Of a stretch of 64,000 nt of DNA, positions 1-64,000 are shown piece after piece. This DNA comes from a virus. The stretch covers positions 124,001 to 188,000 of the IMG/VR virus record IMGVR_UViG_3300020172_006270. One strand, written 5' to 3'. Below the pieces are notes generated by a model, which searched no databases, was not told the origin of the DNA, and saw only the letters and a program-made list of their open reading frames with translations. How positions within the stretch are numbered: the stretch's first letter is position 1; the number at the start of each line of letters is the position of its first letter. Made by a program: the position numbers and the translations under genes.

Positions 1-345
1 GATCTACAAAGAGAAGAACTCAGAGCATCTACAGACAGCGGAATTGAAAAGACGTTTATTCACTGTCTACCTGCCGTTCTAAGAACCAGAAAAGATTCTC
101 TTTATGGTGATTCGTACACCACTGTCCAATATGGAAGGCCAACTTCTTTTGAAGGAGTGATTCTTAATCAGCAAGATTTGTTCATTGAAGTTTGGACTGA
201 CACCGATGCAATCAACGCTGGGTCGATCCTCTTTCCGAAGCAAGGTTACAAACGATGGTGGCGAGTCCAGGGAAAAGAGCAAAAAGGAGGGGGCTGGGTC
301 TTATCGGCAACGCCTTCAGATCACCAGCCCTCTTTCGATCTATGA
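1..345 (+). CDS. C-terminal part of an unrecognised (probably virion) protein
   Basis: Frame 1 is open from the first base to a TGA at 343-345, giving the last 114 residues of a protein that starts outside the window. It reads like a folded structural protein: a basic start, then LYGDSYTTVQYGRPTSFEG, an aromatic stretch YKRWWRV and a Gly/Lys-rich tail. It runs toward the convergent minus-strand gene, overlapping its end by 6 nt. Its closeness to the gp13-like neck gene suggests neck or tail completion, but I do not recognise the family. Confidence 0.6.
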   Translation, partial: DLQREELRASTDSGIEKTFIHCLPAVLRTRKDSLYGDSYTTVQYGRPTSFEGVILNQQDLFIEVWTDTDAINAGSILFPKQGYKRWWRVQGKEQKGGGWVLSATPSDHQPSFDL

Positions 346-609
346 CTTTCCTGGCGGTACGATCCGTGCAACCAGTCCTGCCTTTTGAAGTTGTTCTCTA
401 TGGTCGTTGACAGCTTTCAAATAAGCCATCTCGTAAATGTCACCGACCATTTTCAAAAATGCAGTAAGGTCGTTCTCTGTAAGGAGGGTGACTCCCATTC
501 TTTCAATTATCTGCTCATTCTGTGCGTATCTTTCTTGCAATACTTCAAACATTGTCTTCTTTAAGTAATGCCCACGGGGGTTACTCATGTAATCCATCCA
601 ACTTGCCAT
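340..609 (-). CDS. Small helical protein, unknown (89 aa)
   Basis: Starts at an ATG that shares one base with the TAA of the 1015-aa gene upstream (TAATG), so the two are translationally coupled. The sequence is mostly amphipathic helix (MFEVLQERYAQNEQIIERMG and onward). No domain is recognised. It is probably a late partner of the large upstream protein. Confidence 0.6.
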   Translation of the reverse strand: MASWMDYMSNPRGHYLKKTMFEVLQERYAQNEQIIERMGVTLLTENDLTAFLKMVGDIYEMAYLKAVNDHREQLQKAGLVARIVPPGKS

Positions 610-3600
610 TAGGCTTCTCCCCTTATTGATTTTTCAAGATTAGCAACAGCCGAAGCATATTCGTGCGGTTGGTATTTGTCCTTGTTTGTATGGAAGTGAT
701 TGAGTAACTTCTTCTTCTGTTCTATCAAAGCTGGCGAGTGAGTTCCCAAATAATGTGGGTGGTGAGCAACACCAAGCCAATTCTTTTTAGCAAATAACTC
801 ACTGACGCTTTCTGTAGGCGCAGGCACTTGCTGTCCGGCTGGTGCCGTAGCCGGGGCTGGTGCTGGTGCTGCTGTAGCTGTAGCCGCTGCCGGTGTAGGA
901 GCAGGAGCTACCGGATTTGCTTCTGGCGCAGCGGTTTGTCCCAGCTTTCGTTTGGCAATAGTATCCCTCAAACGAGTGCCTTGAGCTTTTGTATCTACAT
1001 CTGCCGTTGGCTTTGTCGGAGGCGTAATTTCTCTAGCCGCTTGTGATGCCGCTGGTGCTGGCAAATTAAAGCGTCGATTGATTTCAGCCTGAACTCGATC
1101 CATTACATTGGTGTTGTCCTTACCGACAATTTTTTTGGATACAAGTTCTTGTATAAAGTTGCCATATTTTGCGCCCCGCTTTGCCAGCAAGTTGAATTTC
1201 ATTTCATCTTTTTCTTCAAAATCAGCTTCTTCCATATTGTCGAATGCCAATTGCAAGTAATGCAAAGCACTCTTTAACTCTTTGTCTGATTCTTGACCGT
1301 TATCAACGGGACGAATTTTTCCAGGATCGCCTGATCCAACTTCGATTGCTTGTTTTACCAAGGGGTGATTTTGGAACGCAGACATCAATTGTTCGGATGT
1401 TCTAAGTCCATCTTCATCAATCCAACCCTTAACTAACCTCTCTGCGGTTTCTTTGGCCTCTTCTTGCGACATTCCGGTGTTTCTATACAGAGTGCCAAGT
1501 GTGTTGCCTAAGAATAACTTGAAGTCAATTTGCGAGTTGATGCCATCACGAATCATTTTAATGATGTGAACACCAGTTTCATGATTGCTTAGTTCTTTTG
1601 CTGTATGAGTAAGTTCATCGGCCTTTGCTGCATCTTGTTGCATTTTCAGTATGGCGTCACGCATAACGGAAATGTTGTATGGAGTTTGCAACCCACTTGT
1701 GTCCCACGCCCGTTCGCCTTTGCCACGCTTTTTTTTGCCAATACCGCCGCCAGATTTAACTCGACTCATTAGATCGTCTTCAATGTTGGCATCTCCACCA
1801 TCACTAAAGCTGACTGTGTGAGCATCCTCTCCACCACCTAGCATTCTCATGCGACGACTGCCACCACCTTTGCCTTGGTCTTTTTGCATGAGGTTTGATA
1901 ATTTACCTTTCGCAAACTTCCTGCGACCCTCTGGCGTGAGTAGCTCAGGGTCGTCCATAGATTGAATCATTTTTGAATAGATGTATGAGTGCAATCCTTC
2001 AAGATCGTTCCTGGCAATTTTTCTTTCATGTGCCGTAGCGCCACCACAGGCAGTTCCCCATAGGCAATCTTTCATGCCATTGGCGATGTCTTCATAGAAA
2101 TTCCCCCGTGGATCAGGCGTGATTCTGCCATTTTGGTCCATGTGAACTTTTTGTTGACTATCGAATATTTTATCGTAAGTTTCTTGCCATTTAGGGTTTC
2201 CTCTAGTCATGTGCAAAACTTTCTCAGAGTCATGATTGACATCCAATCCTCCTGGAGCCTTGTGTTTTTGTTTTCCATAAACATCATCTGGAACATGAAC
2301 GAAAGATTTATCATGACCTCTTAATTGGTCTTCCGGTACTTTGTAGATCGGCTCTCCAGTTTCAGGATTGTATTTTTTTCTTGCATTCCCTTCGGCATCA
2401 TATTCATATTCATAGTCAGAATCTTCGCTACCCAATTCACGAAGATAATGCGCAGGATTAACGATAGGCATGTCCACAGGGACGGACTGCACTTTTCCAT
2501 CTATGACCTTTTGAATCATTTGCTTTTTAACTGGCAAATAAAGAGGAGGGTTTACAAACTTTGGGCCTTCTGATGTCATTCTGATCCCAATTGGAAATCC
2601 CTTGGGATTCACGCCTGGAATTGGCGGTCCTCTAAATTCTCCTTTTTCCACTCTATCAAAAAGTTCTGCATTTACTTGTTTGTTTGCTTCTTTGCGAAGA
2701 TCAGAATCTTTTCCTTTCCATGTTCTTCTTAATCCTGCTTCGATTTTCTTTCTTAGTTCGTTTCTGATATATTGAGCCGACCAAGTATCTTGCTTGCCTT
2801 TCATTTCTTTCCACTCAACATCTTTTGGTAGCTCTCCAAAAATGCGGTGGGAATTTGCACTTAAAAATTCGCCCATGTTGGTGCTTATTGACGCTTCCGC
2901 TGGAAACTTAAATCCCGAAGTTAGATGTGAACCAGAAACCTTGCGTTCGTCTCCATCATCATCGAAGACTGTTTTAATGTTCTTTTTGCCATCAATCGGG
3001 TCGGTCATATCAAAGCCGTATTTGCCTTGACCTTGCAGCCCCGACTCTGGATGGAACTCTTCTCCAGGCGTAGTTTCCAACTTATGGTAAAGCCGATTCA
3101 AAAATGGCTTTGCCATAAATGTTTGCTTTCTTGGAACGGCTGATGTGTCGCTAGAAGTAAGCGTAAATGGAACTGCTTCCTTTGGTTCGTCAACGTGTGC
3201 CGTTTGCTTTCTGATAAACTCGTGGGCCAGTTTTTCAGCATGTGCTTCTTTTTGATGTCGATTCATCATCTTAGAGCCGCTTTGCTTTAAGTGCGTAATT
3301 TCCCAAGCTGGCACGACCCCATCTAGGTGGCTCCACTCGCCTGTTTCCATAGCAGTGACAATTGCTTGTACTAATTCTTTTTGCTTGTATTCGCCGTGTC
3401 TCTTTTCATGCAAGCCCTGTACTGCCCGAAACAGCATTTCATATCGAGCTTTCTTTGCAGTTACCCAAAAATCATGCGGAAACTGTCGTAGGAATTCAAG
3501 ATCGTCATCGTCAAATTTAATTGGCATATCATTGCGAATGTGGTGTCGCACAGCCATTTCTGTAAAGAAATAGCCGGGTCTAAAGTATCGGGTTGCTTTT

Positions 3601-3656
3601 TCTTCCTGGAATTTATGTTCAAAAAACCCACGGAATGTTCTTGTGATTACAGCCAT
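609..3656 (-). CDS. Large unrecognised late protein (1015 aa)
   Basis: The ATG at 3656 follows AAAGGTAGGAC; an in-frame extension to 3749 would run through the divergent promoter and into the neck gene, so I reject it. The protein begins MAVITRTFRGFFEHKFQEE, loosely like the capsid-targeting N-termini found elsewhere in the window. The middle is rich in charged and Gly residues (GGGSRRMRMLGGGED; KSGGGIGKKKRGKGER). Near residues 560-610 is a helical stretch ARNDLEGLHSYIYSKM. An Ala/Pro linker (about residues 915-960) separates a C-terminal helical domain. No family is recognised. The size and coupling to a small helical protein suggest a virion or injected protein. Confidence 0.7.
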   Translation of the reverse strand: MAVITRTFRGFFEHKFQEEKATRYFRPGYFFTEMAVRHHIRNDMPIKFDDDDLEFLRQFPHDFWVTAKKARYEMLFRAVQGLHEKRHGEYKQKELVQAIVTAMETGEWSHLDGVVPAWEITHLKQSGSKMMNRHQKEAHAEKLAHEFIRKQTAHVDEPKEAVPFTLTSSDTSAVPRKQTFMAKPFLNRLYHKLETTPGEEFHPESGLQGQGKYGFDMTDPIDGKKNIKTVFDDDGDERKVSGSHLTSGFKFPAEASISTNMGEFLSANSHRIFGELPKDVEWKEMKGKQDTWSAQYIRNELRKKIEAGLRRTWKGKDSDLRKEANKQVNAELFDRVEKGEFRGPPIPGVNPKGFPIGIRMTSEGPKFVNPPLYLPVKKQMIQKVIDGKVQSVPVDMPIVNPAHYLRELGSEDSDYEYEYDAEGNARKKYNPETGEPIYKVPEDQLRGHDKSFVHVPDDVYGKQKHKAPGGLDVNHDSEKVLHMTRGNPKWQETYDKIFDSQQKVHMDQNGRITPDPRGNFYEDIANGMKDCLWGTACGGATAHERKIARNDLEGLHSYIYSKMIQSMDDPELLTPEGRRKFAKGKLSNLMQKDQGKGGGSRRMRMLGGGEDAHTVSFSDGGDANIEDDLMSRVKSGGGIGKKKRGKGERAWDTSGLQTPYNISVMRDAILKMQQDAAKADELTHTAKELSNHETGVHIIKMIRDGINSQIDFKLFLGNTLGTLYRNTGMSQEEAKETAERLVKGWIDEDGLRTSEQLMSAFQNHPLVKQAIEVGSGDPGKIRPVDNGQESDKELKSALHYLQLAFDNMEEADFEEKDEMKFNLLAKRGAKYGNFIQELVSKKIVGKDNTNVMDRVQAEINRRFNLPAPAASQAAREITPPTKPTADVDTKAQGTRLRDTIAKRKLGQTAAPEANPVAPAPTPAAATATAAPAPAPATAPAGQQVPAPTESVSELFAKKNWLGVAHHPHYLGTHSPALIEQKKKLLNHFHTNKDKYQPHEYASAVANLEKSIRGEA

Positions 3657-3691
3657 AGTCCTACCTTTACGAGTTTCACTCATGCTCCTGA

Positions 3692-3697
3692 TATATA
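3692..3697. promoter_or_regulatory. Bidirectional late-type TATATA box
   Basis: A palindromic TATATA between two divergent genes. On the plus strand it ends 7 nt before the ATG of the neck gene, which has no Shine-Dalgarno. On the minus strand it lies 36 nt before the 1015-aa gene. The arrangement resembles other divergent pairs in the window (21402, 30491, 57747). Confidence 0.45.
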
Positions 3698-3704
3698 GAT
3701 TACC

Positions 3705-4577
3705 ATGATGAATAATATGCTTTTTATCCCACGACCGACCAAGGACCAATTCTCACAACTTTCCTGTGGACAGGGTTGCGGAGATTTAGGCCCTACTGAT
3801 CCCTTAGATAAGATAGGCCCACGCAGAAATCGAGAAAAAGTGCGTGGTCAAATCAAAGAATACGTCCTAACAATGCTTGGCGCTCCAGTATTGCCGCTTG
3901 AATTGGACGATCAGCAGATCGAAAACTGTATTGATTTTGCTCTGCAAATTTTTGAAGACTATGCCCCAATGGAATACTTTCAGTATCACACCTTCTACAC
4001 GGTGCCAGGGCAAAGCGTCTATCAAATGCCACCAGATGTTGGCTTCATTAGACAAATTTCCTACAAAGAAACAGCAAATTATGCCTTCTCAGCCTCCGAT
4101 CTCGGTGGCGTAATCCCTCTGGATTACATGGGCGGCGGTGCCTATGGCTCCATTGCTGGTGGCATCAATCCTCAACAACCAGTCTGGGGGAAGATGTCAG
4201 ATTGGGTTTTGTATAAGCAATACGAGGATATGTACAATAGAATCTCCGGGCAACAAGGTGGTTGGGAATTCCTCGGTGGCTACAATCACATTAAGCTATA
4301 CCCAATTCCATATCGCAGCTATCCCGTAGCAGTTCGGTATCTTCAGAGACGACCAGACTTCCGTATGGTTACTCAAGCTATGCAGGAAGGGGCCTTGGCA
4401 TTCGCCAAGATTGTATTGGGTCGTATTCGTAGTCGTATTGCTAATCCTCCTGGTCCTGGTGGCGGCGTTCAGTTGGATGGGCAGGCAATTCTTGCCGAAG
4501 GTCTTCAAGAGAAGAAAGATTGGGAAGAACGACTTCTAACTAGATTTGGCGACCTTCTTGGCCCAAGAATGATGTAA
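3705..4577 (+). CDS. gp13-like neck (head-completion) protein
   Basis: 290 aa. Residues about 45-85 carry the pattern typical of T4 gp13-type neck proteins: VRGQIKEYVLTMLGAPVLPL followed by an acidic helix with DDQQIENCIDFALQIFEDY. In this family the protein sits at the portal/neck and helps join the packaged head to the tail. A Gly-rich middle (GGVIPLDYMGGGAYGSIAGG) is followed by a beta/helical C-terminus. The start (MMNNML) is just downstream of a TATATA box, without a clear ribosome site. The assignment is by motif recognition only. Confidence 0.65.
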   Translation: MMNNMLFIPRPTKDQFSQLSCGQGCGDLGPTDPLDKIGPRRNREKVRGQIKEYVLTMLGAPVLPLELDDQQIENCIDFALQIFEDYAPMEYFQYHTFYTVPGQSVYQMPPDVGFIRQISYKETANYAFSASDLGGVIPLDYMGGGAYGSIAGGINPQQPVWGKMSDWVLYKQYEDMYNRISGQQGGWEFLGGYNHIKLYPIPYRSYPVAVRYLQRRPDFRMVTQAMQEGALAFAKIVLGRIRSRIANPPGPGGGVQLDGQAILAEGLQEKKDWEERLLTRFGDLLGPRMM

Positions 4578-4589
4578 CGAGGACAAATA

Positions 4590-5183
4590 ATGAAAGATTT
4601 TCAAGTATGGCGAAATGAGCAAAGTGCCGAAACGCATACCGAACTCAAGGTAGAGCGTGAGGACTTCTTGCGTATTTGCCAAGAGTATTTTGCCACAACC
4701 CTACGGGGCGGCATGAAAACCCATCATGAATATCTGGAAGAAAATCTAGTCGAAGCCGTCGAGACATCCAGATATGCAATTGAAGTCAATTATCGCACTA
4801 CCTCTAAAGAATCCTTGGAAGGATTTGCCAAGATATGCCTTGGATATGTAAGTGCCGCTCTGAAAAATCACGGATACCACACCAAGCACGTCTTTACAGA
4901 GAAACCCCTCCGTCTGCTCGTCTCGTCCCGTAATTGGGATGACGGCGAATGGACGGGGGTTGTGACCTGGAATACAGATCACAATTGTTTTGTCATTAGC
5001 AAGGGCTTTTATAACAAAGACCGTCGTACCGTATCCGTTCAGCACGCTCAGAAGTGCAACGGAGATTCAGCGGCAGAGGTTACGAAGGAATTGCACAACA
5101 TGATGCACCATCTGAAGGGACAGCCAGATCGTCATGTTGCGAAAATGAAACCAGTGCCATTGAAGAGAGGTCCAAAGGGATAA
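4590..5183 (+). CDS. Unknown protein with capsid-targeting-like N-terminus (197 aa)
   Basis: Begins MKDFQVWRNEQS, fitting the F-x-x-W-x-x-E module seen on many proteins here. It is preceded by GAGGACAAATA. The rest is an alpha/beta domain with no recognised motif and a basic tail (KMKPVPLKRGPKG). It lies 12 nt after the neck gene and its TAA overlaps the ATG of the Nudix gene. A packaged, possibly injected protein is inferred from the N-terminus alone. Confidence 0.7.
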   Translation: MKDFQVWRNEQSAETHTELKVEREDFLRICQEYFATTLRGGMKTHHEYLEENLVEAVETSRYAIEVNYRTTSKESLEGFAKICLGYVSAALKNHGYHTKHVFTEKPLRLLVSSRNWDDGEWTGVVTWNTDHNCFVISKGFYNKDRRTVSVQHAQKCNGDSAAEVTKELHNMMHHLKGQPDRHVAKMKPVPLKRGPKG

Positions 5184-5797
5184 TGAACCACGATATTTGC
5201 CAACACTGCGGAGCGAACATAAATGAAATCGCTCAAGAACTTCCGCTTTGCGATATTTGCAAACAATGGGGAATAACTCGCCAAGAGATATATCCAACCG
5301 TGGCTGATATGGCAGAGCAGTTTCATCGCATTGGCAAGGGCGGCACCAAATATTGGGGTCGATTGGGCGCTGGCATCGTGTTCACCGATGGAGATAAGAT
5401 TCTTTTGCTAAAAAGAGATGATTCTGGTGACTACGCCGGTCATTGGGGCATTCCAGGTGGAAAGGCAAAAGAAGGCGAAGCACCGCTTGATGTGGCTCAC
5501 CGGGAATCCAGAGAAGAATGCGGAAATGTCGAAGGACAACGCTTCGGACATTTCCATTCCAGAGACGGCGCACACCATTTCCACACATATCTGATGGCAG
5601 TCGCAAAGCCTTTCGACGTACAGCTTTCAAAAGAACACGATGCGTCAGAATGGGCGTCTTTGGACAAGGTGGATGGGATGAAATTGCACCCCAAATTCAA
5701 AGAGGCGTGGCCCGGCTACTTGCGAGCGATCAGGAAGAAATTCCCAAATAAGACCTCATTTGCTGATTGGTGTGAGACTCGCAAAGCCCAAAATTGA
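5183..5797 (+). CDS. Nudix hydrolase with N-terminal zinc ribbon
   Basis: 204 aa, start ATG inside TAATG. An N-terminal CxxC...CxxC pair (CQHCG and CDIC, residues about 6-27) looks like a small zinc ribbon. The Nudix box follows at about residues 90-115: G-x5-E-x7-RE-x2-EE-x-G (GGKAKEGEAPLDVAHRESRE, then ECGN). Nudix enzymes hydrolyse nucleoside diphosphates linked to another group. The zinc ribbon plus Nudix architecture is reminiscent of NADH pyrophosphatase (NudC), but the substrate cannot be told from sequence. It could belong to the NAD-related set with NAMPT at 6181. Confidence 0.85.
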   Translation: MNHDICQHCGANINEIAQELPLCDICKQWGITRQEIYPTVADMAEQFHRIGKGGTKYWGRLGAGIVFTDGDKILLLKRDDSGDYAGHWGIPGGKAKEGEAPLDVAHRESREECGNVEGQRFGHFHSRDGAHHFHTYLMAVAKPFDVQLSKEHDASEWASLDKVDGMKLHPKFKEAWPGYLRAIRKKFPNKTSFADWCETRKAQN

Positions 5798-5820
5798 TGG
5801 GTTTACAACCAATTCTTAAC

Positions 5821-5849
5821 TTGACTGCTATCGTAAATCGGGCTAGAAT
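5821..5849 (+). promoter_or_regulatory. Sigma-70-like (early-type) promoter
   Basis: TTGACT at 5821-5826, a 17-nt spacer, and TAGAAT at 5844-5849. It lies in the 112-nt gap before the winged-helix gene at 5910. The -10 is identical to those upstream of NAMPT and glutamate dehydrogenase. Confidence 0.7.
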
Positions 5850-5909
5850 CTTTTGTCGTAGGTGTACAACAGATATTTTTTAGAGCAGGGACGCTCAGAG
5901 GAGCAAACC

Positions 5910-6200
5910 ATGCTTGCCAAGCTCGTATGTGAAATCGTTCAGTCCCAGCCAGATGGCCTCAAGCACGCTGAAGTGGTCAAGGCCGTATTGCGTAGCGGAT
6001 ATAGACACCAAGGCAACCAGCCTATCTCTGTGGCTGTCTACGAGACTCTGAAAGGTCTTGTGGTCAGTGGCGCAATCAGCCGTATTCAAGATGATCTCAT
6101 GGAGCGGCGATATAAAACAATCGGGGCAACCACCGATTGTCACGATGATTGCCCCGATGAGAAAATTGGTAATCGAATGCTTACAGAATTGTATGCGTAG
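5910..6200 (+). CDS. Small winged-helix DNA-binding protein
   Basis: 96 aa. The ATG at 5910 is 8 nt after AGAGGAG; an upstream in-frame ATG at 5862 has no ribosome site. Residues 1-65 fit a winged helix: helix LVCEIVQSQPDG, recognition region HAEVVKAVLRSG, then YETLKGLVVSGAISRI. It has its own early-type promoter, so it may regulate early transcription. Its last 20 nt overlap the convergent NAMPT gene. Confidence 0.7.
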   Translation: MLAKLVCEIVQSQPDGLKHAEVVKAVLRSGYRHQGNQPISVAVYETLKGLVVSGAISRIQDDLMERRYKTIGATTDCHDDCPDEKIGNRMLTELYA

Positions 6201-7602
6201 TCGCTTCTCGGATTTGAGTAAGCGTCTGATCCACCAGAAGTTCGCCGTTTCTGAAAACGAACTGCAACTGGTCTGGACGAGGATCGGCCTCACTCACAGT
6301 TTGCAATACCTTTCCATGAGCGCCCGCCTCTGACCACACCAGCTTCAGCCGTCCAGCTTTGGACTTCTTACCGCCGTCTGTGACAGGCTGCTTGTAAACG
6401 TCTCGGACTTCATCGCCCACGACCGCCGAAGAACACTTGAAGGCGAACCGTTGCGTATCCCGGTTGAGTTTCTGGAGCAATCCACCACCTGAGCCGAAAG
6501 CGATGTTGTCAGCCGACCAACCGGCCTTTTCCATAGCCGAGAGGATCAGATCGAGCATCTTGAAGTCGATGCCGTCTCCCTGAATAACTCGAACCTTTGG
6601 ATGCAGGACTTTATATCCCTTTGAGTTGACCGTGACGCCAAACTTCTCGCCGAGAATATCCAACACCTTGACCACAACGGTCGGAGGATCGCCGGAGTCC
6701 GGGCGAACAACCAGCACGCCATCACGGGCTAGAACTTCGTCCTTGAGGACGCCGCCCCAAATGTTGGCACAGCAGTTGAAAATGTCGTAGCTGTCGCTCA
6801 CCGTTGCCACGAGTCCGTCTGGATATTGCACCAGCATGTTGCGGCAAGCATCGACTTCGTGTTCACGACCCCACGAAGTAATCGTGCTGTGTTCAGCGGC
6901 AGGAATCGAGAAGCCAGCACATTCTTGATCGTACTGTCCGTAGAACTCATCGTGTAGAACCAATCCAGGGGCAGTATCGGTTCCTCTGAAATTCAGAAGG
7001 TGTGCTGCGCCGCCGATTGCTGCTTGTTCGGGACAAGTGACTCCACGGAATCCGAAGTCATGCAACTTGAAGTCAACCAGTGAAGTGTCGCCGGTTTGTG
7101 CAAGGTACTTGAGGATGACCTTTTTCATCGCCCGGCTTTGCGTGGCGACCGTCGAAGGATACCACACCTGAACCAGTAGCGTTTCCAGGTAGTTGGTCAA
7201 CCAAGCTACCTTGTCGTCGGTGTTCTCCACCGTCATCAGGACGTTGGATTCCCCAACTACGGTTCCTTCGGGAGCCGCCTTGATTTCAACGGGAAGCCGA
7301 CCGCCGTGGGCGTTCAGGATATATTCCCAACCTTCACGGTTGAAGACCTTGCCGCCGAAGTGTCGGTTGAATAATCGTTCCGCTCGGTCAATTTTCTCGG
7401 CGGTAACGACCTGCCCAACCAGATATTGCTTCAGCCAATATTGGAGGCCGAAAAAGGTCGTGGCGGGGTGAACTGACCCGGAACGGGACTCAAAATACGA
7501 ATAGATACGCCGTGTTCCAGGTGGATATTGCTTCCAATGGCTGATTTTGTACGAGTCAGAAAGCCAACAGATGTTGTTGAGCCAATGCCAATTCAGGTTC
7601 AT
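6181..7602 (-). CDS. nadV: Nicotinamide phosphoribosyltransferase (NAMPT/NadV)
   Basis: 473 aa, full length for the family. It makes nicotinamide mononucleotide from nicotinamide and PRPP, the rate-limiting step of NAD salvage. Visible family features: N-terminal DSYKISHWKQYPPGT, the VDFKLHDFGFRGVT motif that holds the nicotinamide stack, the IQGDGIDF phosphate-binding segment and GSGGGLLQKLNRDT. It has its own promoter at 7643-7671. NadV genes are known in several large phages, where they sustain NAD and can counter NAD-depleting defences. A nucleoside hydrolase (55882) and a Nudix enzyme (5183) in this window may feed the same pool. Confidence 0.95.
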   Translation of the reverse strand: MNLNWHWLNNICWLSDSYKISHWKQYPPGTRRIYSYFESRSGSVHPATTFFGLQYWLKQYLVGQVVTAEKIDRAERLFNRHFGGKVFNREGWEYILNAHGGRLPVEIKAAPEGTVVGESNVLMTVENTDDKVAWLTNYLETLLVQVWYPSTVATQSRAMKKVILKYLAQTGDTSLVDFKLHDFGFRGVTCPEQAAIGGAAHLLNFRGTDTAPGLVLHDEFYGQYDQECAGFSIPAAEHSTITSWGREHEVDACRNMLVQYPDGLVATVSDSYDIFNCCANIWGGVLKDEVLARDGVLVVRPDSGDPPTVVVKVLDILGEKFGVTVNSKGYKVLHPKVRVIQGDGIDFKMLDLILSAMEKAGWSADNIAFGSGGGLLQKLNRDTQRFAFKCSSAVVGDEVRDVYKQPVTDGGKKSKAGRLKLVWSEAGAHGKVLQTVSEADPRPDQLQFVFRNGELLVDQTLTQIREATTHTIL

Positions 7603-7642
7603 TTTCGGGTCGTCCTTTCTTGAGAATACCTTGGTTGGAAGG

Positions 7643-7671
7643 ATTCTACCACGAAAGGTGCCGTTTGTAAA
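7643..7671 (-). promoter_or_regulatory. Sigma-70-like promoter for the NAMPT gene
   Basis: On the minus strand: TTTACA (7666-7671), 17-nt spacer, TAGAAT (7643-7648). The leader to the ATG at 7602 is about 35 nt and contains AAGAAAGGA. Confidence 0.7.
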
Positions 7672-7672
7672 T

Positions 7673-8560
7673 TTAGACTATGACCTGTTGGGCGATCCAC
7701 GCAATTTTTTCGGCGTGTCCAAATATGATCTTGGGAAATTCCACGGGCAGTTCGTTAAATGAACTGCGAGCCGGGTCAAGAATTGACTTTACCTTCTCGA
7801 CCAAACGGTTGTAATACATTTCGCCATCTGTTTCGTTCTTGACCGCCTGGATATTGGTTTCACCTGTGCGATCAAGAAATTGAACGTCGCTTGCAAAGCT
7901 CAACCAGAAACAAAGTTTGCCCTCTTGGTGTAGCTTTAATGCTTGGAATTCCAGTAGAAGGTCTTCGCCCAATAATTGGTCTTCATCGTATTCAAGTGTC
8001 TCGGCAAATTTTCGACTGTAGAATACATGCCCGCCCAGATTGTGAGCGGCCCCTCTATTTGTAAACATATCGTGCTGTGCCGGGCCGTAAGTGTACGGCA
8101 AAGGGAATATATTGTCGCCCCAACAACAGGCGTGTACTTTGTCCGCTATTTGAACCGAGTTATTACTATAGTTGTTGATTTGATCGGATGGCTTGACGAT
8201 CAACAAATCGGTGCCAGGATGATGTTTTAGATGTCGTTCTATTTGAAGACCAGCACTTGGATAATACAGGTCGTCACCATCGACCATGCACATTCCATCG
8301 TATTGAGATTCCCGAAAGAATTTGAGGCATTGATTCTTGCCTGCGGCTGGCGTTCCTTTAGATGGTGTGATTTTGTATTGAACTGATTCTTGATCGCACC
8401 ACTGTCTGAATTCACTAATGAATGCAGAGTTCAAAGAATTGATGATGGCAACAACCGAAAATTCAACTTCGGTTGTTGGCATCATATTGCGAATAGAATT
8501 GACAGCCCGAATTGCTTTCGGAACGTCTCGACTGACCAGTGGGCAAACTACAACTTTCAC
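7673..8560 (-). CDS. GT-A-fold glycosyltransferase-like protein
   Basis: 295 aa from a GTG at 8560 whose bases overlap the TGA of rfbA (GTGA), with GGAAAGAAG upstream. An in-frame ATG at 8596 would overlap rfbA by 40 nt and is less likely. The fold starts with KVVVCPLVSRDVPKAIRAV and has MVDGDDLYYP, an acidic metal/sugar-nucleotide motif of the DxD type. Coupling to the nucleotide-sugar enzyme RfbA suggests transfer of a dTDP-derived sugar. The acceptor is unknown. Confidence 0.7.
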   Translation of the reverse strand: MKVVVCPLVSRDVPKAIRAVNSIRNMMPTTEVEFSVVAIINSLNSAFISEFRQWCDQESVQYKITPSKGTPAAGKNQCLKFFRESQYDGMCMVDGDDLYYPSAGLQIERHLKHHPGTDLLIVKPSDQINNYSNNSVQIADKVHACCWGDNIFPLPYTYGPAQHDMFTNRGAAHNLGGHVFYSRKFAETLEYDEDQLLGEDLLLEFQALKLHQEGKLCFWLSFASDVQFLDRTGETNIQAVKNETDGEMYYNRLVEKVKSILDPARSSFNELPVEFPKIIFGHAEKIAWIAQQVIV

Positions 8561-9291
8561 AGGTTCTTCTTTCCAAGTTTGCTGGCTGCATAGCAAGTCT
8601 GCGTATATCCTTCGAGGCTTTCACCGCAGTCTGCCCACCAACCGTCAATCTTGTGGGCATGGAGTTTTCCAATATTCAAGTAACGGTTGTTGAGATCGGT
8701 GATTTCGAGTTCATTACGTTTGGATGGCTTGAGTGTTCTGATGTAATCCCACACTCCTCCATCGTACATATACAACCCTGTTGCAATCAAGTTGGACTTC
8801 GGCTCTTTTGGCTTTTCTTCGATGCCAATTACCTTGCCTGCTGCGTCCGTTTCGACTACGCCATAACACTCTGGATGTTCTACCGGCGTTAAGAAGATGT
8901 GCGCCCCATCTGGGTTTGCCTCGAATTCAGTAACAATCTGAGGGACAGGGTTCTCGTAGATATTGTCGGCCAAGATTACTGCAACTGGCTCGTTGTCGGC
9001 CCACTCCTCGGCCAGCGACAAAGCGTCGGCAATGCCTTTGGCTTCTTTCTGGTATGTGTAGTGAAGATGCTTCAGTCCAAATTCTTCGCCGTTGCCAAGA
9101 ATCCTGAGAAATTCACCAGCGGCGTTGCCGCCACATACCAAAAGAATGTCTTTAATGCCGCTGCCCACCAGCGTTTGAATCGGCCAATAAATCATGGGTC
9201 GATCATACACTGGCAATAAGCATTTGTTGGTTACTTTTGTCAAAGGATGAAGTCTCGTCCCCATCCCGCCTGCTAAAATAATGCCTTTCAT
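8557..9291 (-). CDS. rfbA: Glucose-1-phosphate thymidylyltransferase (RfbA/RmlA-type)
   Basis: 244 aa, the short form of the family. It makes dTDP-glucose from dTTP and glucose-1-phosphate, the first step to rhamnose-type sugars. Visible: the nucleotide-binding signature GGMGTRLHPLTKVTNKCLLP (residues 8-27), YDRPMIYWPIQTL, GxCYGVVE-like HPECYGVVETD, and EEKPKEPKSN. The start follows CGGAGAAAACAG. It forms a two-gene unit with the glycosyltransferase downstream. No rmlB/C/D is visible here, so the product may enter a host pathway. Confidence 0.92.
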   Translation of the reverse strand: MKGIILAGGMGTRLHPLTKVTNKCLLPVYDRPMIYWPIQTLVGSGIKDILLVCGGNAAGEFLRILGNGEEFGLKHLHYTYQKEAKGIADALSLAEEWADNEPVAVILADNIYENPVPQIVTEFEANPDGAHIFLTPVEHPECYGVVETDAAGKVIGIEEKPKEPKSNLIATGLYMYDGGVWDYIRTLKPSKRNELEITDLNNRYLNIGKLHAHKIDGWWADCGESLEGYTQTCYAASKLGKKNL

Positions 9292-9360
9292 TCTGTTTTC
9301 TCCGATAAAAGGGTGGACAGAATAAAGGAGTGTTCAAAAACAAAATCCAAATGACACAAC

Positions 9361-9387
9361 TATATAACTCTTGAAGGACACTTCAAG
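9361..9387 (+). promoter_or_regulatory. TATATA box and inverted repeat before a secreted-protein gene
   Basis: TATATA at 9361-9366, followed by the perfect inverted repeat CTTGAA-6 nt-TTCAAG (9370-9387). The repeat could be an operator or a leader stem-loop for the gene starting at 9416. Confidence 0.35.
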
Positions 9388-9415
9388 ACACACTTTTTTG
9401 CACATGGAGGGCATA

Positions 9416-9922
9416 GTGAAACACTTATTGGTTCTATTGGCATTGCTTGTACCAAGCATCTTTATGCCACAAATTGCTAGTGCGGCAAACGCAGAGGCGA
9501 CAATAGAGAAGGAAATCGAACTCAAATCAACAGCACAAAGAACGATTGATTGGGTCGATTCTCATCGAGATGCCGTTCGAGAGGCATCAGGCGTATCTCT
9601 TTTAGAAGACCTTGGCAATGGTAAGTTTAAGGTCCGTAGAGATTCCAGCAAGGGGGTCTTCATCTGGATCAGCAAAGAGACAATTGAAAAGAAACCAGAT
9701 GGCAGTTTTGTCTTTAAGTCTACTATGGTTGAATCTATTGAGGGTGGAATAGAATATTCCAAATCCGAAGTTACAATCAAAGACATTAAAGGCGGCGTTA
9801 GCATCAAAATCAAAACGTCTACTGGCATCAATAACCGACGTGTCACATCAGGACAGCTTCGGATTGACACCAATGTTCATCTCAACAGAGTGAAAAGACT
9901 GTTAGAAGAAAACATCCGTTAA
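9416..9922 (+). CDS. Exported protein of unknown function
   Basis: 168 aa from a GTG at 9416, five bases after GGAGG. The ATG at 9404 overlaps that ribosome site and an earlier one (9371) sits in the inverted repeat, so GTG is preferred. The N-terminus is a clear signal peptide: VKH, a hydrophobic core LLVLLALLVPSIFM, then a cleavage region QIASA/ANA. The mature part is beta-rich and charged with no recognised motif. It is exported, perhaps to the periplasm. A strong terminator follows. Confidence 0.75.
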   Translation: MKHLLVLLALLVPSIFMPQIASAANAEATIEKEIELKSTAQRTIDWVDSHRDAVREASGVSLLEDLGNGKFKVRRDSSKGVFIWISKETIEKKPDGSFVFKSTMVESIEGGIEYSKSEVTIKDIKGGVSIKIKTSTGINNRRVTSGQLRIDTNVHLNRVKRLLEENIR

Positions 9923-9927
9923 ACAAA

Positions 9928-9955
9928 AAAGGCCCCGGTAAAAACCGGGGCCTTT
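9928..9955. terminator. Bidirectional rho-independent terminator
   Basis: 12-bp perfect stem AAAGGCCCCGGT / ACCGGGGCCTTT with an AAAA loop. A-runs and T-runs on both sides serve the plus gene ending at 9922 and the minus gene ending at 9960. Confidence 0.9.
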
Positions 9956-9959
9956 CTCT

Positions 9960-10793
9960 TTATGCTGCCGCTTCTGAGGTTTGTAATCTTGGTTCTTCGC
10001 CAAAGAAGATTACTCCTGGTCTGTTTACCACTTTGTTAAATGGCGGCATATCCAGTTCTGCGTATTCGGTACGCTCAAAGAACAAACTGTCGGTGGGTTC
10101 GGTTCTTGCCTTGTGCTTAGGCGGCAACTGATCCATTTCTTCAACAGTAAATGGCTTCATGGTCTTCTTGCGTTGTACGAATGTGCCTCGCTTAAAGAAT
10201 GCAGGATAGTCATTCCAGTTGATTCCTTTTTCTTTCCACAGCATTTCTTGCATCTGTGGGCCGTTCTTGTTTTCAACCTGTTTGTGGCTGAAGTAAGTAC
10301 GAGCCGCCATCGAGATGCTGTTCTTGGTTGCGTCGTGTTCTCTCCACAAGAAAGCGTTGGCACCTTCCATAGCGTTTGGAACACACCATACTCGACAGTC
10401 AAACGTCGGCATCTTGGCCGAATATTCTTCTGGCAAGTATTTGGGCAGGTTCTTGTTGAAATACACCGACTGCATAGCTGCCAAGATGGAGAGCATTTTG
10501 CTTACCCTTCCATCAAAGAAGATTTCGCAGTCGAAGTCCGCAGCAAACCACCCAAGGGTGATCTCATCAGACTGAGTATATCCGCAACTTGCGTTCGTCT
10601 CTTGCACCAAGTATTTGGTGCTATCAATCATGAGCCTTGACATGCGCTCATCATATGGCCGTTTGAGGCCCTTGCAAAAACTGTGAAATGCCCGGCCATC
10701 AAGCCGTGCAATGACCGGCAGCAAGGGCATCAGTTTTCGCCCCGCTTCGCTCATCTCGTACAGTTTCATTCGGTCGCCAAAGTCGTCTTTCAT
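9960..10793 (-). CDS. Thg1-like 3'-5' polymerase (tRNA-His guanylyltransferase family)
   Basis: 277 aa. N-terminal DDFGDRMKLYE and the catalytic RLDGRAFHSF (residues 30-39), with YTQSDEITL (72-80), match the Thg1/TLP family. The metal-binding acids are D32 and D76/E77. Members add nucleotides in the 3'-5' direction, either G-1 of tRNA-His or repair of 5'-truncated tRNAs. The gene overlaps the end of the upstream gene by 95 nt, but the family start is well matched at 10793 (GGAAAG upstream). No tRNA gene is seen in this window, so the substrate would be host tRNA or tRNAs elsewhere in the phage. Confidence 0.9.
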   Translation of the reverse strand: MKDDFGDRMKLYEMSEAGRKLMPLLPVIARLDGRAFHSFCKGLKRPYDERMSRLMIDSTKYLVQETNASCGYTQSDEITLGWFAADFDCEIFFDGRVSKMLSILAAMQSVYFNKNLPKYLPEEYSAKMPTFDCRVWCVPNAMEGANAFLWREHDATKNSISMAARTYFSHKQVENKNGPQMQEMLWKEKGINWNDYPAFFKRGTFVQRKKTMKPFTVEEMDQLPPKHKARTEPTDSLFFERTEYAELDMPPFNKVVNRPGVIFFGEEPRLQTSEAAA

Positions 10794-11028
10794 TTTCTTT
10801 CCGGTGCTTGTGGTAGCCCGCCTCCATCAAATTTCTGGCACATTCTCCAAACAAATCAGCACCAACCGTGTCCCCGATGTGGGTCGCCAGCACGGTAAAC
10901 TCAACGGCGACGTGATACGCTTGGTCGCCGTGTTCATTGACAAGCTCAACAGCCTTGGGGTTCACGAGAAAATCCTCAGAGGAAAGAATTAGATCGAGCC
11001 ACTTTAGAAAAGACTCGCCAATTTGCAA
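10699..11028 (-). CDS. Small helical protein overlapping the Thg1-like gene
   Basis: 109 aa from a TTG at 11028. The ribosome site is poor there; a GTG at 10965, 8 nt after GAGG, is an alternative start. The first 75 residues look like a real helical protein (NPKAVELVNEHGDQAYHVAV...). The last 30 are encoded in the bases that also encode the start of Thg1 and look biased by that overlap. Function unknown. Confidence 0.45.
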   Translation of the reverse strand: MQIGESFLKWLDLILSSEDFLVNPKAVELVNEHGDQAYHVAVEFTVLATHIGDTVGADLFGECARNLMEAGYHKHRKENERRLWRPNETVRDERSGAKTDALAAGHCTA

Positions 11029-11031
11029 CCC

Positions 11032-11514
11032 TCAAGTTGTCTTTCTCACGATCCAGGCATAAGGAGCAATGCCGCATTCGTGACAGTAGTACAGATGATG
11101 TTGTAACCAATGAGATCGAAAACTCGCCTTTGTCCACCATCCGGTATATCCCAATGTATTAACGCAAAAGAATTCTTTCGGATTCCTTTCGGCAATCAAG
11201 TAATAATGGCCTTCGAGTTTTTCTTTGAAGATAAAAGCTGATTTCATTATGACGGCTCGTCCCGCCTTTAACGCATCATCTATTACTTGAATATTTGGGT
11301 TAGATCGAGGGGTTATTTTGATCCCATCTATGCTGTACAGTGATTCGACAAAGCAACTTAAATCAGTTCCATCAGGCTTGCAGTTGCAATGCTCCATCCA
11401 GTAATTATAACGTGTTGCGTAAGTGGCTTTTTTGCCAAGCCATTTTTCCAAGTTCAGCAGAGCAACGGGGCCGCATGAGTGTTCGTTCCGTTGGTTTATC
11501 CATCGGGTCTTCAT
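11032..11514 (-). CDS. C39-like papain-fold cysteine peptidase
   Basis: 160 aa. Q8 and C14 in NQRNEHSCGPVALLN match the oxyanion Gln and catalytic Cys of C39-type bacteriocin-processing peptidases. A later EGHYYLIAER...FFCVN supplies His and Asn/Asp candidates. There is no transporter domain, so this is a stand-alone peptidase. The start has no Shine-Dalgarno but has TAAATA exactly 4 nt before the ATG. It is a possible processing or anti-host protease. Confidence 0.7.
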   Translation of the reverse strand: MKTRWINQRNEHSCGPVALLNLEKWLGKKATYATRYNYWMEHCNCKPDGTDLSCFVESLYSIDGIKITPRSNPNIQVIDDALKAGRAVIMKSAFIFKEKLEGHYYLIAERNPKEFFCVNTLGYTGWWTKASFRSHWLQHHLYYCHECGIAPYAWIVRKTT

Positions 11515-11518
11515 GCCC

Positions 11519-11524
11519 TATTTA
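11519..11524 (-). promoter_or_regulatory. TAAATA box 4 nt before ATG (leaderless-type late promoter)
   Basis: Minus-strand TAAATA, then GGGC, then the ATG of the C39-like peptidase. It lies inside the end of the upstream gene. Part of a recurring class in this window. Confidence 0.55.
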
Positions 11525-12292
11525 TGACTGAGCATTGTATTGAGCCAAAAATTGTGGCACCAATTGCATGATTTGATCGTGCGGATTTTCGTGGTTATAG
11601 CCAAATCTATTGACATTTTTTTGCCAAACTTCAGGCTTTGCAAAACCGCTGAAGTAATTCTTATGGGTTGTGGTGAACCCCGGCTTGTCCAATATTGATT
11701 GTGCTTTGGTTAAATCGAATGGTTCGCCGGGGAAGTTTTTGGCATACAAATAGGCCATTTGTCTGGCGTGCGCTCGAACCTCTCCGGGATTGCTCATGTA
11801 TTGCATCGCCATGCGGTGCTTATCGTCGCCTTCCCAATCGTTTGAATCATATTCTGCACCCACATTGTAAATGTGTTCTGCTTCATGGTGCATTGCCGAT
11901 TTAAGAGTTGCCAAATGTGCATCAACATCTTCTATGCTCTTGGCATAGTTGAAAGGATACATATTGATGACAAAGCCCTCGAACTTGCCGTTGTTGTGAA
12001 CGGTATCGGCAGCATTGTGGCCCAGCTTGAGTTTGAATTGAACTCGTTGACCAGCAATATCAGCGGGGAAGATGTTGGGCAGCACAAATTCGCCGTTTTG
12101 AACAGCGTCTTGCGGCCAAACTTGTCTGACGTAGTTCGTATACGTCTGATTTGGCTGACCGGCCTGCATGTCTCTCTTTTTGAGAGCGGTGGCCTTGTCA
12201 AGAATATCTTCAAGAAAACGTGCGACTTGAATCTCAACGATGTGTTGAGATTCTTGAAGATTTAGCCAATGATGAAATGAAAACTTCCCCAT
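11522..12292 (-). CDS. Capsid-targeting-like N-terminus on a zincin metalloprotease-like protein
   Basis: 256 aa. Begins MGKFSFHHWLNLQES: the F-x-x-W-L-x-L-x-E module, with LQE as the predicted cut site. Residues 136-140 are HEAEH, an HExxH zinc site, and E171 in NPGEVRAHA is a good third ligand. The surroundings are helical. It is expressed from a box inside a terminator hairpin with no Shine-Dalgarno. I infer a head-packaged protease delivered with the DNA. Confidence 0.7.
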   Translation of the reverse strand: MGKFSFHHWLNLQESQHIVEIQVARFLEDILDKATALKKRDMQAGQPNQTYTNYVRQVWPQDAVQNGEFVLPNIFPADIAGQRVQFKLKLGHNAADTVHNNGKFEGFVINMYPFNYAKSIEDVDAHLATLKSAMHHEAEHIYNVGAEYDSNDWEGDDKHRMAMQYMSNPGEVRAHARQMAYLYAKNFPGEPFDLTKAQSILDKPGFTTTHKNYFSGFAKPEVWQKNVNRFGYNHENPHDQIMQLVPQFLAQYNAQS

Positions 12293-12316
12293 GACGTTAT
12301 TTACGTCATGGGGAAG
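12284..12316 (-). terminator. Terminator hairpin with late promoter box and start codon embedded
   Basis: A perfect 14-bp stem (CTTCCCCATGACGT / ACGTCATGGGGAAG) with a 5-nt loop, followed on the minus strand by TTTT. It terminates the gene ending at 12322. The minus-strand loop region contains TAAATA (12298-12303), and the 3' arm contains the ATG (12292) and first codons of the next gene. Confidence 0.75.
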
Positions 12317-12321
12317 CGAAA

Positions 12322-13404
12322 TTACTCGGTCATTGCAGCAACGCCGTCTTTATATCCTTCGCTGGTCATAATGCCAGACGGGGACCAGCCAGGACCAACG
12401 ATCCATTCCAACCACCGATCAGCCGACATTGGCTCGGCTGCGCCCCACGGCGGGGAGTTGGCCATCCATTCGGCCAAAATACGAGGGTCTGAGAATGCCG
12501 GGGAAATTGGCGATCCTTCCGATACTGTTTCCCAAATCTGGTACGCCTCACCAGCAGGCGGTTCTTCTTTCACCCAATCTTCAGCCCATTGTTCAGCCTC
12601 GGCAGGTTGCCAGATTGAACCATGACCATTGCATACGTCACATTTAACGGTGTATCCTTCACGTTTGCATCTTGCCTCGATACAAACGTGACAGTTGATG
12701 GAATCGTGACCGAAACCACCAATGCTCCATCCGTTCACTTCTTCAGGTGTAGGCATATATCCATTTGGGAATGGAAGCCAAGGTCCGTTATGTTCCTCTG
12801 CGGCCTTTTCCCAAAAGATCGTGCCGTCGCCTTCAGGACGACCCGCTTCTTCCCACAAGTAATATGCACGGGTGCGGATATATTCCTCCAATGGAATATC
12901 CTTCAACCGTCTGCGAGTGAAGTCGTACAATCGCTCTGCCTCAACTAATGCAGCAACATCTGCGGCATTCAAGTGATGGTTCCATTGCTGGTTCCACATT
13001 TCCAGTAGTCGATTGCATTCTCGTTCAATGGCTTGCTCACGAGTATATCGACCATTCTCGGTGTAGTAGCACGTCTTGCCGGTGCGGGTTGAACGAAAAC
13101 CAGGATGAAACTCTAGGGCAGTTCCAGCGGCAGCTTCACGAATGGAGCGATCTACCTGATGCTCTACGAAGGCTTTTAGAGCGGGAGTTTCAGGCGTAAG
13201 CAATTCGCTGCCATAGGCAATGGGATCGAACTTTGAGTTTCCATACCATTGCTCTTTGTACAAGTGTGCCATTGTGCTGTATCCTGTTCCATCACAAACA
13301 GCACAACTGTGCGAATGCTTGTAGTATGGATTAAGATAGCCTTCCCACGTCTTGTCCAAAGGCCAATCAAAGCTCGTGGCTACACGTTTTACTTCACGAC
13401 CCAC
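12322..13404 (-). CDS. Zinc-ribbon protein with DnaJ-like CxxCxGxG repeats
   Basis: 360 aa from a GTG at 13404 preceded by AGGAGA; an ATG at 13464 lies inside the upstream gene. CAVCDGTGY near the N-terminus and CDVCNGHGS near residue 265 match the CxxCxGxG zinc repeat of DnaJ, with CHVC about 15 residues before the second. Between them are long helices. Zinc binding and protein or RNA contact are inferred. It lies 11 nt downstream of an AAA+ ATPase and is probably its functional partner. Confidence 0.6.
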   Translation of the reverse strand: MGREVKRVATSFDWPLDKTWEGYLNPYYKHSHSCAVCDGTGYSTMAHLYKEQWYGNSKFDPIAYGSELLTPETPALKAFVEHQVDRSIREAAAGTALEFHPGFRSTRTGKTCYYTENGRYTREQAIERECNRLLEMWNQQWNHHLNAADVAALVEAERLYDFTRRRLKDIPLEEYIRTRAYYLWEEAGRPEGDGTIFWEKAAEEHNGPWLPFPNGYMPTPEEVNGWSIGGFGHDSINCHVCIEARCKREGYTVKCDVCNGHGSIWQPAEAEQWAEDWVKEEPPAGEAYQIWETVSEGSPISPAFSDPRILAEWMANSPPWGAAEPMSADRWLEWIVGPGWSPSGIMTSEGYKDGVAAMTE

Positions 13405-13414
13405 GGTCGATCTC

Positions 13415-14722
13415 CTATTTGTTGTTGAATGAATTCTGAGCGGAATGAATAGCCTGCCAGTCACGCTGATAAGTTCCGTCTAGCAATCGGTCCCCACCAG
13501 CAAGATAGCTGCGAACAATACGAGGGTCACTCACACCCATCTCGGTTGCCAGTTGAATTGCTGGGGCAATCCACTCTTGCCGTCCACCCTTCTCTCGAAC
13601 TTCTTTATCGAGAATCTGCAACAGCACAGCTTGGCTAGGACGTGGGAAATACACCTGCGTCACACACCGGCTGGACAAAGCACCCGCTTCTGTTCCATCG
13701 CTGCCCATCATCTTGTCGAATAGGGCCTTATTGTTGACAGAGCAGATGAACAGCACTTTGACTGAACGAAGTTGGTTGACTCGGAAGTTGACCTTTCGGA
13801 TTTCACCACGGTCGTCCAGAGCGCCCAGCCAAATTTTCAGTGCTTCAGGATCGGCCTTTTCAGCCTCTTCCATGAAGACCAGCGGCGGGATTTCGTTCAG
13901 GTCATTGAAGAATAGCTTCTCCAACCCTGCCTTAGTGGTGCTGGTTGCGTCCAGCTTCAATACGGCATCGGCCCCGAACATGCTTTCCAATGCGAACATG
14001 GTGGTCGTCTTGCCGCACCCGGCGTGACCAAACAATACAGCGTGGTTACGGCTTTCACCGTTTGTTTCCTGCGCCCGCTTGATGTTGCTGAGGATGATGC
14101 GAGTTTGGGCATTGACACCATACAGGTTCTTCCATGCCGGGTGTTCGGCAAGGTGATTGTCGCTTTCTCGGCCCAATAGTTCGGGCGGCACAACCAATTG
14201 ATCCCACTTCTTGGCGGGGCCAAATAGTCCGACCGTGCGAACGCCACCCAGGATTTGGGTGAGCATACCATCCAATACACCCTCGAAGCCTTCAGGTTGA
14301 GGCAGTGGAGTCGTAGCGATGGCGTCCGGGTCAAGTTCGGCTTCTGGCTGCACTGGTTGAGCCAATTGGACTACAGGAGCAGTGGCAGCAGGCACAACAT
14401 TTTGTCCGACCTGAACCGTCCAAGGGAAGGGCTGGAAACGAGTGATGGCCCCGGTCTGTTGGAGCATCGCTTTGATTTCTTCCCACTGCTTATATTCGGC
14501 ATCCTGCCCACGTTCGCCACGCTTCTTCTCGAATGTGATTCGATATTTGAACAGCCAGTTGCCGCTTTCCTGTTGAATGGGCGGCATACGATGCGGAATA
14601 GCTTCCCATGTCTTGCCACGGGTTCCGGCCATTCCACGCTGAAGGATGTATTCGATCTGAGCCTGAATCTTCTCGTCGCCACTTCGCTTGGACAGAACCC
14701 GCTGCAAATACAGAGTGTACAT
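13415..14722 (-). CDS. AAA+ ATPase
   Basis: 435 aa. Residues 1-100 form a distinct N-terminal domain, then an Ala/Pro/Gln linker (about 108-140). The AAA+ core has Walker A GHAGCGKTT (232-240), Walker B PPLVFMEEAE, a sensor-1 region ICSVNN and an arginine-finger candidate in LSSRC. The helical lid follows (IVRSYLAGGDRLL). It resembles RuvB/clamp-loader-type remodelling ATPases, but the precise substrate is unknown. It is read from its own promoter and followed by a zinc-repeat protein. Confidence 0.85.
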   Translation of the reverse strand: MYTLYLQRVLSKRSGDEKIQAQIEYILQRGMAGTRGKTWEAIPHRMPPIQQESGNWLFKYRITFEKKRGERGQDAEYKQWEEIKAMLQQTGAITRFQPFPWTVQVGQNVVPAATAPVVQLAQPVQPEAELDPDAIATTPLPQPEGFEGVLDGMLTQILGGVRTVGLFGPAKKWDQLVVPPELLGRESDNHLAEHPAWKNLYGVNAQTRIILSNIKRAQETNGESRNHAVLFGHAGCGKTTTMFALESMFGADAVLKLDATSTTKAGLEKLFFNDLNEIPPLVFMEEAEKADPEALKIWLGALDDRGEIRKVNFRVNQLRSVKVLFICSVNNKALFDKMMGSDGTEAGALSSRCVTQVYFPRPSQAVLLQILDKEVREKGGRQEWIAPAIQLATEMGVSDPRIVRSYLAGGDRLLDGTYQRDWQAIHSAQNSFNNK

Positions 14723-14841
14723 GGTTGCTCCACAGATTTGATTGACGCATCACTGATCGACCAAGCCCTAGAGAGTCAGATGGTCGTTTGGTTCACTGCG
14801 ACAGACGAAAATATTCGGAGGCAAAATATGCCGTGGTTCAG

Positions 14842-14870
14842 ATTATACCACGGGGGAGCAGACTTGTAAA
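14842..14870 (-). promoter_or_regulatory. Sigma-70-like promoter for the AAA+ operon
   Basis: Minus strand: TTTACA (14865-14870), 17-nt spacer, TATAAT (14842-14847, consensus). The 5' leader to 14722 is about 110 nt. The 217-nt gap at 14723-14939 holds only this promoter, the leader and the terminator at 14888. Confidence 0.8.
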
Positions 14871-14887
14871 ATCGGCTGTAAATAAAA

Positions 14888-14913
14888 ACAGCACCCGAAT
14901 ATCCGGGTGCTGT
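14888..14913 (-). terminator. Rho-independent terminator
   Basis: 10-bp stem ACAGCACCCG / CGGGTGCTGT with a 6-nt loop, followed on the minus strand by TTTTTATT. It ends the transcript of the gene at 14940-15458 just before the next promoter. Confidence 0.85.
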
Positions 14914-14939
14914 TGTCGTTCTTCGTATTGACTTGGATA

Positions 14940-15458
14940 TTAGCCCAAGATAATCTCAACGCCATCCAACGGGTCTTCCGTCAAAAGAACCTCGGCGGGC
15001 TTCTTTTGAGAAAGGTCCGTATTGTCGTTGATCGGCTGCTGACCCGGCTCTGCAACCACTCTCTCGATCTTGCCGTGTTGAGTGATGCAATCAGGCTGGT
15101 CTAGCAATAGTTGGCGCTCATTAGCCATAGCTTCGTCCTCCAGTAATTGTTCTTGTTTGGCTCGGTGTTCCATTAGTTCCACATGAGTCATTTTTGGAAC
15201 TACTTCTTCAACTAACTTGAGAAGGTTCATTGGCGAACCAACCCATTGCAGATAGTAGCTGTCTCCCTGGAACCGACATCCAGGTTTGTTTTTGGGAGAA
15301 ATCTGACGAACCCCTGAATCTGTCGGCTTCGGCAGCTTCAAATCGCCCTCAGTATTGTTCTCGTAAATGTAAACGCCTGTGCCACTCATGTCGTTCTTCA
15401 GCTTCTCAGCGTGCATTTCCCGACGCTCGTAGCGGCTCAATCTTGGTGAATTTCTCAT
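14940..15458 (-). CDS. Unknown acidic protein (172 aa)
   Basis: ATG at 15458, 8 nt after AAAGGAAAGG. The start is basic (MRNSPRLSRYERREMHAEKL), the centre contains a small beta domain (GCRFQGDSYYLQWVGSPMNLLKLVEE) and the rest is a long acidic helix and a disordered tail. No family recognised. Bracketed by its own TATATA box and terminator, so it is a single-gene unit. Confidence 0.65.
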   Translation of the reverse strand: MRNSPRLSRYERREMHAEKLKNDMSGTGVYIYENNTEGDLKLPKPTDSGVRQISPKNKPGCRFQGDSYYLQWVGSPMNLLKLVEEVVPKMTHVELMEHRAKQEQLLEDEAMANERQLLLDQPDCITQHGKIERVVAEPGQQPINDNTDLSQKKPAEVLLTEDPLDGVEIILG

Positions 15459-15481
15459 TTCGGCCTTTCCTTTAAGCAGAG

Positions 15482-15487
15482 TATATA
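15482..15487 (-). promoter_or_regulatory. TATATA box before the 172-aa gene
   Basis: TATATA located 23 nt before the ATG at 15458, at a distance compatible with a short leader carrying the ribosome site. Confidence 0.35.
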
Positions 15488-15563
15488 ATTCAAGGGGTTG
15501 GATTTTCTCCAAATTCCTCAATATTATAGTATGGCAATCTCGCCATTTTTTTCGGAGGCAATC

Positions 15564-15899
15564 ATGAAGAATAAAGTTAAGACACCGCCTAAGTGGACTG
15601 CGGTGTATCCTCAAGGCAGTAAAGAGGGCGACGAAGAACAAGGATTCTTCATCGCTTTGGCTCGTAGTCCAAAATGGCAATGGCGATCAACCGCTCAACT
15701 TGCAAAAGAAGCAAAATTGTCCAAAGAACGGGTTGATGAAATCTTGAATAAGTATTGGAAGAAAGGCATGGTCTTCCAAAACCCAGCCAATGAAGACCAA
15801 TGGGGTTATTGGGAACGGGTTCCTGAGATGTTGCCAGTTGAAGAAGAGTCGATTACGTCCAAGGACCATAACGACCGCATCAACAAGGTTAAGGGCTAA
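15564..15899 (+). CDS. Small winged-helix-like protein
   Basis: 111 aa, ATG 7 nt after CGGAGG. Basic N-terminus, then a helical pair fitting a winged helix-turn-helix: WRSTAQLAKEAKLSKERVDE, followed by ILNKYWKKGMVFQNPANEDQ as the wing. Probable DNA-binding regulator. It has its own terminator. Confidence 0.65.
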   Translation: MKNKVKTPPKWTAVYPQGSKEGDEEQGFFIALARSPKWQWRSTAQLAKEAKLSKERVDEILNKYWKKGMVFQNPANEDQWGYWERVPEMLPVEEESITSKDHNDRINKVKG

Positions 15900-15902
15900 C
15901 AC

Positions 15903-15933
15903 AAAAACCCCCGCCAAATTGACGGGGGTTTTT
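15903..15933 (+). terminator. Rho-independent terminator
   Basis: 11-bp stem AAAAACCCCCG / CGGGGGTTTTT with a 9-nt loop, directly after the winged-helix gene. Confidence 0.9.
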
Positions 15934-16009
15934 ATAACCCAAGGGAAATGTCTACCCGCCCATGATGCTCAATTGTCCTTGCGGACTAGAGGAGCAGCGG
16001 GTTTGTTAC

Positions 16010-16234
16010 TTACCAAGAGCTATCAGCAGGTGCCTTGCGGCTTGGCTGATGCTTGCCCATTTTCTGGAGAGCATCTGCGGCGGTAGGCATGAAATAACCA
16101 TCTGGATACTGTTGACGAACGTATGCGTCCGGGTAAGCCCAATGTGCAATACCAGCACGCTTTGTGTTTTCGTCTTGCATATACAGAGGCAGTTCTTTCT
16201 TGACTTCGCCTGCCCATTGAATAAATGTCTTCAT
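16010..16234 (-). CDS. Small protein with capsid-targeting-like N-terminus (74 aa)
   Basis: MKTFIQWAGEVKKE at the start fits the F-x-x-W-x-x-E module and is close to the T4 internal-protein start MKTYQEFIAEA. GAGGAAAAAAAT precedes the ATG. The remainder is short, with Tyr/Trp/Pro-rich segments. A packaged small internal protein is inferred. Confidence 0.65.
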   Translation of the reverse strand: MKTFIQWAGEVKKELPLYMQDENTKRAGIAHWAYPDAYVRQQYPDGYFMPTAADALQKMGKHQPSRKAPADSSW

Positions 16235-16315
16235 ATTTTTTTCCTCGTTCTGGTGATTGAGTACACTCGCTTCTTATTATGTATGCGAGCTTTCTCAAAT
16301 TTCGGTGAATAAACG

Positions 16316-17014
16316 ATGTCTGAAAAACTTTCTATGTGCCAAGTTCGGCTTAAACCGATCCCCGCCACCCTCTCAGGAGAGCTATCGGACAAAGTTTTCC
16401 GCAAATGTTGCTTTTGTGAAAAGAACTGTGAGTCCGTCAGCACCCAATCACAGCTAATAGATAGGCTTTCGGGGCCAGGAAATTTTTACTGTTCTTTTTG
16501 CCTTCGCCACGGCTTGAACAACAAAGGAAGCCGAGATGTTCTGATTTTGAGTTTTCGGAGCATAATTGGATATTTCTACTTCCAGAACTATATCCAAGCT
16601 AATAATGGGCAAAAACTTTGGATTTCACAGATCGAAGATTACATCGACGCCCATCATAAGGCCGGGGCGGTAAACCCACTGTTCCTGTATGACCCGGACA
16701 CAATGCTCTGGTTCGTAAACTTCTCCAAGATCGGGACCAGCAAGAAGAAAGTTCCAGTTGAAGAAGTCATGAAAACCATTGTGAGCATATTGACGACTTT
16801 CAACTTGTCGGAGACTACACCCGGCGTCAGCATGTCGTCACTGTATACGAAATACAAGGATGCCGTTGATGGTTTTTATAGAAAGAGATTTCGTCCTGCT
16901 GATCGGCGAATGCTGATCCCGACTCTTTGCAACACGGGTGTCATCGAACCCAAAATATGCAGCTTAGACAAGATGAGAAACTTTGTGTTTGATGATTTGA
17001 AAGCAAAAAAATAA
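16316..17014 (+). CDS. Zinc-finger protein, unknown family (232 aa)
   Basis: An N-terminal four-cysteine unit (CCFCEKNC ... FYCSFCLRHG, residues about 31-65) fits a treble-clef-like zinc site. A mostly helical domain follows with aromatic patches (SIIGYFYFQNYIQ) and basic C-terminal segments (FYRKRFRPADRR). Possibly nucleic-acid binding. No family recognised; single gene on the plus strand. Confidence 0.65.
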   Translation: MSEKLSMCQVRLKPIPATLSGELSDKVFRKCCFCEKNCESVSTQSQLIDRLSGPGNFYCSFCLRHGLNNKGSRDVLILSFRSIIGYFYFQNYIQANNGQKLWISQIEDYIDAHHKAGAVNPLFLYDPDTMLWFVNFSKIGTSKKKVPVEEVMKTIVSILTTFNLSETTPGVSMSSLYTKYKDAVDGFYRKRFRPADRRMLIPTLCNTGVIEPKICSLDKMRNFVFDDLKAKK

Positions 17015-17112
17015 ATGAAAGATATTGACCGACTACTATGTTGAATATAGAATTCCCTAACGTGTGGGAAACCTACATAGACCTATTCCATGAAAGAAAG
17101 GCACGAACCCGA

Positions 17113-17457
17113 ATGAGTAACACTCTGTCTGTCCGAGTTGCCAGCCGCAAGAGCGATGCTGGTGATTATTACGAAGGAACTGTCAGCATCGCTGGCCTCA
17201 AGCCAACCAAGTTGGCTCGCCGAAGCGATGGTAGCACACAGTTCCCTACCAAGTCCGCTGTCAGCGGCGCTGCACGCAATCTCGCCAAGTCTCTGGGCTT
17301 CACTGATGTTGATGTCAGCGACACCAGCAAGACTGCGACTCCTGCAACTGCAACGCTGAAGAAGGCTGCAAAGAAGTCTTCTGTTTCCAAGAAGGCTTCT
17401 ATCAAGGCTCCGGCCAAGAGCAAGTCTTCGACTGCATCGACAACAACTCAGTCGTAA
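17113..17457 (+). CDS. Histone-H1-like tailed DNA-binding protein
   Basis: 115 aa from the ATG at 17113 (MSNTLSVRVASRK); an earlier ATG at 17038 is possible. The first 70 residues form a compact beta/helix domain (DYYEGTVSIAGLKP, then a Ser/Thr/Ala helix). The last 45 are Lys/Ala/Ser/Thr-rich (KKAAKKSSVSKKASIKAPAK), like histone H1 or bacterial HU-extension tails. DNA compaction or host-chromatin binding is inferred from composition. Confidence 0.65.
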   Translation: MSNTLSVRVASRKSDAGDYYEGTVSIAGLKPTKLARRSDGSTQFPTKSAVSGAARNLAKSLGFTDVDVSDTSKTATPATATLKKAAKKSSVSKKASIKAPAKSKSSTASTTTQS

Positions 17458-17487
17458 TTGCTGAGTTCGTTGAGTTGGTCACTTCCG

Positions 17488-17519
17488 AGAGCGAGTAAAC
17501 ATCAAAGTTTGCTCGCTCT
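17488..17519 (+). terminator. Rho-independent terminator
   Basis: 13-bp stem AGAGCGAGTAAAC / GTTTGCTCGCTCT (one G-T pair), 6-nt loop, then TTTTCTTTTT. The convergent minus gene ends inside it (17502). Confidence 0.85.
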
Positions 17520-18347
17520 TTTCTTTTTACTGTGGTTCTCAATTTCTGAGATCAGCATTAACTTTGTTAAGTCGTTGTGCTGTCCTTTTTGGTGATGAAG
17601 CACATCTTCCATCGCATCAATGGCGTCTGCGTCATATCCCTTGTAGATGCTCTGTTCTACAGTTTTCAGCATCATTTGAATTGCCCACGGTTCAATCCAA
17701 TTTTCGCCAACGATGGTCGAATAGTTCAAATCTGTATGGCACGCAGCCCCAGGAATACACACAGCTAATTTTCTTCCCTGTGTATTCAAATATGAAAAGG
17801 CACCATGATCGTCGGGATTAGTGCCGCCACACCATTTGTGCCATATTTCCATATCCTTCTTCAATACACCTGCTGTAGATGCGAACGTCATGCAAGTGGA
17901 GATAGATGTTCTCCAATGAGACGATGCGGTGCGAAACACTTTAGATGTTTCGCCGCCATCATATAACGGGCCGTATTTATCCGGGTGGTCATATAGGGTG
18001 ATATAATCCACGCCAGAGGCAATGCCTTCTTCAAGAAGTGTGCGAGATGTCGGCAAATGAAGGTAGTCATCTTCTACGAAATAGATCAGCGTATCGTCTG
18101 GGTAATACTGAACCTGTGACAATGTAAACAAAAAAGATTGAGCGTTGCCATAGTCTGTCGTCAATGTGGACAAACCACGTCGTTCAATTTCGCTTAATGT
18201 CTGCTCGTCACAATTATCAGCCAGCACATTGATTTCAGGACCAAATGCACTTATGAAATTGTCCAAGCATCGGAGCTTGTTTGCTCCTGGCAGTTTCGGC
18301 TTAGGCAGGCTATTGCTGCTAATCCTGTAGAAGATTTTACAGTTCAT
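17502..18347 (-). CDS. Glycosyltransferase-like protein
   Basis: 281 aa. The ATG at 18347 follows AAGGAAATATTTG and overlaps the end of the upstream gene by 11 nt. YFVEDDYLHLP at about residue 95 resembles the acidic sugar-nucleotide site of GT-A enzymes, in the same position as in the protein at 56768 (FMEEDIWF). The remainder includes a conserved-looking FRTASSHWRTSISTCMTF and HGAFSYLNTQGRKLAVCIPG. Third gene of an operon with a TPR-glycosyltransferase, so a glycan role is likely. Confidence 0.6.
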   Translation of the reverse strand: MNCKIFYRISSNSLPKPKLPGANKLRCLDNFISAFGPEINVLADNCDEQTLSEIERRGLSTLTTDYGNAQSFLFTLSQVQYYPDDTLIYFVEDDYLHLPTSRTLLEEGIASGVDYITLYDHPDKYGPLYDGGETSKVFRTASSHWRTSISTCMTFASTAGVLKKDMEIWHKWCGGTNPDDHGAFSYLNTQGRKLAVCIPGAACHTDLNYSTIVGENWIEPWAIQMMLKTVEQSIYKGYDADAIDAMEDVLHHQKGQHNDLTKLMLISEIENHSKKKRASKL

Positions 18348-18609
18348 CAAATATTTCCTTGGCCTTAATTGGGTTTACTGTATGTAGGAAGCGAATTGCT
18401 TTCTTCGCTTCGTCCGCAGTTCCGAAGAAGTGGAAAATCTTTTCTGCCATTGGCAGTAAGTCGTCAGTGATTTCCTTTTCGTAAGCCTCCGTAGGAGAAT
18501 AATTGAGCTTTTCCTCCTCGTCGTAGTAAAAGGCATGGAACACCAGCTTCGCAATTTGGTGTACTTGGTCTTGGTAAACTAAATTTTTCTCAACGTAATC
18601 ATTGTTCAT
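18337..18609 (-). CDS. Small helical protein between two glycosyltransferase genes
   Basis: 90 aa (MNNDYVEKNLVYQDQVHQIA...). The start overlaps the end of the TPR-glycosyltransferase gene by 11 nt and its own end overlaps the next gene, so it is translationally coupled on both sides. Unknown; possibly an accessory subunit. Confidence 0.6.
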   Translation of the reverse strand: MNNDYVEKNLVYQDQVHQIAKLVFHAFYYDEEEKLNYSPTEAYEKEITDDLLPMAEKIFHFFGTADEAKKAIRFLHTVNPIKAKEIFDEL

Positions 18610-20077
18610 TGTAAATCTCTTTCTTGATGTTTGAAAATACTGAATGCCAATCGCCTTTTGACGGCTGGCGAAATATCCTAACGCTTGGATACCATGCTGT
18701 TTCTGTTCCTGCTCCCCATCTCCAATCACAAATATACGGCAGTAAAGCCCAGGTTGGTTTACCCATCGACCCAGCCAGATGCAGAACAGATGTGTCTACA
18801 GTAATCACCAGATCGAGAGAATTGATTATCTCTGCTGTATCACCAAAAGTGTTCATGAGTGGTGCCATATCCACGATCTTCATTTCTTCAGTTCCTTCAG
18901 TTAGATCAATAGGATCAGAATTGAAACGATAGATGCGAGGCCGGATGTCCTTTACCAAGCTAAACAACTTGACGCCTGGAATGTCATGAATCTCTTGAAA
19001 ATACTTCAGATGGCAAGAGCGATTAGCGTCATTTGGGTGCTGGGGATTGCCAGCCCACACGATTCCAATCTTAAATGAATTAGAGTAACGATCAAGATTT
19101 ATGCTCTTGTCGATTTTCAATGGGAATGCCGGTGCTTCTTTCAATTTTAGAAGATAAGGTAGGCTCAAAATAGAACAATGATAATCATGGGCAGGCAATT
19201 GTTCTGTTTTTGTTTCGCTCGGTTCGTTCGTGTAAATATCATCAACATGACCAGCAAATATATCTGCCAGATCGCTAGAGCAATGTAAGATCACATGGGC
19301 ATTCTTCAAGTATTGGATATACCGAAAGAATTGAATTGTGTCTCCATGACCTTGCTCTCCATGTATGATTATGGTTTTTCCTTCGAGTGGTTGTCCCGTC
19401 CATTTCTTGGCGGGATCATAAAGAGTCTGCCAAACTTTGAGTTGCTCGAATACTTCGTGTCGCCATTCATATTCTTCCCACGCCTTGTCCCATTCGCCCT
19501 TCAAGTGATACACGTTGGCCAAGTCCACATGCCCGCCTGCGAAGTCTGGATTGATCTCAATAGATTTCTTGAAACACTTTTCAGCCTCATCCAAATCCCT
19601 CTTCTCGCCATAGCAGCCGCCTAACATTCCCCAAGTTAATTCATTCTCTTCAATGGAAAGTGACTTTTGGAAACATTCTATTGCGACATCGAGATTGTTG
19701 ATGTTTCGGTACTGAAGTCCTAGATTGCTGTGCATGTAGGAGCATGTTGGATTTAGCTCTATTGCTTTCTTTAGCATTTCAATTGCAATGTCGTATTTTC
19801 CATTGTTTGAATAGCATAAGCCTATATTGTTGTAGTTTTCTGGATTGTTTGGTTCGATTTCGATAGTTCTGTTGAAGATGTCGATGGCTTCTGTGAATTT
19901 GCCAAGACTATGCTTTACAAGTCCCATCAATTGAAGTGCGTGGATTTCGTTTGGGAAGACTTTAAGCGTTTGGTTGAGAATTACCTCAGCATCTTGGTAA
20001 TATCCAGCGTTAAACTTTTTGAATGCAGCGTCAGTCGCTTTTTCAATTAGCTTCAATATCTCGTCTTCTGTAAACAT
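18599..20077 (-). CDS. TPR-repeat protein with C-terminal GT-B (heptosyltransferase-like) domain
   Basis: 492 aa. The ATG at 20077 follows AAAAAGGATT; upstream in-frame starts run into the divergent gene. Residues about 1-200 hold five or so tetratricopeptide repeats (for example NPENYNNIGLCYSNNGKYDI). The C-terminal half has GEQGHGDTIQFFRYI, IGIVWAGNPQHPNDANRSC and VDTSVLHLAGSMGKPTWALL, the signatures of GT9-like domains seen in TPR-glycosyltransferases. Such proteins glycosylate proteins or surface glycans; target unknown. Confidence 0.85.
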   Translation of the reverse strand: MFTEDEILKLIEKATDAAFKKFNAGYYQDAEVILNQTLKVFPNEIHALQLMGLVKHSLGKFTEAIDIFNRTIEIEPNNPENYNNIGLCYSNNGKYDIAIEMLKKAIELNPTCSYMHSNLGLQYRNINNLDVAIECFQKSLSIEENELTWGMLGGCYGEKRDLDEAEKCFKKSIEINPDFAGGHVDLANVYHLKGEWDKAWEEYEWRHEVFEQLKVWQTLYDPAKKWTGQPLEGKTIIIHGEQGHGDTIQFFRYIQYLKNAHVILHCSSDLADIFAGHVDDIYTNEPSETKTEQLPAHDYHCSILSLPYLLKLKEAPAFPLKIDKSINLDRYSNSFKIGIVWAGNPQHPNDANRSCHLKYFQEIHDIPGVKLFSLVKDIRPRIYRFNSDPIDLTEGTEEMKIVDMAPLMNTFGDTAEIINSLDLVITVDTSVLHLAGSMGKPTWALLPYICDWRWGAGTETAWYPSVRIFRQPSKGDWHSVFSNIKKEIYNEQ

Positions 20078-20106
20078 ATTGGAAATCCTTTTTGGTTGCT
20101 CGTCCA

Positions 20107-20112
20107 TAAATA
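20107..20112 (+). promoter_or_regulatory. TAAATA box 4 nt before ATG (leaderless-type late promoter)
   Basis: TAAATA, GAGT, then the ATG at 20117. No Shine-Dalgarno upstream. Confidence 0.55.
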
Positions 20113-20116
20113 GAGT

Positions 20117-20299
20117 ATGGACCAATCGCAAGTACCAAACGAGAAGCCAAACGAGAAACCAAAGGAAGGTTGCGGTTGTGGCAGTACGAAGATGGCTCCA
20201 GCACTGACCGAGCAGCAAGAAAAGTTGATTAGTCGTATTCAAAAGACCAGTCAGCGAAAAAACTCGATCTATAAAACCAATACACGTTATTTCATGTGA
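20117..20299 (+). CDS. Small Cys-Gly-Cys protein (60 aa)
   Basis: MDQSQVPNEKPNEKPKEGCG followed by CGSTK. A short tandem repeat NEKP NEKP leads into a GCGCG turn, then a basic helix (QQEKLISRIQKTSQRKNSIY). The late box directly before the start supports it as a real gene. The next gene encodes another small protein with an ACGC motif. Confidence 0.6.
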   Translation: MDQSQVPNEKPNEKPKEGCGCGSTKMAPALTEQQEKLISRIQKTSQRKNSIYKTNTRYFM

Positions 20300-20307
20300 G
20301 GTCAATT

Positions 20308-20544
20308 ATGGCATGTGGATGCAGCAAAAATCGGGGCGGTGGCGGTCGTAGTGGACCAGTTCTTCGTCCAACTACATCTGTTCGTTCAACATCAGGGGGC
20401 ATTGCCGCTGGGCCTACTCCAACTCAACTTCGTGCGCAGGCAGCACCGCCTCAGCAGCCTACCAATGCTGCCGGATTAAGTGCGGAACGTCGTAAAACAC
20501 AGGCGATTAGACGAGACGCCATCAGGAAGGCGCTCAACAAGTAA
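20308..20544 (+). CDS. Small basic Gly/Ala-rich protein with CGC motif (78 aa)
   Basis: ATG at 20308, 8 nt after GAGG. Begins MACGCSKNRGGGGRSGP, then a Pro/Ala/Gln-rich stretch and a basic C-terminal helix (AERRKTQAIRRDAIRKALNK). Probably a nucleic-acid- or capsid-binding peptide. Convergent, 1 nt from the next minus gene. Confidence 0.6.
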   Translation: MACGCSKNRGGGGRSGPVLRPTTSVRSTSGGIAAGPTPTQLRAQAAPPQQPTNAAGLSAERRKTQAIRRDAIRKALNK

Positions 20545-21366
20545 TTACTTTCCCATGTCTATCTTGCTTCTCATGTCGGGCATCACCCAAAATTGCGGGT
20601 CGATGCCCACATTTGTTTGTACATCTGACAAATCCCAATCGAGAGTTATGCCTTCCTCGTACCAAATAATGAGTATTTTTCGAGGAATGACGCCTGAAAA
20701 GTCCTGATATTCAGTGCTGGCAATCAATTTGCCATTCTGATTGTACAAGTATCTTCCAACCACTACCTTTTGAGTGGGGTGTATCAGTGTAACCACTGTG
20801 ACTTGTTCTCCTGTGCCGCTCGTTCTTGGTTGAATCGTAGCCCAGAAATCTTTGAATTTAGCGATTTCAATATTTTCTGTGCTAACCGGGCTTACATTAA
20901 GCGATTCCATCATCCAGGCCGGGTTCAGCGCAGTTCTCAGCATTGTCTTGTCGAGGTCTTCATGTTTTGCATAATGCAATGCCGGAGGGGTCATTCGCTT
21001 CGACCAGAACCAAAAAAGATTCTTGTTTGAGCCAATGTCCATTTCTTTCCCGGTCAATTTGTGTGTTACCTTCAACCGGAAATTCTTATCTTTTTCCATT
21101 GCCAATTCGCCATAAACTTTGGCCGTCATATTGCCTTGCTGAAGACGAATAGGCATTTCAGCGATGTAAAGGCTCTTAACTTTTGAGCTTCTGTCGTTGA
21201 TTACTTTGATAATATCGTAAATCTCGTGGACTGGCTGTGGCTTTTCTTGCTTGGATATTTGATCTGTTGGGGATAGATAAACCGGCGTTGTTCTAGGCGT
21301 GGTTAAAAACCAATACAGATACGCCAGCGTACCGAAGAAAGCCAAAGCGAGAAGTATTTTTTTCAT
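20545..21366 (-). CDS. Membrane-anchored LolA-like protein
   Basis: 273 aa. ATG at 21366 with AAAGGAAC upstream; an earlier in-frame start at 21402 lies in the promoter box. N-terminal MKKILLALAFFGTLAYLYWF is an uncleaved anchor or signal. The rest alternates beta strands with features of the LolA/LolB half-barrel (MTAKVYGELAMEKDKNFRLK; NKNLFWFWSKRM; WMMESL). Such proteins bind lipids or lipoproteins at the envelope. The assignment is by pattern only. Confidence 0.5.
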   Translation of the reverse strand: MKKILLALAFFGTLAYLYWFLTTPRTTPVYLSPTDQISKQEKPQPVHEIYDIIKVINDRSSKVKSLYIAEMPIRLQQGNMTAKVYGELAMEKDKNFRLKVTHKLTGKEMDIGSNKNLFWFWSKRMTPPALHYAKHEDLDKTMLRTALNPAWMMESLNVSPVSTENIEIAKFKDFWATIQPRTSGTGEQVTVVTLIHPTQKVVVGRYLYNQNGKLIASTEYQDFSGVIPRKILIIWYEEGITLDWDLSDVQTNVGIDPQFWVMPDMRSKIDMGK

Positions 21367-21401
21367 TTCCCGTTCCTTTGGAAAAGATTTGGAGCCTGTC
21401 A

Positions 21402-21407
21402 TATATA
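21402..21407. promoter_or_regulatory. Bidirectional TATATA box
   Basis: Lies between divergent genes at 21366 (minus) and 21442 (plus), each with its own ribosome site 8-12 nt before the start. Same arrangement as at 3692, 30491 and 57747. Confidence 0.4.
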
Positions 21408-21441
21408 GATTTAACCCGTTTAGATCGAAAGAGGAATAATT

Positions 21442-22449
21442 ATGCTATCGTACAAACAGTGGAAGACGCTGAATGAGTCTGTATTACCGAGCTTCAATCT
21501 TGGTATTGCCAACCCATCAAACCTGGGCATTCAAGCTCCATCCGGCTTCGGCATGGACCTAGAAGAAGCCAAAAAGATGTCCAAGAAGAAAGCCAAAAAG
21601 AAAATGTTTGGCGATGATGAGGAAGATGAAACCGGCGACGGTGAGATGGTTGAACCATCTTCTGAAAAAGACGATCCAGATGTGGACGTTGATGTGGATT
21701 CTGATGATGACGGCGATGAAAAGCCTAAGTTCAGCAAGAAGTGCGGCAATATGTGCGGCGCTCAATCCAAGAAGAAGTCCAAGGCCAAGTGTGGTGCCGA
21801 TATGGACGATGATGATATGGACGATGAAGAAGGTGCCGATATTGACGCCGAGGGCGACGATGAAGGCGATGACGAGGGCAAGAAAGACTTGAACTCGGTT
21901 CTCTTCTCGAAGAAGAAGTCCAAGAAGAAAATGATGAAGTCCAAGAAGAAAATGTGGTCTGACAATGACGACAGCGACGGCGACGATGAAGACGCTGAAG
22001 ACATGGGCGACGAAGACATGAGCGACGAAGACATGAGCGACGAAAACATGAGCGACGAAGACATGGAAGACGCCGAAGAAGAGGCCGGTGTAGACTTGGA
22101 CGGCGATGACGAAGAAGGCGAGCCAGAAGAACACAAGAAAAAGGTTCTAGGTGGCAAAGGCGGCGATGTCGGCGGCGGCATGGGTGATGCAGGCCCAATG
22201 TTCTCCAAGAAGTCATCTAAGAAGAAAATGCAAAAAGAAGCCACTGACGAAGAGAAGTGGTGGAATAGCGTTCAAAGCATGACCGGCAGTTCTCCTGATA
22301 CGAAGTACAACGATGGTTGGACTGAATATCAAAGCACTGGTGGCGGCGAAAATCTATTCACTCCAGTTGATACCGAGAACTTAACTCAGGCTGTTCGTCC
22401 TGAGCCGGGTCAGCCAGGATTTGCTCCTTCCGGTCGCATTGGCAGCTAA
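21442..22449 (+). CDS. Alternating acidic/basic low-complexity protein with capsid-targeting-like start
   Basis: 335 aa. Begins MLSYKQWKTLNES, with the module and an LNE cut site; GAGGAATAATT precedes it. Beyond residue 40, long Asp/Glu blocks (including tandem MSDED repeats, about residues 192-208) alternate with FSKK/SKKKSKKK basic blocks at about residues 97, 154 and 255. It also contains Cys-rich bits (KKCGNMCGAQSKKKSKAKCG). The last 80 residues are a Gly/Pro-rich non-repetitive tail. A disordered polyampholyte packed in the head is inferred. Confidence 0.75.
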   Translation: MLSYKQWKTLNESVLPSFNLGIANPSNLGIQAPSGFGMDLEEAKKMSKKKAKKKMFGDDEEDETGDGEMVEPSSEKDDPDVDVDVDSDDDGDEKPKFSKKCGNMCGAQSKKKSKAKCGADMDDDDMDDEEGADIDAEGDDEGDDEGKKDLNSVLFSKKKSKKKMMKSKKKMWSDNDDSDGDDEDAEDMGDEDMSDEDMSDENMSDEDMEDAEEEAGVDLDGDDEEGEPEEHKKKVLGGKGGDVGGGMGDAGPMFSKKSSKKKMQKEATDEEKWWNSVQSMTGSSPDTKYNDGWTEYQSTGGGENLFTPVDTENLTQAVRPEPGQPGFAPSGRIGS

Positions 22450-22472
22450 ATAACAGATCAACGGGTTAAGAG

Positions 22473-22496
22473 AGCCACGATATTTATATCGTGGCT
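22473..22496. terminator. Rho-independent terminator
   Basis: 10-bp stem AGCCACGATA / TATCGTGGCT with a 4-nt loop, then T7 on the plus strand. The convergent minus-strand epimerase ends inside the stem (22484). Confidence 0.85.
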
Positions 22497-23395
22497 TTTT
22501 TTGTTTCTTCAACGAACTTCTTGATCCCGCTGGCTGGCTCGTATTCTGGCGAATAGCCTAAGCACGTTTTTGAATGGTGTAAATCCAATAACGTATGAGC
22601 TTGATAGGCATCCAAAAAGGGGCAGTTGATATATTCGGGTTCCAAATCCGTACCCAACTCTAAATTCAGCGTGCTTACAACATCATTGAAGCTCATGGCT
22701 TTTCCTGATCCCACGTTGAATACATTGGAGTGCCTGTATTGGCTTGCCAATAAGTTTGCATTTACAACATCTTCGATGTACACCCAATCTCTTAAATGCT
22801 CTCCAAATTTGAATATTTTTGGCCTTTCCCCTCGCAGCATTTTTTGCAATAATTGGCTTATCATACTCGACCGTTTTCCCTTGTGACTTTCTCCTGGGCC
22901 GTAAACATTGGAATATCTAAGTCCAACAAGATTGACGCCGTATTCTAAGGCGAAACTTTCCGCAAATTGCTCAAACAACATTTTGGAGTGAGCATATGGG
23001 TTCAACGGGTCTAATCGTGTCTTCTTCTCGCAATATGGAACAGACTCGTTGCCATATACAGAACAACTTGACGCATATACGAACTGCTTGCAGCTTTTTT
23101 CTCTCGCCAAGCGATAGAATAGATTTGAAGGAGCGGTCAGATTCGACCGGAGCATATTCTCCATGTCCATATCTGTCGTGTCGTTATTTGCCGCTTGATG
23201 AAAACAAACATCAATCTTGGGGATCAAATCCCAGGATATTCCGTCCAAGTTTATTTGGAGGAACTTATGGCACAAAGGATTGTTTTCACTTTTGCTTCCA
23301 ACAGCAATTACGTTCCAATTGTTGTTGTAAAGCCTGTTGCAAATGTGATGGCCCACAAAACCTGTGGCTCCAGTGACTAGGGCTGTTTTCGACAT
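22484..23395 (-). CDS. HldD-like NAD-dependent sugar epimerase
   Basis: 303 aa SDR-type epimerase. Rossmann motif GATGFVGHH (residues 8-16), Ser/Thr-Tyr-Lys site SSCSVYG and YAHSK. Segments DTTDMDMENMLRSNLTAPSN, VGLRYSNVYGPGESHKG and FGEHLRDWVYIEDV are especially like ADP-L-glycero-D-manno-heptose 6-epimerase (HldD/RfaD). A UDP-sugar epimerase remains possible. It would supply a heptose or related sugar for glycosyltransferases. Confidence 0.8.
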   Translation of the reverse strand: MSKTALVTGATGFVGHHICNRLYNNNWNVIAVGSKSENNPLCHKFLQINLDGISWDLIPKIDVCFHQAANNDTTDMDMENMLRSNLTAPSNLFYRLAREKSCKQFVYASSCSVYGNESVPYCEKKTRLDPLNPYAHSKMLFEQFAESFALEYGVNLVGLRYSNVYGPGESHKGKRSSMISQLLQKMLRGERPKIFKFGEHLRDWVYIEDVVNANLLASQYRHSNVFNVGSGKAMSFNDVVSTLNLELGTDLEPEYINCPFLDAYQAHTLLDLHHSKTCLGYSPEYEPASGIKKFVEETKKATI

Positions 23396-23430
23396 TGATT
23401 TTACCTCTTAACAATAGTAGAGTGTGCAAA

Positions 23431-23589
23431 ATGAAACTGCGTAACTTCTGGCTCAACAAATCAAACGAGAAGAACATTCTCAAGGTAGTAGAGTGGGCGC
23501 ATCGCCAAGGTGTCATGATTGAAAGTCTCACCACTGGCGATATTATTGAAGCTATGAAATCATATCTTCGTGATCCGTCTCACTCGTAA
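23431..23589 (+). CDS. Small protein, possibly capsid-targeted (52 aa)
   Basis: MKLRNFWLNKSNEKN at the start has F-W-L...NE, a loose match to the capsid-targeting module. The rest is two helices. Divergent from the epimerase, 36 nt apart; 11 nt before the prim-pol gene, so probably co-transcribed with it. Confidence 0.5.
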   Translation: MKLRNFWLNKSNEKNILKVVEWAHRQGVMIESLTTGDIIEAMKSYLRDPSHS

Positions 23590-23600
23590 GCAGGGCATAC

Positions 23601-24314
23601 ATGGCAACAAAGGCACAATGGTTTGAACTCTACGTTCAAGCAGGGTTACAACCAATTGCGGTCTACTTGGGAAAGAAAGCCCCGGTGGGGCTGAACTGGA
23701 ACAGCAATTGGAATGCTGAAAAATGGCGTCCGTATTTTGACAATGACAATGCCTATGACATGGGCATTTTACTTGGCGATATTGTTGACGTAGAAGGCGA
23801 TACAGAAGAAGCCAATGATCTTCTGAATCAAATGACGGAGTATGTTCCTCATCCTAAATTTCGTAGCTCTAAGTCAACGCATCATCTTTTTAGGAATCCT
23901 GATCCATACCTTACCCGCAAGGTTTTTAACGGGATGGAGTTTCGAGCGCACAAACACCAATCGGTTGTGCCGCCTTCTACACATGAGTTCGGTTCTAAAT
24001 ATGGATGGCTTGTTGGCTCCACGCTGGTCATACCAGATATGCCAGATGAGCTATTGCGATATTATCAATCGCATACTTCTAAGCAAAAAGAAAAGACATG
24101 CAGCCAAGCCAAAGATGGCTTCACACAGATGTTGTGTAGGGCTTGCAAGAATGAATTCTTTATCCATGAAAAGAGGTTATTCTTGGAAGTAAAAGCCTTC
24201 CAAGAATACAAGTTGCCGTGGATGTGTCACAAATGCCGAGAGTTTGATTTACGGCAAAGATGTCGAGTTATTCGGAAGTCTCTTCAGAAGAATAGTTTGT
24301 TTTTTCAGGCATAG
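23601..24314 (+). CDS. Stand-alone primase-polymerase (prim-pol, AEP-like) domain
   Basis: 237 aa. Follows the N-terminal prim-pol domain of phage/plasmid replication proteins: KKAPVGLNWNSNW, MGILLGDIVDVEGDT with the DVE acids, STHHLFRN, then MEFRAHKHQSVVPPSTHEFG. A C-terminal zinc-binding region (CRACKNEF ... CHKC, residues about 178-215) follows. These enzymes lay primers or copy short DNA. No helicase domain is attached, so it must work with a separate one. The last 47 nt overlap the convergent hydrolase gene. Confidence 0.75.
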   Translation: MATKAQWFELYVQAGLQPIAVYLGKKAPVGLNWNSNWNAEKWRPYFDNDNAYDMGILLGDIVDVEGDTEEANDLLNQMTEYVPHPKFRSSKSTHHLFRNPDPYLTRKVFNGMEFRAHKHQSVVPPSTHEFGSKYGWLVGSTLVIPDMPDELLRYYQSHTSKQKEKTCSQAKDGFTQMLCRACKNEFFIHEKRLFLEVKAFQEYKLPWMCHKCREFDLRQRCRVIRKSLQKNSLFFQA

Positions 24315-24930
24315 GCAGATCATATTGTTCTCTAATCCAGAAGCCAGCGTCTTCGACATCTTCTGGGGCAATAAAATGACCGCCGACTTCACCCTCGATT
24401 ACTTCCAAATCGTAGCCTCGGTCAAGCAAGGCATTCTTCATAGGCAAATATCGTTCTTCCCATGAAAAGCAATCGTCGTTTTCATTGTGAATAACAAGAT
24501 ATTTAGTCGGGTGTCGAGACTTAGGTAATTCGTCTGGCTCCAATATCGCCCCGTTATGGGCAATTACGGCGTTGAATGGATTATCTGTAAAAGCGGCAAG
24601 CTGAATGGCCATCACCGCTCCAGCAGAAAATCCACCCAATATTACATTGGACCGATCCACTTCAAACTCCTCTTCGAGTTCTGCAATGAATTCGTCCATC
24701 TGAGGGACTGATAGCTTTAGGCCCCAAACCGCTTCCATTTGATCTCCTGCCCCCTTGGGCGCAGGATACCACTCATCCATTGGTTCAATGGCTACCAATG
24801 TGAATTGATCCAATGTTGAAAAGCGATGATACCGGGCCAGGATGTCCTTTGCAGGCTGTCCTCGACCCGGTAGCAACACGACCAGACCGAGGCAATCCCC
24901 TTCTGGTTCACGCACGATGACTTCATACAT
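24268..24930 (-). CDS. Alpha/beta hydrolase (carboxylesterase/phospholipase type)
   Basis: 220 aa. GGFSAGAVMA (residues about 123-132) holds the nucleophile elbow GxSxG. NENDDCFSW supplies the Asp region and GGHFIAPED the catalytic His. No signal peptide, so it acts in the cytoplasm. Its ATG overlaps the TAA of the amidoligase (TAATG), so it may cleave what the ligase makes, or act on the same substrate. Confidence 0.8.
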   Translation of the reverse strand: MYEVIVREPEGDCLGLVVLLPGRGQPAKDILARYHRFSTLDQFTLVAIEPMDEWYPAPKGAGDQMEAVWGLKLSVPQMDEFIAELEEEFEVDRSNVILGGFSAGAVMAIQLAAFTDNPFNAVIAHNGAILEPDELPKSRHPTKYLVIHNENDDCFSWEERYLPMKNALLDRGYDLEVIEGEVGGHFIAPEDVEDAGFWIREQYDLPMPEKTNYSSEETSE

Positions 24931-25871
24931 TATTCAATATTCCATGCAACATAAGGGTCAGGAAGGGCTTTGCCAGAAAGCCGGTCAATCGCCTGAAGCA
25001 AGCGAGTTGGAAGATAGTTGCTCACGAACATCATGAACTTGTCAGCTTCTTTTCGATTGCAGGTATCAATTGCCTTGCGAAGCATATTGGCGTCGTAGCC
25101 AAAACAAGAATATGCAACACTAGGGTCTTCTTCGTCCAATAGGTCTTCATTCACGGTCCAGAATCGTTCGTGAACTTTCTGATTCACGAAGCTCAGAACG
25201 AATGAGGTCAGATCATACATCAAGGCCACATGCTCAGGAGAAGACAACCAGAAGTTGCCCAAAGCACGATATTCCAGACCATAATCTGGCGTGCGATGCG
25301 AGCCTGCATGACCATAGATTCTTCTTCTGTCCTTGGATGTCTCATCAGTATCCATGAAGATAGACGGAATTCCCAGGAACAAGTCCATCATGCGAATGAC
25401 ACTGAAGGCTTCCATAGGGTCTTGAAGCCGTTCGCTGCCAATGTGAATGTGACCACCCGCCGACCGGAACGGCGTTTTGAATTGATAGTAGCCATCCAGA
25501 AGGTCTACGTCATCATCGGGCGGGAACACCTGCTGAAGACTGTACACGTTCCATTCTGGATTGCATCCAGCAATCTTGGCATCCGGGCAATTCAATTCTT
25601 TCTTAGGGTAATTGCCAGACGCCCTAATGATGAACTTGGCAGGTTGAATGATCTGAGCCAGTCCATGTAATGCAGATCGCACATTGCATAGTGCTTCGTC
25701 TTTGTTCTTGGCTGGTTTTACTGCGATCTCGGCTAAGACGTTATCGAAGTAGTACCCATGCCCGTGCTTAACGACAGCATCTTCTTTTTTGGGAAGAACA
25801 CTGATTGCGCTCTTGAGTTCATCATGATGGGTCAACATGAACTCAGGGTCGGTTCCAAATGAAAAAGTCAT
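24930..25871 (-). CDS. phiEco32-like amidoligase (COOH-NH2 ligase type 2)
   Basis: 313 aa. GTDPEFML at residues 6-13, a histidine-rich GGHIHIG near 138, and the run RRIYGHAGSHRTPDYGLEYR at about 180-200 match the glutamine-synthetase-like amidoligases first described in phage phiEco32. They form an amide between a carboxylate and an amine with ATP. Substrate unknown; peptide tagging or cell-wall/small-molecule modification have been proposed for the family. Middle gene of a three-gene operon. Confidence 0.85.
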   Translation of the reverse strand: MTFSFGTDPEFMLTHHDELKSAISVLPKKEDAVVKHGHGYYFDNVLAEIAVKPAKNKDEALCNVRSALHGLAQIIQPAKFIIRASGNYPKKELNCPDAKIAGCNPEWNVYSLQQVFPPDDDVDLLDGYYQFKTPFRSAGGHIHIGSERLQDPMEAFSVIRMMDLFLGIPSIFMDTDETSKDRRRIYGHAGSHRTPDYGLEYRALGNFWLSSPEHVALMYDLTSFVLSFVNQKVHERFWTVNEDLLDEEDPSVAYSCFGYDANMLRKAIDTCNRKEADKFMMFVSNYLPTRLLQAIDRLSGKALPDPYVAWNIE

Positions 25872-25880
25872 AGCGAATCC

Positions 25881-26657
25881 TCACTTTTGATAGTGCCAGT
25901 ACGGAACGAGAACGGGTTGGCCAATGGCCTTGTACATCATGTCAGTAGCAAACCCGATAATACCCAGCCTATTGTGGATCGAGTCGATCTGCATATTGCT
26001 AGGGTAGTTCAACTGAATATCTCTGTAGAAGATTCGCCGGTCGCCGACCCGCAAAATCTTTTGAAGGGCGACATCTGAGCTTTTGAGCCAGTATCCATCC
26101 TTCTTCTGGTAAGGCTTGATCTCACCAGACTTGACTCCTTCGATTGTTTTCATGAAGGAATCACCTACTGTGTGGCAGAACCCTACACGCAATAATAGGG
26201 TGTAGAGTGAGAGCATCGGCGGCGACTGAATCCATCTTTTGCTTCCCTCGAACATAAACACACCAGCTTTTTGGTATGCTTCGGGTGGATAGCCGCATTG
26301 CCGAGCAAATGATTTTTTGATCTTGAGGCGTTCTTCGATTTGATTGATGAAATCAAGAACAGCCGGGATTTTCTCTGCGAACTTCTTGTCTTTTGAGTTT
26401 GTGAGCAGCAATCTAACCCGATCAAGGCAAGGAGCCGGATCGAGAGCAGGGTTGTATTTGAATTTGTATATTTCAAACCACTTATTGTGGAGGGTTCCGT
26501 ACATAACGTCATGCAAGAAATCCTTGCACCAGACAAACGGATGGCACTGCTCATAGTCGGAAGAAACCAAGGCATACTCCAAACCCTTGGAGTATATCTG
26601 TAGAATCTTTGAGTTTAACGGCACTGGTTTCCAGTCGATGTAGCGATTATAACCCAT
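25881..26657 (-). CDS. Amidoligase-operon protein, unknown (258 aa)
   Basis: ATG at 26657, 6-7 nt after GGAGG. Mostly alpha-helical, with Trp/Tyr/Cys-rich patches (YNRYIDWKPVP; EQCHPFVWCKDFLHD). No recognised domain. First gene of the operon, 9 nt before the amidoligase, so it is likely the substrate, carrier or partner of the ligase. Confidence 0.7.
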   Translation of the reverse strand: MGYNRYIDWKPVPLNSKILQIYSKGLEYALVSSDYEQCHPFVWCKDFLHDVMYGTLHNKWFEIYKFKYNPALDPAPCLDRVRLLLTNSKDKKFAEKIPAVLDFINQIEERLKIKKSFARQCGYPPEAYQKAGVFMFEGSKRWIQSPPMLSLYTLLLRVGFCHTVGDSFMKTIEGVKSGEIKPYQKKDGYWLKSSDVALQKILRVGDRRIFYRDIQLNYPSNMQIDSIHNRLGIIGFATDMMYKAIGQPVLVPYWHYQK

Positions 26658-26676
26658 GAGCAACCTCCAGCCTTAA

Positions 26677-26705
26677 ATGTTATCGTTGTATATTCGGTGG
26701 GTCAA
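26677..26705 (-). promoter_or_regulatory. Sigma-70-like promoter of the amidoligase operon
   Basis: Minus strand: TTGACC (26700-26705), 17-nt spacer, TAACAT (26677-26682), about 20 nt before the start at 26657. Confidence 0.65.
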
Positions 26706-26737
26706 TACCCTTTTTGGGGAAAAATAACCCCCAAGCG

Positions 26738-26743
26738 TAAATA
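26738..26743 (+). promoter_or_regulatory. TAAATA box 4 nt before ATG (leaderless-type late promoter)
   Basis: TAAATA, AAGC, ATG at 26748. No Shine-Dalgarno. Back to back with the early-type promoter of the amidoligase operon. Confidence 0.6.
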
Positions 26744-26747
26744 AAGC

Positions 26748-27053
26748 ATGTACGGATTCAAACAATTTATCACCGATCAGGGCGGCGATGGGGACATCAT
26801 AAATGTTTACCTTAACAGCCCAAAAATACGCATCTCCGAAATTGCTCAACAATTTGGCAAATCGGAGGCCGAGATATATCGTATTCTACACTCCAACGAC
26901 GTGTCGCCGAATAGACAAAAGGTGAATCATCAAAAAGTTCAGAACCTCGCTCAATTAGGCTGGGGAGTTCGAGAAATAGCCGAGTTCACCGGATATACCC
27001 CTCGCAACGTCCGATATATCCTGGCGAAGAATATCTCTGAAGGTAACAAATAA
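26748..27053 (+). CDS. Double helix-turn-helix protein with capsid-targeting-like start
   Basis: 101 aa. MYGFKQFITDQGG matches F-x-x-F-I but has D rather than E at the expected cut. Two helix-turn-helix units follow: ISEIAQQFGKSEAEIYRIL (residues about 29-47) and VREIAEFTGYTPRNVRYIL (about 75-93). A DNA-binding protein that may be packaged and act on entering DNA or host promoters. Its TAA overlaps the ATG of the next gene. Confidence 0.7.
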   Translation: MYGFKQFITDQGGDGDIINVYLNSPKIRISEIAQQFGKSEAEIYRILHSNDVSPNRQKVNHQKVQNLAQLGWGVREIAEFTGYTPRNVRYILAKNISEGNK

Positions 27054-27877
27054 TGGCTTTATCAATTTCTGACATCACCTTTACTTTTTCGGGCGGGAGC
27101 AACAACTCTGATCCTGATGAATCTTTGGGTGGCGATCCGTCTGTTCAGCCAATCCTCAACAAAAGACTGTTTGATGATGTCACGGATGCTGAAACGAAAT
27201 CTGGCGTGATCGACTATCGTTGCTTTTATGTCAATAACGAAAGCAATATTGATTCTCTTTACAACGCATTGATTTACGTTGCGTATGACACTCCAGGCGA
27301 AGTGACTGTGCAATTGGGCTTTGACTTTGCGAATGAGCGGCAAAATCTGACAATCACAAATGCCACATCTATTACAGGTGGCTCTTTCACTTTGACATAC
27401 ACTGACACCAGCAACCATGACGTGCTGGTAAATTGGAACTCTGACTTATCTGTTTGGTCAGGCAATCTTCAAACTGCACTTCGAGCGATCACAAATCTTG
27501 AAGACGTTGTTGTGTCTGGTTCTTTGTCTGTATCGAGTGTTGTGTTTGAAATTGACTTTGATGGAGCGGCATCAAAAAGGTATCATGAGGTATTGGCTCT
27601 CAAGACGGGAGGCAACAACCTAGTCGCCAGTCAAACAACAACGATTAGCGTCGTGAAGTCAGTGAGTGGTGGTCCGATCAATCGCATAGCCGATGTTATT
27701 GATGTTGACACAACTACTCCCAACAATATCGTTTTTAACACAACGGCTTCTGTGGGAGATATTCGTCCCTTAGATAGCATCCCTATTTGGATCAAAAGAA
27801 TTGTTCCTGCCAACACTCCGGCGATTGAAAATGACGGGTTTGTTTTGAGAATAAAAGGTGACGGCATTCCCGCATAA
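27053..27877 (+). CDS. Beta-rich virion protein
   Basis: 274 aa, all-beta. The stretch GSFTLTYTDTSNHDVLVNWN followed by SGNLQTALRAITNLEDVVVSG resembles the small beta modules common in phage surface and tail proteins. The C-terminal IPIWIKRIVPANTPA is reminiscent of tail-associated proteins. Coupled to the preceding late gene (TAATG), so it is late. The exact location in the virion is unknown. Confidence 0.65.
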   Translation: MALSISDITFTFSGGSNNSDPDESLGGDPSVQPILNKRLFDDVTDAETKSGVIDYRCFYVNNESNIDSLYNALIYVAYDTPGEVTVQLGFDFANERQNLTITNATSITGGSFTLTYTDTSNHDVLVNWNSDLSVWSGNLQTALRAITNLEDVVVSGSLSVSSVVFEIDFDGAASKRYHEVLALKTGGNNLVASQTTTISVVKSVSGGPINRIADVIDVDTTTPNNIVFNTTASVGDIRPLDSIPIWIKRIVPANTPAIENDGFVLRIKGDGIPA

Positions 27878-27929
27878 ATTCATTCTTATTGCTCCTATGA
27901 ATATGTGGACTATCCACATTGGAGATAAA

Positions 27930-28505
27930 ATGAAATACTTACTTTGTTTTTTGCTGGTCATGGCGTTTGGCATCAATTGTCAGATTGCTAGTGCGCAAAT
28001 CATCATCTTCACTCCAGAGCCACCGCCTCCTCTTTTGGGGGATTACGAAAAGGCTTTGGGCCATTTCAAAAAGGTTGAGGCCGCTACATTCACTGGTGGA
28101 TACAAAGACCTTAAATTGATTGTCGGAGCTACCAAGACAGAAAAAAAGCTCAGTGACTTATCGACTCAAGAGCAAAATGTTTTTATACTTGATTTGGCTG
28201 AGAAACAAACCAAGCTAATGAATACCTTGCAGAAAGCCTGGAGTCGTGAACTTAAAAAGTTTGACAATCCTGATTACAAACCGAAAGGTGAGGGCGAAGA
28301 CAAGCCTGCTCTCAAGGCCGATGTTGAGAAGTACAATAATCAACTATTGGAATTGAGAAAGAAATATGCTGTCGCCTACGAAGCGTTTGCCGAAAAGACC
28401 TTAAAGGAATTCGATAAATTGGACAAGAAAGAAGTTGATTTTACGCTTAATCAAATTCGATCTATTCACAATGTCGAAAAGTTAATCGAAAGAAAAAAGG
28501 AATGA
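27930..28505 (+). CDS. Exported protein, unknown
   Basis: 191 aa from an ATG 6 nt after TTGGAGAT. Signal peptide MKYLLCFLLVMAFGINCQIASA then QII. The mature part is mainly charged helix (YEKALGHFKKVEAAT...) with no recognised motif. A TAAATT box at 27875-27880 may be its promoter, and an inverted repeat (TGTGGA-3 nt-TCCACA) lies just before the ribosome site. It ends 3 nt before the McsA-like gene. Confidence 0.65.
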   Translation: MKYLLCFLLVMAFGINCQIASAQIIIFTPEPPPPLLGDYEKALGHFKKVEAATFTGGYKDLKLIVGATKTEKKLSDLSTQEQNVFILDLAEKQTKLMNTLQKAWSRELKKFDNPDYKPKGEGEDKPALKADVEKYNNQLLELRKKYAVAYEAFAEKTLKEFDKLDKKEVDFTLNQIRSIHNVEKLIERKKE

Positions 28506-28508
28506 CCT

Positions 28509-29099
28509 ATGGACTGTCCGTATTCCAAACAACCTTGTGATGATAAGAAGGTTCTGCATGTTACAGAACTGAAGGATGGCAGTTATGTTGAGTCGCATAT
28601 GTGCGATAAATGTGCAGCAAAATATACTGGCGGTCCAGTCGAACCAGAGGTTAAGCCCGAACCAGAAAAACCATCTAGTTTGGGTGGATTACTTGGCTTA
28701 TTGTCTTTGTTGATGCTTGGGACCGTTGCTTCTCAGAAGCGAGCAACAGTTAAAGCTGCATCACAAACAACAAAATGTCCTGGTTGTGGAACAACTCCAG
28801 AAGACATTTCTAAGACCGGCAAGTTCGGTTGTGCCAAGTGCTATGAATACTATCAAGCATCTGTTGAACACATTCTTCAGAAGTGTCAGAATGGTGCAAC
28901 TAAACACGTTGGCAAAGTGCCTAAGAAATTTCCCGAAGAACAAGAAAAACGCCGCCTCCAAGAAGAAGCGGCGCTCAGTGTTCAGGATCAAATCAAAAAC
29001 CTTGAAGATAAAATGGCCAAGGCCGTCAAGGTTGAAAACTATGAAGTTGCTGGAGTCTTGAAATTAAAGATTCAAGAACTTCGAGAACAACTAATGTGA
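28509..29099 (+). CDS. McsA-like protein (zinc fingers plus UVR-like helix pair)
   Basis: 196 aa. The centre and C-terminus follow McsA: CPGCGTTPEDISKTGKFGCA then KCYEYYQ (C90, C93, C108, C111) and HVGKVPK, then a helical UVR-type pair (LEDKMAKAVKVENYEVAGVL). The N-terminus has another CxxC set (C3/C10, C32/C35) and a hydrophobic stretch (residues 58-73) that could touch a membrane. In bacteria McsA activates the arginine kinase McsB and tags proteins for ClpCP. A phage copy could redirect that system. Confidence 0.8.
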   Translation: MDCPYSKQPCDDKKVLHVTELKDGSYVESHMCDKCAAKYTGGPVEPEVKPEPEKPSSLGGLLGLLSLLMLGTVASQKRATVKAASQTTKCPGCGTTPEDISKTGKFGCAKCYEYYQASVEHILQKCQNGATKHVGKVPKKFPEEQEKRRLQEEAALSVQDQIKNLEDKMAKAVKVENYEVAGVLKLKIQELREQLM

Positions 29100-30047
29100 T
29101 TTGACCCACTCTTCCATTTTGCGTGGATCAATAATCCCGAATCCCTCAAAGAACTTTTGACCAGCGAATTCGGGATTTTTCGTTGGTGTCGTATAGGACT
29201 TCATCAAGTTGATGTAGTCTGTATTGTCTTTTAGTTGGATGTTCAAGCCTTTGTTTCGCTTATAGGAAAGCAGCAATGCTGCCACACCTACAGCAAACGG
29301 ATTTGCCATACTTGTCCCTGAGAGAACAGCATACCAGTTATCTGGAACTGTACTCAGGATTCGCACACCTGGGGCAACGAAGTCCAAGTCTGGACCAGTG
29401 CAGCTAAATGAAGCACGGTCAAAATTCTCATCAATAGCACCAATGCCAATTACTTCAGGGTAAGCAGCCGGATAGAATATTTGACGTGTCTTGCCAGCAT
29501 TACCGGCAGCACACCATGTTATCGCTCCCTTAGAAGCTGCATAGCGAATGGCATCTTGAATCATCGGCATTTGAGCCGGTGCGCCAAGAGACATCGTAAT
29601 GAAGTCGGCACCCTGGTCTGCGGCCCAACGAATACCATTGGCGACGTTAGGTAGGTTTCCAGCGCCTTTGTTGTCCAATACCTTAACAGGAATGACCTTT
29701 GCCTTCGGAGCCACGCCCACAACACCAACATCGTTGTTGATGGCACAAATAATGCCTGTAACGTGTGAACCGTGGCCGTTATCGTCTTCTGGTGGTGAAT
29801 TAGGATCAACGAAGTTTCTGCCAGGAAGAAGATTTCCTACGAGGTCGTCGTGATCTAAATCTGCACCTGTGTCGAGTACAGCGATAACTACCCCTTCGCC
29901 TTTGGTGAATTCCCAGGCTTCAGGCAGATTAAATGCTGTAATTTCCCAGCCTACTTTTTGTTGGACATCTTGAATAGTCAAGAGGTCTTCTCGGTCGTAG
30001 GGTAAAAGATTGCATACGGGATTACGCAACTTGATCCGTTGTGCCAT
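29091..30047 (-). CDS. Subtilisin-like serine protease (intracellular type)
   Basis: 318 aa, no signal peptide. Catalytic D59 (AVLDTGAD), H92 (GHGSHVTG) and S246 (SGTSMANP), with N183 in AAGNAG. The N-terminal NLLPY resembles the LIPY inhibitory prosegment of intracellular subtilisins. Likely degrades host or phage proteins inside the cell. It overlaps the membrane-protein gene upstream by 26 nt and the McsA-like gene (convergent) by 9. Confidence 0.92.
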   Translation of the reverse strand: MAQRIKLRNPVCNLLPYDREDLLTIQDVQQKVGWEITAFNLPEAWEFTKGEGVVIAVLDTGADLDHDDLVGNLLPGRNFVDPNSPPEDDNGHGSHVTGIICAINNDVGVVGVAPKAKVIPVKVLDNKGAGNLPNVANGIRWAADQGADFITMSLGAPAQMPMIQDAIRYAASKGAITWCAAGNAGKTRQIFYPAAYPEVIGIGAIDENFDRASFSCTGPDLDFVAPGVRILSTVPDNWYAVLSGTSMANPFAVGVAALLLSYKRNKGLNIQLKDNTDYINLMKSYTTPTKNPEFAGQKFFEGFGIIDPRKMEEWVKSH

Positions 30048-30462
30048 TTGTAGCCTCCTGCTTCATAGACCAATAACCAGAGTTGTATTTGGCAACGATA
30101 AAATCAATCAAATGACTGATGATAATGCCTACCACAATTGCTTTAATTGTCCCTGCAAATGGCTTCAGCCAGAAAGGGAACGCTTGAACTACAATGTAGT
30201 CAAATAGCTTGCCTACTACTGCCAAAACAGCAGCCTTCTTGTCGCTGCCTTCTGGGATGACTGGCTCGACAAACGTAATCAGTTCGTCAAGAATGCCGAC
30301 AATAAATGTCGTTGCTTGTAAGATGTAGCTTCTTGGCACCGTAAACCAAGAGCGAACGCCACCAGGGTTCTCCTGATTCCAGCGAACCTTTAGATCGTTT
30401 AGATATAATTCAAGTTTACGGAGTACATCTTGTACTTCAAATGCGGTAAGCTGTCGTTTCAT
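30022..30462 (-). CDS. Small membrane protein (possible holin-like)
   Basis: 146 aa, ATG after GGGAGGAATC. Helical N-terminus, then two or three hydrophobic segments (YILQATTFIVGILDELITFV; AAVLAVVGKLFDYIVVQAF; GTIKAIVVGIIISHLIDFIV). Topology would fit a holin or a membrane anchor for the protease. No family assigned. Confidence 0.55.
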   Translation of the reverse strand: MKRQLTAFEVQDVLRKLELYLNDLKVRWNQENPGGVRSWFTVPRSYILQATTFIVGILDELITFVEPVIPEGSDKKAAVLAVVGKLFDYIVVQAFPFWLKPFAGTIKAIVVGIIISHLIDFIVAKYNSGYWSMKQEATNGTTDQVA

Positions 30463-30490
30463 GATTCCTCCCTGTTTTAAGCAGCTAAGA

Positions 30491-30496
30491 TATATA
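30491..30496. promoter_or_regulatory. Bidirectional TATATA box
   Basis: Between the divergent membrane-protein (30462) and epimerase (30555) genes. Each has a strong ribosome site near its start. Confidence 0.4.
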
Positions 30497-30554
30497 GTGT
30501 CGTCACTGAAAAATAGAATTCGGCACCCTCTCTTAATGCAAGGAGAATCTAATT

Positions 30555-31469
30555 ATGCGATGTATTGTTACTGGTGGATTAGGGTTTATTGGATCAAATT
30601 TAACCGATAGGCTTGTCGAATTGGGTTGCGAAGTTTGTGTGGTGGACAACCTTTCAACGGGCAAACAAAGTCGTCTGAATCCAAAAACAAAATGGATCAA
30701 TGCGGACATTCAAGATGATTTGTCTTCTCTATTTGCCGATGAAGACAAATACGATGTGATATTTCACTTAGGCGCACAAGCACGCATTCAGCCGAGCTTT
30801 GAATTGCCCATTGAAACATCTAGCATCAATGTGCTTGGCACGATGAGAGCTTTGGAGCTTGCCAAGAAGATGGGGGCCAAACTGGTCTACGCAGGATCAT
30901 CTTCCTTTTATGGCGATCCTCATAAAAACCCATATGCACTGTCAAAATGGCTCGGTGAAGAAATGTGCATCATGTACAATCAGGTCTATGGTGTTCCTGT
31001 TGCCATTGCAAGGTTCTTTAATGTTTATGGGCCACGACAACCAACCGAAGGTCAATATGCAACGGTAATTGGAATCTTTGAAAGACAGAAGGCCGCTAAA
31101 GAACCAATCACTGTTACTGGCACCGGCGAACAGAGAAGAGACTTTACGCACGTCAGCGATATTGTGACTGGTTTGATCGCCATGTCGTGTGAAAGTTGGA
31201 ATGGAGAGATTTTCAATTTGGGTTCCGGCGTTAACTTCTCTATCAAAGAAGTAGCAGAGATGTTTGAACCTCAAGAGATCGTCTATCTTCCTCAGCGTCC
31301 CGGCGAAGCCGATGTCACACTTGCAGATATTCAGTTTACAACTGATAAGTTAGGTTGGGTTCCACTGAAATCGCTTTATGATTACATCAACGAATTCTTG
31401 GATGAAGTAGACCCGCTTCCTGAAGATAAGTCTAGTTGGTCGAATTGGCTGAAGGGATTGTTCTCATGA
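30555..31469 (+). CDS. NAD-dependent nucleotide-sugar epimerase/dehydratase
   Basis: 304 aa. GGLGFIGSNLTDRL (residues 7-20), SSSFYGDPHKNPYALSKWLG with Tyr and Lys of the active site, and RDFTHVSDIV are typical of UDP-glucose 4-epimerase-like SDR enzymes. AAGGAGAATC lies before the ATG. Its last bases overlap the next gene (ATGA), forming an operon with two methyltransferase-like genes: sugar synthesis and methylation. Confidence 0.88.
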   Translation: MRCIVTGGLGFIGSNLTDRLVELGCEVCVVDNLSTGKQSRLNPKTKWINADIQDDLSSLFADEDKYDVIFHLGAQARIQPSFELPIETSSINVLGTMRALELAKKMGAKLVYAGSSSFYGDPHKNPYALSKWLGEEMCIMYNQVYGVPVAIARFFNVYGPRQPTEGQYATVIGIFERQKAAKEPITVTGTGEQRRDFTHVSDIVTGLIAMSCESWNGEIFNLGSGVNFSIKEVAEMFEPQEIVYLPQRPGEADVTLADIQFTTDKLGWVPLKSLYDYINEFLDEVDPLPEDKSSWSNWLKGLFS

Positions 31470-32068
31470 TTCCCTTAATCAACAAAGATTGCATTGAGCA
31501 ATGGATCACTCGTGATGAAATGTTTAATGGTAGCTATCATGGAACAAATAGCTTTCTTGGTGGTGGAATATTGCATTATGCTTTTCCTTATATGTACAAA
31601 TCCAAGTGCTGTGTCTGCCTCGGATCAGGAAGCGGCTTTGTTCCTCGATTGATGCGACAGGCTCAATTTGATGTTGGAATATTCAATGAAAGCGAAACTA
31701 TTTTGGTAGATGCAGACATGCCAGAAGCCGGTTGGGGAGAGCCAGATTATCACAAACAAGAGACGTTTTTCACTCAGTCTTTTGATGTAAAGATCATCAA
31801 GAAAACAACCAAAGATGCTTTGGTGGATTTTTCTGGTAAGCAAATAGATTACTTACACATAGACGCCGACCATTCATACGAATGGGCGAAACATGACTTC
31901 TTTGCATATGCAGAAATGGTTCCAGTGCATGGAATCATTACTTTACATGACAGCATGGTTCAAACGGGCGTGCCTAAGCTAGTAGAAGAATTGCAACAAT
32001 TAAATTCATATGAAGTGTGCAACATCAGGATTGGCACTGGTGTAGCCATTGTGAGGAAATTGGCATGA
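31466..32068 (+). CDS. SAM-dependent methyltransferase (class I, methyltransferase-24-like)
   Basis: 200 aa, start by ATGA overlap. CVCLGSGSGFVPRL binds SAM; LHIDADHSYEWAKHDFFAYA and IITLHDS match methyltransferase-24 type enzymes that often methylate sugars. Context with an epimerase supports a glycan target. Confidence 0.75.
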   Translation: MIPLINKDCIEQWITRDEMFNGSYHGTNSFLGGGILHYAFPYMYKSKCCVCLGSGSGFVPRLMRQAQFDVGIFNESETILVDADMPEAGWGEPDYHKQETFFTQSFDVKIIKKTTKDALVDFSGKQIDYLHIDADHSYEWAKHDFFAYAEMVPVHGIITLHDSMVQTGVPKLVEELQQLNSYEVCNIRIGTGVAIVRKLA

Positions 32069-32580
32069 TTGAATGGAAGTATTTATGGTCAGAACCATTT
32101 AAGGCTCGCAGCATACTGGCTGCTCACTTTGTTCGTGATTGTAAAACAGTAATTGAATTAGGTGGATACAAGACTCCTATGACTGCCTTCTTGCCATCTG
32201 ATAAGAAAGTTGTTGTTATTGATCCACGAACAGACTTATTGGAAAGTGAGAATCATCAGCATCTCCAAATTGGATTTGAAAACTGGACCGGCAAGCCAGA
32301 TAAACCATTTGGAGTTGTTATTCTTGGCATTGAACTTCATTTGCCAGAAGAGGCGTGGCAGAAGTTATTTCAATTGATTGAAGAATCAGAAATTACAGTC
32401 ATCGAAGTTCCGATTGAACACTGCCATTCAGTGGATCAATTTTCAAGGATTTGCTCAAACACTACAAAGAAGGTTTCTTGTCGCATTTTGCTTGATCTGT
32501 CCGACAATGATTTTGGAGACATGAATGGTAGTGCGCCGCCTAAATGTCTGCGACAAATCAATGTGTTGTCAGCTTCTTGA
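32065..32580 (+). CDS. Methyltransferase-like protein
   Basis: 171 aa, start by ATGA overlap. A Rossmann-like core (TVIELGGYKTPMTAFLP; KVVVIDPRTDLL; VVILGIELHLPEE) resembles class I methyltransferases, but the glycine motif is weak. It may be a degenerate or divergent enzyme. Third gene of the sugar operon. Confidence 0.6.
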   Translation: MIEWKYLWSEPFKARSILAAHFVRDCKTVIELGGYKTPMTAFLPSDKKVVVIDPRTDLLESENHQHLQIGFENWTGKPDKPFGVVILGIELHLPEEAWQKLFQLIEESEITVIEVPIEHCHSVDQFSRICSNTTKKVSCRILLDLSDNDFGDMNGSAPPKCLRQINVLSAS

Positions 32581-33178
32581 GCAGTGATTCTAAAGCATCC
32601 CAATCGTTGTACGCTTCCACGTCCCAAGAACTTCCGAAGATATAAAATACGCTATCTGGTTCGGCTTTAGTCAACATCTCATCGGCAAAATACTCCCAGC
32701 ATTTATCGACGTATTCAATACGGTCGATGCCGATTTGAACAGTGCATTGAATTGCAAAAGGATCGTCACCGGGTCGCAAATGGCCCGGTATACTACTGCG
32801 AGCAGATTTGTATCCTGCTCCTCGAATGAGAGCTTTGGTCAAGCTGTTCATACTGCTTTTCGGATAAGCAAAAGACTCAACTTCCTGCCCTGTCAAGTCC
32901 TGCCAATGCTTACGAGAATCAGTGATTTCCATGCCTAATTGCGGGATGGTCATTTTACTCATCGGCTGATGGCTTGCAGAATGTGATCCAATCTCAAATC
33001 TGCTGGCAATTTCTTTACAATCTTTCTCAGTCAACCACGAGCTAGTCATGGCCATATTTTTGGCTTTTCCCAACATGGACGGCCAATAGAAGATGGTCGG
33101 CACATTGTAGCGTGCCATAAGCTCTGCCATTTTAAGATCAGCAGTTGATCCATCATCCCAAGAGGCTAATACGTCCAT
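32558..33178 (-). CDS. Polysaccharide deacetylase (NodB-like)
   Basis: 206 aa. SWDDGST near residue 6 supplies the metal Asp pair; GSHSASH (about residue 68) supplies the metal His pair; FAYPKS is the next motif. It removes acetyl groups from sugar polymers. No signal peptide, so cytoplasmic or virion-linked. Overlaps the convergent methyltransferase-like gene by 23 nt and the glycosyltransferase upstream by 26. Confidence 0.85.
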   Translation of the reverse strand: MDVLASWDDGSTADLKMAELMARYNVPTIFYWPSMLGKAKNMAMTSSWLTEKDCKEIASRFEIGSHSASHQPMSKMTIPQLGMEITDSRKHWQDLTGQEVESFAYPKSSMNSLTKALIRGAGYKSARSSIPGHLRPGDDPFAIQCTVQIGIDRIEYVDKCWEYFADEMLTKAEPDSVFYIFGSSWDVEAYNDWDALESLLKKLTTH

Positions 33179-35204
33179 TGTTCACTTCCTCAAGTAAGTC
33201 TTGCACTTTGTACCACATATCGTCTACTGATACTTTGTTTATACAATCCAGTGTGCCTGTTTCGCAGGTTTTGGTTACAGTGGATGGTGCTGGCTTGCGA
33301 TGGTGACATCCTAAGCACGGCAAGTCCTTGGCATTGATCCCACGCATCTTGCTGCTATAGATTCGTGACTCCGGCCAGACACATCCGAAGAAGGACACTC
33401 CAGGCACATCAAAGGCTTGAGCAACGTGCATAGGCAATGAGTCGATCCCTACAAATGCCTTTGCTTTATTCATTACATGGGCCATTTCTGCAATAGATGT
33501 CTTTGATCTCAGGTCCATTGTGCAAGGAATTTGACTTTCTGAGTATTTCCCGACCGCTACGACGTTTTCTCCAGCAGCCATTAGCCTTTTGGATAATTCA
33601 ACGAAATTTTCATGCGGCCAATCTCTTCCAGCCCAATCAGTTCGACCAGCGTGAACAACAACAAAGTCATCTGGCAACTTGAAGCCAAGAATTGGATATG
33701 GCACCATGCAGACTTTGCAATCTTCTTTTTTGACACCGACAGCTTCAGCATAGGCAGTAAGTATGTTGATTCTTGGACGCCATTCATAACAGAAGTCTAA
33801 GTTGTAGAACACGTCAAATGGCGTCTGGTGGATTTGCCGCACATCAATAAATTCATCAATGTAAGGATTCTCACATATGACTTCAGGGAATAGCGTGCAA
33901 AACATAATGTGAGCTTTAGGGTATTTCTTCCTAAGCCCGGCGCATACGCCTGCCGCAACCAGGGCATCTCCATGTGCATTGCTGCGACGAACAAGAATTC
34001 GTGTCACAGGGTCTTGGCTTTTTGGTCGTGCTTCTGTTAACAAGAGATCATCAAGTCGGTGAGACTTGACCCATTTATTCATGAAGTAAAGTTTATTGTG
34101 ACCAAAGTATCTGTGTCCACCGGAGGCTGTATGACCTAACTTGTGATAAATTACAGATTTTGGCTGGAACATGACTTTGTAGCCAAGCTCTCTTACGTTG
34201 AGACAGATTTCTGAATCTTCCCAATATCCAATTCTATAGTTTGGATTAAACCCGCCAATGTATTCAAACAATGAAGCTCGCATTGCAAAGCAACAGCCAG
34301 TCACCATTTCACGCTCGCTAACTTCTAACAAGTCTCTTGGTGCGTTTTCTGGTTTGTATGGGCCTGATATTCCTTGTTTGCGATAACAGTGGCGTCCAAT
34401 GTGGACAAACGACATATCGTTCCATTTCCACTCGGAGCCTGCACTGTCAATTGTTCCGTTGTGATCTCCACCTTCTTTAAGGTGCATGTTCCCGACCAAT
34501 CCGGTTTTGGGATCATCAAATAGCTCAATCATCGGATCAACCCAACCCGGCGTCACTTTTGTATCGGCGTTCAAGAAAATCAAATACTTGCCCGACGCAG
34601 CAGCGGCTCCTGCATTGCAGGCTTGTCCATAGCCTTTATTGGTCGAGTTGAAAATGATCTTGCCGACTGGACTCTTGAGTTCAGCTTTGCGAAGCGTCCA
34701 CGCTTGTAATACTACGTCTTTGGATTTCTTCGGACATTGATCGTCAACGAAGATGATTTCAACGCTGTATTTGCCATTTTCAATTGGCCATGTGCGGATC
34801 AAATCCTGAATGACACTATCGCTCTTGTACAATGGAATAATCACAGAAACATCTACAGGCTCTCTTGTTCGGAACCATCCAGGTGTAGGCCATTCATTAG
34901 AGCGACCATCTGCCGCACCCAATGATTCCATGTAACTATTGCCTGTGGCTTGATCGGTCAATACGACGGTGAGAGGGCGATTGCTAAATCTCTTACGATT
35001 CTTAGCGTTCTTTACAAGGCGGTCTTTAAGTAACCTTTCCTTTTCTGGAGGAATTCCACCGGAAAGTTGCTGCATCTGCAATGGGGAAATACCTTGAGTA
35101 TTCAAATGCGATGCAGTTGGCTTCTTTGCCAATGCTTCTTTCAGTTTATCGTGTTGGGTTTTTCTTGTGGTATTCTGCCTTACGATATGTTTTCTCTCGT
35201 TCAT
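33153..35204 (-). CDS. Two-domain glycosyltransferase: GT2 plus heptosyltransferase-like GT9
   Basis: 683 aa. After a basic N-terminal region the GT2 domain (about 115-380) shows VSVIIPLYKSDSVIQDLI, VDDQCPKK, FLNADTKV and YWEDSEICL. The second domain (about 405-680) shows RILVRRSNAHGDALVAAGV, VVHAGRTDWAGRDWP and GIDSLPMHVAQAF, as in GT9 heptosyltransferases. The fusion could add two sugars in sequence. A Cys-rich segment (CLGCHHRKP...CETGTLDC) lies near the end. Confidence 0.88.
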   Translation of the reverse strand: MNERKHIVRQNTTRKTQHDKLKEALAKKPTASHLNTQGISPLQMQQLSGGIPPEKERLLKDRLVKNAKNRKRFSNRPLTVVLTDQATGNSYMESLGAADGRSNEWPTPGWFRTREPVDVSVIIPLYKSDSVIQDLIRTWPIENGKYSVEIIFVDDQCPKKSKDVVLQAWTLRKAELKSPVGKIIFNSTNKGYGQACNAGAAAASGKYLIFLNADTKVTPGWVDPMIELFDDPKTGLVGNMHLKEGGDHNGTIDSAGSEWKWNDMSFVHIGRHCYRKQGISGPYKPENAPRDLLEVSEREMVTGCCFAMRASLFEYIGGFNPNYRIGYWEDSEICLNVRELGYKVMFQPKSVIYHKLGHTASGGHRYFGHNKLYFMNKWVKSHRLDDLLLTEARPKSQDPVTRILVRRSNAHGDALVAAGVCAGLRKKYPKAHIMFCTLFPEVICENPYIDEFIDVRQIHQTPFDVFYNLDFCYEWRPRINILTAYAEAVGVKKEDCKVCMVPYPILGFKLPDDFVVVHAGRTDWAGRDWPHENFVELSKRLMAAGENVVAVGKYSESQIPCTMDLRSKTSIAEMAHVMNKAKAFVGIDSLPMHVAQAFDVPGVSFFGCVWPESRIYSSKMRGINAKDLPCLGCHHRKPAPSTVTKTCETGTLDCINKVSVDDMWYKVQDLLEEVNNGRISLLG

Positions 35205-35218
35205 TCATAATTCCTTGT

Positions 35219-35620
35219 TTAGCCGTTTGCCATTGGCTGCATAGGAGGAGTCATTCCACTGCCATTGGTAGTCATCGCATTGCGAGTTGTTTGAGTAGCA
35301 CCTGTAGCACTGAGCTTGCCCCCACCAGCAACTTGTTGGATAATTGTAGTCAATAGAGTAGCGGTTTTGTTCTTATTCAGATTGTGTCTATCTAGCACCT
35401 GGAAAAGACGGTGAACTTGACGTTGAATGTCGTTGGTGATGCCTTCCATTTCCGCTGCTGCTTCTGGCGGTGGATCACGGTCTGTCCCCTGACCAGGATT
35501 TTGTCCCTCTGGACTTGGACCTGTAGGTGGCATTTGATTAGCAGCCGGGTTCATCTGGTTTTGAGCAGGCGGCATCCCGTCTTCTTCTTTTAAGCAAACA
35601 AAATCATGAAAACTTTTCAT
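35219..35620 (-). CDS. Pro/Gln-rich protein with capsid-targeting-like start (133 aa)
   Basis: MKSFHDFVCLKEEDG: F-x-x-F...LKE. Then a Pro/Asn/Gln-rich linker and a short helix (QRQVHRLFQVLDRHNLNKNK). ATG overlaps the stop of the next gene upstream (TAATG). Third of three tandem genes with the same N-terminal module. Confidence 0.7.
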   Translation of the reverse strand: MKSFHDFVCLKEEDGMPPAQNQMNPAANQMPPTGPSPEGQNPGQGTDRDPPPEAAAEMEGITNDIQRQVHRLFQVLDRHNLNKNKTATLLTTIIQQVAGGGKLSATGATQTTRNAMTTNGSGMTPPMQPMANG

Positions 35621-36000
35621 TATCCCCTCGATGCGGCTGGAGTTTGTGGTTCATCTTGAGGCAACATCTGTGGTGGTTGCTGCTGTTGTGGAGTCATGGG
35701 CGGTTGTCCGTGGCCCGTTTGAGCCGCTTGTGGGTCCATGCCACCAAAGAACGCTTCCAGCGTCGAGGACACGATTGCTTGGGCAAACTGATCTCGTACT
35801 TCAGGTGGAACATCCCTGAAGGATTTGATCTTTGGATTTCCTTCACTTAATCGAAGCACTATGGCTTCTTGAAGTTTCCCCACCCTGGGTGCAATAAACG
35901 CTTTCATGTCAGGGCTTGTAGGGAACTTCATTGACTTGATGTGATCCCACTCAGCATTTTGAGTGTTCTCTTTGATTCGCCAATCTTTAAGTGATTTCAT
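35620..36000 (-). CDS. Helical protein with capsid-targeting-like start (126 aa)
   Basis: MKSLKDWRIKENTQ: W followed by IKE as the predicted cut site. A helical core (VGKLQEAIVLRLSEGNPKIK; FAQAIVSSTLEAFF) and a Gln/Pro-rich tail. TAATG coupling on both sides. Confidence 0.7.
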   Translation of the reverse strand: MKSLKDWRIKENTQNAEWDHIKSMKFPTSPDMKAFIAPRVGKLQEAIVLRLSEGNPKIKSFRDVPPEVRDQFAQAIVSSTLEAFFGGMDPQAAQTGHGQPPMTPQQQQPPQMLPQDEPQTPAASRG

Positions 36001-36338
36001 TATTGCACCGGATTCATGACAATAGTATGTGGGTCAGGCTCGTCAGATTGCCCGGTCTTGAGCAACTTGCCGTTATCTTTAGGGTCAGGCGAAGCATCGG
36101 CTTGCCTGACCTTATCGAGAACATGCTTTACCTTGTCATGCCAACCAGAAATCTTTGTGGTTGGAATATCAAGCAATTGTGAAAGACCTTCTGAGTTGTT
36201 GATGACCAATAGAAAATCATCCCAAAACTCATCACGAACGCCTATGCCAGTGCGTATAGCGGACATGGCCCTATCATCTTGGGGCGTCTTTTCTTTCTGA
36301 GCTTGGATATTTTCCCACAGTCGTTGAAACGAACTCAT
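36000..36338 (-). CDS. Helical protein with capsid-targeting-like start (112 aa)
   Basis: MSSFQRLWENIQAQKEKT: F-x-x-L-W-E. Helical, with GISQ-like segment TTKISGWHDKVKHVLDKV. First of three coupled genes (36338 to 35219) whose N-termini all fit the module. Confidence 0.6.
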   Translation of the reverse strand: MSSFQRLWENIQAQKEKTPQDDRAMSAIRTGIGVRDEFWDDFLLVINNSEGLSQLLDIPTTKISGWHDKVKHVLDKVRQADASPDPKDNGKLLKTGQSDEPDPHTIVMNPVQ

Positions 36339-36371
36339 TTCCCACCCTATTGAATGACAAAGCTATGTAAA

Positions 36372-36668
36372 TTAGTCTTCTGATACGATTTGAAGAACGT
36401 CGTCGGCATTGCCCAACACATATGTCTTCTTCAAATACATAGCTTGCGAATCAGTGGCGGTAAACGTGTCGCCGTGGTGCAAGTACCCCTTTGGACCAAT
36501 ACCTTGTGTATTAGTGTGTAACAAGCCAGGGATGTAAATGGTGCGAGTAGCACGCATGTTGTCAGCTTCAGAAACAGTCTCATTGCCTTCCAGCGTCGTG
36601 CGGTTTGGCTGCAAGAAACCTTGACGGTTTACTGTTTCAAGATTTACTCTAAATGTAATTGTTTTCAT
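36372..36668 (-). CDS. Small beta-rich protein (98 aa)
   Basis: ATG at 36668 directly after GGAGGAAGTG. MKTITFRVNLETVNRQGFLQ, then beta strands with two TATD/THT-like turns. No family recognised. Overlaps the end of the upstream capsid-targeted gene by 20 nt. Confidence 0.6.
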   Translation of the reverse strand: MKTITFRVNLETVNRQGFLQPNRTTLEGNETVSEADNMRATRTIYIPGLLHTNTQGIGPKGYLHHGDTFTATDSQAMYLKKTYVLGNADDVLQIVSED

Positions 36669-36909
36669 CACTTCCTCCAGTATTGGAATTCTTCTCTGTA
36701 TCTAGTTTAGGGTTACGCTTTTTCGATATTCCAAAGAATAGCTTTTCAGGGTCTATCTCCACTTGACCTGACTTGTTTTGAGAGACATTTCTGGATTTAG
36801 CTCCAGTTCTCCCGAAATCGAGATCGGCATTGGAACGGTTGTCCCATATTTCGCCCCCGCCTTCTGGCGCAGTCTTAGATAGCCATTCTTTGAAACCTGA
36901 TAAACTCAT
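36649..36909 (-). CDS. Small protein with capsid-targeting-like start (86 aa)
   Basis: MSLSGFKEWLSKTAPEGGGE: F-x-x-W-L...PE/GG. The remainder is polar and probably disordered. Preceded by TAAATA five bases before the ATG and by a terminator for the previous gene. Confidence 0.65.
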   Translation of the reverse strand: MSLSGFKEWLSKTAPEGGGEIWDNRSNADLDFGRTGAKSRNVSQNKSGQVEIDPEKLFFGISKKRNPKLDTEKNSNTGGSDENNYI

Positions 36910-36914
36910 GCGGG

Positions 36915-36920
36915 TATTTA
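36915..36920 (-). promoter_or_regulatory. TAAATA box 5 nt before ATG (leaderless-type late promoter)
   Basis: Minus strand TAAATA, CCCGC, ATG at 36909. No Shine-Dalgarno. Confidence 0.55.
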
Positions 36921-36937
36921 GGGTTGGCGCAACAAAA

Positions 36938-36967
36938 AAGCGGACCCGAAATAAATCGGGTCCGCTT
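36938..36967 (-). terminator. Rho-independent terminator
   Basis: 12-bp perfect stem AAGCGGACCCGA / TCGGGTCCGCTT, 6-nt loop, then a T-run on the minus strand. Ends the methyltransferase transcript just before the next late promoter. Confidence 0.9.
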
Positions 36968-36993
36968 AGGGAAGAGGGGGCTTCAGTCGAAGG

Positions 36994-37545
36994 TCACTGT
37001 TTTTCAAAACAGGCCCAAGCAACTTCTCCCATTACATTTGACATATGTGGGATAAGATTGCATTCTTTGATCGTATCTTCAATGTCTTTTTTTCTGATTT
37101 CAATCCAATTCCAACCACAAGTGTTTTCTTCATAATCGTGTGCCATTATGAAATCGCCCGGCTTCAGATAAGGGGCGAAAACATTGAATTCTCTGGGCTT
37201 GTCTCCACCATCACAGATCAACAAAACTTTCTTTTCTTCCAATATCATCCTGACAATATCTTCTTTTCCTTCAAAAAACACATTCTCTATGTGTTTCGTC
37301 GCTCCATCAATTCGATATTTCATCCATTCAGTTACATCAAAAGTGTGGATTTCTGCAAAGGGATTAAGATCGACCAACAACATTGTCAAGCCGCCAAAAG
37401 CAGTTCCAATTTCAATTATTGTGTCAAATTGTTTATCTTTGAAAAATTCTTTGAAGCAACCAATGATTTTTGGAGCTTGGCGCATTTCTGATGAGCCGCA
37501 ATGACCTTTGTATGGGCCACCACCAGAGACATAATTGAATTTCAT
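36994..37545 (-). CDS. SAM-dependent methyltransferase (class I, cephalosporin-hydroxylase-like)
   Basis: 183 aa, ATG at 37545 6 nt after GGAG. DTIIEIGTAFGGLTMLL is the SAM-binding motif; IHTFDVTEW, LLICDGGDKPREFNVFAPYL and FIMAHDYEENT fit CmcI/methyltransferase-24-type enzymes, often sugar O-methyltransferases. A longer start at 37572 would include the terminator and is rejected. Confidence 0.75.
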   Translation of the reverse strand: MKFNYVSGGGPYKGHCGSSEMRQAPKIIGCFKEFFKDKQFDTIIEIGTAFGGLTMLLVDLNPFAEIHTFDVTEWMKYRIDGATKHIENVFFEGKEDIVRMILEEKKVLLICDGGDKPREFNVFAPYLKPGDFIMAHDYEENTCGWNWIEIRKKDIEDTIKECNLIPHMSNVMGEVAWACFEKQ

Positions 37546-37558
37546 ATTTACTCCAAAA

Positions 37559-37585
37559 AGCGGTCCCGACATAATCGGAACCGCT
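37559..37585 (-). terminator. Rho-independent terminator
   Basis: 11-bp stem AGCGGTCCCGA / TCGGAACCGCT with one mismatch and a 5-nt loop, then TTTTT on the minus strand. It ends the vWA gene transcript and abuts the ribosome site of the methyltransferase. Confidence 0.8.
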
Positions 37586-37615
37586 CAGTGGGAGAAAATG
37601 GGGAGAAGTGGGAGA

Positions 37616-38575
37616 TTACTTCTTCTTGATTCCACGCCGAACTACGTTCTGGACGGGCATGGCTGCTGCCATCGAGACTGCGGTTGCACCATGATTGCCC
37701 GCAAAATCCGCACCAGCTTCGCCAGTCCAGGCAACCTTCATGGAGTTGGCAAACAAAGGTCCACCATTCCACGTTGGAGACGCCTGAACTTCATACTTCG
37801 GCTGACGACTCAAGACGCTGGCGAAGTCAACTTTCGGCAAAGCAGCCACATCTACCAGCACAGGAGCCGGTGCCGATTCCACAACATCTTCAGTGAAGTC
37901 GGCAACACTCAGGCTGTCTGAGGCGTAATTGGCCGCAGCGGTTTGTCCCATAGCTCGTTCGGCGAAATACTTCGCTTGACGATTACGCATATTGGAGAAT
38001 CCCTTGCCCGCATCGGCTGAGGTCTTGTTAGACCATGATGCCATATTGGAAGCACTGGTTCCAACATTGTGTGAGAGTTGTTCCATATACTCCTTGGTGC
38101 AACCCATATAGGTGAACGTCCACTTCTTGGTGGCTTCGCATCCCTGGGTCAACTCTTTCAGAGCATCCCAACTGTAATGACGGTCTTGGTTGGTTTGACC
38201 ATCAGAGATTGTCACGATCAAGTAGGCCGTATTGGGGTCTTCATGATCGGTCGTGTTCAGCAATTTCTGAACTGTATATCCCACTGCATCTCGCATGGCA
38301 GTATTGCCAAGCGGTTGGAATTCTTCGACATTTGCTTCCGACAGTTTTTCTGCTGGAACATTCCACAGATGCTCGAACACTTCACCGTTGAAAGTTACCA
38401 ACGAGCAGTAAATTTCCTGCGTCTTGGAGTCTTCCTTCAATTGTTGAACTTGTTCGTTGAACCCACTGATTGCTCCGGCCTTCGTCGCAGCCATTGAGCC
38501 GGACTTGTCCAGAATGATGGCAACATACGTCTTGGGCTTTGCGACTGCTACTGCTACTGCTTTCTTCTTCGCCAT
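37616..38575 (-). CDS. von Willebrand factor A domain protein
   Basis: 319 aa. The metal-ion adhesion site is D23-x-S25-x-S27 (ILDKSGSM), with T in PLGNTAMRDAV and D in VTISDGQTNQD. vWA domains bind partner proteins through a metal ion. The last 120 residues are Ala-rich and end in a basic RRGIKKK. In bacteria vWA proteins often pair with MoxR AAA+ ATPases; an AAA+ ATPase lies at 13415, but no link is shown. Confidence 0.85.
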   Translation of the reverse strand: MAKKKAVAVAVAKPKTYVAIILDKSGSMAATKAGAISGFNEQVQQLKEDSKTQEIYCSLVTFNGEVFEHLWNVPAEKLSEANVEEFQPLGNTAMRDAVGYTVQKLLNTTDHEDPNTAYLIVTISDGQTNQDRHYSWDALKELTQGCEATKKWTFTYMGCTKEYMEQLSHNVGTSASNMASWSNKTSADAGKGFSNMRNRQAKYFAERAMGQTAAANYASDSLSVADFTEDVVESAPAPVLVDVAALPKVDFASVLSRQPKYEVQASPTWNGGPLFANSMKVAWTGEAGADFAGNHGATAVSMAAAMPVQNVVRRGIKKK

Positions 38576-38612
38576 TATGATGTACCTTATTTGAGATGTG
38601 TGCTAAGAGAAA

Positions 38613-38644
38613 ATATCCTGCCCACATACGAATGGGCAGGATAT
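38613..38644 (-). terminator. Rho-independent terminator
   Basis: 12-bp perfect stem ATATCCTGCCCA / TGGGCAGGATAT with an 8-nt loop, then TTTT on the minus strand, after the gene ending at 38658. Confidence 0.8.
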
Positions 38645-38657
38645 ATTTTGCGTTTGC

Positions 38658-39662
38658 TTACTTCTTGGGAGCGATGTTATTGGTGAAGGTTCCACCACCA
38701 CCGGCCCGGAAGTTACGAGGCGACTGGTTGCTGATGTAAGCATTGGGCAGAGCAGGGCTTTGACCCCAAACTACTTGCTTACCCCCGGAAAAAGGGCTGG
38801 TGCTTTCGCTGCCTCCGTCGAGAGGAATCTTCAGCGTCGGAAGATCGCCGGTCTTAGCAAGTTCATCGAACTTGATTGCTGCCTTGCGGTAGCGAGAACG
38901 GAGTTTCTTCAGAGCGCCAGCTTCCATCACGGCGTCGAGAGTGTCATGGGCGATTTCATGCGTGACTCGCAGTTCGCCTTCATCCATTGCAACACGGATG
39001 AGTTGACGGACAGAAAGATCAACGCCTTCCCAGCTTCTACCAGTCTGATCGCACGTTCCGTCAGGACGCAACGGACGATCTCGATACAAAGGATTCTCGT
39101 CAGCGTAGTTCTCCGGCAATTCGCCGATTCGGTACGTCTTCTTGATGGCCCCGTTTACATCCACATCATCACGACCAGGATAGCCGCCCTTGATTTCCGA
39201 GAGCAACTTGAACGTGGTGTCCACGTCCACAATTCGTCCATCGGAATAAACGATGAACTTTTCGCCCTTGGAAATTGTGGCAAGACGGACCCCGACTGCG
39301 TTGCTGTAGTCTTCGGGATCGAATGCTTCCACCAATTCACGAGGCGTCATTTTGTCGGCTTTTTTGCCGGAAACTGGACGCTTTTCGTCGGTCTTGGAAG
39401 CAGCAGATTTACTGCGGAAGATGTCGGCGATTTCTTTCGCCAAGACACGGGGCTTGACCCCGGTTGGGGATGCTGGCATACAGGCCAGTAAATCCTCATG
39501 GGACAGAGCAGAGAGTCTTTCCTCGCTGGTCCCGCCAGAAGCCTTTACGCATTGGATGAATTCGTCAGGGCTAAGATACCCTGCTTTGCCTTCACCACCC
39601 ACGGCTTCGTTGTGTTCTTTGATTGCTGCGAGCGCAGCCTCGATACGGTCGTTGTACGACAT
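38658..39662 (-). CDS. Unknown protein upstream of the vWA gene (334 aa)
   Basis: N-terminal helical domain (about 1-85) built around AALAAIKEHNEAVGG and LSALSHEDLLACMPAS. A middle beta/helix domain contains KGEKFIVYSDGRIVDVDTTF. A C-terminal region is Gly/Ser-rich and disordered (FRAGGGGTFTNN). No family recognised. Own promoter and terminator; next gene downstream is the vWA protein. Confidence 0.65.
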   Translation of the reverse strand: MSYNDRIEAALAAIKEHNEAVGGEGKAGYLSPDEFIQCVKASGGTSEERLSALSHEDLLACMPASPTGVKPRVLAKEIADIFRSKSAASKTDEKRPVSGKKADKMTPRELVEAFDPEDYSNAVGVRLATISKGEKFIVYSDGRIVDVDTTFKLLSEIKGGYPGRDDVDVNGAIKKTYRIGELPENYADENPLYRDRPLRPDGTCDQTGRSWEGVDLSVRQLIRVAMDEGELRVTHEIAHDTLDAVMEAGALKKLRSRYRKAAIKFDELAKTGDLPTLKIPLDGGSESTSPFSGGKQVVWGQSPALPNAYISNQSPRNFRAGGGGTFTNNIAPKK

Positions 39663-39745
39663 TGTTCACCTTACTTCTATCTAACTTCTTCTAACTTCAG
39701 TGGATTTGGGAAACACTCCCGTCGCTCCACAACTGCGACATCTGA

Positions 39746-39773
39746 ATCTTACCTGAGCAGGACACGAAGTCAA
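39746..39773 (-). promoter_or_regulatory. Sigma-70-like promoter
   Basis: Minus strand: TTGACT (39768-39773), 16-nt spacer, TAAGAT (39746-39751). Drives the 334-aa gene. Confidence 0.55.
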
Positions 39774-39809
39774 GTCAGGTTTTTGATTCTGATCTAGTTA
39801 GCCGGTTGC

Positions 39810-40607
39810 TCAGTAATTTTTCCAAATCACTTCGACCTTTTTCTCTTTCGTCTTCTGTTGCGACGAGTGATTTGCAATCTTTTTCTTTTCGACATTCCAT
39901 TCTTTATACAGTCGATTGTATAAAGGCGAAGCGTATCCGCTAATCATCGCTTTGCCCTGAAATGCGTTCAAAGCATGAGCCAATTCAATATGATCGTCGG
40001 TAGTCATTTCCGACGCATATACGGTTTTGGATACTCGTGTTTCGTGCAAATATGGTGGATCACAATATACGAAAGTATTTGGCGAGTTAAATGCCTTCAT
40101 GACCTCGGTAGCAGGCTTATTGAAGATATAGACTTCTCTTATTCGCTCTGCTAAATCCGGCAAGCCTTTTACAGCGGTCATCCATGCGTTGACATCTCCA
40201 GGTTGACCGCCTCGTAGACGATTGCTCCAAGCAAATGCTTTTTTCAACCCGCCACGGCTCATGCGTCGAACAATAAATTCGTTAACCGCTTGATCCAGAT
40301 AATCGTCGTACTGAGTCTTCTTGCTGGCTCTGTCGAATGTTTCTTCGCAATACTTGCAGAGGTTCAGACGCCGAATCAACTCTCTCGGCTCATCTCGTAA
40401 AGCCTGATAGATTTGAATGACGTTTGGATCGAGATCGTTCATTATCTCGATGGCAGATTTTTCTTTATTCAAAAGGACATTCGCACCCCCACAAAAGGGT
40501 TCCAAGTACGTCATTTCTTTGTACTGTTCAGGAAAATGCGAAATGATCCATTGTGCCAAATAGAATTTTCCACCGTGGCACTTAAACACTGGTCTGATGG
40601 TTTTCAT
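39810..40607 (-). CDS. dam: DNA adenine methyltransferase (Dam-like, N6)
   Basis: 265 aa. K-x-x-GGK at residues 9-14 with LEPFCGGANV (35-44) binds SAM; DPPYLHETR (about 178) is the catalytic DPPY. Order and length fit the Dam/M.EcoDam alpha class. It methylates adenine in a short target, probably protecting phage DNA from restriction or marking it. Overlaps the small zinc-ribbon gene upstream by 26 nt. Confidence 0.93.
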   Translation of the reverse strand: MKTIRPVFKCHGGKFYLAQWIISHFPEQYKEMTYLEPFCGGANVLLNKEKSAIEIMNDLDPNVIQIYQALRDEPRELIRRLNLCKYCEETFDRASKKTQYDDYLDQAVNEFIVRRMSRGGLKKAFAWSNRLRGGQPGDVNAWMTAVKGLPDLAERIREVYIFNKPATEVMKAFNSPNTFVYCDPPYLHETRVSKTVYASEMTTDDHIELAHALNAFQGKAMISGYASPLYNRLYKEWNVEKKKIANHSSQQKTKEKKVEVIWKNY

Positions 40608-40845
40608 TCGTAATCCCTTGCCCTATCTCGTTGTTGGTATTGGACTTAGGGGCGGCGTGTACCACATGCCCGCATTTATTGCAGACAAATTCAAAAGGTC
40701 CGTAACCGAGCCTTGATCCTTCCCAAAACCATCCTAGACCGGGGTATTTCGGATGACACTGTTCACACAACACGTTCATCGTTCGTTCTTCTTCGGGGAT
40801 TGACTCGTCCATCCAAAGATAACAATCTTCTTGCCGCACGTCCAT
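40582..40845 (-). CDS. Small zinc-ribbon protein (87 aa)
   Basis: ATG at 40845 with TAGATA exactly 4 nt before. Two CxxC pairs (CEQC; CNKCGHVVH) fit a zinc ribbon. Upstream partner of the dam gene by 26-nt overlap. Confidence 0.6.
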   Translation of the reverse strand: MDVRQEDCYLWMDESIPEEERTMNVLCEQCHPKYPGLGWFWEGSRLGYGPFEFVCNKCGHVVHAAPKSNTNNEIGQGITNENHQTSV

Positions 40846-40849
40846 ACTG

Positions 40850-40855
40850 TATCTA
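40850..40855 (-). promoter_or_regulatory. TAGATA box 4 nt before ATG (leaderless-type late promoter)
   Basis: Minus strand TAGATA, CAGT, ATG at 40845. Confidence 0.45.
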
Positions 40856-40863
40856 CTCCCGCA

Positions 40864-40869
40864 TAAATA
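40864..40869 (+). promoter_or_regulatory. TAAATA box with leader
   Basis: TAAATA 27 nt before the ATG at 40897, which has AGAGGG as ribosome site. Late-type box with a normal leader. Confidence 0.45.
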
Positions 40870-40896
40870 AGTTGTTCTTAATAGAGGGTAAAATTC

Positions 40897-41241
40897 ATGA
40901 ATCCATATTTGCAAGCCTGTCTTCCCGACCAAAGATTGTCAAAAGCGACCCTTTTGGCCATGTTGGACAGTCATATTGACACATCAAAGGTGATTGTTGT
41001 GTCATCTGGTGAGATTATAGACGTGAGCCAACTGGCTCAAACGGAGATAAACCCTCATTTGAATGATGGGACGTGGGTGTACTACGAAGACCGCCTCCCA
41101 AGGAGGCTGTTGTTGACCAACCAGAACTGGAGAATAGTGAGCTTTAATTCGGCGTCACGTCTGGTTTGTGTACAGATATTTCCCGCATCGGGTATGCGGG
41201 TGCTAAATTTTACATTGCCTCAATTGACGGCAAAATTTTAG
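40897..41241 (+). CDS. Small unknown protein (114 aa)
   Basis: MNPYLQACLPDQRLSKATLL, then beta strands (KVIVVSSGEIIDVSQLAQT). No recognised motif. Convergent, overlaps the next minus gene by 4 nt. Confidence 0.55.
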   Translation: MNPYLQACLPDQRLSKATLLAMLDSHIDTSKVIVVSSGEIIDVSQLAQTEINPHLNDGTWVYYEDRLPRRLLLTNQNWRIVSFNSASRLVCVQIFPASGMRVLNFTLPQLTAKF

Positions 41242-41498
41242 CCCGCCATTCCGTCTCTAATGCCAACTATTACTTTGTCATTTTTAACGGAATAGGCAAT
41301 TTCGCACCAATCTGAATCCTTGGCAGGATTGTATTTGTGCTTCGCTCTAACCGCCTGGAGAGCCGCTTTTTCGTATTTTTGCACTATTGCGAGTGCCGCA
41401 CGCAGTTTTTCAGATTCTTCTCTCGTAATCTCAATGGAGACGTTGGTTAATCCCCAAACTACTCCACTAGGACCACGTTCGACGCTTTCAAGTTTCAT
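41238..41498 (-). CDS. Small unknown protein (86 aa)
   Basis: Start overlaps the stop of the glutamate dehydrogenase gene (ATGA), so it is co-translated. Alternating strand and helix (VSIEITREESEKLRAALAIV). No family recognised. Confidence 0.6.
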   Translation of the reverse strand: MKLESVERGPSGVVWGLTNVSIEITREESEKLRAALAIVQKYEKAALQAVRAKHKYNPAKDSDWCEIAYSVKNDKVIVGIRDGMAG

Positions 41499-42760
41499 CT
41501 CTGGAAATATCCCTTGTTGCCCAAGCAGGCGTTCGCTGCATTGATTCGCTTCAAAGCTAAGACATATGCTGCTGTCCGAGCAGAAATATCGTGCTTCATA
41601 TGCAAGGCGATTACTTTCTCGGTTGCATATACCATCATCTCTCGTAAATCATGATCGACCTCTGGCAATGTGCGGCTGATCGCAGTTCGGTTTTGAAGCC
41701 ATTCAAAATAGCTGACTACAACACCACCAGCGTTAGCCAGAATATCGGGAATCACTAACACTCCACGATCATTGAGAATTGCATCAGCCTCATTTGTGGT
41801 AGGGCCGTTGGCCATTTCCAAGATCACCTTTGCTTTGATCTTGTCTGCATTGTTAATGGTGATGACGTTCTCAACAGCAGATGGAGCCAATACGTCAATA
41901 TCGAGGGACCACAATTCTTCATTGGTGATCTTATCGCCGTCGCCCCATTCTTTGCCACCACTCTCATCGAGGGACTTGCGGCACGCCGATACATTGAGTC
42001 CGTGTTCATTATATGAACCACCAAACTCATTGGTCAGGGCCACCACCTTCAATCCAGAACGGAAGCATTTCTCGGCCAACCAATATCCTACCTTTCCGAA
42101 TCCTTGAATTGCAATTCGGATGTCTTCTGGGTTAGACGGGATATTCACTTTGCTGATACTGTTGTTGAGAACATTTTCCAGAACGTAATATCCACCATAT
42201 CCGGTGGCAGAACTTCTGCCTTCAATGCCGCCCAGGGCAACTGGTTTTCCAGTGACAATATCCTTTGGGTGTCCACCTTTGATTCTTTTATATTCGGAGT
42301 ACATCCACCCCATGATTCGTTCGTCGGTGTACAAGTCAGGCGCAGGCACATCGACATCAGGACCGATAAAGTCGATCATGGATGCGATATATGCTTTGCT
42401 GAGTCGTTCCAATTCACGGTGCGATAATTTTGTCGCATCAACGCAAATACCGCCTTTGGCACCACCATATGGCAATTTTAAGCACGCACATTTGAACGTC
42501 ATCCACAGGGCAAGAGCCTCGCAGTGGTCAGCATCTACAGATGGATGGTAACGAATGCCGCCCTTTGCCGGGCCAAGAGTTGTGTCGTATTGGCATCTAA
42601 ATGCCTGATACATTTTGAGAGTCCCGTCATCATGTCGCATTGGGATTGTGACATTCAGGGTCTTTTGTGGATATTGAAGTCGCTGCCAGCTTTCATCATC
42701 AATTTCAGCAAATTTATAGGCAGCATCAAGTTGTTTTTTGGCTTCTTCTAACATCGACAT
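41495..42760 (-). CDS. NAD(P)-dependent glutamate dehydrogenase family protein
   Basis: 421 aa, full length. PAKGGIRYHP, LPYGGAKGGI and GPDVDVPAPD (substrate side) and AIQGFGKVGYWLAEK (NAD site) are the signatures of the Glu/Leu/Phe/Val dehydrogenase family; the catalytic Lys is in GGAKGG. It interconverts glutamate and 2-oxoglutarate plus ammonia. GAGGG lies before the start and it has an early-type promoter. It may pair with the lysine aminotransferase at 45550. Confidence 0.93.
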   Translation of the reverse strand: MSMLEEAKKQLDAAYKFAEIDDESWQRLQYPQKTLNVTIPMRHDDGTLKMYQAFRCQYDTTLGPAKGGIRYHPSVDADHCEALALWMTFKCACLKLPYGGAKGGICVDATKLSHRELERLSKAYIASMIDFIGPDVDVPAPDLYTDERIMGWMYSEYKRIKGGHPKDIVTGKPVALGGIEGRSSATGYGGYYVLENVLNNSISKVNIPSNPEDIRIAIQGFGKVGYWLAEKCFRSGLKVVALTNEFGGSYNEHGLNVSACRKSLDESGGKEWGDGDKITNEELWSLDIDVLAPSAVENVITINNADKIKAKVILEMANGPTTNEADAILNDRGVLVIPDILANAGGVVVSYFEWLQNRTAISRTLPEVDHDLREMMVYATEKVIALHMKHDISARTAAYVLALKRINAANACLGNKGYFQR

Positions 42761-42801
42761 GAAAAAATCCCTCGCACGGTCTGGAATAATGAACCTACAA
42801 T

Positions 42802-42831
42802 ATTCTAGTATGCGAGGGAGCTAATTCGCAA
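42802..42831 (-). promoter_or_regulatory. Sigma-70-like promoter for the dehydrogenase gene
   Basis: Minus strand: TTGCGA (42826-42831), 18-nt spacer, TAGAAT (42802-42807), about 35 nt before the start. Confidence 0.6.
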
Positions 42832-42852
42832 CTGCGAATATTACCAAACCCT

Positions 42853-43158
42853 TCACGGATTTCGACGATCTCTAAGCCGTCTTTTTAGCTGCCTTTGTTC
42901 TGGTTCCGTTTCTGGCTCTAGTTCTTCGGGTATACTAGGTTCCACCTGTGGTTCTTCTTTTGGCTCCACATCAATAGGTGGAGGGACAATTTGAGCAGAG
43001 TCGTCCTTCAAAGGACCAGCTTCTTCTTGCCAAGGCTCCACTGTTGGTTTGTCGCCCACGATTTCAGAAAAGAAATTGGGGTTGTTCTTTTGAACATAAA
43101 CGCCGCATAGCGCTATAGCTAAGAATGTAGCTATTCCATAAAGGAAATTCCTATCCAT
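42853..43158 (-). CDS. Small membrane-anchored Pro/Glu-rich protein (101 aa)
   Basis: MDRNFLYGIATFLAIALCGV is a signal anchor. The rest is a Pro/Glu-rich, likely extended tail ending in a basic RRLRDRR. Divergent from the trypsin-like protease gene, with AGGAGG before the start. Confidence 0.65.
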   Translation of the reverse strand: MDRNFLYGIATFLAIALCGVYVQKNNPNFFSEIVGDKPTVEPWQEEAGPLKDDSAQIVPPPIDVEPKEEPQVEPSIPEELEPETEPEQRQLKRRLRDRRNP

Positions 43159-43186
43159 TTGATTGTCCTCCTATAACAAGGAATAT

Positions 43187-44011
43187 ATGCACAAAATATT
43201 GTTCAGCATCGTGCTAACCCTTTGTACTTTTTCCACTCTTGTATTTAGTGAAGAAAGAGACAAAACTCCAAGGAAGAGACAGGGAACCAATGCAGTTGAT
43301 AAAAAACTGCACAAACAGTGTATTTACCCAACTGTGAAAATCACAGATGGAGACGAGTCTGGCGGTAGCGGCGTCGTTGTAAGATCAACCCAAGTCGGGG
43401 ATAAATGGCACAATACTGTCGTTCTCGCAGCCCATGTTGTTGAAGATGAAGATGTCCTTGAAGTCCATGTGGCTGAATACCAGAATTGGTCTGAAATCAA
43501 AGACTACAAAAAGCATCGCATGGTGAGCTATGCGATAGACCCAGCCAGAGATTTGGCTGTTGGTTACTTCGTAAGTGACCAGAAAATGCCAGTGGCAAAA
43601 CTATGTTTTGAATCAAAACTTTACATAAACACTAAGGTATTCCATTGCGGATATGCCTTATTGGACGATGTTAGAATTGACTATGGGCAAGTCACACAGC
43701 CTAAAACTCTTCTCCCTAAAGGGTTTCAGGGCTTGATTCGAGCCAATTGCTTTGCCTTTATGGGTGATTCAGGCGGTCCATTGTTTTTGGAGGACAATTA
43801 CCAAGTAATTGGAATTTGTGTCGGCATCCGTTCTCACAGGCACACATTGCTTTCTAATGTGTCTTATTATCGTCCTATCTCGGACCTCAAAACTTGGGAC
43901 GCAGAGCTAAATAATGCTCTTGAATCGGTATATACGGAGTCGGCGGCGTTGCCTTTACTTCCCTTTGTGAAGTTAAAACTGAAAGAATACGAATACCAGT
44001 TGCCAGAATAG
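43187..44011 (+). CDS. Secreted trypsin-like serine protease
   Basis: 274 aa. Signal peptide about residues 1-21 (HKILFSIVLTLCTFSTLVFS). Catalytic H83 (LAAHVV), D122 (ARDLAV) and S195 (GDSGGP), in the order and spacing of family S1. Four or five Cys may form disulfides. It acts outside the cytoplasm, perhaps on the host surface during lysis or entry. AAGGAA lies before the ATG. Confidence 0.88.
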   Translation: MHKILFSIVLTLCTFSTLVFSEERDKTPRKRQGTNAVDKKLHKQCIYPTVKITDGDESGGSGVVVRSTQVGDKWHNTVVLAAHVVEDEDVLEVHVAEYQNWSEIKDYKKHRMVSYAIDPARDLAVGYFVSDQKMPVAKLCFESKLYINTKVFHCGYALLDDVRIDYGQVTQPKTLLPKGFQGLIRANCFAFMGDSGGPLFLEDNYQVIGICVGIRSHRHTLLSNVSYYRPISDLKTWDAELNNALESVYTESAALPLLPFVKLKLKEYEYQLPE

Positions 44012-44024
44012 TATGAGGAACTAA

Positions 44025-45566
44025 ATGAGAACATTTACTGAAAGCCTACAAGTCACCACCAATCTCAGAATGGCCAAAGAATCATTCATTCTGATGTCCG
44101 AGCGTGGAGTTGACCCTAATGATTTTGTCGAGTGGTACACAACCGATGGAATCGGCATACAAGACCAGGGCTTGCTTGTAGAAGCATCCGAAGAATGGTT
44201 AGAAGGCCAAATCGCCAACTGGTTTAGAGACTATGCTGGTCAAAAGGGATTAGGCAAAGCTACCAATGCACTCGCCACAGGAATTGGTGGTGCTGCTGGT
44301 GCTGGCTTAGAAACGGCTAAAGGACTCGGTGGTGCCGCAGTTGATAATGCAACTGCTGCTGCCAATAGAGTTGGTGGGGCATTCAAGGCTGTAACAGGTT
44401 GGGGCAATAATCCCGCTCCTGCTTCTCCCGCAGGAGGCTCTGGCACTCCTGGTGGCAATCCCGGTGCTGCTCAACCACAAGCACAAGCACAAGCACAAGC
44501 ACAAGCACAACCTCAAGCTCCTGAGCCTGCTTATGCACAACATGCCAAGAATGCGGCGACCGCAGTTGACGCACTTTCTAAGCGTATGTCTAAGTCTAAA
44601 TCGTTGATGGAAAAACTTGGCGGTCCATCTTTCCAAGCGGTAGTTGTTAATTTACTGAATATGCTCAAGAATCCATCTAATATGGTTCAAGCTGCTCCAC
44701 AAGCAACTCCACAAGCACCAGCAAGTTCTAGTGCTGACACACCATCTTTTGAGTCAACTGGCTTCGGCAATTTCACTCGCAAGATTAGACTTCATAATGA
44801 AATCAAGACTGGTCTGCGAACTCTTCAACAACATAACATTGATCCTGTCAAGTTTGTTGATTGGTATATCGAAGAAGGACAATACCTCAATGAAGGTATG
44901 TTTGATGGGGTAAAAGACTGGTTTGGTCGTCAATGGGCTAATGCTAAGGGTGCGTGGGGTCAATGGGGCAAGGCTGGTGACGAATATCAGGCCCAGAAAG
45001 ATCAGGGTCGTGATAACGACGCTATTCAGCAAGCAATGCACGCCTTGGGCGAACTTGAAAAGGGAATGGGAGGCAGTCAGCCAGCAGAAGATTTTGCTGC
45101 TGTATTGAAGCAAGTTCAAGCAGGCTTGAATCAAGCATCACAGGCTCCGGCTGCTCCTGAATCACCAGCCGCCACTCCTGAAGCTGCTCCTGAAGCTGCT
45201 CCTGAAGCTGCTCCTGAATCACCAGCCGCCACTCCTGAAACACCTGCTCCATTTGATCCACTACAGTCATACATGAAAGAATTGTTGAATGTCTCTAGTG
45301 CTGATCCTAAGACCATTCAATCCGAAGTACCAAAGATTATGGACTTTGCCAAGAAAGCAGGAGTCGATCAAAACCAATTGTTGTCTCAACTGAAGGCACA
45401 GGGAATTGATCTCAAGAAATTGGGATTACCAGAACCAACTTACACTCCACCTTCAGAAGAAGAGTGGATGAATGCAGTTCACGGTGGCGCAAACACACCG
45501 AGCTTTGAGAATAGAGTTCGTAGTGGAATGCCATTGTTCTTTGAGTATCTTAAACGGCGTGCTTAA
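44025..45566 (+). CDS. Duplicated-domain protein with Ala/Gln/Pro repeats
   Basis: 513 aa. Two related copies of an about 60-residue helical unit: residues about 10-70 (ERGVDPNDFVEWY) and about 245-305 (QHNIDPVKFVDWY). Between and after them lie Ala/Pro linkers with tandem repeats (QAQAQAQAQAQ; EAAPEAAPEAAPE). The start MRTFTESLQ and the end TPSFENRVR resemble each other and an internal TPSFESTGFG. A late structural or packaged protein is inferred. Confidence 0.65.
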   Translation: MRTFTESLQVTTNLRMAKESFILMSERGVDPNDFVEWYTTDGIGIQDQGLLVEASEEWLEGQIANWFRDYAGQKGLGKATNALATGIGGAAGAGLETAKGLGGAAVDNATAAANRVGGAFKAVTGWGNNPAPASPAGGSGTPGGNPGAAQPQAQAQAQAQAQPQAPEPAYAQHAKNAATAVDALSKRMSKSKSLMEKLGGPSFQAVVVNLLNMLKNPSNMVQAAPQATPQAPASSSADTPSFESTGFGNFTRKIRLHNEIKTGLRTLQQHNIDPVKFVDWYIEEGQYLNEGMFDGVKDWFGRQWANAKGAWGQWGKAGDEYQAQKDQGRDNDAIQQAMHALGELEKGMGGSQPAEDFAAVLKQVQAGLNQASQAPAAPESPAATPEAAPEAAPEAAPESPAATPETPAPFDPLQSYMKELLNVSSADPKTIQSEVPKIMDFAKKAGVDQNQLLSQLKAQGIDLKKLGLPEPTYTPPSEEEWMNAVHGGANTPSFENRVRSGMPLFFEYLKRRA

Positions 45567-46809
45567 TGATTTCGATGGCCTCGTCTACGTCGGCCATTGA
45601 GAATATCAAATGTGGTCTTAATCGAATTGACCGTTCTCCGCAAGGCAGGACGGTCATTCTTTTTAGTAGGTTATCTAAGACCGCATTGCGTGCTTCAGGC
45701 GTCTCTAAGTCAAACGCCAGCATCAATCCCTTGCCACGAACATTAGTGATGCGTGGAACCGTGAGAAGCTGCTTCAAGAAGTAGTCGCCTACTATGGCGA
45801 CCCGATTCAGAATGTCGTCTTCCTTCATGATCTGAGCTATGTGCGTGAATCGGATCATGTCAATAATGTTGCCGCCCCACGTCGAGTTGATACGACTGGA
45901 CTGCTTGAATACATTATCGGGAACTTCATCAATACGGGTGGTAGAAGCGAAACCACAGACCTGCGCTTTCTTCCCGAACGCTATCATATCTGGCCGCAGC
46001 CCGGCATGATGTTCGTAGGCCCATGTTGTCCCGGTCAAACCTACGCCGGTTTGAACTTCATCAAGTATGAGCATAGCTTCATACTCAAAGGCCATTTTAC
46101 GCAGGGCTGCAAAGTATTCGGAAGAAAAGTGGTTATCACCCCCTTCGCCTTGAATGGTTTCCAGAATAATTGCGGCCACACGGTTTGTCTTGAGAGCGTC
46201 TTCTGCTTGTCGCAGCGAGAGTTCTTCGACCACCGTGGTTTCGCTTTCCACCAACGGGAAGTGTATCTTTGGATTCTTTATTCTGCTCCAATTGAATTTG
46301 GGGAACAAGGCAGTCTTATTTGCGAATGTATTGGTTAAAGAGAGTGTGTATCCGCTACGACCGTGGAATGCTTGTTCCAGGTGTACGACATCTAGCGAAT
46401 TAGCGTCGGCTTCGCTGAGGCCGAGTTTCTTCATCTTCCAATCAAATGCTGCTTTCAGGGCATTCTCTACGCCCAGGGTGCCGCCTTCGACAAAGAAGAA
46501 ATGATTGAAGTCTGGTGCAATACCTGCAAACGTATGGACGAACTCAGCCAATGGAACGCTGTAGTAGTCTGAGTTGGCAATTTTGTGGACAGCATACAGA
46601 TTGATGCTTTCCATTTTTTCTTTTAGTTTGGGATGGTTCCATCCCAGGGGCATACTTGCGAATTGCGAGGAGCAATCAAGAAAAGGTTGTCCGGTTTTGG
46701 CGTCAACCAAGTGGGTGCCGAAACTTTTTTCAAAATCAATGACAATAGGCTCACCATCGCCGATGGTGTGTCTTTTCATGACATCATGTACTTGGTCCGG
46801 TCTAAACAT
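45550..46809 (-). CDS. lat: L-lysine 6-aminotransferase (class III, PLP)
   Basis: 419 aa. Signature of lysine-epsilon aminotransferases: TGQPFLDCSSQFASMPLGWN, then FVEGGTLGVENALK, ILDEVQTGVG (the PLP Asp) and AFGKKAQVCGF (the Schiff-base Lys). It converts lysine and 2-oxoglutarate to allysine/piperideine-carboxylate and glutamate. Other class III aminotransferases are possible but less like it. Overlaps the DUF3307-type gene upstream by 8 nt. Confidence 0.85.
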   Translation of the reverse strand: MFRPDQVHDVMKRHTIGDGEPIVIDFEKSFGTHLVDAKTGQPFLDCSSQFASMPLGWNHPKLKEKMESINLYAVHKIANSDYYSVPLAEFVHTFAGIAPDFNHFFFVEGGTLGVENALKAAFDWKMKKLGLSEADANSLDVVHLEQAFHGRSGYTLSLTNTFANKTALFPKFNWSRIKNPKIHFPLVESETTVVEELSLRQAEDALKTNRVAAIILETIQGEGGDNHFSSEYFAALRKMAFEYEAMLILDEVQTGVGLTGTTWAYEHHAGLRPDMIAFGKKAQVCGFASTTRIDEVPDNVFKQSSRINSTWGGNIIDMIRFTHIAQIMKEDDILNRVAIVGDYFLKQLLTVPRITNVRGKGLMLAFDLETPEARNAVLDNLLKRMTVLPCGERSIRLRPHLIFSMADVDEAIEIIKHAV

Positions 46810-47179
46810 TGAAGAACATCCTCGCCGTGGTCATCAGACAGAGTTGATGAATAAGCTGGTCTAGTCCGACTACCACGAAAAATTTATGTACGTCCTGCTT
46901 TGCCCAAAAATACTTCGTGAATTGACTGGTGGTAATATCAGTCAGCCAATGTAAAACAAAGTTCACGCCGATGAACCAGAGGAGAGCTTCGCCGGTTACT
47001 TTATCGGCAAATGTAAGCCACGGGTTCAATAGGCCAACAAAGAGGACTAGACTGTATGTAGTGACGTGTAGGGTTAATGCCCAAGGGTTCTTGCTTTTGT
47101 TGTTTGCCATCCATCTGGTTTGGCAAACGAAATCCCCTAACCAATGGTTGAGAAACAAGACCCCTAGCATTTCGTACAT
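46802..47179 (-). CDS. DUF3307-type small membrane protein
   Basis: 125 aa, four hydrophobic segments. NHWLGDFVCQTRWM at the start and later HWLTDITT match the H...D motifs of DUF3307, a membrane family found in phages and bacteria. Function unknown. AAGGTG before the start. Confidence 0.75.
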   Translation of the reverse strand: MYEMLGVLFLNHWLGDFVCQTRWMANNKSKNPWALTLHVTTYSLVLFVGLLNPWLTFADKVTGEALLWFIGVNFVLHWLTDITTSQFTKYFWAKQDVHKFFVVVGLDQLIHQLCLMTTARMFFNV

Positions 47180-47192
47180 GGTCTACACCTTC

Positions 47193-47489
47193 TTAAATCC
47201 ATCCATCTTTGATCGCCACCTTGATCTCTTCCATTGTAACCTTTCGGCTCAAGGTTTCGGATACCGCCTCGATAAAATGTTCCTCAATGCTTCGCTGAAT
47301 CTCTCGGCGATACATTGGTCCCATTTTCATGGCGTCCAAATATGAGTTCATGTCAATTTGCCAATCCAGAAGCTCACCGTCAATGAAGATGGCTTTTTCA
47401 ATACCACCGCCTTTGGCTGGCCGCATCTTAACTTCAAATCGTTTTTTTCCCTCTGGAGGCGTCGGGAATTGGAGTATTTCTTCGCTCAT
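47193..47489 (-). CDS. Small unknown protein (98 aa)
   Basis: ATG at 47489, four bases after TATTAT (47494-47499) and without a Shine-Dalgarno. MSEEILQFPTPPEGKKRFEV, then helix-rich. No family. Divergent from the SWIM-finger gene with only 33 nt between starts. Confidence 0.6.
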   Translation of the reverse strand: MSEEILQFPTPPEGKKRFEVKMRPAKGGGIEKAIFIDGELLDWQIDMNSYLDAMKMGPMYRREIQRSIEEHFIEAVSETLSRKVTMEEIKVAIKDGWI

Positions 47490-47512
47490 GACAATAATAG
47501 AGTTCGACTGCG

Positions 47513-47518
47513 TAAATA
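47513..47518 (+). promoter_or_regulatory. TAAATA box 4 nt before ATG (leaderless-type late promoter)
   Basis: TAAATA, TTGT, ATG at 47523. The 33-nt divergent gap also carries TATTAT (47494-47499) four bases before the minus ATG. Confidence 0.6.
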
Positions 47519-47522
47519 TTGT

Positions 47523-48059
47523 ATGCGTTTTCACAATTGGCTAGTTTTGCAGGAATCTAACCTACAAGACCTCTATACAAGTACGGTTCAAGCCTTCCCC
47601 CGGACGACCAAAAGACAACATGCCACCGATTTAGTTCGGATCATCGAGTTGAATTGGACGCCCTTCTTGGGGGTCAAAACCCTATTCATAAAGGGTATTG
47701 CGCATAGCGAAGAAAGCGGAAAAGAATATTCCCCAATGGTATTGTTCAAAGGTGTGAATTATCACAACGCCAAGGACAACCAGAATTGGATCGAGATTGT
47801 AGCGAATGATGGTCGTCACTACGTCTTTGAAAGACTCAGTAACGATAACGATGTGTTAGTTCGGTGTGATTGTAATGATTTCAAATGGCGTTTCAACTAC
47901 ACAGATCACATAGATACATCGTTGTATGGGAGAGTCAGAAAGAAGTACGAAGCGAATGTGAATCCTGGCTCGGCGAATCCGCTCGAAATGCCGGGAATGT
48001 GCAAGCACTTAATCAAACTCGTGCAATCTCTCGATCACGCTGGAATCTTGGAGGATTAA
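47523..48059 (+). CDS. SWIM-type zinc-finger protein with capsid-targeting-like start
   Basis: 178 aa. MRFHNWLVLQESN carries the module with LQE as cut site. A SWIM-like CxC...CxH zinc site is formed by C115/C117 (VRCDCNDF) and C160/H162 (MCKHLIK). SWIM fingers bind DNA or proteins. I infer a packaged DNA-binding protein. Confidence 0.75.
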   Translation: MRFHNWLVLQESNLQDLYTSTVQAFPRTTKRQHATDLVRIIELNWTPFLGVKTLFIKGIAHSEESGKEYSPMVLFKGVNYHNAKDNQNWIEIVANDGRHYVFERLSNDNDVLVRCDCNDFKWRFNYTDHIDTSLYGRVRKKYEANVNPGSANPLEMPGMCKHLIKLVQSLDHAGILED

Positions 48060-48063
48060 CCAT

Positions 48064-48627
48064 ATGGAAAAGGAATTTGAATTGTTGATTGAGGCACTGA
48101 AAAAGTTCGATGGTTTTACACTGATCGACACCAGTGCTGAAGCAACCTGGATACATTTTAAGCTAACAGAAGAAACAAGTTTGGTGAACATATCAAACCA
48201 AGTTTCGGATATTAAAGAACAACACCCTTGCAGTCTCTTGGTATTGGCCAATCAGGACAATCCAGATGACTTCTCGTACCAACTCATCATTGAAGCAGAT
48301 GATCGGTTGATGGCAATGAAAGTATTGACAAAGAAGTTGAACACCATCCTAGAAGCTGGTGGTGATGCTATGCGGGCCAAGCATAAAGAATTGGGCCTGC
48401 CTGATCTTTCCCTTGTGACCATCCGTCAAATGGCAATGGAATTGAAGCAGCGTCACAACTTGACGTTTGCTCTGGTTTGGATTGAGAACAATGAGCGAGA
48501 CAATATCGCTATTGAAGGAAGTGGCAATCCAACGCAGCTTGTGGGCCTCTTGGCAAGAGGATCACACATGGCAATCGAATGGGCCGACAAGAACATTAAG
48601 TTCTATCGTCCACGAGATGAAGAATAA
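48064..48627 (+). CDS. Unknown protein (187 aa)
   Basis: TTGGAGGATTAACC lies before the ATG, 4 nt after the SWIM gene. Alpha/beta pattern with segments FDGFTLIDTSAEATWIHFKL and VLTKKLNTILEAGGDAM. No recognised motif. Likely co-transcribed with the SWIM gene. Confidence 0.6.
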   Translation: MEKEFELLIEALKKFDGFTLIDTSAEATWIHFKLTEETSLVNISNQVSDIKEQHPCSLLVLANQDNPDDFSYQLIIEADDRLMAMKVLTKKLNTILEAGGDAMRAKHKELGLPDLSLVTIRQMAMELKQRHNLTFALVWIENNERDNIAIEGSGNPTQLVGLLARGSHMAIEWADKNIKFYRPRDEE

Positions 48628-48645
48628 TCTCTGTAGAAACAAAAA

Positions 48646-48673
48646 CAGGTCCGGTGTATCGACACCGGACCTG
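48646..48673. terminator. Rho-independent terminator
   Basis: 12-bp perfect stem CAGGTCCGGTGT / ACACCGGACCTG, ATCG loop. The T-run is on the minus strand (TTTTTG), so it mainly ends the gene at 48782; the plus gene also runs into it. The 100-nt gap at 48681-48781 holds nothing else recognised. Confidence 0.85.
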
Positions 48674-48781
48674 CTTCTGCTTAATTAGAAAGGCTAATAA
48701 GGATGAGTTTTGCCTTTTTCCAAAAAGAAATGCTGCCGGGCATTTCAATTTGCTTCATTCAATTCTTTCGTGTTCAGTTAA

Positions 48782-49120
48782 TTAGCTGCCGATCTTAACG
48801 ACGGCCCAATTGACTACTGCACCGGAACCACCTGTTGCTGTGAAGCCCCACTGATCGGTGTCTGAAATCGCTGCCAAAGCAGTCGATACATAAACGTGTG
48901 CGCTTGTGTTGGCCGACAGGATAACGACATAATCGCTAACTGCACCAACCAAAGCTGGAAATTCTACGACGCCAGTTGTGCCGGTCAAAGTAATCTTACC
49001 AGCAGCAGAAACCTTCGGACCAATCAACTTGGCTACGCCAAGAGACATATGCTCCGAACCCTTCTGAATGCCAGCTACACTTCCTGGACCGCTAACGCCT
49101 GTTACGCTTGTTGCTCCCAT
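48782..49120 (-). CDS. Virion surface protein, MGxxSVTGVSGPG family
   Basis: 112 aa. Start MGATSVTGVSGPGSVAG, followed by an all-beta domain. A paralog at 60849 begins MGASSVTGVSGPG. These N-termini are common in phage decoration or head-fibre proteins; the location on the virion is inferred. AAAGGAGAT lies before the start. Confidence 0.65.
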   Translation of the reverse strand: MGATSVTGVSGPGSVAGIQKGSEHMSLGVAKLIGPKVSAAGKITLTGTTGVVEFPALVGAVSDYVVILSANTSAHVYVSTALAAISDTDQWGFTATGGSGAVVNWAVVKIGS

Positions 49121-49230
49121 AGTATTTTATCTCCTTTAATACGAGTGAACTTTTTGTTCACAATAGCTATGCAGGCCATATTTTTATTCCGATTTCGTCT
49201 ACATATCTTCGGGAAAAATATTGCGAAACG

Positions 49231-49236
49231 TATATA
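49231..49236 (+). promoter_or_regulatory. TATATA box
   Basis: 21 nt before the ATG of the homing endonuclease, which has AAGGAG. Confidence 0.4.
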
Positions 49237-49256
49237 GGGTATACAAGGAGACAATT

Positions 49257-49829
49257 ATGACTTATCAGTGCGGACCAACATTAAAAGACAGCCAGCGACA
49301 AGTATTGTACGGGACCATCCTTGGAGGTTCCTCGATCATTCACCCTGAGCGTGGCAAGAACTGCTACCTCGCCATGCGTGACCACGACAATATGTGGTTG
49401 TCCTATAAGATCGAGGTCTTGAAAGATTTTTTCAAGATCGACCAGAATACCATCAAAAAGGACAAGAACACTTACAGGTGTTACAGTGTGGCGTTCCCGA
49501 TTTTCAATGAAGCGTATGAAATGTACTACAAAGACGGGGCCAAGACGGTCACTCGTGAAATGCTGGAGATTTTGACAGACGAAGCCTGGATGGTTTGGTT
49601 CGTTGATGCCGGTCGGAAAAGTAAAAGAAAAGCCTATCTGCGAACTCACAAGTTTGGAGAAGAAGGCACCAAGATCATAGCGGAATACTTTAATTCCCTA
49701 GATTGCTTCTGTGATGTGCATCAATGCCGAGGCAGATACGAAATTGTGTTTACCAACAAGGGAGCTTTTGAATTGCTTTCAATTATCGCTCCCAAGTTGC
49801 CTTCGTTCTTGATTGAGAAGTACGAGTGA
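49257..49829 (+). CDS. LAGLIDADG-type homing endonuclease (free-standing)
   Basis: 190 aa. YGTILGGSSI (residues about 18-27) and ILTDEAWMVWFVDAGRKSK (about 102-120) are the two LAGLIDADG-type helices. The enzyme cuts long targets and spreads its gene. No intron or split gene is visible around it, so it is a free-standing element. Followed by the metallophosphoesterase gene, 29 nt later. Confidence 0.75.
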   Translation: MTYQCGPTLKDSQRQVLYGTILGGSSIIHPERGKNCYLAMRDHDNMWLSYKIEVLKDFFKIDQNTIKKDKNTYRCYSVAFPIFNEAYEMYYKDGAKTVTREMLEILTDEAWMVWFVDAGRKSKRKAYLRTHKFGEEGTKIIAEYFNSLDCFCDVHQCRGRYEIVFTNKGAFELLSIIAPKLPSFLIEKYE

Positions 49830-49858
49830 TACATAAGGCAAACCATTGAGGAATTGCC

Positions 49859-50578
49859 ATGTATGATGCGGTCATTATTTCTGATTTACACCTTGGCAGC
49901 ACGATTTGTCAAGCAAAGCAAATTTTGAAGTTTTTGCATCTGATAGAAGAGGATCAGAGCTTCACACAGAGATTGATCCTCAATGGTGACGTTTTTGATT
50001 CATGGGACTTCCGGCGATTATGCAAGAATCAATGGAAGGTATTGTCAAAGCTAAGAAAACTTTCCGATGAAATTCAAATCATTTGGATCAACGGCAATCA
50101 CGATGGTCCAGCGGAGATTATTTCTCAGCTTTTAGGCATTGAGGTTGTTGAAGAACTTATATTTGAAAGTGGAGACAAAAAAGTATTGGCCTTGCATGGT
50201 CATATTTTTGATGACTTCATTAGTGATTACCCTGTGCTTACTTGTTTGGCCGATCAGATTTATCGCTGGCTTCAAAAGATTCATATCTATTGGGCCAGAA
50301 GTGCAAAGAAGTGCAGCAAGACATTTCTTCGTTGCTCCGATAAGATTGAACGAGATGCAAAGAAATATGCTATTGCAAAAAAATGTCAAATAGTGTGTTG
50401 TGGTCATACGCATTTAGAAATAGAGCATCCAGGTGAAATAGGTTATTTCAATAGTGGATGCTGGACAGAACTGCCTTGTACTTATTTGATCGTTTCCAAT
50501 GGAGATGTGTTTGTACACAAATTTTATGATGAGCAAGCAAATAATCATAGCGACGGATGCGTGGGAGCCGCAGCTTAA
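49859..50578 (+). CDS. Metallophosphoesterase, LpxH-like
   Basis: 239 aa. ISDLHLGS, LNGDVFDSW, INGNHDG, LHGHIFDD and CGHTHLE are the metal-binding motifs of calcineurin-like phosphoesterases, spaced as in UDP-2,3-diacylglucosamine pyrophosphatase (LpxH). Overlaps a GT4 glycosyltransferase gene by about 50 nt; the two form a pair known from lipid A/glycolipid loci. Exact substrate unknown. Confidence 0.8.
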   Translation: MYDAVIISDLHLGSTICQAKQILKFLHLIEEDQSFTQRLILNGDVFDSWDFRRLCKNQWKVLSKLRKLSDEIQIIWINGNHDGPAEIISQLLGIEVVEELIFESGDKKVLALHGHIFDDFISDYPVLTCLADQIYRWLQKIHIYWARSAKKCSKTFLRCSDKIERDAKKYAIAKKCQIVCCGHTHLEIEHPGEIGYFNSGCWTELPCTYLIVSNGDVFVHKFYDEQANNHSDGCVGAAA

Positions 50579-51542
50579 CGGCGTTGCCCGCACACTCAAA
50601 CAAACTGCATACTGTCTCTCACAGATGGGACACACAGTCCAGGTTATTCAACCTGGACTCTTTCGTTCCGTTCCATGTCCATTCTCTTCTGACGTTAGAT
50701 TGGCATACGGGATTAAGTCCAAGTATTTAGCAGATGTGATTCAGCGACCTTGTGCGGTTCACATCTCGACAGAAGGGCCGATAGGCTTGGCTGTTCGTAG
50801 ACATTGCATTAAAAACAAAATACCTTTCACCACTGCTTACCACACCAAGTTTCCTGAGTATTTGAAAAAATATACTCACGTTCCGCTTTGGATGACAAGA
50901 AGTTACTTGAGATGGTTTCACGGACCTTCTGAAGCAATCATGGCGACCACGCCGAGCTTGATGTCTTCTGTTAAAGGCATAAAGATTAAGTCTGATGTGA
51001 AACTTTGGACTCGTGGAGTTGATTTTGGTTTGTTTCATCCTCGGCCAAAAACCATTGCGATGGATAAGCCAGTTGGAATATACGTTGGAAGAATATCAAA
51101 AGAAAAAAGCATCGAAGACTTCTTGTCCCTGGATTTGGACATTGAAAAAATCGTGGTCGGCGATGGGCCTATTCTGAATAATCTTAAACGAAAATATCCA
51201 CAAGCAATATTTACTGGTCCTTTAAGGGGCGAAGCATTAGCTCAGATGTATTGCAACGCAGATGTGTTTGTTTTCCCAAGTAAAACTGACACTTTCGGAT
51301 TGGTCGTATTGGAATCAATTGCGTGTGGCGTGCCTGTGGCCTGCTATCCAGTCGAAGGTCCAGGCGAGATCATTGGAGATGGACAAAATCCGGGTATAGG
51401 CAAAGCCTCGTGGGATTTGAAAGAGGCAGTAGAACACTGCCTAAAAATAAAATCCGTGCAAGCCTGTTTGACGTTTGCAAAAAAGCATTCGTGGGAGGCT
51501 TGCACGGATCAGTTTTTCAATAACTTAACTTTTGCGGATTAA
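50529..51542 (+). CDS. GT4 glycosyltransferase
   Basis: 337 aa from the ATG at 50529 (50526 also possible), overlapping the phosphoesterase gene. TDAWEPQLNGVARTL, TRGVDFGLFHP, IYVGRISKEKS and PSKTDTFGLVVLESIACG match GT4 enzymes of the glycolipid/mannosyl type. With the LpxH-like enzyme it may glycosylate a lipid. Confidence 0.85.
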   Translation: MSKQIIIATDAWEPQLNGVARTLKQTAYCLSQMGHTVQVIQPGLFRSVPCPFSSDVRLAYGIKSKYLADVIQRPCAVHISTEGPIGLAVRRHCIKNKIPFTTAYHTKFPEYLKKYTHVPLWMTRSYLRWFHGPSEAIMATTPSLMSSVKGIKIKSDVKLWTRGVDFGLFHPRPKTIAMDKPVGIYVGRISKEKSIEDFLSLDLDIEKIVVGDGPILNNLKRKYPQAIFTGPLRGEALAQMYCNADVFVFPSKTDTFGLVVLESIACGVPVACYPVEGPGEIIGDGQNPGIGKASWDLKEAVEHCLKIKSVQACLTFAKKHSWEACTDQFFNNLTFAD

Positions 51543-51715
51543 CGATCAGAATAACTCCTGGGGACATAAGCATCCCATTCCCATTTATCTGACCAGCTTT
51601 GCCATTCTACATTTCTGTATCGCTTGTTTGGCTTTTGTTTGATTTCAATATTTGAGGCCCGAATATCAACATGATAGACGGGCTTTTCAAATACAAAAAA
51701 ATTACAATAGTCCAC
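51539..51715 (-). pseudogene. Possible small gene or remnant (58 codons)
   Basis: Open from a GTG at 51715 to TAA at 51539, reading VDYCNFFVFEKPVYHVDIRA and ending AYVPRSYSDR. The frame is open up to a TAA near 51757 and the reading looks protein-like (Trp, Tyr, Lys), but no ATG or ribosome site exists. Either a GTG-started small gene or the tail of a broken gene. The region 51543-51743 has nothing else. Confidence 0.3.
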
Positions 51716-51743
51716 AAAATTGAAAGACGTGAAAAGCCTTTCA

Positions 51744-52202
51744 CTATCTGATGTTTAAGCTAAAGCCTGGAACTCTCAGCGAGAACCCTGGTGGGCAATG
51801 CTGCTCGTGATAGTATGGACGATTGCAGCCACGATCATGAACTCCGATCTGGTAGCCCTGAACATATTCTGGGCAGTTCTGACGCATTCCTAGACCACTC
51901 CATCCATCTGAATATCCCTGCCAGAATTCGTTTCTGTTGTGATATTGTGGATAGGCTTGTGGGTATGGACGACCAATGATGATCTGTTGTGCTGGTGGCG
52001 TCACGATGATTTGTGGCGCAGGTTGCTGTTGTGCTGGTCTTTCTCTTGGGAAATTGCCCTTGAAGTGCGGAGTGCTTATTTCGATCCGATCTCGGTGATC
52101 GCAATGCTCATCTTCGTCAAGAAGCCATTTTCCTGTAATGACAATCGCTACGAATCCTAACAGACCCACAACGATAACAGCGACAGAGTTGTTGTTGCTC
52201 AT
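51744..52202 (-). CDS. Membrane-anchored protein with GY-DGW domain
   Basis: 152 aa, ATG at 52202 after GGAGGAAGAT. N-terminal anchor SVAVIVVGLLGFVAIVITG, a Pro/Gln-rich linker, then FWQGYSDGWSGLGM...YVQGYQIGVHDR. The C-terminal pattern GY-x-DGW-x-G...Y-x-x-G-x-x-x-G-x-x-DR also occurs in the protein at 57769. Role unknown, at the membrane surface. Confidence 0.7.
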   Translation of the reverse strand: MSNNNSVAVIVVGLLGFVAIVITGKWLLDEDEHCDHRDRIEISTPHFKGNFPRERPAQQQPAPQIIVTPPAQQIIIGRPYPQAYPQYHNRNEFWQGYSDGWSGLGMRQNCPEYVQGYQIGVHDRGCNRPYYHEQHCPPGFSLRVPGFSLNIR

Positions 52203-52241
52203 ATCTTCCTCCATGTTGATTGATGATTTCTCTATCAAATG

Positions 52242-52247
52242 TATTTA
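52242..52247 (-). promoter_or_regulatory. TAAATA box with leader
   Basis: TAAATACATTT on the minus strand, 40 nt before the start at 52202. The extended TAAATACATT also occurs at 55388 and 59946. Confidence 0.5.
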
Positions 52248-52309
52248 TGTCTTTCTAAGGGCTTTTTTGAATAATCAAAGTTGCTTATAATGCACTCAGG
52301 AGAAAATAC

Positions 52310-52807
52310 ATGGGTCAGAAGTTTATTTGGTCTGCGGAATGGAGAGACGATAAGACATGGCAGCTTATCGCACCGCCTGCTCCTGTACAAATTGGCACAC
52401 GTCCACATTTGACCATAGAAGAAATAGCCGTGCAGCATGGCAATAATACTGCGTGGATACCCGGCAAGGCATCCTGGAATGAAACAAAGATCACCTATAA
52501 CGACGTAGAAAATGAAGAAGGTGGTGCGTTGTTTATGCGATGGGTGTCTGAGCAATATCGTGCCTTAGACACAACAGAAAGCCGTGGCTGGCAATCAGAA
52601 CGAGCGACAGTTATTTTGAGGCTACATGGTGGAAATGGTGAAGTTTTAGAAGTGTGGTACTTGGAAGATTCTTTTATCACCGCTCTGGATTTTGGCTGTC
52701 CAGGCTACACTAGCTCCTTAGATTACGAGCTAAATGTTGCTGTTAGATATTCCGATGTCAGCTATTCGACACCTGATCCTAAAACATGGCTGAAGCCACT
52801 TACTTGA
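52310..52807 (+). CDS. Tail-tube-like virion protein
   Basis: 165 aa, CAGGAG before the ATG and TATAAT at 52286-52291. The second half has the strand order of tail-tube proteins: ATVILRLHGGNGEVLEVWYL followed by EDSFITALDFG and SLDYELNVAVRYSDVSY, as in T4 gp19-type proteins. The fold is inferred from pattern only. Overlaps the convergent minus gene by 8 nt. Confidence 0.45.
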   Translation: MGQKFIWSAEWRDDKTWQLIAPPAPVQIGTRPHLTIEEIAVQHGNNTAWIPGKASWNETKITYNDVENEEGGALFMRWVSEQYRALDTTESRGWQSERATVILRLHGGNGEVLEVWYLEDSFITALDFGCPGYTSSLDYELNVAVRYSDVSYSTPDPKTWLKPLT

Positions 52808-53000
52808 CGGGAACTGCTGTTGCACCACCTGCTCCTTTGCAAGCTCCACCTGGGCCGGGACCACCACCCATGCCACACAATTTTAGATCGTGTGGTTTTG
52901 GAGTTGTATCTTTTGGGCCGGGCTTAAACAAAGAGTCTTGAGCCTTCCCTTTGCTGATCCAACCGCCTTCGTTCAATGATAGCCAATGTTTGAAATCCAT
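52800..53000 (-). CDS. Small protein with capsid-targeting-like start (66 aa)
   Basis: MDFKHWLSLNEGG: F-x-x-W-L-x-L-N-E, one of the clearest copies. Then a short Gly/Pro/Lys tail. TACATA lies four bases before the ATG. After cleavage at LNE little would remain, so a packaged peptide is likely. Confidence 0.65.
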   Translation of the reverse strand: MDFKHWLSLNEGGWISKGKAQDSLFKPGPKDTTPKPHDLKLCGMGGGPGPGGACKGAGGATAVPVK

Positions 53001-53004
53001 GAAG

Positions 53005-53010
53005 TATGTA
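53005..53010 (-). promoter_or_regulatory. TACATA box 4 nt before ATG (leaderless-type late promoter)
   Basis: Minus strand TACATA, CTTC, ATG at 53000. Sits 16 nt after a terminator. Confidence 0.45.
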
Positions 53011-53026
53011 CGCTCGGCGCATAAAA

Positions 53027-53052
53027 AAAGGACGGCATGAAAGCCGTCCTTT
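53027..53052 (-). terminator. Rho-independent terminator
   Basis: 10-bp stem AAAGGACGGC / GCCGTCCTTT, 6-nt loop, T7 on the minus strand. Ends the gene at 53073-53558. Confidence 0.9.
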
Positions 53053-53072
53053 ATCCTTCCCGCAATTGGGTA

Positions 53073-53558
53073 CTACTTCTTCAACTGATACAACCCACGT
53101 CCCGACCGTTCGATGTAGCCACGTTTGACCATCCGACTCAGTTCGACACTAGGATTGGTGGAGTTTCCGTGCTTCTCCAGGAAGTCTTTGATTTGCTTCG
53201 TGTCCAACGGCCTTCCGTTCTTGCGAAGACATTCTGTAATCAAAGTTCCCGTCGCATCAGACGGTTCACGAGTTCGACTTTCAGACCTTGGAGGCTGACT
53301 CAGGGTTTGACTCATCAATGGGCCGACATGCTTCCTCAACGAGTCTCGTAAATCGTTGATTTGATTCTCGTGGCCTTTGATGTCCTGTTTCCGTTCCTCG
53401 ATCTGTTCTTCGTGCCATTTGATCTTCTCCAAGACCTTTCCAATGGCATTGTGAAGTCCAAGAATCTCTTGTTCGTCCGTGTCGGCAATGACCGGGGCGA
53501 CAATCTTTTCCGGTTCTTCTGTTGCGGTGGCGTCCATGCCCTCTTGCGTTGTAGTCAT
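53073..53558 (-). CDS. Coiled-coil plus winged-helix protein
   Basis: 161 aa. Residues about 30-80 form a coiled coil (LEKIKWHEEQIEERKQDIKG). Residues about 105-160 fit a winged helix (ITECLRKNGRPLDTKQIKDF; VELSRMVKRGYIERSGRGLY). Probable dimeric DNA-binding regulator. A TTGCAT-16 nt-TAAAAT promoter lies upstream. Confidence 0.65.
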   Translation of the reverse strand: MTTTQEGMDATATEEPEKIVAPVIADTDEQEILGLHNAIGKVLEKIKWHEEQIEERKQDIKGHENQINDLRDSLRKHVGPLMSQTLSQPPRSESRTREPSDATGTLITECLRKNGRPLDTKQIKDFLEKHGNSTNPSVELSRMVKRGYIERSGRGLYQLKK

Positions 53559-53630
53559 AGTTTGACTCCGTGAGGGGTTGACCAGCAGAAATGTAATTGG
53601 ACGGCACGCTGATCTGTACTGCCAAGTTTT

Positions 53631-53658
53631 ATTTTACTTGGTGGACAACCGAATGCAA
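53631..53658 (-). promoter_or_regulatory. Sigma-70-like promoter
   Basis: Minus strand: TTGCAT (53653-53658), 16-nt spacer, TAAAAT (53631-53636). Leader to 53558 about 70 nt. Confidence 0.45.
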
Positions 53659-53666
53659 GCAGAATC

Positions 53667-53978
53667 TTATCCGTCGAATTGAGAAACTTCCCAAGGATCG
53701 GTGATGCTTCTGTGGACTTTTGTTGGCTTTACAACCCCATAATCAACAAAAGCCTCATCAATTAGTTTCTTTCCATAACGTGTCAAAATGTCCTTGGTTG
53801 GAATGAACACATTTGGATCAAGGACAACTGGCGTTTGCGTGATGGGAATATATGGTGCGTAGAAATATCCGCTGTCCATATAGGAACTTCCTTTGAATCC
53901 CATGAGATTTCCCCCGCCCGAAAAAAGAGGGTCTTTATAGGTTTTGAGTCGTATTTCTTTTGGTTCTCGGTCGATCAT
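53667..53978 (-). CDS. Free-standing copy of the C-terminal part of the major capsid protein
   Basis: 103 aa. Residues 14-72 align with the end of the capsid protein at 61296: YKDPLF, SYMDSGYFY, TQTPVVLDP and ILTRYGKKL are shared, 44 of 59 by my hand count. The DNA has diverged at many third positions, so it is an old, kept copy. It starts MIDREPKEIR, TATAAT ends 5 nt before its ATG, and it ends ITDPWEVSQFDG, a peptide also at the start of the protein at 55508. It may be a capsid-vertex or accessory piece, or a regulator of assembly. Confidence 0.7.
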   Translation of the reverse strand: MIDREPKEIRLKTYKDPLFSGGGNLMGFKGSSYMDSGYFYAPYIPITQTPVVLDPNVFIPTKDILTRYGKKLIDEAFVDYGVVKPTKVHRSITDPWEVSQFDG

Positions 53979-53983
53979 ATTTC

Positions 53984-53989
53984 ATTATA
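53984..53989 (-). promoter_or_regulatory. TATAAT box 5 nt before ATG (leaderless-type promoter)
   Basis: Minus strand TATAAT, GAAAT, ATG at 53978. No Shine-Dalgarno. Confidence 0.45.
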
Positions 53990-54020
53990 TTCACTTTCAA
54001 AGAATATGTACATCGGGAGA

Positions 54021-54026
54021 TAAATA
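54021..54026 (+). promoter_or_regulatory. TAAATA box 4 nt before ATG (leaderless-type late promoter)
   Basis: TAAATA, AGCT, ATG at 54031. A GGGAG 11-16 nt upstream could serve as a weak ribosome site if the transcript starts earlier. Confidence 0.55.
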
Positions 54027-54030
54027 AGCT

Positions 54031-54762
54031 ATGAACTTTTCAGAATGGTTATCAACTAATGAAGCTCGCTGGCGAGGCCCCGTAGGTGGAGCCTTTGGCC
54101 GTGATTCTCGTCGTATGCAACAACAACAAAAGCCGGTGACACCTGTGGCAAAACCAGAAGAAGAATCGCCCAAGCCAGATTTAGGACATGCTCCCAACCC
54201 TGCTGAACGTACTCCACCGCCTCAAATGCGTATGGGCAATAGGTTCCAGAATATTGACCAGAGAGTTCAATATGGAAAGAGCATTGAAAAGCAAATATTT
54301 GATAGCTTGGTTCGATGTGGGATGAAGCTCCGTGAACCGTCCAGCCAAGAAGATATGTACGACAAGATTGACGGCTGGTGGGAAACGCCGAGTGGTGAGA
54401 AGCCTATTCAGATCAAATATCGTGACACCGGAGATGATATTCTCTTCGAGGTAATGAAGGATTATCGACGTGGCGTGCCAGGAAGAGACATGGTTGGTAA
54501 AGCTGAGTTTTATGCCGTGCTAACTCGTGCCGGAGGCAAAATCGTATTAGTGAGCGTTGCAGAAGCCAAAAAGCTCATAGAAGAGATGCGTACCAGAGCC
54601 GAAGATGAAGGGTTTGACCAGCGTGGCAACTTCCGCATGGGTGGTGCAATATTGCGAGTTCGACCTGATCCACGATCACAACAAGATAAACTCATGGCGT
54701 ATATTCCGGTTTCAATGCTCAAGCAAATCACGCCGCCATGTTCTGCCCAAGTAAAATTCTAA
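54031..54762 (+). CDS. Capsid-targeted PD-(D/E)XK nuclease-like protein
   Basis: 243 aa. MNFSEWLSTNEAR carries the module with TNE as the cut site. A Pro/Gln-rich linker (about 30-68) follows, then a domain with E86 (YGKSIEKQIF), D114 (DKIDGWW) and Q127-I-K129 (PIQIKYR), the order of the restriction-fold nuclease site. I infer a nuclease packaged in the head and injected. It is followed 7 nt later by a methyltransferase. Confidence 0.7.
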   Translation: MNFSEWLSTNEARWRGPVGGAFGRDSRRMQQQQKPVTPVAKPEEESPKPDLGHAPNPAERTPPPQMRMGNRFQNIDQRVQYGKSIEKQIFDSLVRCGMKLREPSSQEDMYDKIDGWWETPSGEKPIQIKYRDTGDDILFEVMKDYRRGVPGRDMVGKAEFYAVLTRAGGKIVLVSVAEAKKLIEEMRTRAEDEGFDQRGNFRMGGAILRVRPDPRSQQDKLMAYIPVSMLKQITPPCSAQVKF

Positions 54763-54769
54763 GGGCTAT

Positions 54770-55390
54770 ATGCTTAAAATTTTAAGGTCAAATGTGCCAT
54801 CAACTCGTTTGGAATTGATTTCACATCTAATCCAAGAACTTGATTATAAAACTTACTTGGAAATTGGTGTGGGTGTATTCGATACCTTTAATCACATTGA
54901 ATGCCCACATAAAGTCTGTGTAGACCCGGCTAATGTCGAGGCCACATATCACATGACTTCAGATCAGTTCTTTGCCATCAATACGCAAAAGTTCGATTTG
55001 ATCTTTATTGATGGACTGCATCAGTCAGATCAAGTCGATAAAGACATCCTTAATTCTTTGAAGTGCATCAATGAAGGCGGCACTATTGTCGTGCATGATT
55101 GCAACCCTTTTCTGGAAGAACACCAAACATATTTTCAAACCACTATTGCATGGACTGGTGATGTTTGGAAGTCCTTTGTGAAGTTCCGTAATTCATGGAA
55201 CCTGCCTGCATATGTGGTGAATATTGATTGGGGGTGTGGCGTGATTGAATGCGACATCCCTGCAACTCAAATCCATAATTTCAACAGAAGCATCAGTTGG
55301 AATGAGTTTGCTATTGAAAAGGACAAATTGTTGGGGCTAATTCATCCAAATGAACTTATGGAAAAAGTGAAGTCTCGCCAGAAAGGATAA
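54770..55390 (+). CDS. SAM-dependent methyltransferase (class I, methyltransferase-24-like)
   Basis: 206 aa. YLEIGVGVFDTFNHI binds SAM; FDLIFIDGLHQSDQVDKDIL and GGTIVVHDCNPF match methyltransferase-24 type. Could act on glycan or protein. Next to the nuclease gene, but its sequence is not that of a DNA methyltransferase. Confidence 0.75.
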   Translation: MLKILRSNVPSTRLELISHLIQELDYKTYLEIGVGVFDTFNHIECPHKVCVDPANVEATYHMTSDQFFAINTQKFDLIFIDGLHQSDQVDKDILNSLKCINEGGTIVVHDCNPFLEEHQTYFQTTIAWTGDVWKSFVKFRNSWNLPAYVVNIDWGCGVIECDIPATQIHNFNRSISWNEFAIEKDKLLGLIHPNELMEKVKSRQKG

Positions 55391-55393
55391 ATA
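55388..55393 (+). promoter_or_regulatory. TAAATA box with leader
   Basis: TAAATACATT, about 30 nt before a small ORF at 55423 that has AGGAGG. Confidence 0.5.
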
Positions 55394-55422
55394 CATTCGG
55401 TTCCTTTGGCATAGGAGGCTGT

Positions 55423-55539
55423 ATGAACCGAATATGGAAATTCATCAAGGAGATTTTTCACGACGATGGATCGTGGGGAAAAATCGAAGCAGCACACATC
55501 AGAAGACTCATTTTGTTGTATTATCGGCGTCGGGATTAG
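55423..55539 (+). CDS. Small ORF (38 aa)
   Basis: ATG 6 nt after AGGAGG, with a late-type box upstream. Begins MNRIWKFIKEIFHDDGSWGK and ends basic. Amphipathic start with a Trp/Phe face. The TAG at 55537 lies 32 nt inside the convergent gene at 55508. Likely a real peptide gene, function unknown. Confidence 0.5.
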   Translation: MNRIWKFIKEIFHDDGSWGKIEAAHIRRLILLYYRRRD

Positions 55540-55885
55540 GCATTTGATGATAGTTTTTTCCTTTACCTAAACAAGCCTGCTCGATAAGCGCAATGTAGTA
55601 ATCATCAAGATTGTCGATGCCGAGTTCTTGCTCGCCGAATCCGTTTTTGCGAAGCAAGTTTCTCATACTCATGCCCCAACCAAAATGGTGCGTCACCCAC
55701 CATCTGGTTGGGCTTTCTTGTATCATATCTGATACAACTTCAATCAAAGGCCGCTCAGGGTCTTTGTCTTCTTCTTTGCCTGTCTGTTGGGATAGCCAGT
55801 TATTCAAAAAAATAATGGCACCATCCAATGTCTTAGGCGGTGAGTCTTTGCTTACTTCCCAAGGGTCGGTGATTTTGCGTGTCAT
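55508..55885 (-). CDS. DUF6794-like small protein (125 aa)
   Basis: ATG at 55885 overlaps the stop of the nucleoside hydrolase gene (ATGA). Begins MTRKITDPWEVSKDSPP, sharing ITDPWEVS with the capsid fragment at 53667. The later HHFGWGMSMRNLLRKNGFGE resembles DUF6794-type proteins. Role unknown. Confidence 0.55.
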   Translation of the reverse strand: MTRKITDPWEVSKDSPPKTLDGAIIFLNNWLSQQTGKEEDKDPERPLIEVVSDMIQESPTRWWVTHHFGWGMSMRNLLRKNGFGEQELGIDNLDDYYIALIEQACLGKGKNYHQMPNPDADNTTK

Positions 55886-56760
55886 CTTCCATCCAATAAA
55901 TGCGACCAAAGTAAATCGTAATCAATATCAGCCAGGATATAATCCCCTTCGGGATTAGGCTTCGTGGTCCAACCACTTTCTTCTTTCACGGCATTGCCAC
56001 GAATCCATTTGCCGATCTCAGGATGCAGATGGCAAGCAGCGGCAGTAGGGTCGTGAAACTTTTTGGAATCATGTCGTTCCAAATACATCAATGCTGCCTT
56101 CTCAAAGAGATTGTGTGCAGCGACGTTTTTAACGACAACTTGATTGTCTCTCTTTTCCCAGGCTTCTTTGTTGAATAGAACCGTGTGACAAATGTTCTTG
56201 CCGACCATTCGTCGCTCACCAATATTGCCTGAAAGGAATGTAACGCCAGCAGGCCGGTCCCCATTCAGGTTGAACGTCGGCATCCAGTTCTTTCCCTCGA
56301 AATCAAGGTGTGGTTGCTTGGGGCCATAGAGAGAATAAGGCAGGAAGCCGCCCTGCATTGTGGCCCTTTTGAAATGAGTCTCAGGGTGTTTGCTCATGTA
56401 TTTGCCAACACTCGAAACCGGGCCGATGATAAACAACTCACTCTCCGGGTAAGCGGCGACAACATCTTGAATGATGTCTACGCCTAACCCGTCAGCTTTC
56501 TGCTCAAGAGGGTAGTTATACTCCTTGAGCAGTTGATGATGAATCGAACCTGAAGACAGCTTGGTTCTATCAGTCTTGCTCGTACCGATAGGGATTTTTA
56601 GCCCGGTTTCCTCACATAGAAATCTGGCAATGGCTATCTGATCGGGGTCGCCCGGAGAAATGAGTATGGCTCGAAGATTGACCCCGGCTGCGATCAGATA
56701 AGAGATCGCAAAGAAATCATCAGGGTCATGACCAATATCTGTTTCTACAATTAAATCCAT
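55882..56760 (-). CDS. Inosine/uridine-type nucleoside hydrolase
   Basis: 292 aa from the ATG at 56760. ETDIGHDPDDFFAI is the Ca-binding D-x-x-x-DD motif of the IU-nucleoside hydrolase family; the later HDPTAAACHLHPE supplies His. It splits nucleosides into base and ribose. In this phage it may free nicotinamide or bases for salvage. Ends by ATGA overlap with the next gene. Confidence 0.8.
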   Translation of the reverse strand: MDLIVETDIGHDPDDFFAISYLIAAGVNLRAILISPGDPDQIAIARFLCEETGLKIPIGTSKTDRTKLSSGSIHHQLLKEYNYPLEQKADGLGVDIIQDVVAAYPESELFIIGPVSSVGKYMSKHPETHFKRATMQGGFLPYSLYGPKQPHLDFEGKNWMPTFNLNGDRPAGVTFLSGNIGERRMVGKNICHTVLFNKEAWEKRDNQVVVKNVAAHNLFEKAALMYLERHDSKKFHDPTAAACHLHPEIGKWIRGNAVKEESGWTTKPNPEGDYILADIDYDLLWSHLLDGR

Positions 56761-56767
56761 GTTGACA

Positions 56768-57718
56768 TTATACCTTCTTCCTGTTCGGGGAGAAGCCATT
56801 CATTAAAACGTGCAGGGAGTCTAGTCTGGTGTATTCTTCAAATGTCATCCACTCGCTGCCAGTCAACAACAGTCTTGCTATTTCTCTTTTACTTTCTTTT
56901 TGAGCCTTGGTCCAGTCCAAGTGATGGATGTGCTTCCATAGTCCAACCGTGTAATATACAGCAACAACGAGCAGCACGTCCACATATGGCAGTTTCTTTT
57001 GTATTTCATGCAACCGTTCTTTGGTGGCATACAGATAAACGTCTGGATACATGCGGTGCATACTTTCTGGGCCTCTCACATGCAGAGCTTTGACTTCGTG
57101 TTCTATTTGAGTCTTCTCAACCAAGGCACAATACAGACCAAATTCATCAAAGGTGTCTGGGTTCTGATACATCGACATGGTGATATGACCACCGAATTCT
57201 TCGTCATATTTCTTTTGGTTTTTGGTCAAGAACGTATTGCGAACAAAAGAGAAGTCGATGCCGAACTCGATTGCATTTTGGACAATGCTGCTGTGAATCG
57301 CCTGAGCGCCTTCCCAAATCCTGTTGTGCATAATTTGGTCGTTCAACATGATGTTGCGATATGACCCACGAGGCAGAAATCCACGAATCATTTTGGGATC
57401 ATCTTGAATGGGCGGCTTTGCGAAGAACCAAATATCCTCTTCCATAAACAAAAACCATTCAGGATATATTTGGTACTCTTTTATGATTCTGGGAAAATGT
57501 TTCCAAAAGTTGATGAATCCGTTTTCCGTCACATTCTGGGCAATGAAGGGAATGTAGGTAACTTGATTGTCGTTCTTCAGGCCGAAAGACTCAATAAAAG
57601 CTGGCAATGTAATGATGAAAATGTGATCGTCTTCCGACAACGCCCACTTCAAGTTTCGTACATGAATGTCAATTCCATCAGGAAATTGGCCGACCATCGT
57701 GATAGATGCAACTCGCAT
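56768..57718 (-). CDS. Glycosyltransferase-like protein (316 aa)
   Basis: GT-A-like start RVASITMVGQFPDGIDIHVR and an acidic motif PEWFLFMEEDIWFFAK at about residues 86-101. C-terminal helical region. Divergent from the small membrane protein at 57769. Substrate unknown. Confidence 0.6.
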   Translation of the reverse strand: MRVASITMVGQFPDGIDIHVRNLKWALSEDDHIFIITLPAFIESFGLKNDNQVTYIPFIAQNVTENGFINFWKHFPRIIKEYQIYPEWFLFMEEDIWFFAKPPIQDDPKMIRGFLPRGSYRNIMLNDQIMHNRIWEGAQAIHSSIVQNAIEFGIDFSFVRNTFLTKNQKKYDEEFGGHITMSMYQNPDTFDEFGLYCALVEKTQIEHEVKALHVRGPESMHRMYPDVYLYATKERLHEIQKKLPYVDVLLVVAVYYTVGLWKHIHHLDWTKAQKESKREIARLLLTGSEWMTFEEYTRLDSLHVLMNGFSPNRKKV

Positions 57719-57746
57719 TTAACCCCCGAATTTTTCTGGTGTGCAG

Positions 57747-57752
57747 TATATA
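57747..57752. promoter_or_regulatory. Bidirectional TATATA box
   Basis: Between divergent genes starting at 57718 (minus) and 57769 (plus). Confidence 0.4.
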
Positions 57753-57768
57753 CGGTAAAGGAGGACTT

Positions 57769-58140
57769 ATGAAAAAGAGTTTCTTTGCCGTACTAATGTT
57801 GGCGATCCTTGCCACTCCTATTGTGGTCTTGAGTATCATCGGCATTATGCGAGTCAAGCCGGAGGTCCATCAGCCTATAAATGAAGTTCCTGTAGAAGTG
57901 AAGCCAGTTCAGCCTGCAACACCATCAGAAACACCAGTCGCACCAGTTACACCAGCAACCGGAGTGCCGACTCAGCCAGTCAGCCCAACAGCTACTTTTA
58001 TGAGTGGATATTGGGATGGTTGGCATGGAAAGTGGCTCGGTCCAATTCGTTGGACATTGAGTGATGATTATCGTCAGGGTCATATGCTTGGGTCTTATGA
58101 CCGGAGAAACGGCATTGACCGTTATCCAGCACCTAAGTAA
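57769..58140 (+). CDS. Membrane-anchored protein with GY-DGW domain, paralog of 51744
   Basis: 123 aa, TAAAGGAGGACTT before the ATG. Anchor MKKSFFAVLMLAILATPIVV, Pro/Val/Thr-rich linker, then FMSGYWDGWHGKWLG...YRQGHMLGSYDRR. The same anchor-linker-GY-DGW plan as the protein at 51744. Confidence 0.7.
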   Translation: MKKSFFAVLMLAILATPIVVLSIIGIMRVKPEVHQPINEVPVEVKPVQPATPSETPVAPVTPATGVPTQPVSPTATFMSGYWDGWHGKWLGPIRWTLSDDYRQGHMLGSYDRRNGIDRYPAPK

Positions 58141-58146
58141 ACGACA

Positions 58147-58174
58147 AAAGCCAGGGGAAAAATCCCCTGGCTTT
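58147..58174. terminator. Bidirectional rho-independent terminator
   Basis: 12-bp perfect stem AAAGCCAGGGGA / TCCCCTGGCTTT, AAAA loop, T-runs on both strands. Confidence 0.9.
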
Positions 58175-58200
58175 TGCCTTTTCACGCATTCGCAGAAAAA

Positions 58201-58746
58201 TTACTTAGAGTAACTTCCGTATGCCATGTTGCCCGTCAACCGGGAATACGTTCCATCGGAAATCTTGGCGTAACTGCCATTTGGCAGTCTTCCATAAGAC
58301 TCGCCGTCGATCTGAATGCCAGCACCACCAGGGAAACCTTCTTGGTGAGGGTTCGGCGGCTGAATCTTCTTTGGCGGCAAAGGAAGTTCTTCCGGCTGAG
58401 TGGTCTTCTTTGGAGCCGGAGCAGGGAACTCACGGTACTCGCCCTTATACGGCAGATAGTTCGGCTCAGGCATCACGGCCTTCTTGCCTTCAGTGTATTG
58501 AGGCTGAGGTTGAGGCTGACCAACAATCACATATCCACCGCTCGAAGAACAACCGCTGTTGTAGCTATAGACGGGAGCAGAGTGGTAAAAAGGTGCCGAG
58601 TGGAACACTCGCCCACCAAAGACATGGCCAGAGCCACACTGGTTTCCACCAAAGAAACGCCCGCCCGTGTTGCACTGAGCCGATGCGGTGTCGCTCCAAG
58701 CGACGAGGACTGCGATTGCAGCCACGATTACAAGAAACTTCTTCAC
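58201..58746 (-). CDS. Exported Gly/Pro-rich protein
   Basis: 181 aa from a GTG at 58746 after GAAGGAG. Signal peptide KKFLVIVAAIAVLVAWSDTASA. Then Cys/Gly/His-rich (CNTGGRFFGGNQCGSGHVFG) and Pro-rich parts. No family. Exported, perhaps to the envelope. Confidence 0.65.
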   Translation of the reverse strand: MKKFLVIVAAIAVLVAWSDTASAQCNTGGRFFGGNQCGSGHVFGGRVFHSAPFYHSAPVYSYNSGCSSSGGYVIVGQPQPQPQYTEGKKAVMPEPNYLPYKGEYREFPAPAPKKTTQPEELPLPPKKIQPPNPHQEGFPGGAGIQIDGESYGRLPNGSYAKISDGTYSRLTGNMAYGSYSK

Positions 58747-58804
58747 TGCAAGACTCCTTCAGAGAATCGGAAATTCCAGTCGGTCGTTCCAACTGATCCC
58801 CCAC

Positions 58805-58832
58805 AGTTTACTCGATCTCGGTCGGAAGTCAA
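58805..58832 (-). promoter_or_regulatory. Sigma-70-like promoter
   Basis: Minus strand: TTGACT (58827-58832), 16-nt spacer, TAAACT (58805-58810). Leader to 58746 about 55 nt. Confidence 0.5.
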
Positions 58833-58836
58833 CCCG

Positions 58837-59079
58837 TCATTTCTTCTGCACCAACTTGGTGAACTCGCTGTCGGAAAGGTAGGTTTTCGGGTTGCGAAGA
58901 ATCTTTTCCATCAGTTCTTTCCCCCGTGGGCTGTTGAGATGCTCCCAGATGAAACGTCGGGTGGATATATCGTACTGATCGAGTGCGGTTTTCAGAGCAG
59001 ATACGAGGGTCGATATAGCCTGGACTTTATTGTTGCCCCGGTCTTTGCCTTCGTTGATGTATTCCTTGAATGATTCCAT
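58837..59079 (-). CDS. Small helical protein with capsid-targeting-like start (80 aa)
   Basis: MESFKEYINEGKD: F-K-E-Y-I-N-E is the closest match here to the T4 MKTYQEFIAEA. Helical remainder (STLVSALKTALDQYDISTRR). TAGATA lies four bases before the ATG. Confidence 0.7.
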   Translation of the reverse strand: MESFKEYINEGKDRGNNKVQAISTLVSALKTALDQYDISTRRFIWEHLNSPRGKELMEKILRNPKTYLSDSEFTKLVQKK

Positions 59080-59083
59080 GCTT

Positions 59084-59089
59084 TATCTA
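59084..59089 (-). promoter_or_regulatory. TAGATA box 4 nt before ATG (leaderless-type late promoter)
   Basis: Minus strand TAGATA, AAGC, ATG at 59079. Confidence 0.5.
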
Positions 59090-59166
59090 GGGTATTGGCT
59101 AAAGTTATTGTCGGCACTGCCGATATAACTTGTAACTTCCAACTACTTTCAACAACTAGGTGAACT

Positions 59167-59619
59167 ATGAAAAAGATCAACAAAACCGACCCCGCACGAA
59201 TCAAAGCTGGCGACCTGATGGCAATCGTGCATTATGTCAAAGTTAAGAGTGCCATTCCAAGCAACTACGAACTCTTCACATCCGACGTAGACTTAGACAA
59301 CCACACCATGCGAGTTCAAGGAAAAGAACTTCTGGAATGTGCCTTCTCTGCCGATCAATACTCCGAAGAAATCAAAGTCTCGAAGACACAAGCAGCGGAA
59401 CTGTTGATTCATTCTCCCAACCGCCCATTCACGGTCAGCTTCAATAAGACTGATGGCTCGGAACGCACACTGAGAGGCCGTCTGATCTCTCCAGAGCCAC
59501 TATTGGGTCGGTCAATGGTAGAAGACCTGGATGAAACCAGCGACCATAAATTGCGACAAGTGGATCACAGAACGATCAATTGGTTGATCGTCGAAGGCAC
59601 GAAGTATATCGTGAAGTAA
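59167..59619 (+). CDS. Small beta-rich protein (150 aa)
   Basis: AGGTGAACT before the ATG. NRPFTVSFNKTDGSERTLRG and LLGRSMVEDLD are short phage-type segments reminiscent of DUF2693-like proteins. Unknown function. A TCGGC-3 nt-GCCGA inverted repeat lies in the upstream gap near 59109-59122. Confidence 0.55.
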   Translation: MKKINKTDPARIKAGDLMAIVHYVKVKSAIPSNYELFTSDVDLDNHTMRVQGKELLECAFSADQYSEEIKVSKTQAAELLIHSPNRPFTVSFNKTDGSERTLRGRLISPEPLLGRSMVEDLDETSDHKLRQVDHRTINWLIVEGTKYIVK

Positions 59620-59620
59620 T

Positions 59621-59899
59621 TCAGCACCATACGACTTGGTTTTCTCTAATGAAGTAATGCGTCCTACAGGGCAATTGAAAGTTGCCGATAGAAGGACTTA
59701 GGGAAACCTTCCCATTGTCGTTTGTAAGCGTCCAACCGTTGTGTGGTGGGTTTGGATCAATAGGGGTGCATACTTGGTGTCCACAGCCACAGCAGCACTT
59801 GTGAATGGCAGTAGTGTACTCCAGAGAGATGTAGAGTACGCCTTCTTTCATGTCTTCTGGGATGTAGTGAACGAATTCGGGCGTTATGTTTGTTAGCAT
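59621..59899 (-). CDS. DUF6527-like zinc protein (92 aa)
   Basis: ATG at 59899, TAGATA four bases before, no Shine-Dalgarno. LYISLEYTTAIHKCCCGCGH, then PSIGNFQLPCRTHYFIRENQ, resemble the DUF6527 family. Zinc binding by the Cys cluster is inferred. Function unknown. Confidence 0.6.
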   Translation of the reverse strand: MLTNITPEFVHYIPEDMKEGVLYISLEYTTAIHKCCCGCGHQVCTPIDPNPPHNGWTLTNDNGKVSLSPSIGNFQLPCRTHYFIRENQVVWC

Positions 59900-59903
59900 G
59901 GTG

Positions 59904-59909
59904 TATCTA
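59904..59909 (-). promoter_or_regulatory. TAGATA box 4 nt before ATG (leaderless-type late promoter)
   Basis: Minus strand TAGATA, CACC, ATG at 59899. Confidence 0.5.
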
Positions 59910-59945
59910 TTGTCTCGCCACAATTTGTTTTGATGGCTTGCTGGC

Positions 59946-59951
59946 TAAATA
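59946..59951 (+). promoter_or_regulatory. TAAATA box with leader
   Basis: TAAATACATT, 22 nt before the ATG at 59974, which has AAAGGAG. Confidence 0.5.
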
Positions 59952-59973
59952 CATTAGCCACAAAGGAGATGAT

Positions 59974-60432
59974 ATGGCACCACAAGAAAATGAACAGAAT
60001 CCAATGTCTCTTGAAAACCTACCTGCTTACTTGAAGTCTCTTAAAGAGAAAGGAAGCACAGGTGATTGTCTTGTTGATATGGGAAGGATTGAGGAACCAA
60101 AGAAAATGCCTAATAAATGGTTATGGACTCAGCGAATCTTGTTTACGCTTGCTATCTGCATGATCGCTGGCACAACCGGGTTAATTACTTATGATTTAGC
60201 GTCACGACAAGAGCTTACTGTCGTGGTGAATCTCAACAAAGACGCCAACCCAGCCCAGGCAATTCCAGAAATGGTTTCTGACAGTGGCGGCACTGTTATA
60301 GCAGTCAAACAACATGACAGCACTTCAGCTTATGAAGTCAAGGTGTCTACCCGCAAGAGCCGGAAAGCGCTTTTGGAATGGCTCAACAAGAACAAGAACG
60401 TCAAAGAAGTGAAGCTAAAAGAAGACAAATGA
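59974..60432 (+). CDS. Single-pass membrane protein (152 aa)
   Basis: MAPQENEQNPMSLENLPAYL, then a transmembrane segment ILFTLAICMIAGTTGLITY (about residues 52-70). The outside part is a small alpha/beta domain with ELTVVVNLNKD and KVSTRKSRKALLEWLNKNK. Overlaps the GNAT gene (ATGA). Confidence 0.65.
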   Translation: MAPQENEQNPMSLENLPAYLKSLKEKGSTGDCLVDMGRIEEPKKMPNKWLWTQRILFTLAICMIAGTTGLITYDLASRQELTVVVNLNKDANPAQAIPEMVSDSGGTVIAVKQHDSTSAYEVKVSTRKSRKALLEWLNKNKNVKEVKLKEDK

Positions 60433-60845
60433 TAATTGAATTCAAACAATGGTTGGAGAATAGCTTTCCAGAAGCAGCCTGGGGTCCATCTTCTTTAGTT
60501 GGAAGCAATGGAACTTCGCTCAGAGTCAATGGTGGATACATCGACATTCAACCTGTTACTAAATGGTCGCCCAGAAGCCAATCTGTAATCGACTTTTACG
60601 TTGATGAAGCCAAAAGGAATCAAGGAATTGGAGATTGGCTAGTCAAACAAGCTAAATTGAAATTCAAAGATTTGGGAGCGCAAGTATCATCAATTCCTTC
60701 GATGAAAGTTTTCTTCAATAATGGATTTAGAAATCCAAATATGGCAAATCAATCATTTGAAGATCATGTGAAAGAATTTCAAAACAATGGCTCATCACTC
60801 TTCCTAGCCATGAATGACGACCAAGGAAAGCCTTACTTTAATTGA
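60429..60845 (+). CDS. Capsid-targeted GNAT acetyltransferase-like protein
   Basis: 138 aa, start by ATGA overlap. MIIEFKQWLENSFPEAA carries the module. The GNAT core has VDEAKRNQGIGDWL, the R/Q-x-x-G-x-G acetyl-CoA loop, and MKVFFNNGFR. Acetylates an unknown amine. Packaging and injection are inferred from the N-terminus. Confidence 0.7.
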   Translation: MIIEFKQWLENSFPEAAWGPSSLVGSNGTSLRVNGGYIDIQPVTKWSPRSQSVIDFYVDEAKRNQGIGDWLVKQAKLKFKDLGAQVSSIPSMKVFFNNGFRNPNMANQSFEDHVKEFQNNGSSLFLAMNDDQGKPYFN

Positions 60846-60848
60846 CGT

Positions 60849-61211
60849 TTATTCAACAGGAATAGCAGCTTGACCTTGGCTTATGACAGCGTAGGAAATT
60901 GATTTGTTGATTCCACTAACGCCACCCATGAAAGTCAGGTTGACTAAATAGCCATCACTTTCAGCACCACCTACACTTACAGCAAACTGATCGACTCCCA
61001 GAGCAGTACAGATATAGGAATAACTATAGAATCCTCCTGGCAATGGATCGGGGAATTCTAGTGTGTAGCCACCCCCGCCGTTTAGCGTAGCTATGCCAGC
61101 CACGATGATTCGTGGTCCTGCTAATGGCACATATGTATCACGATTATTGTGTGGACCTTTACTTGTTGCTGCGCCTGGTCCTGATACGCCTGTTACTGAT
61201 GATGCTCCCAT
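60849..61211 (-). CDS. Virion surface protein, paralog of 48782
   Basis: 120 aa from the ATG at 61211. MGASSVTGVSGPG start, then a beta-rich domain. TACATA four bases before the ATG. Head decoration or fibre is inferred. The N-terminus is almost identical to the paralog at 48782; the rest has diverged. Confidence 0.65.
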   Translation of the reverse strand: MGASSVTGVSGPGAATSKGPHNNRDTYVPLAGPRIIVAGIATLNGGGGYTLEFPDPLPGGFYSYSYICTALGVDQFAVSVGGAESDGYLVNLTFMGGVSGINKSISYAVISQGQAAIPVE

Positions 61212-61215
61212 ACTG

Positions 61216-61221
61216 TATGTA
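61216..61221 (-). promoter_or_regulatory. TACATA box 4 nt before ATG (leaderless-type late promoter)
   Basis: Minus strand TACATA, CAGT, ATG at 61211, 18 nt after the capsid-gene terminator. Confidence 0.5.
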
Positions 61222-61238
61222 TTACAGCGCAACAAAAA

Positions 61239-61262
61239 ACCCACTGGCTTTCACCAGTGGGT
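61239..61262 (-). terminator. Rho-independent terminator of the capsid gene
   Basis: 9-bp stem ACCCACTGG / CCAGTGGGT, 6-nt loop, then TTTTT on the minus strand. Confidence 0.85.
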
Positions 61263-61295
61263 CTTGTTTTTTCTTTTCTACTGACCTGTCATTGA

Positions 61296-62732
61296 TTAGA
61301 TGACGAAGTTAGCGATGCTCATACGAGCATAGAACTTGGCACCTTCACGCAGCAATTTCTTGCCGTAGCGTGTCAGAATACCCTTGCGTGGGCAGAAGGA
61401 TTCTGGGTCGAGGACCACAGGTGTCTGTGTCAGTGGAACGTATGGGCAGTAGAAGTAACCACTGTCCATGTAGCTGTCGCCCTTGTAACCCATCAAAATC
61501 TGGTTGGATGGGAAGAGAGGGTCTTTGTACAGTCTCCAACGGTTGTTAACAGTACCAACATACTGGATGCCCAGGCTGCTAGTGAATGTTTCGCTTGGGG
61601 CTGGAGCAAAACCTGCGGTTGCTGTCTCGAAGATCGAGGCAACTTCAGGGCTGGTTACGAGCCAGTTAGCTCCACCACGAAGCGTCTTACGGTGGATGAC
61701 GTTAGAAACTTCAACAACCTTGACATACAACGACTCATACTTTTCCTTGATGGTTTCACCAAGAGCAGTATTGAAGTCCCAAGCGGTTACTGTACCGCTG
61801 TTGTTGCGAAGGTCGGTTAGAACTTCACGGTCGATTTCGAGGTTGATTTCCTGGGCCAATACAGCGGTCAGTTCGGCTTCTGCGTCCAGGTTGTGCTGGC
61901 TGCGGAGGTCTTGCTGTGCTTCATAGGACCATACAGCCTTCAACTTACGGGTCTTGGCGGCAATTTCTTCCGACTCGATCACGAGGTTGATTTCTGGGAG
62001 GTCTTGCTGGCACTCCATGTTGTACTCATAGCTGATGACAGCGTGGTTAGCGCCAGGAGCCGAGTTCCATGTGAGGGCGAGTTCGCCAGTGTTGTTGTTC
62101 AAGCTACCTGCTGTAACCTTAACGCTAGGAGCGCCAATGTCAGTGAAGGTGAAGCTACCACCGGACGAAACGATGAATGTCTGGACAGCAGTGCTGCCAT
62201 CATAAATCGTACCAGTTACAGTACCGGCCAAAACTGGTGTGTGTTCCAAAGGAGTGAACACAGCAGCGGTGTCAGTACCAGCGTCAGTCGAGGTCGTCTC
62301 GTTCTGAATGAACTGGTGGGTGTAGAAGATGTCCAGGTTGGCAGTACCGTCAGCGGTCTGCATCAACGAGTTGGCGTCATCACCAGGGAAACCACCGTTG
62401 TTAGAAGCGCCACGGGTTGCACCCTTGTTGCTGCTATAACGGAAGCGTAGGTAATACACCAGACCTGTTGGGCCTAGCAATGGCTGAACGCTAACAATCT
62501 TGTTGGCGATCAACTGTGGGTAAATACGACGGACAAGCGGAATCGAGATTCGCTTGAACTGAGCGATGTCGCCAGTGTCGGTTGAGACTTCATTCATGAG
62601 TCTCTGGTTTTCGAGTAGAACTGCTGTGGCAGAGCGAACGTAACGGTCCTGAATACCTTCGAGGAGTCCGGTCTTGCCCCAACGAGATTCTAGCTCCTTA
62701 GCCTCATTCAAAAATCGAGAATTTGCGTTCAT
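61296..62732 (-). CDS. Major capsid protein (T4 gp23-like)
   Basis: 478 aa, GAGGATAAC before the ATG. Helical N-terminus (MNANSRFLNEAKELESRWGK ... LLENQRLMNE) is the likely prohead-protease-removed part, with LMNE as a candidate cut. RRIYPQLIANKIVSVQPLLG and LVYYLRFRYSS are typical gp23 segments; SYMDSGYFYCPYVPLTQTPV and ILTRYGKKL lie at the C-terminus. Follows scaffold and protease genes as in T4. Confidence 0.92.
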   Translation of the reverse strand: MNANSRFLNEAKELESRWGKTGLLEGIQDRYVRSATAVLLENQRLMNEVSTDTGDIAQFKRISIPLVRRIYPQLIANKIVSVQPLLGPTGLVYYLRFRYSSNKGATRGASNNGGFPGDDANSLMQTADGTANLDIFYTHQFIQNETTSTDAGTDTAAVFTPLEHTPVLAGTVTGTIYDGSTAVQTFIVSSGGSFTFTDIGAPSVKVTAGSLNNNTGELALTWNSAPGANHAVISYEYNMECQQDLPEINLVIESEEIAAKTRKLKAVWSYEAQQDLRSQHNLDAEAELTAVLAQEINLEIDREVLTDLRNNSGTVTAWDFNTALGETIKEKYESLYVKVVEVSNVIHRKTLRGGANWLVTSPEVASIFETATAGFAPAPSETFTSSLGIQYVGTVNNRWRLYKDPLFPSNQILMGYKGDSYMDSGYFYCPYVPLTQTPVVLDPESFCPRKGILTRYGKKLLREGAKFYARMSIANFVI

Positions 62733-62776
62733 ATTAGAGTTATCCTCTGGTTATGTGTTGCTTGGAGTTAAAAGCC

Positions 62777-63673
62777 TTATTGAGCTTGTTTCAAACCCGA
62801 CAGGATCAACAGTTGATCCACGTCATTGTTTGTGGGTGCAGCGTATTCCGAAATCACTACACCATCATCGGATGTCTTACCTCTCCCCGTTACATTCGTT
62901 GCATTCGTTGTTCTTTCTTTCTGCTCGTTGACAACCTCGGTCTTCTTCACAGACTTGATGGCCTTACGGCTCTCTGTGATAAGTTCCTGAGACTGACGCA
63001 CGGCTTCGTTCAACTTGGTGTTTTCTGTGGAGAGACGGATGTTGCGTGCTTCCATAATGCGAAGCTGGCCCTTCATCTCTTCTACACTCTTGTTGACTTC
63101 TTCCAGCTTGCTGGAAGAAACTGATGCGAAATCATCGTCCGACAAGTAGTTGCTGGTCAGATCAATGATCTTGTCCAGAGTAACCTTGTGTTCGGCCATA
63201 CGAGGATCGTTTAATACGTCCCGCTTGGCTTGTTCATAGATTTCCTGGCCCTTGAATTGCAAGAACTGGTCAACCTTATCGACAATGTATTCCTTCATCT
63301 CAGCCAGTTTCTTGTCGTACTCTTCGTACATCTCGACTTCTAGCTGCTGATTCTTGTCTCGCTCGCCCTTGAGCATCTGGTATGCTTCTTCATACCCTTC
63401 CTCAAGTGCTGCCTTGTACTCTTCACCCTGAAGCTCAAGACGGTTACGAAGATCGCCAATAATAGCGTATGCTTCTTCGTAGCCTTTCTCTGCTGTCTTT
63501 TCAGCGTTCGCCAACTCGCTAGTAAGCTCGGCGTAGGCTTCTTCAAGTTTCTGATTGTACTCAGTTTCGAGATTTACCTTAGCCTGCTCTAGCATGTCCT
63601 TGACGGCGGCTGCGACTTCGTTAATCTCAGATTCAGGTAGGAGCTTCTTCAGTGCTTCTGTAATCTTATCCAT
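62777..63673 (-). CDS. Prohead core scaffold (T4 gp22-like)
   Basis: 298 aa, almost all coiled coil and Glu-rich (AKVNLETEYNQKLEEAYAEL; YEEAYAIIGDLRNRLELQGE). The C-terminal tail is short and polar. Position between protease and capsid genes identifies it as the internal scaffold, degraded by the protease during maturation. ATG overlaps the protease stop (TAATG). Confidence 0.85.
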   Translation of the reverse strand: MDKITEALKKLLPESEINEVAAAVKDMLEQAKVNLETEYNQKLEEAYAELTSELANAEKTAEKGYEEAYAIIGDLRNRLELQGEEYKAALEEGYEEAYQMLKGERDKNQQLEVEMYEEYDKKLAEMKEYIVDKVDQFLQFKGQEIYEQAKRDVLNDPRMAEHKVTLDKIIDLTSNYLSDDDFASVSSSKLEEVNKSVEEMKGQLRIMEARNIRLSTENTKLNEAVRQSQELITESRKAIKSVKKTEVVNEQKERTTNATNVTGRGKTSDDGVVISEYAAPTNNDVDQLLILSGLKQAQ

Positions 63674-64000
63674 TAGCCTAACCTCGCTTTGATATTGCTA
63701 GTTTGTTGTTCAATGATCCCGCCCAAGCAAGCAATAAGTGCTTCTTTATTTACATTATGTATGCGGCTACATTCATTTTTCGCCACATTTTTGTGAATTT
63801 CAGAACTTGGTGCTGGTGTGTAACTTTCTTTCTTGCCAACGACCTTCTCCTGAAAGGCGTTGTAGGTGCTAGGATCAGCAACAGCATCGAAAGTAATTAG
63901 CTTGTAGCTTTCGCCAATAACTAAAATTCCATTCTCATCACTGCGACCGTTGCCAACGCCTCGGCTGCTGATTCCAACTCTCACCCCGTCAGACAAAAGA
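63673..64000 (-). CDS. Prohead protease (T4 gp21-like), C-terminal part
   Basis: The gene continues past the right edge; 109 residues are visible. LSDGVRVGISSRGVG carries the serine of the S78-type prohead protease, followed by YKLITFDAVADPST, the segment after it in the family. The protease cuts scaffold, capsid and internal proteins at (L/I)-x-E sites, the same sites predicted in the targeted proteins here. Confidence 0.8.
   Translation of the reverse strand, partial: LLSDGVRVGISSRGVGNGRSDENGILVIGESYKLITFDAVADPSTYNAFQEKVVGKKESYTPAPSSEIHKNVAKNECSRIHNVNKEALIACLGGIIEQQTSNIKARLG

Follow-up and report, generated by a model that had tools for sequence, protein, structure and literature searches.

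Introduction

Does a phage gene that joins a putative capsid-targeting sequence to a restriction-enzyme-like fold encode a nuclease that travels in the virus head and enters the next cell together with the genome? The question is raised by a free-standing gene in a 64,000-nucleotide stretch of DNA (the window), which comprises bases 124001-188000 of a 223,268-base IMG/VR phage record (genome label G000) from a large T4-like virus of bacteria. The capsid-tag route and the PD-(D/E)XK fold are both already known, and the new element is a nuclease as the natural cargo of this route. To our knowledge, nuclease cargoes of the capsid tag are known only as laboratory fusions, and the natural combination of such a tag with a PD-(D/E)XK domain was not found in the literature searched, which covered few subscription journals. 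If the reading is true, T4-like phages deliver DNA-cutting enzymes by the capsid-tag route at time zero, and a naturally tagged nuclease would open the testable question of how such an enzyme remains harmless amid tightly packed DNA.

In this study the tag, the linker, the predicted fold, the conserved active site, selection, and the co-occurrence with T4-type head genes were determined computationally. The reading that we favor, and hold to be reasonably probable, is that of a natural counterpart of the T4 internal head proteins with a nuclease as cargo, which is ejected with the genome and cuts DNA early.

Gene layout and family members

The gene and its parts are as follows.

54031..54762 (+), predicted nuclease of the PD-(D/E)XK type with a capsid-targeting sequence (CTS), whole gene; ATG-start open reading frame, 243 aa
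54031..54063 (+), putative CTS, residues 1-11, MNFSEWLSTNE; from the pattern and the T4 CTS rules (PMC9026906)
54064..54105 (+), conserved block ARWRGPVGGAFGRD, residues 12-25, past the presumed cleavage site
54106..54240 (+), Pro/Gln-rich disordered linker, residues 26-70; from pLDDT, composition, and variable length
54241..54759 (+), predicted PD-(D/E)XK nuclease domain, residues 71-243; from AlphaFold2 with alignment, Foldseek, and hhalign
54286..54288 (+), E86, putative active-site helix glutamate; from the alignment and the equivalent in PfWMP3_05
54370..54372 (+), D114, putative active-site aspartate; invariant in nine members, with an equivalent in PfWMP3_05
54409..54417 (+), Q127-I128-K129, (D/E/Q)-x-K motif; no change at Q or K across the nine members
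54481..54489 (+), G151-R152-D153, family signature; invariant in the alignment of eight and in L090

A preliminary description of this DNA had proposed a capsid module joined by a Pro-rich linker to a restriction-fold site, with D114 and a QIK motif at residues 127-129, and these residues are located at exactly those positions. The linker was also recovered: ten prolines lie within residues 26-70, residues 15-64 are disordered in the AlphaFold2 model (pLDDT <50), and its length varies among relatives, from none in L024 and L036 to more than that of the window protein in L003.

Eight distinct relatives were found in IMG/VR, every one of them on a contig of an uncultured phage. Identity to the window protein, taken from the best tblastn segments, was 90% for L002, 52% for L003, 40% for L026, 34% for L008, 32% for both L024 and L036, and 27% for L009, and L090 is 77% identical to L036. 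The L024/L036 subgroup and the window subgroup were joined by profile comparison (E 1.2e-13). Scans of Pfam, PHROGs, NCBIfam, and PADLOC yielded no significant family for the nuclease protein, and the weak NCBIfam names phd antitoxin and EspK/GogB were rejected as their scores were at chance level. Likewise, PDB sequences gave no match (phmmer/hmmsearch), tblastn searches started from five of the members gave no homologue among 50,697 phage records, and a scan of GTDB genomes with two short peptide patterns gave no relative. A DNA-pattern search returned 10 matches, i.e., four known contigs, one new member (L026), and five unrelated frames. Moreover, two members weakly matched phrog_36294 (181 positions), which is probably the PfWMP3_05 protein of Phormidium phage Pf-WMP3 (181 aa).

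Predicted fold and active site of the nuclease domain

An AlphaFold2 model based on the eight-sequence alignment had block-mean pLDDT values mostly between 82 and 94 in the core; a single-sequence prediction (pLDDT 58) was discarded as too poor. The predicted order of elements is a helix at 75-95 that holds E86, a strand at 115-119 directly past D114, and a strand at 122-129 that ends in QIK, followed by more strands plus a helix. Foldseek ranked PD-(D/E)XK-type nuclease cores at positions 1-11 against the PDB (I-Ssp6803I first, with PvuII, DpnI, Hjc, RecU, and PvuRts1I), each with a weak E value (0.045-0.6; none <0.001). Against predicted viral structures, 11 phage proteins were matched at E <0.001, of which PfWMP3_05 was the best (6.5e-8), and the annotations among these matches (E 6.5e-8 to 1e-3) include NO VEIN C-terminal and PD(D/E)XK endonuclease domain. 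The family could also be aligned with PfWMP3_05 by hhalign (E 9.5e-6), which paired E86, D108, D111, D114, K129, and the GxDI..E motif. The PD-(D/E)XK core, which the preliminary description had wanted checked by structure prediction, is present in the predicted fold and is matched by both PDB and phage structures, and residues 71-243 very probably adopt this fold according to the model.

Residues that are invariant in the alignment of eight include D108, D114, G115, Q127, K129, R131, G134, D136, I137, E140, and G151-R152-D153. L090 retains D114, Q127, K129, and G151-R152-D153, so that the proposed restriction-fold site is kept across nine divergent members; the E86 position is offset by one residue in L024, L036, and L090. 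Judged from the alignments, the active-site residues of the PD-(D/E)XK superfamily (D, (D/E/Q)-x-K) are present in the family. PvuII, I-Ssp6803I, DpnI, Hjc, and RecU share the predicted fold and active-site layout but show no detectable sequence similarity, and the acidic residue of their (D/E)XK motif is a glutamine in the window family. We know of none among them with a capsid tag. PfWMP3_05 shares the nuclease core, with equivalents of E86, D114, K129, and GxDI..E, but it lacks the tag and the linker and belongs to a T7-like phage, where it is encoded beside replication-type genes.

The fold matches bear on the possibility that a head-borne nuclease acts on the phage's own DNA, either by branch resolution or end trimming during packaging, or by processing of genome ends or of recombination intermediates soon after entry, as Hjc or RecU-like enzymes would. 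Hjc and RecU are among the fold matches, with no match to a sequence family, and their presence there is in agreement with such a role, as is the location of the nuclease gene near recombination and replication type genes in L024 and L036. However, resolvases are not the closest matches by fold, a place that is taken by restriction and homing endonucleases. In T4, moreover, branch resolution for packaging is performed by gp49 outside the head and involves no CTS, which counts against an action on the phage's own DNA, and we consider such an action unlikely.

The putative capsid-targeting tag

The tag was defined as M-x(0-3)-[FY]-x-x-[WFY]-[hydrophobic], and in the nuclease protein its aromatic pair consists of F3 and W6. 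The pattern is present in all nine family members and absent from PfWMP3_05, so the tag can be regarded as an addition to the nuclease. In G000 it occurs at 27 of 598 candidate start methionines and at six of 1119 internal ones (Fisher p=3e-8), and shuffling of residues 2-12 of each N-terminus gave a mean of 5.1 tags, with a maximum of 16 in 5000 shuffles, so a few of the 27 tagged N-termini are expected by chance. Five other contigs displayed tag enrichment in the same direction (p 4e-6 to 0.035). The capsid module that had been proposed is therefore a real sequence feature, as indicated by its N-terminal enrichment and by the shuffles.

In the ten-residue CTS of T4, residues 4 and 7 direct packaging and residues 8 and 10 direct processing; the protease gp21 cleaves after L/I-x-E, and targeting also works without processing (PMC9026906). 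The T4 tag MKTYQEFIAEA, identified by search as the start of the T4 internal head protein IpII, fits the tag pattern. The strict gp21 motif is absent from the window protein, which has T-N-E at residues 9-11 with E11 as a possible cleavage point, and from most relatives. L002 also has T-N-E at the expected position, L003 has L-Q-E, and L008 has L-H-E, and a GP..GAFG block comes directly after each of the latter two; the residue 12-25 block ARWRGPVGGAFGRD is identical in L002 and L003. Targeting of the window protein to the head is fairly well supported by these sequence features, and its cleavage by a gp21-type protease is uncertain because T-N-E stands at the cleavage position.

The protein might also be an ordinary intracellular nuclease of the recombination or homing type, with an N-terminus that is not a working capsid tag. 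Several observations agree with this: the free-standing relative PfWMP3_05 is untagged, about five of the 27 tag patterns in G000 are expected by chance, L/I-x-E is missing in most members, and the top PDB match is I-Ssp6803I. Nevertheless, the pattern is found in nine of nine members despite linkers and cores that diverge to <30% identity, and N-terminal tag enrichment is strong in the same genomes, which makes the intracellular role improbable, and somewhat more so than an action of a head nuclease on the phage's own DNA.

The T4 internal proteins IPI, IPII, and IPIII resemble the favored head-delivered nuclease in that they begin with a short tag in which two aromatics, spaced by three residues, precede a hydrophobic residue and Glu, in that a gp21-type protease and gp23 are encoded in the genome, and in that unrelated cargo stands behind a shared tag. 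They differ in their cargo, a small restriction-enzyme inhibitor versus a nuclease-fold domain here, in the strict L/I-x-E that the window protein lacks, and in number, as G000 has far more tagged proteins than the three of T4.

About 20 G000 proteins carry a capsid-tag N-terminus beyond chance, compared with three internal proteins in T4. Some are very short, for example that at window 52800-53000 (-), 66 aa. Three further tagged proteins, two in the window and one in L008, look enzymatic: a protein at window 11522-12292 (-) starts with MGKFSFHHWLNLQE and contains an HHEAEH motif that appears metalloprotease-like by eye, a protein at window 60429-60842 (+) with MIIEFKQWLENS has a weak GNAT match, and L008:3367-4656 (+) combines MINFKVFLEE with a poly(A) polymerase/CCA-adding head domain (PF01743 E 1.6e-18). 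For large phages that are uncultured, the tag census also offers a simple rule by which candidates for head delivery can be listed.

T4-type head genes and gene surroundings

The window also contains genes for head assembly, 7-10 kb from the nuclease gene.

61296..62732 (-), gp23 major capsid protein; PF07068 E 2.3e-88
62777..63673 (-), probable gp22-type prohead core (scaffold) protein; from its position between gp21 and gp23
63847..64000 (-), gp21-type prohead protease, 3' part, which runs past the window; PF03420 Peptidase_S77

The Peptidase_S77 match (PF03420 E 4.8e-27) spans genome positions 187847-188263. An S77 prohead protease and gp23 are both encoded in G000, G001, G003, and G006. 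Among the contigs with relatives, three carry gp21 and gp23 and a fourth carries a gp23-like match, and the others are fragments. Together with the genome-wide census, these T4-type head genes support the capsid targeting that the preliminary description had assumed.

Several smaller features were encountered nearby. A C-terminal fragment of gp23 (window 53667-53978, -; PF07068 E 1.6e-14) lies directly upstream of the nuclease gene, and the contig of L002 has a related short piece in the equivalent place. An internal gp23 fragment, interrupted by one TAA, is present at genome 46037-46351 (+; E 3.8e-16). The 161-aa frame at window 53073-53558 (-) has a C-terminal winged-helix domain of the AbiEi_4 antitoxin type (PF13338 E 7.6e-7). 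The T4 late promoter TATAAATA had one match in the window, which equals the chance expectation, and sigma-70 and terminator scans were at chance level.

Selection

Compared with L002, dN/dS was about 0.6 in the linker and 0.043 in the nuclease core, on which purifying selection is therefore strong. Codons 1-25 (54031-54105) have zero synonymous differences from L002, although pS in the core is 0.59, and conservation of the DNA that flanks the gene is not unusual. Paralogous tag DNA was rejected as a source of this 5' conservation, as there is no second copy in the genome; the identity could stem from a recombination tract or from RNA-level constraint. Those T4 CTS cargoes that have an assigned target inhibit GmrSD restriction enzymes (PMC12373910), which speaks for a catalytically inactive domain that would, like the T4 internal proteins, inhibit the defence nucleases of the host or act as their decoy. 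Here, however, D114, Q127, and K129 are invariant in nine divergent members and the linker is free to vary, as would be expected of an active enzyme, and the inactive reading is highly improbable.

Proposed route of delivery

For the favored head-delivered nuclease, we infer that the protein is packaged, trimmed, and ejected, that its domain is catalytically active, and which DNA it attacks. The nuclease would be made during head assembly and brought to the prohead core by its N-terminal aromatic-x-x-aromatic-hydrophobic tag, where a gp21-type protease may trim it after E11. It would remain in the head while DNA is packaged, leave with the genome into the next cell, and cut DNA within minutes of entry. 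Host DNA or competing mobile DNA would be the likeliest target, and the phage's own DNA would presumably be spared by modification or by enzyme specificity. Points against this reading are the lack of a strict L/I-x-E motif in the window protein and most relatives, the weakness of each single PDB fold match, the T4 late promoter at chance level, and a target that is proposed by analogy.

T4 Alt, an ADP-ribosyltransferase, is a natural capsid-tag cargo. Both Alt and the phage polyvalent proteins (PMC5512222) are head-carried enzymes that are delivered with the DNA at the start of infection, as proposed here, but they belong to other enzyme classes and are large or multidomain, as opposed to a single-domain cargo with a short tag. 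In T4, EcoRI and staphylococcal nuclease that had been fused to IPIII/CTS were packaged and carried into cells, with 20-200 copies per particle (PMC9026906), and the delivery route is therefore physically possible. These constructs also join a tag to a DNA nuclease (PMC9026906), but they were made in the laboratory, whereas the combination described here is natural, conserved across divergent phages, and read from sequence. On addition of calcium, staphylococcal nuclease in T4 heads digested the DNA that was packaged with it (PMC9026906). A natural head nuclease would therefore need some restraint, since a packed nuclease could otherwise destroy the genome, and this need is a further point against the favored reading.

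On this analysis the target may be host, plasmid, or rival DNA. A more specific version, which we put forward only tentatively, is a first-strike restriction-like enzyme that would be stored in the head by its tag, be restrained on the phage's own (e.g., adenine-methylated) DNA, and cut host, plasmid, or rival DNA before phage gene expression, as one of some 20 tagged proteins that include several enzymes.

Methyltransferases and possible self-protection

The methyltransferase that neighbors the nuclease gene had been described as not of the DNA type, and it indeed belongs to Methyltransf_24 (E 1.3e-9). Elsewhere in the window, a DNA methyltransferase gene is present that is a speculative candidate for self-protection.

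39810..40607 (-), D12-class DNA adenine methyltransferase, unlinked to the nuclease gene; PF02086 E 1.7e-26

DNA adenine-type methyltransferase genes are present in the four longest member-bearing contigs, including G000, and are common in large phages. An adjacent DNA methyltransferase is absent at the window locus and was seen only in L009 (genome G004), where an N6/N4 DNA methyltransferase (L009:3453-4547, -; PF01555 E 1e-39) adjoins the nuclease relative in an arrangement similar to that of restriction-modification pairs; elsewhere the D12 gene is unlinked. The presence of these genes permits methylation-based self-protection but does not prove it. As another route to base modification, a thymidylate synthase homologue was sought in G000 and none was found. 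The G004 record has a thymidylate synthase match at C1:77628-79568, in two pieces within one 662-aa frame, and the two pieces lie about 330 aa apart, as would be compatible with a possible intein.
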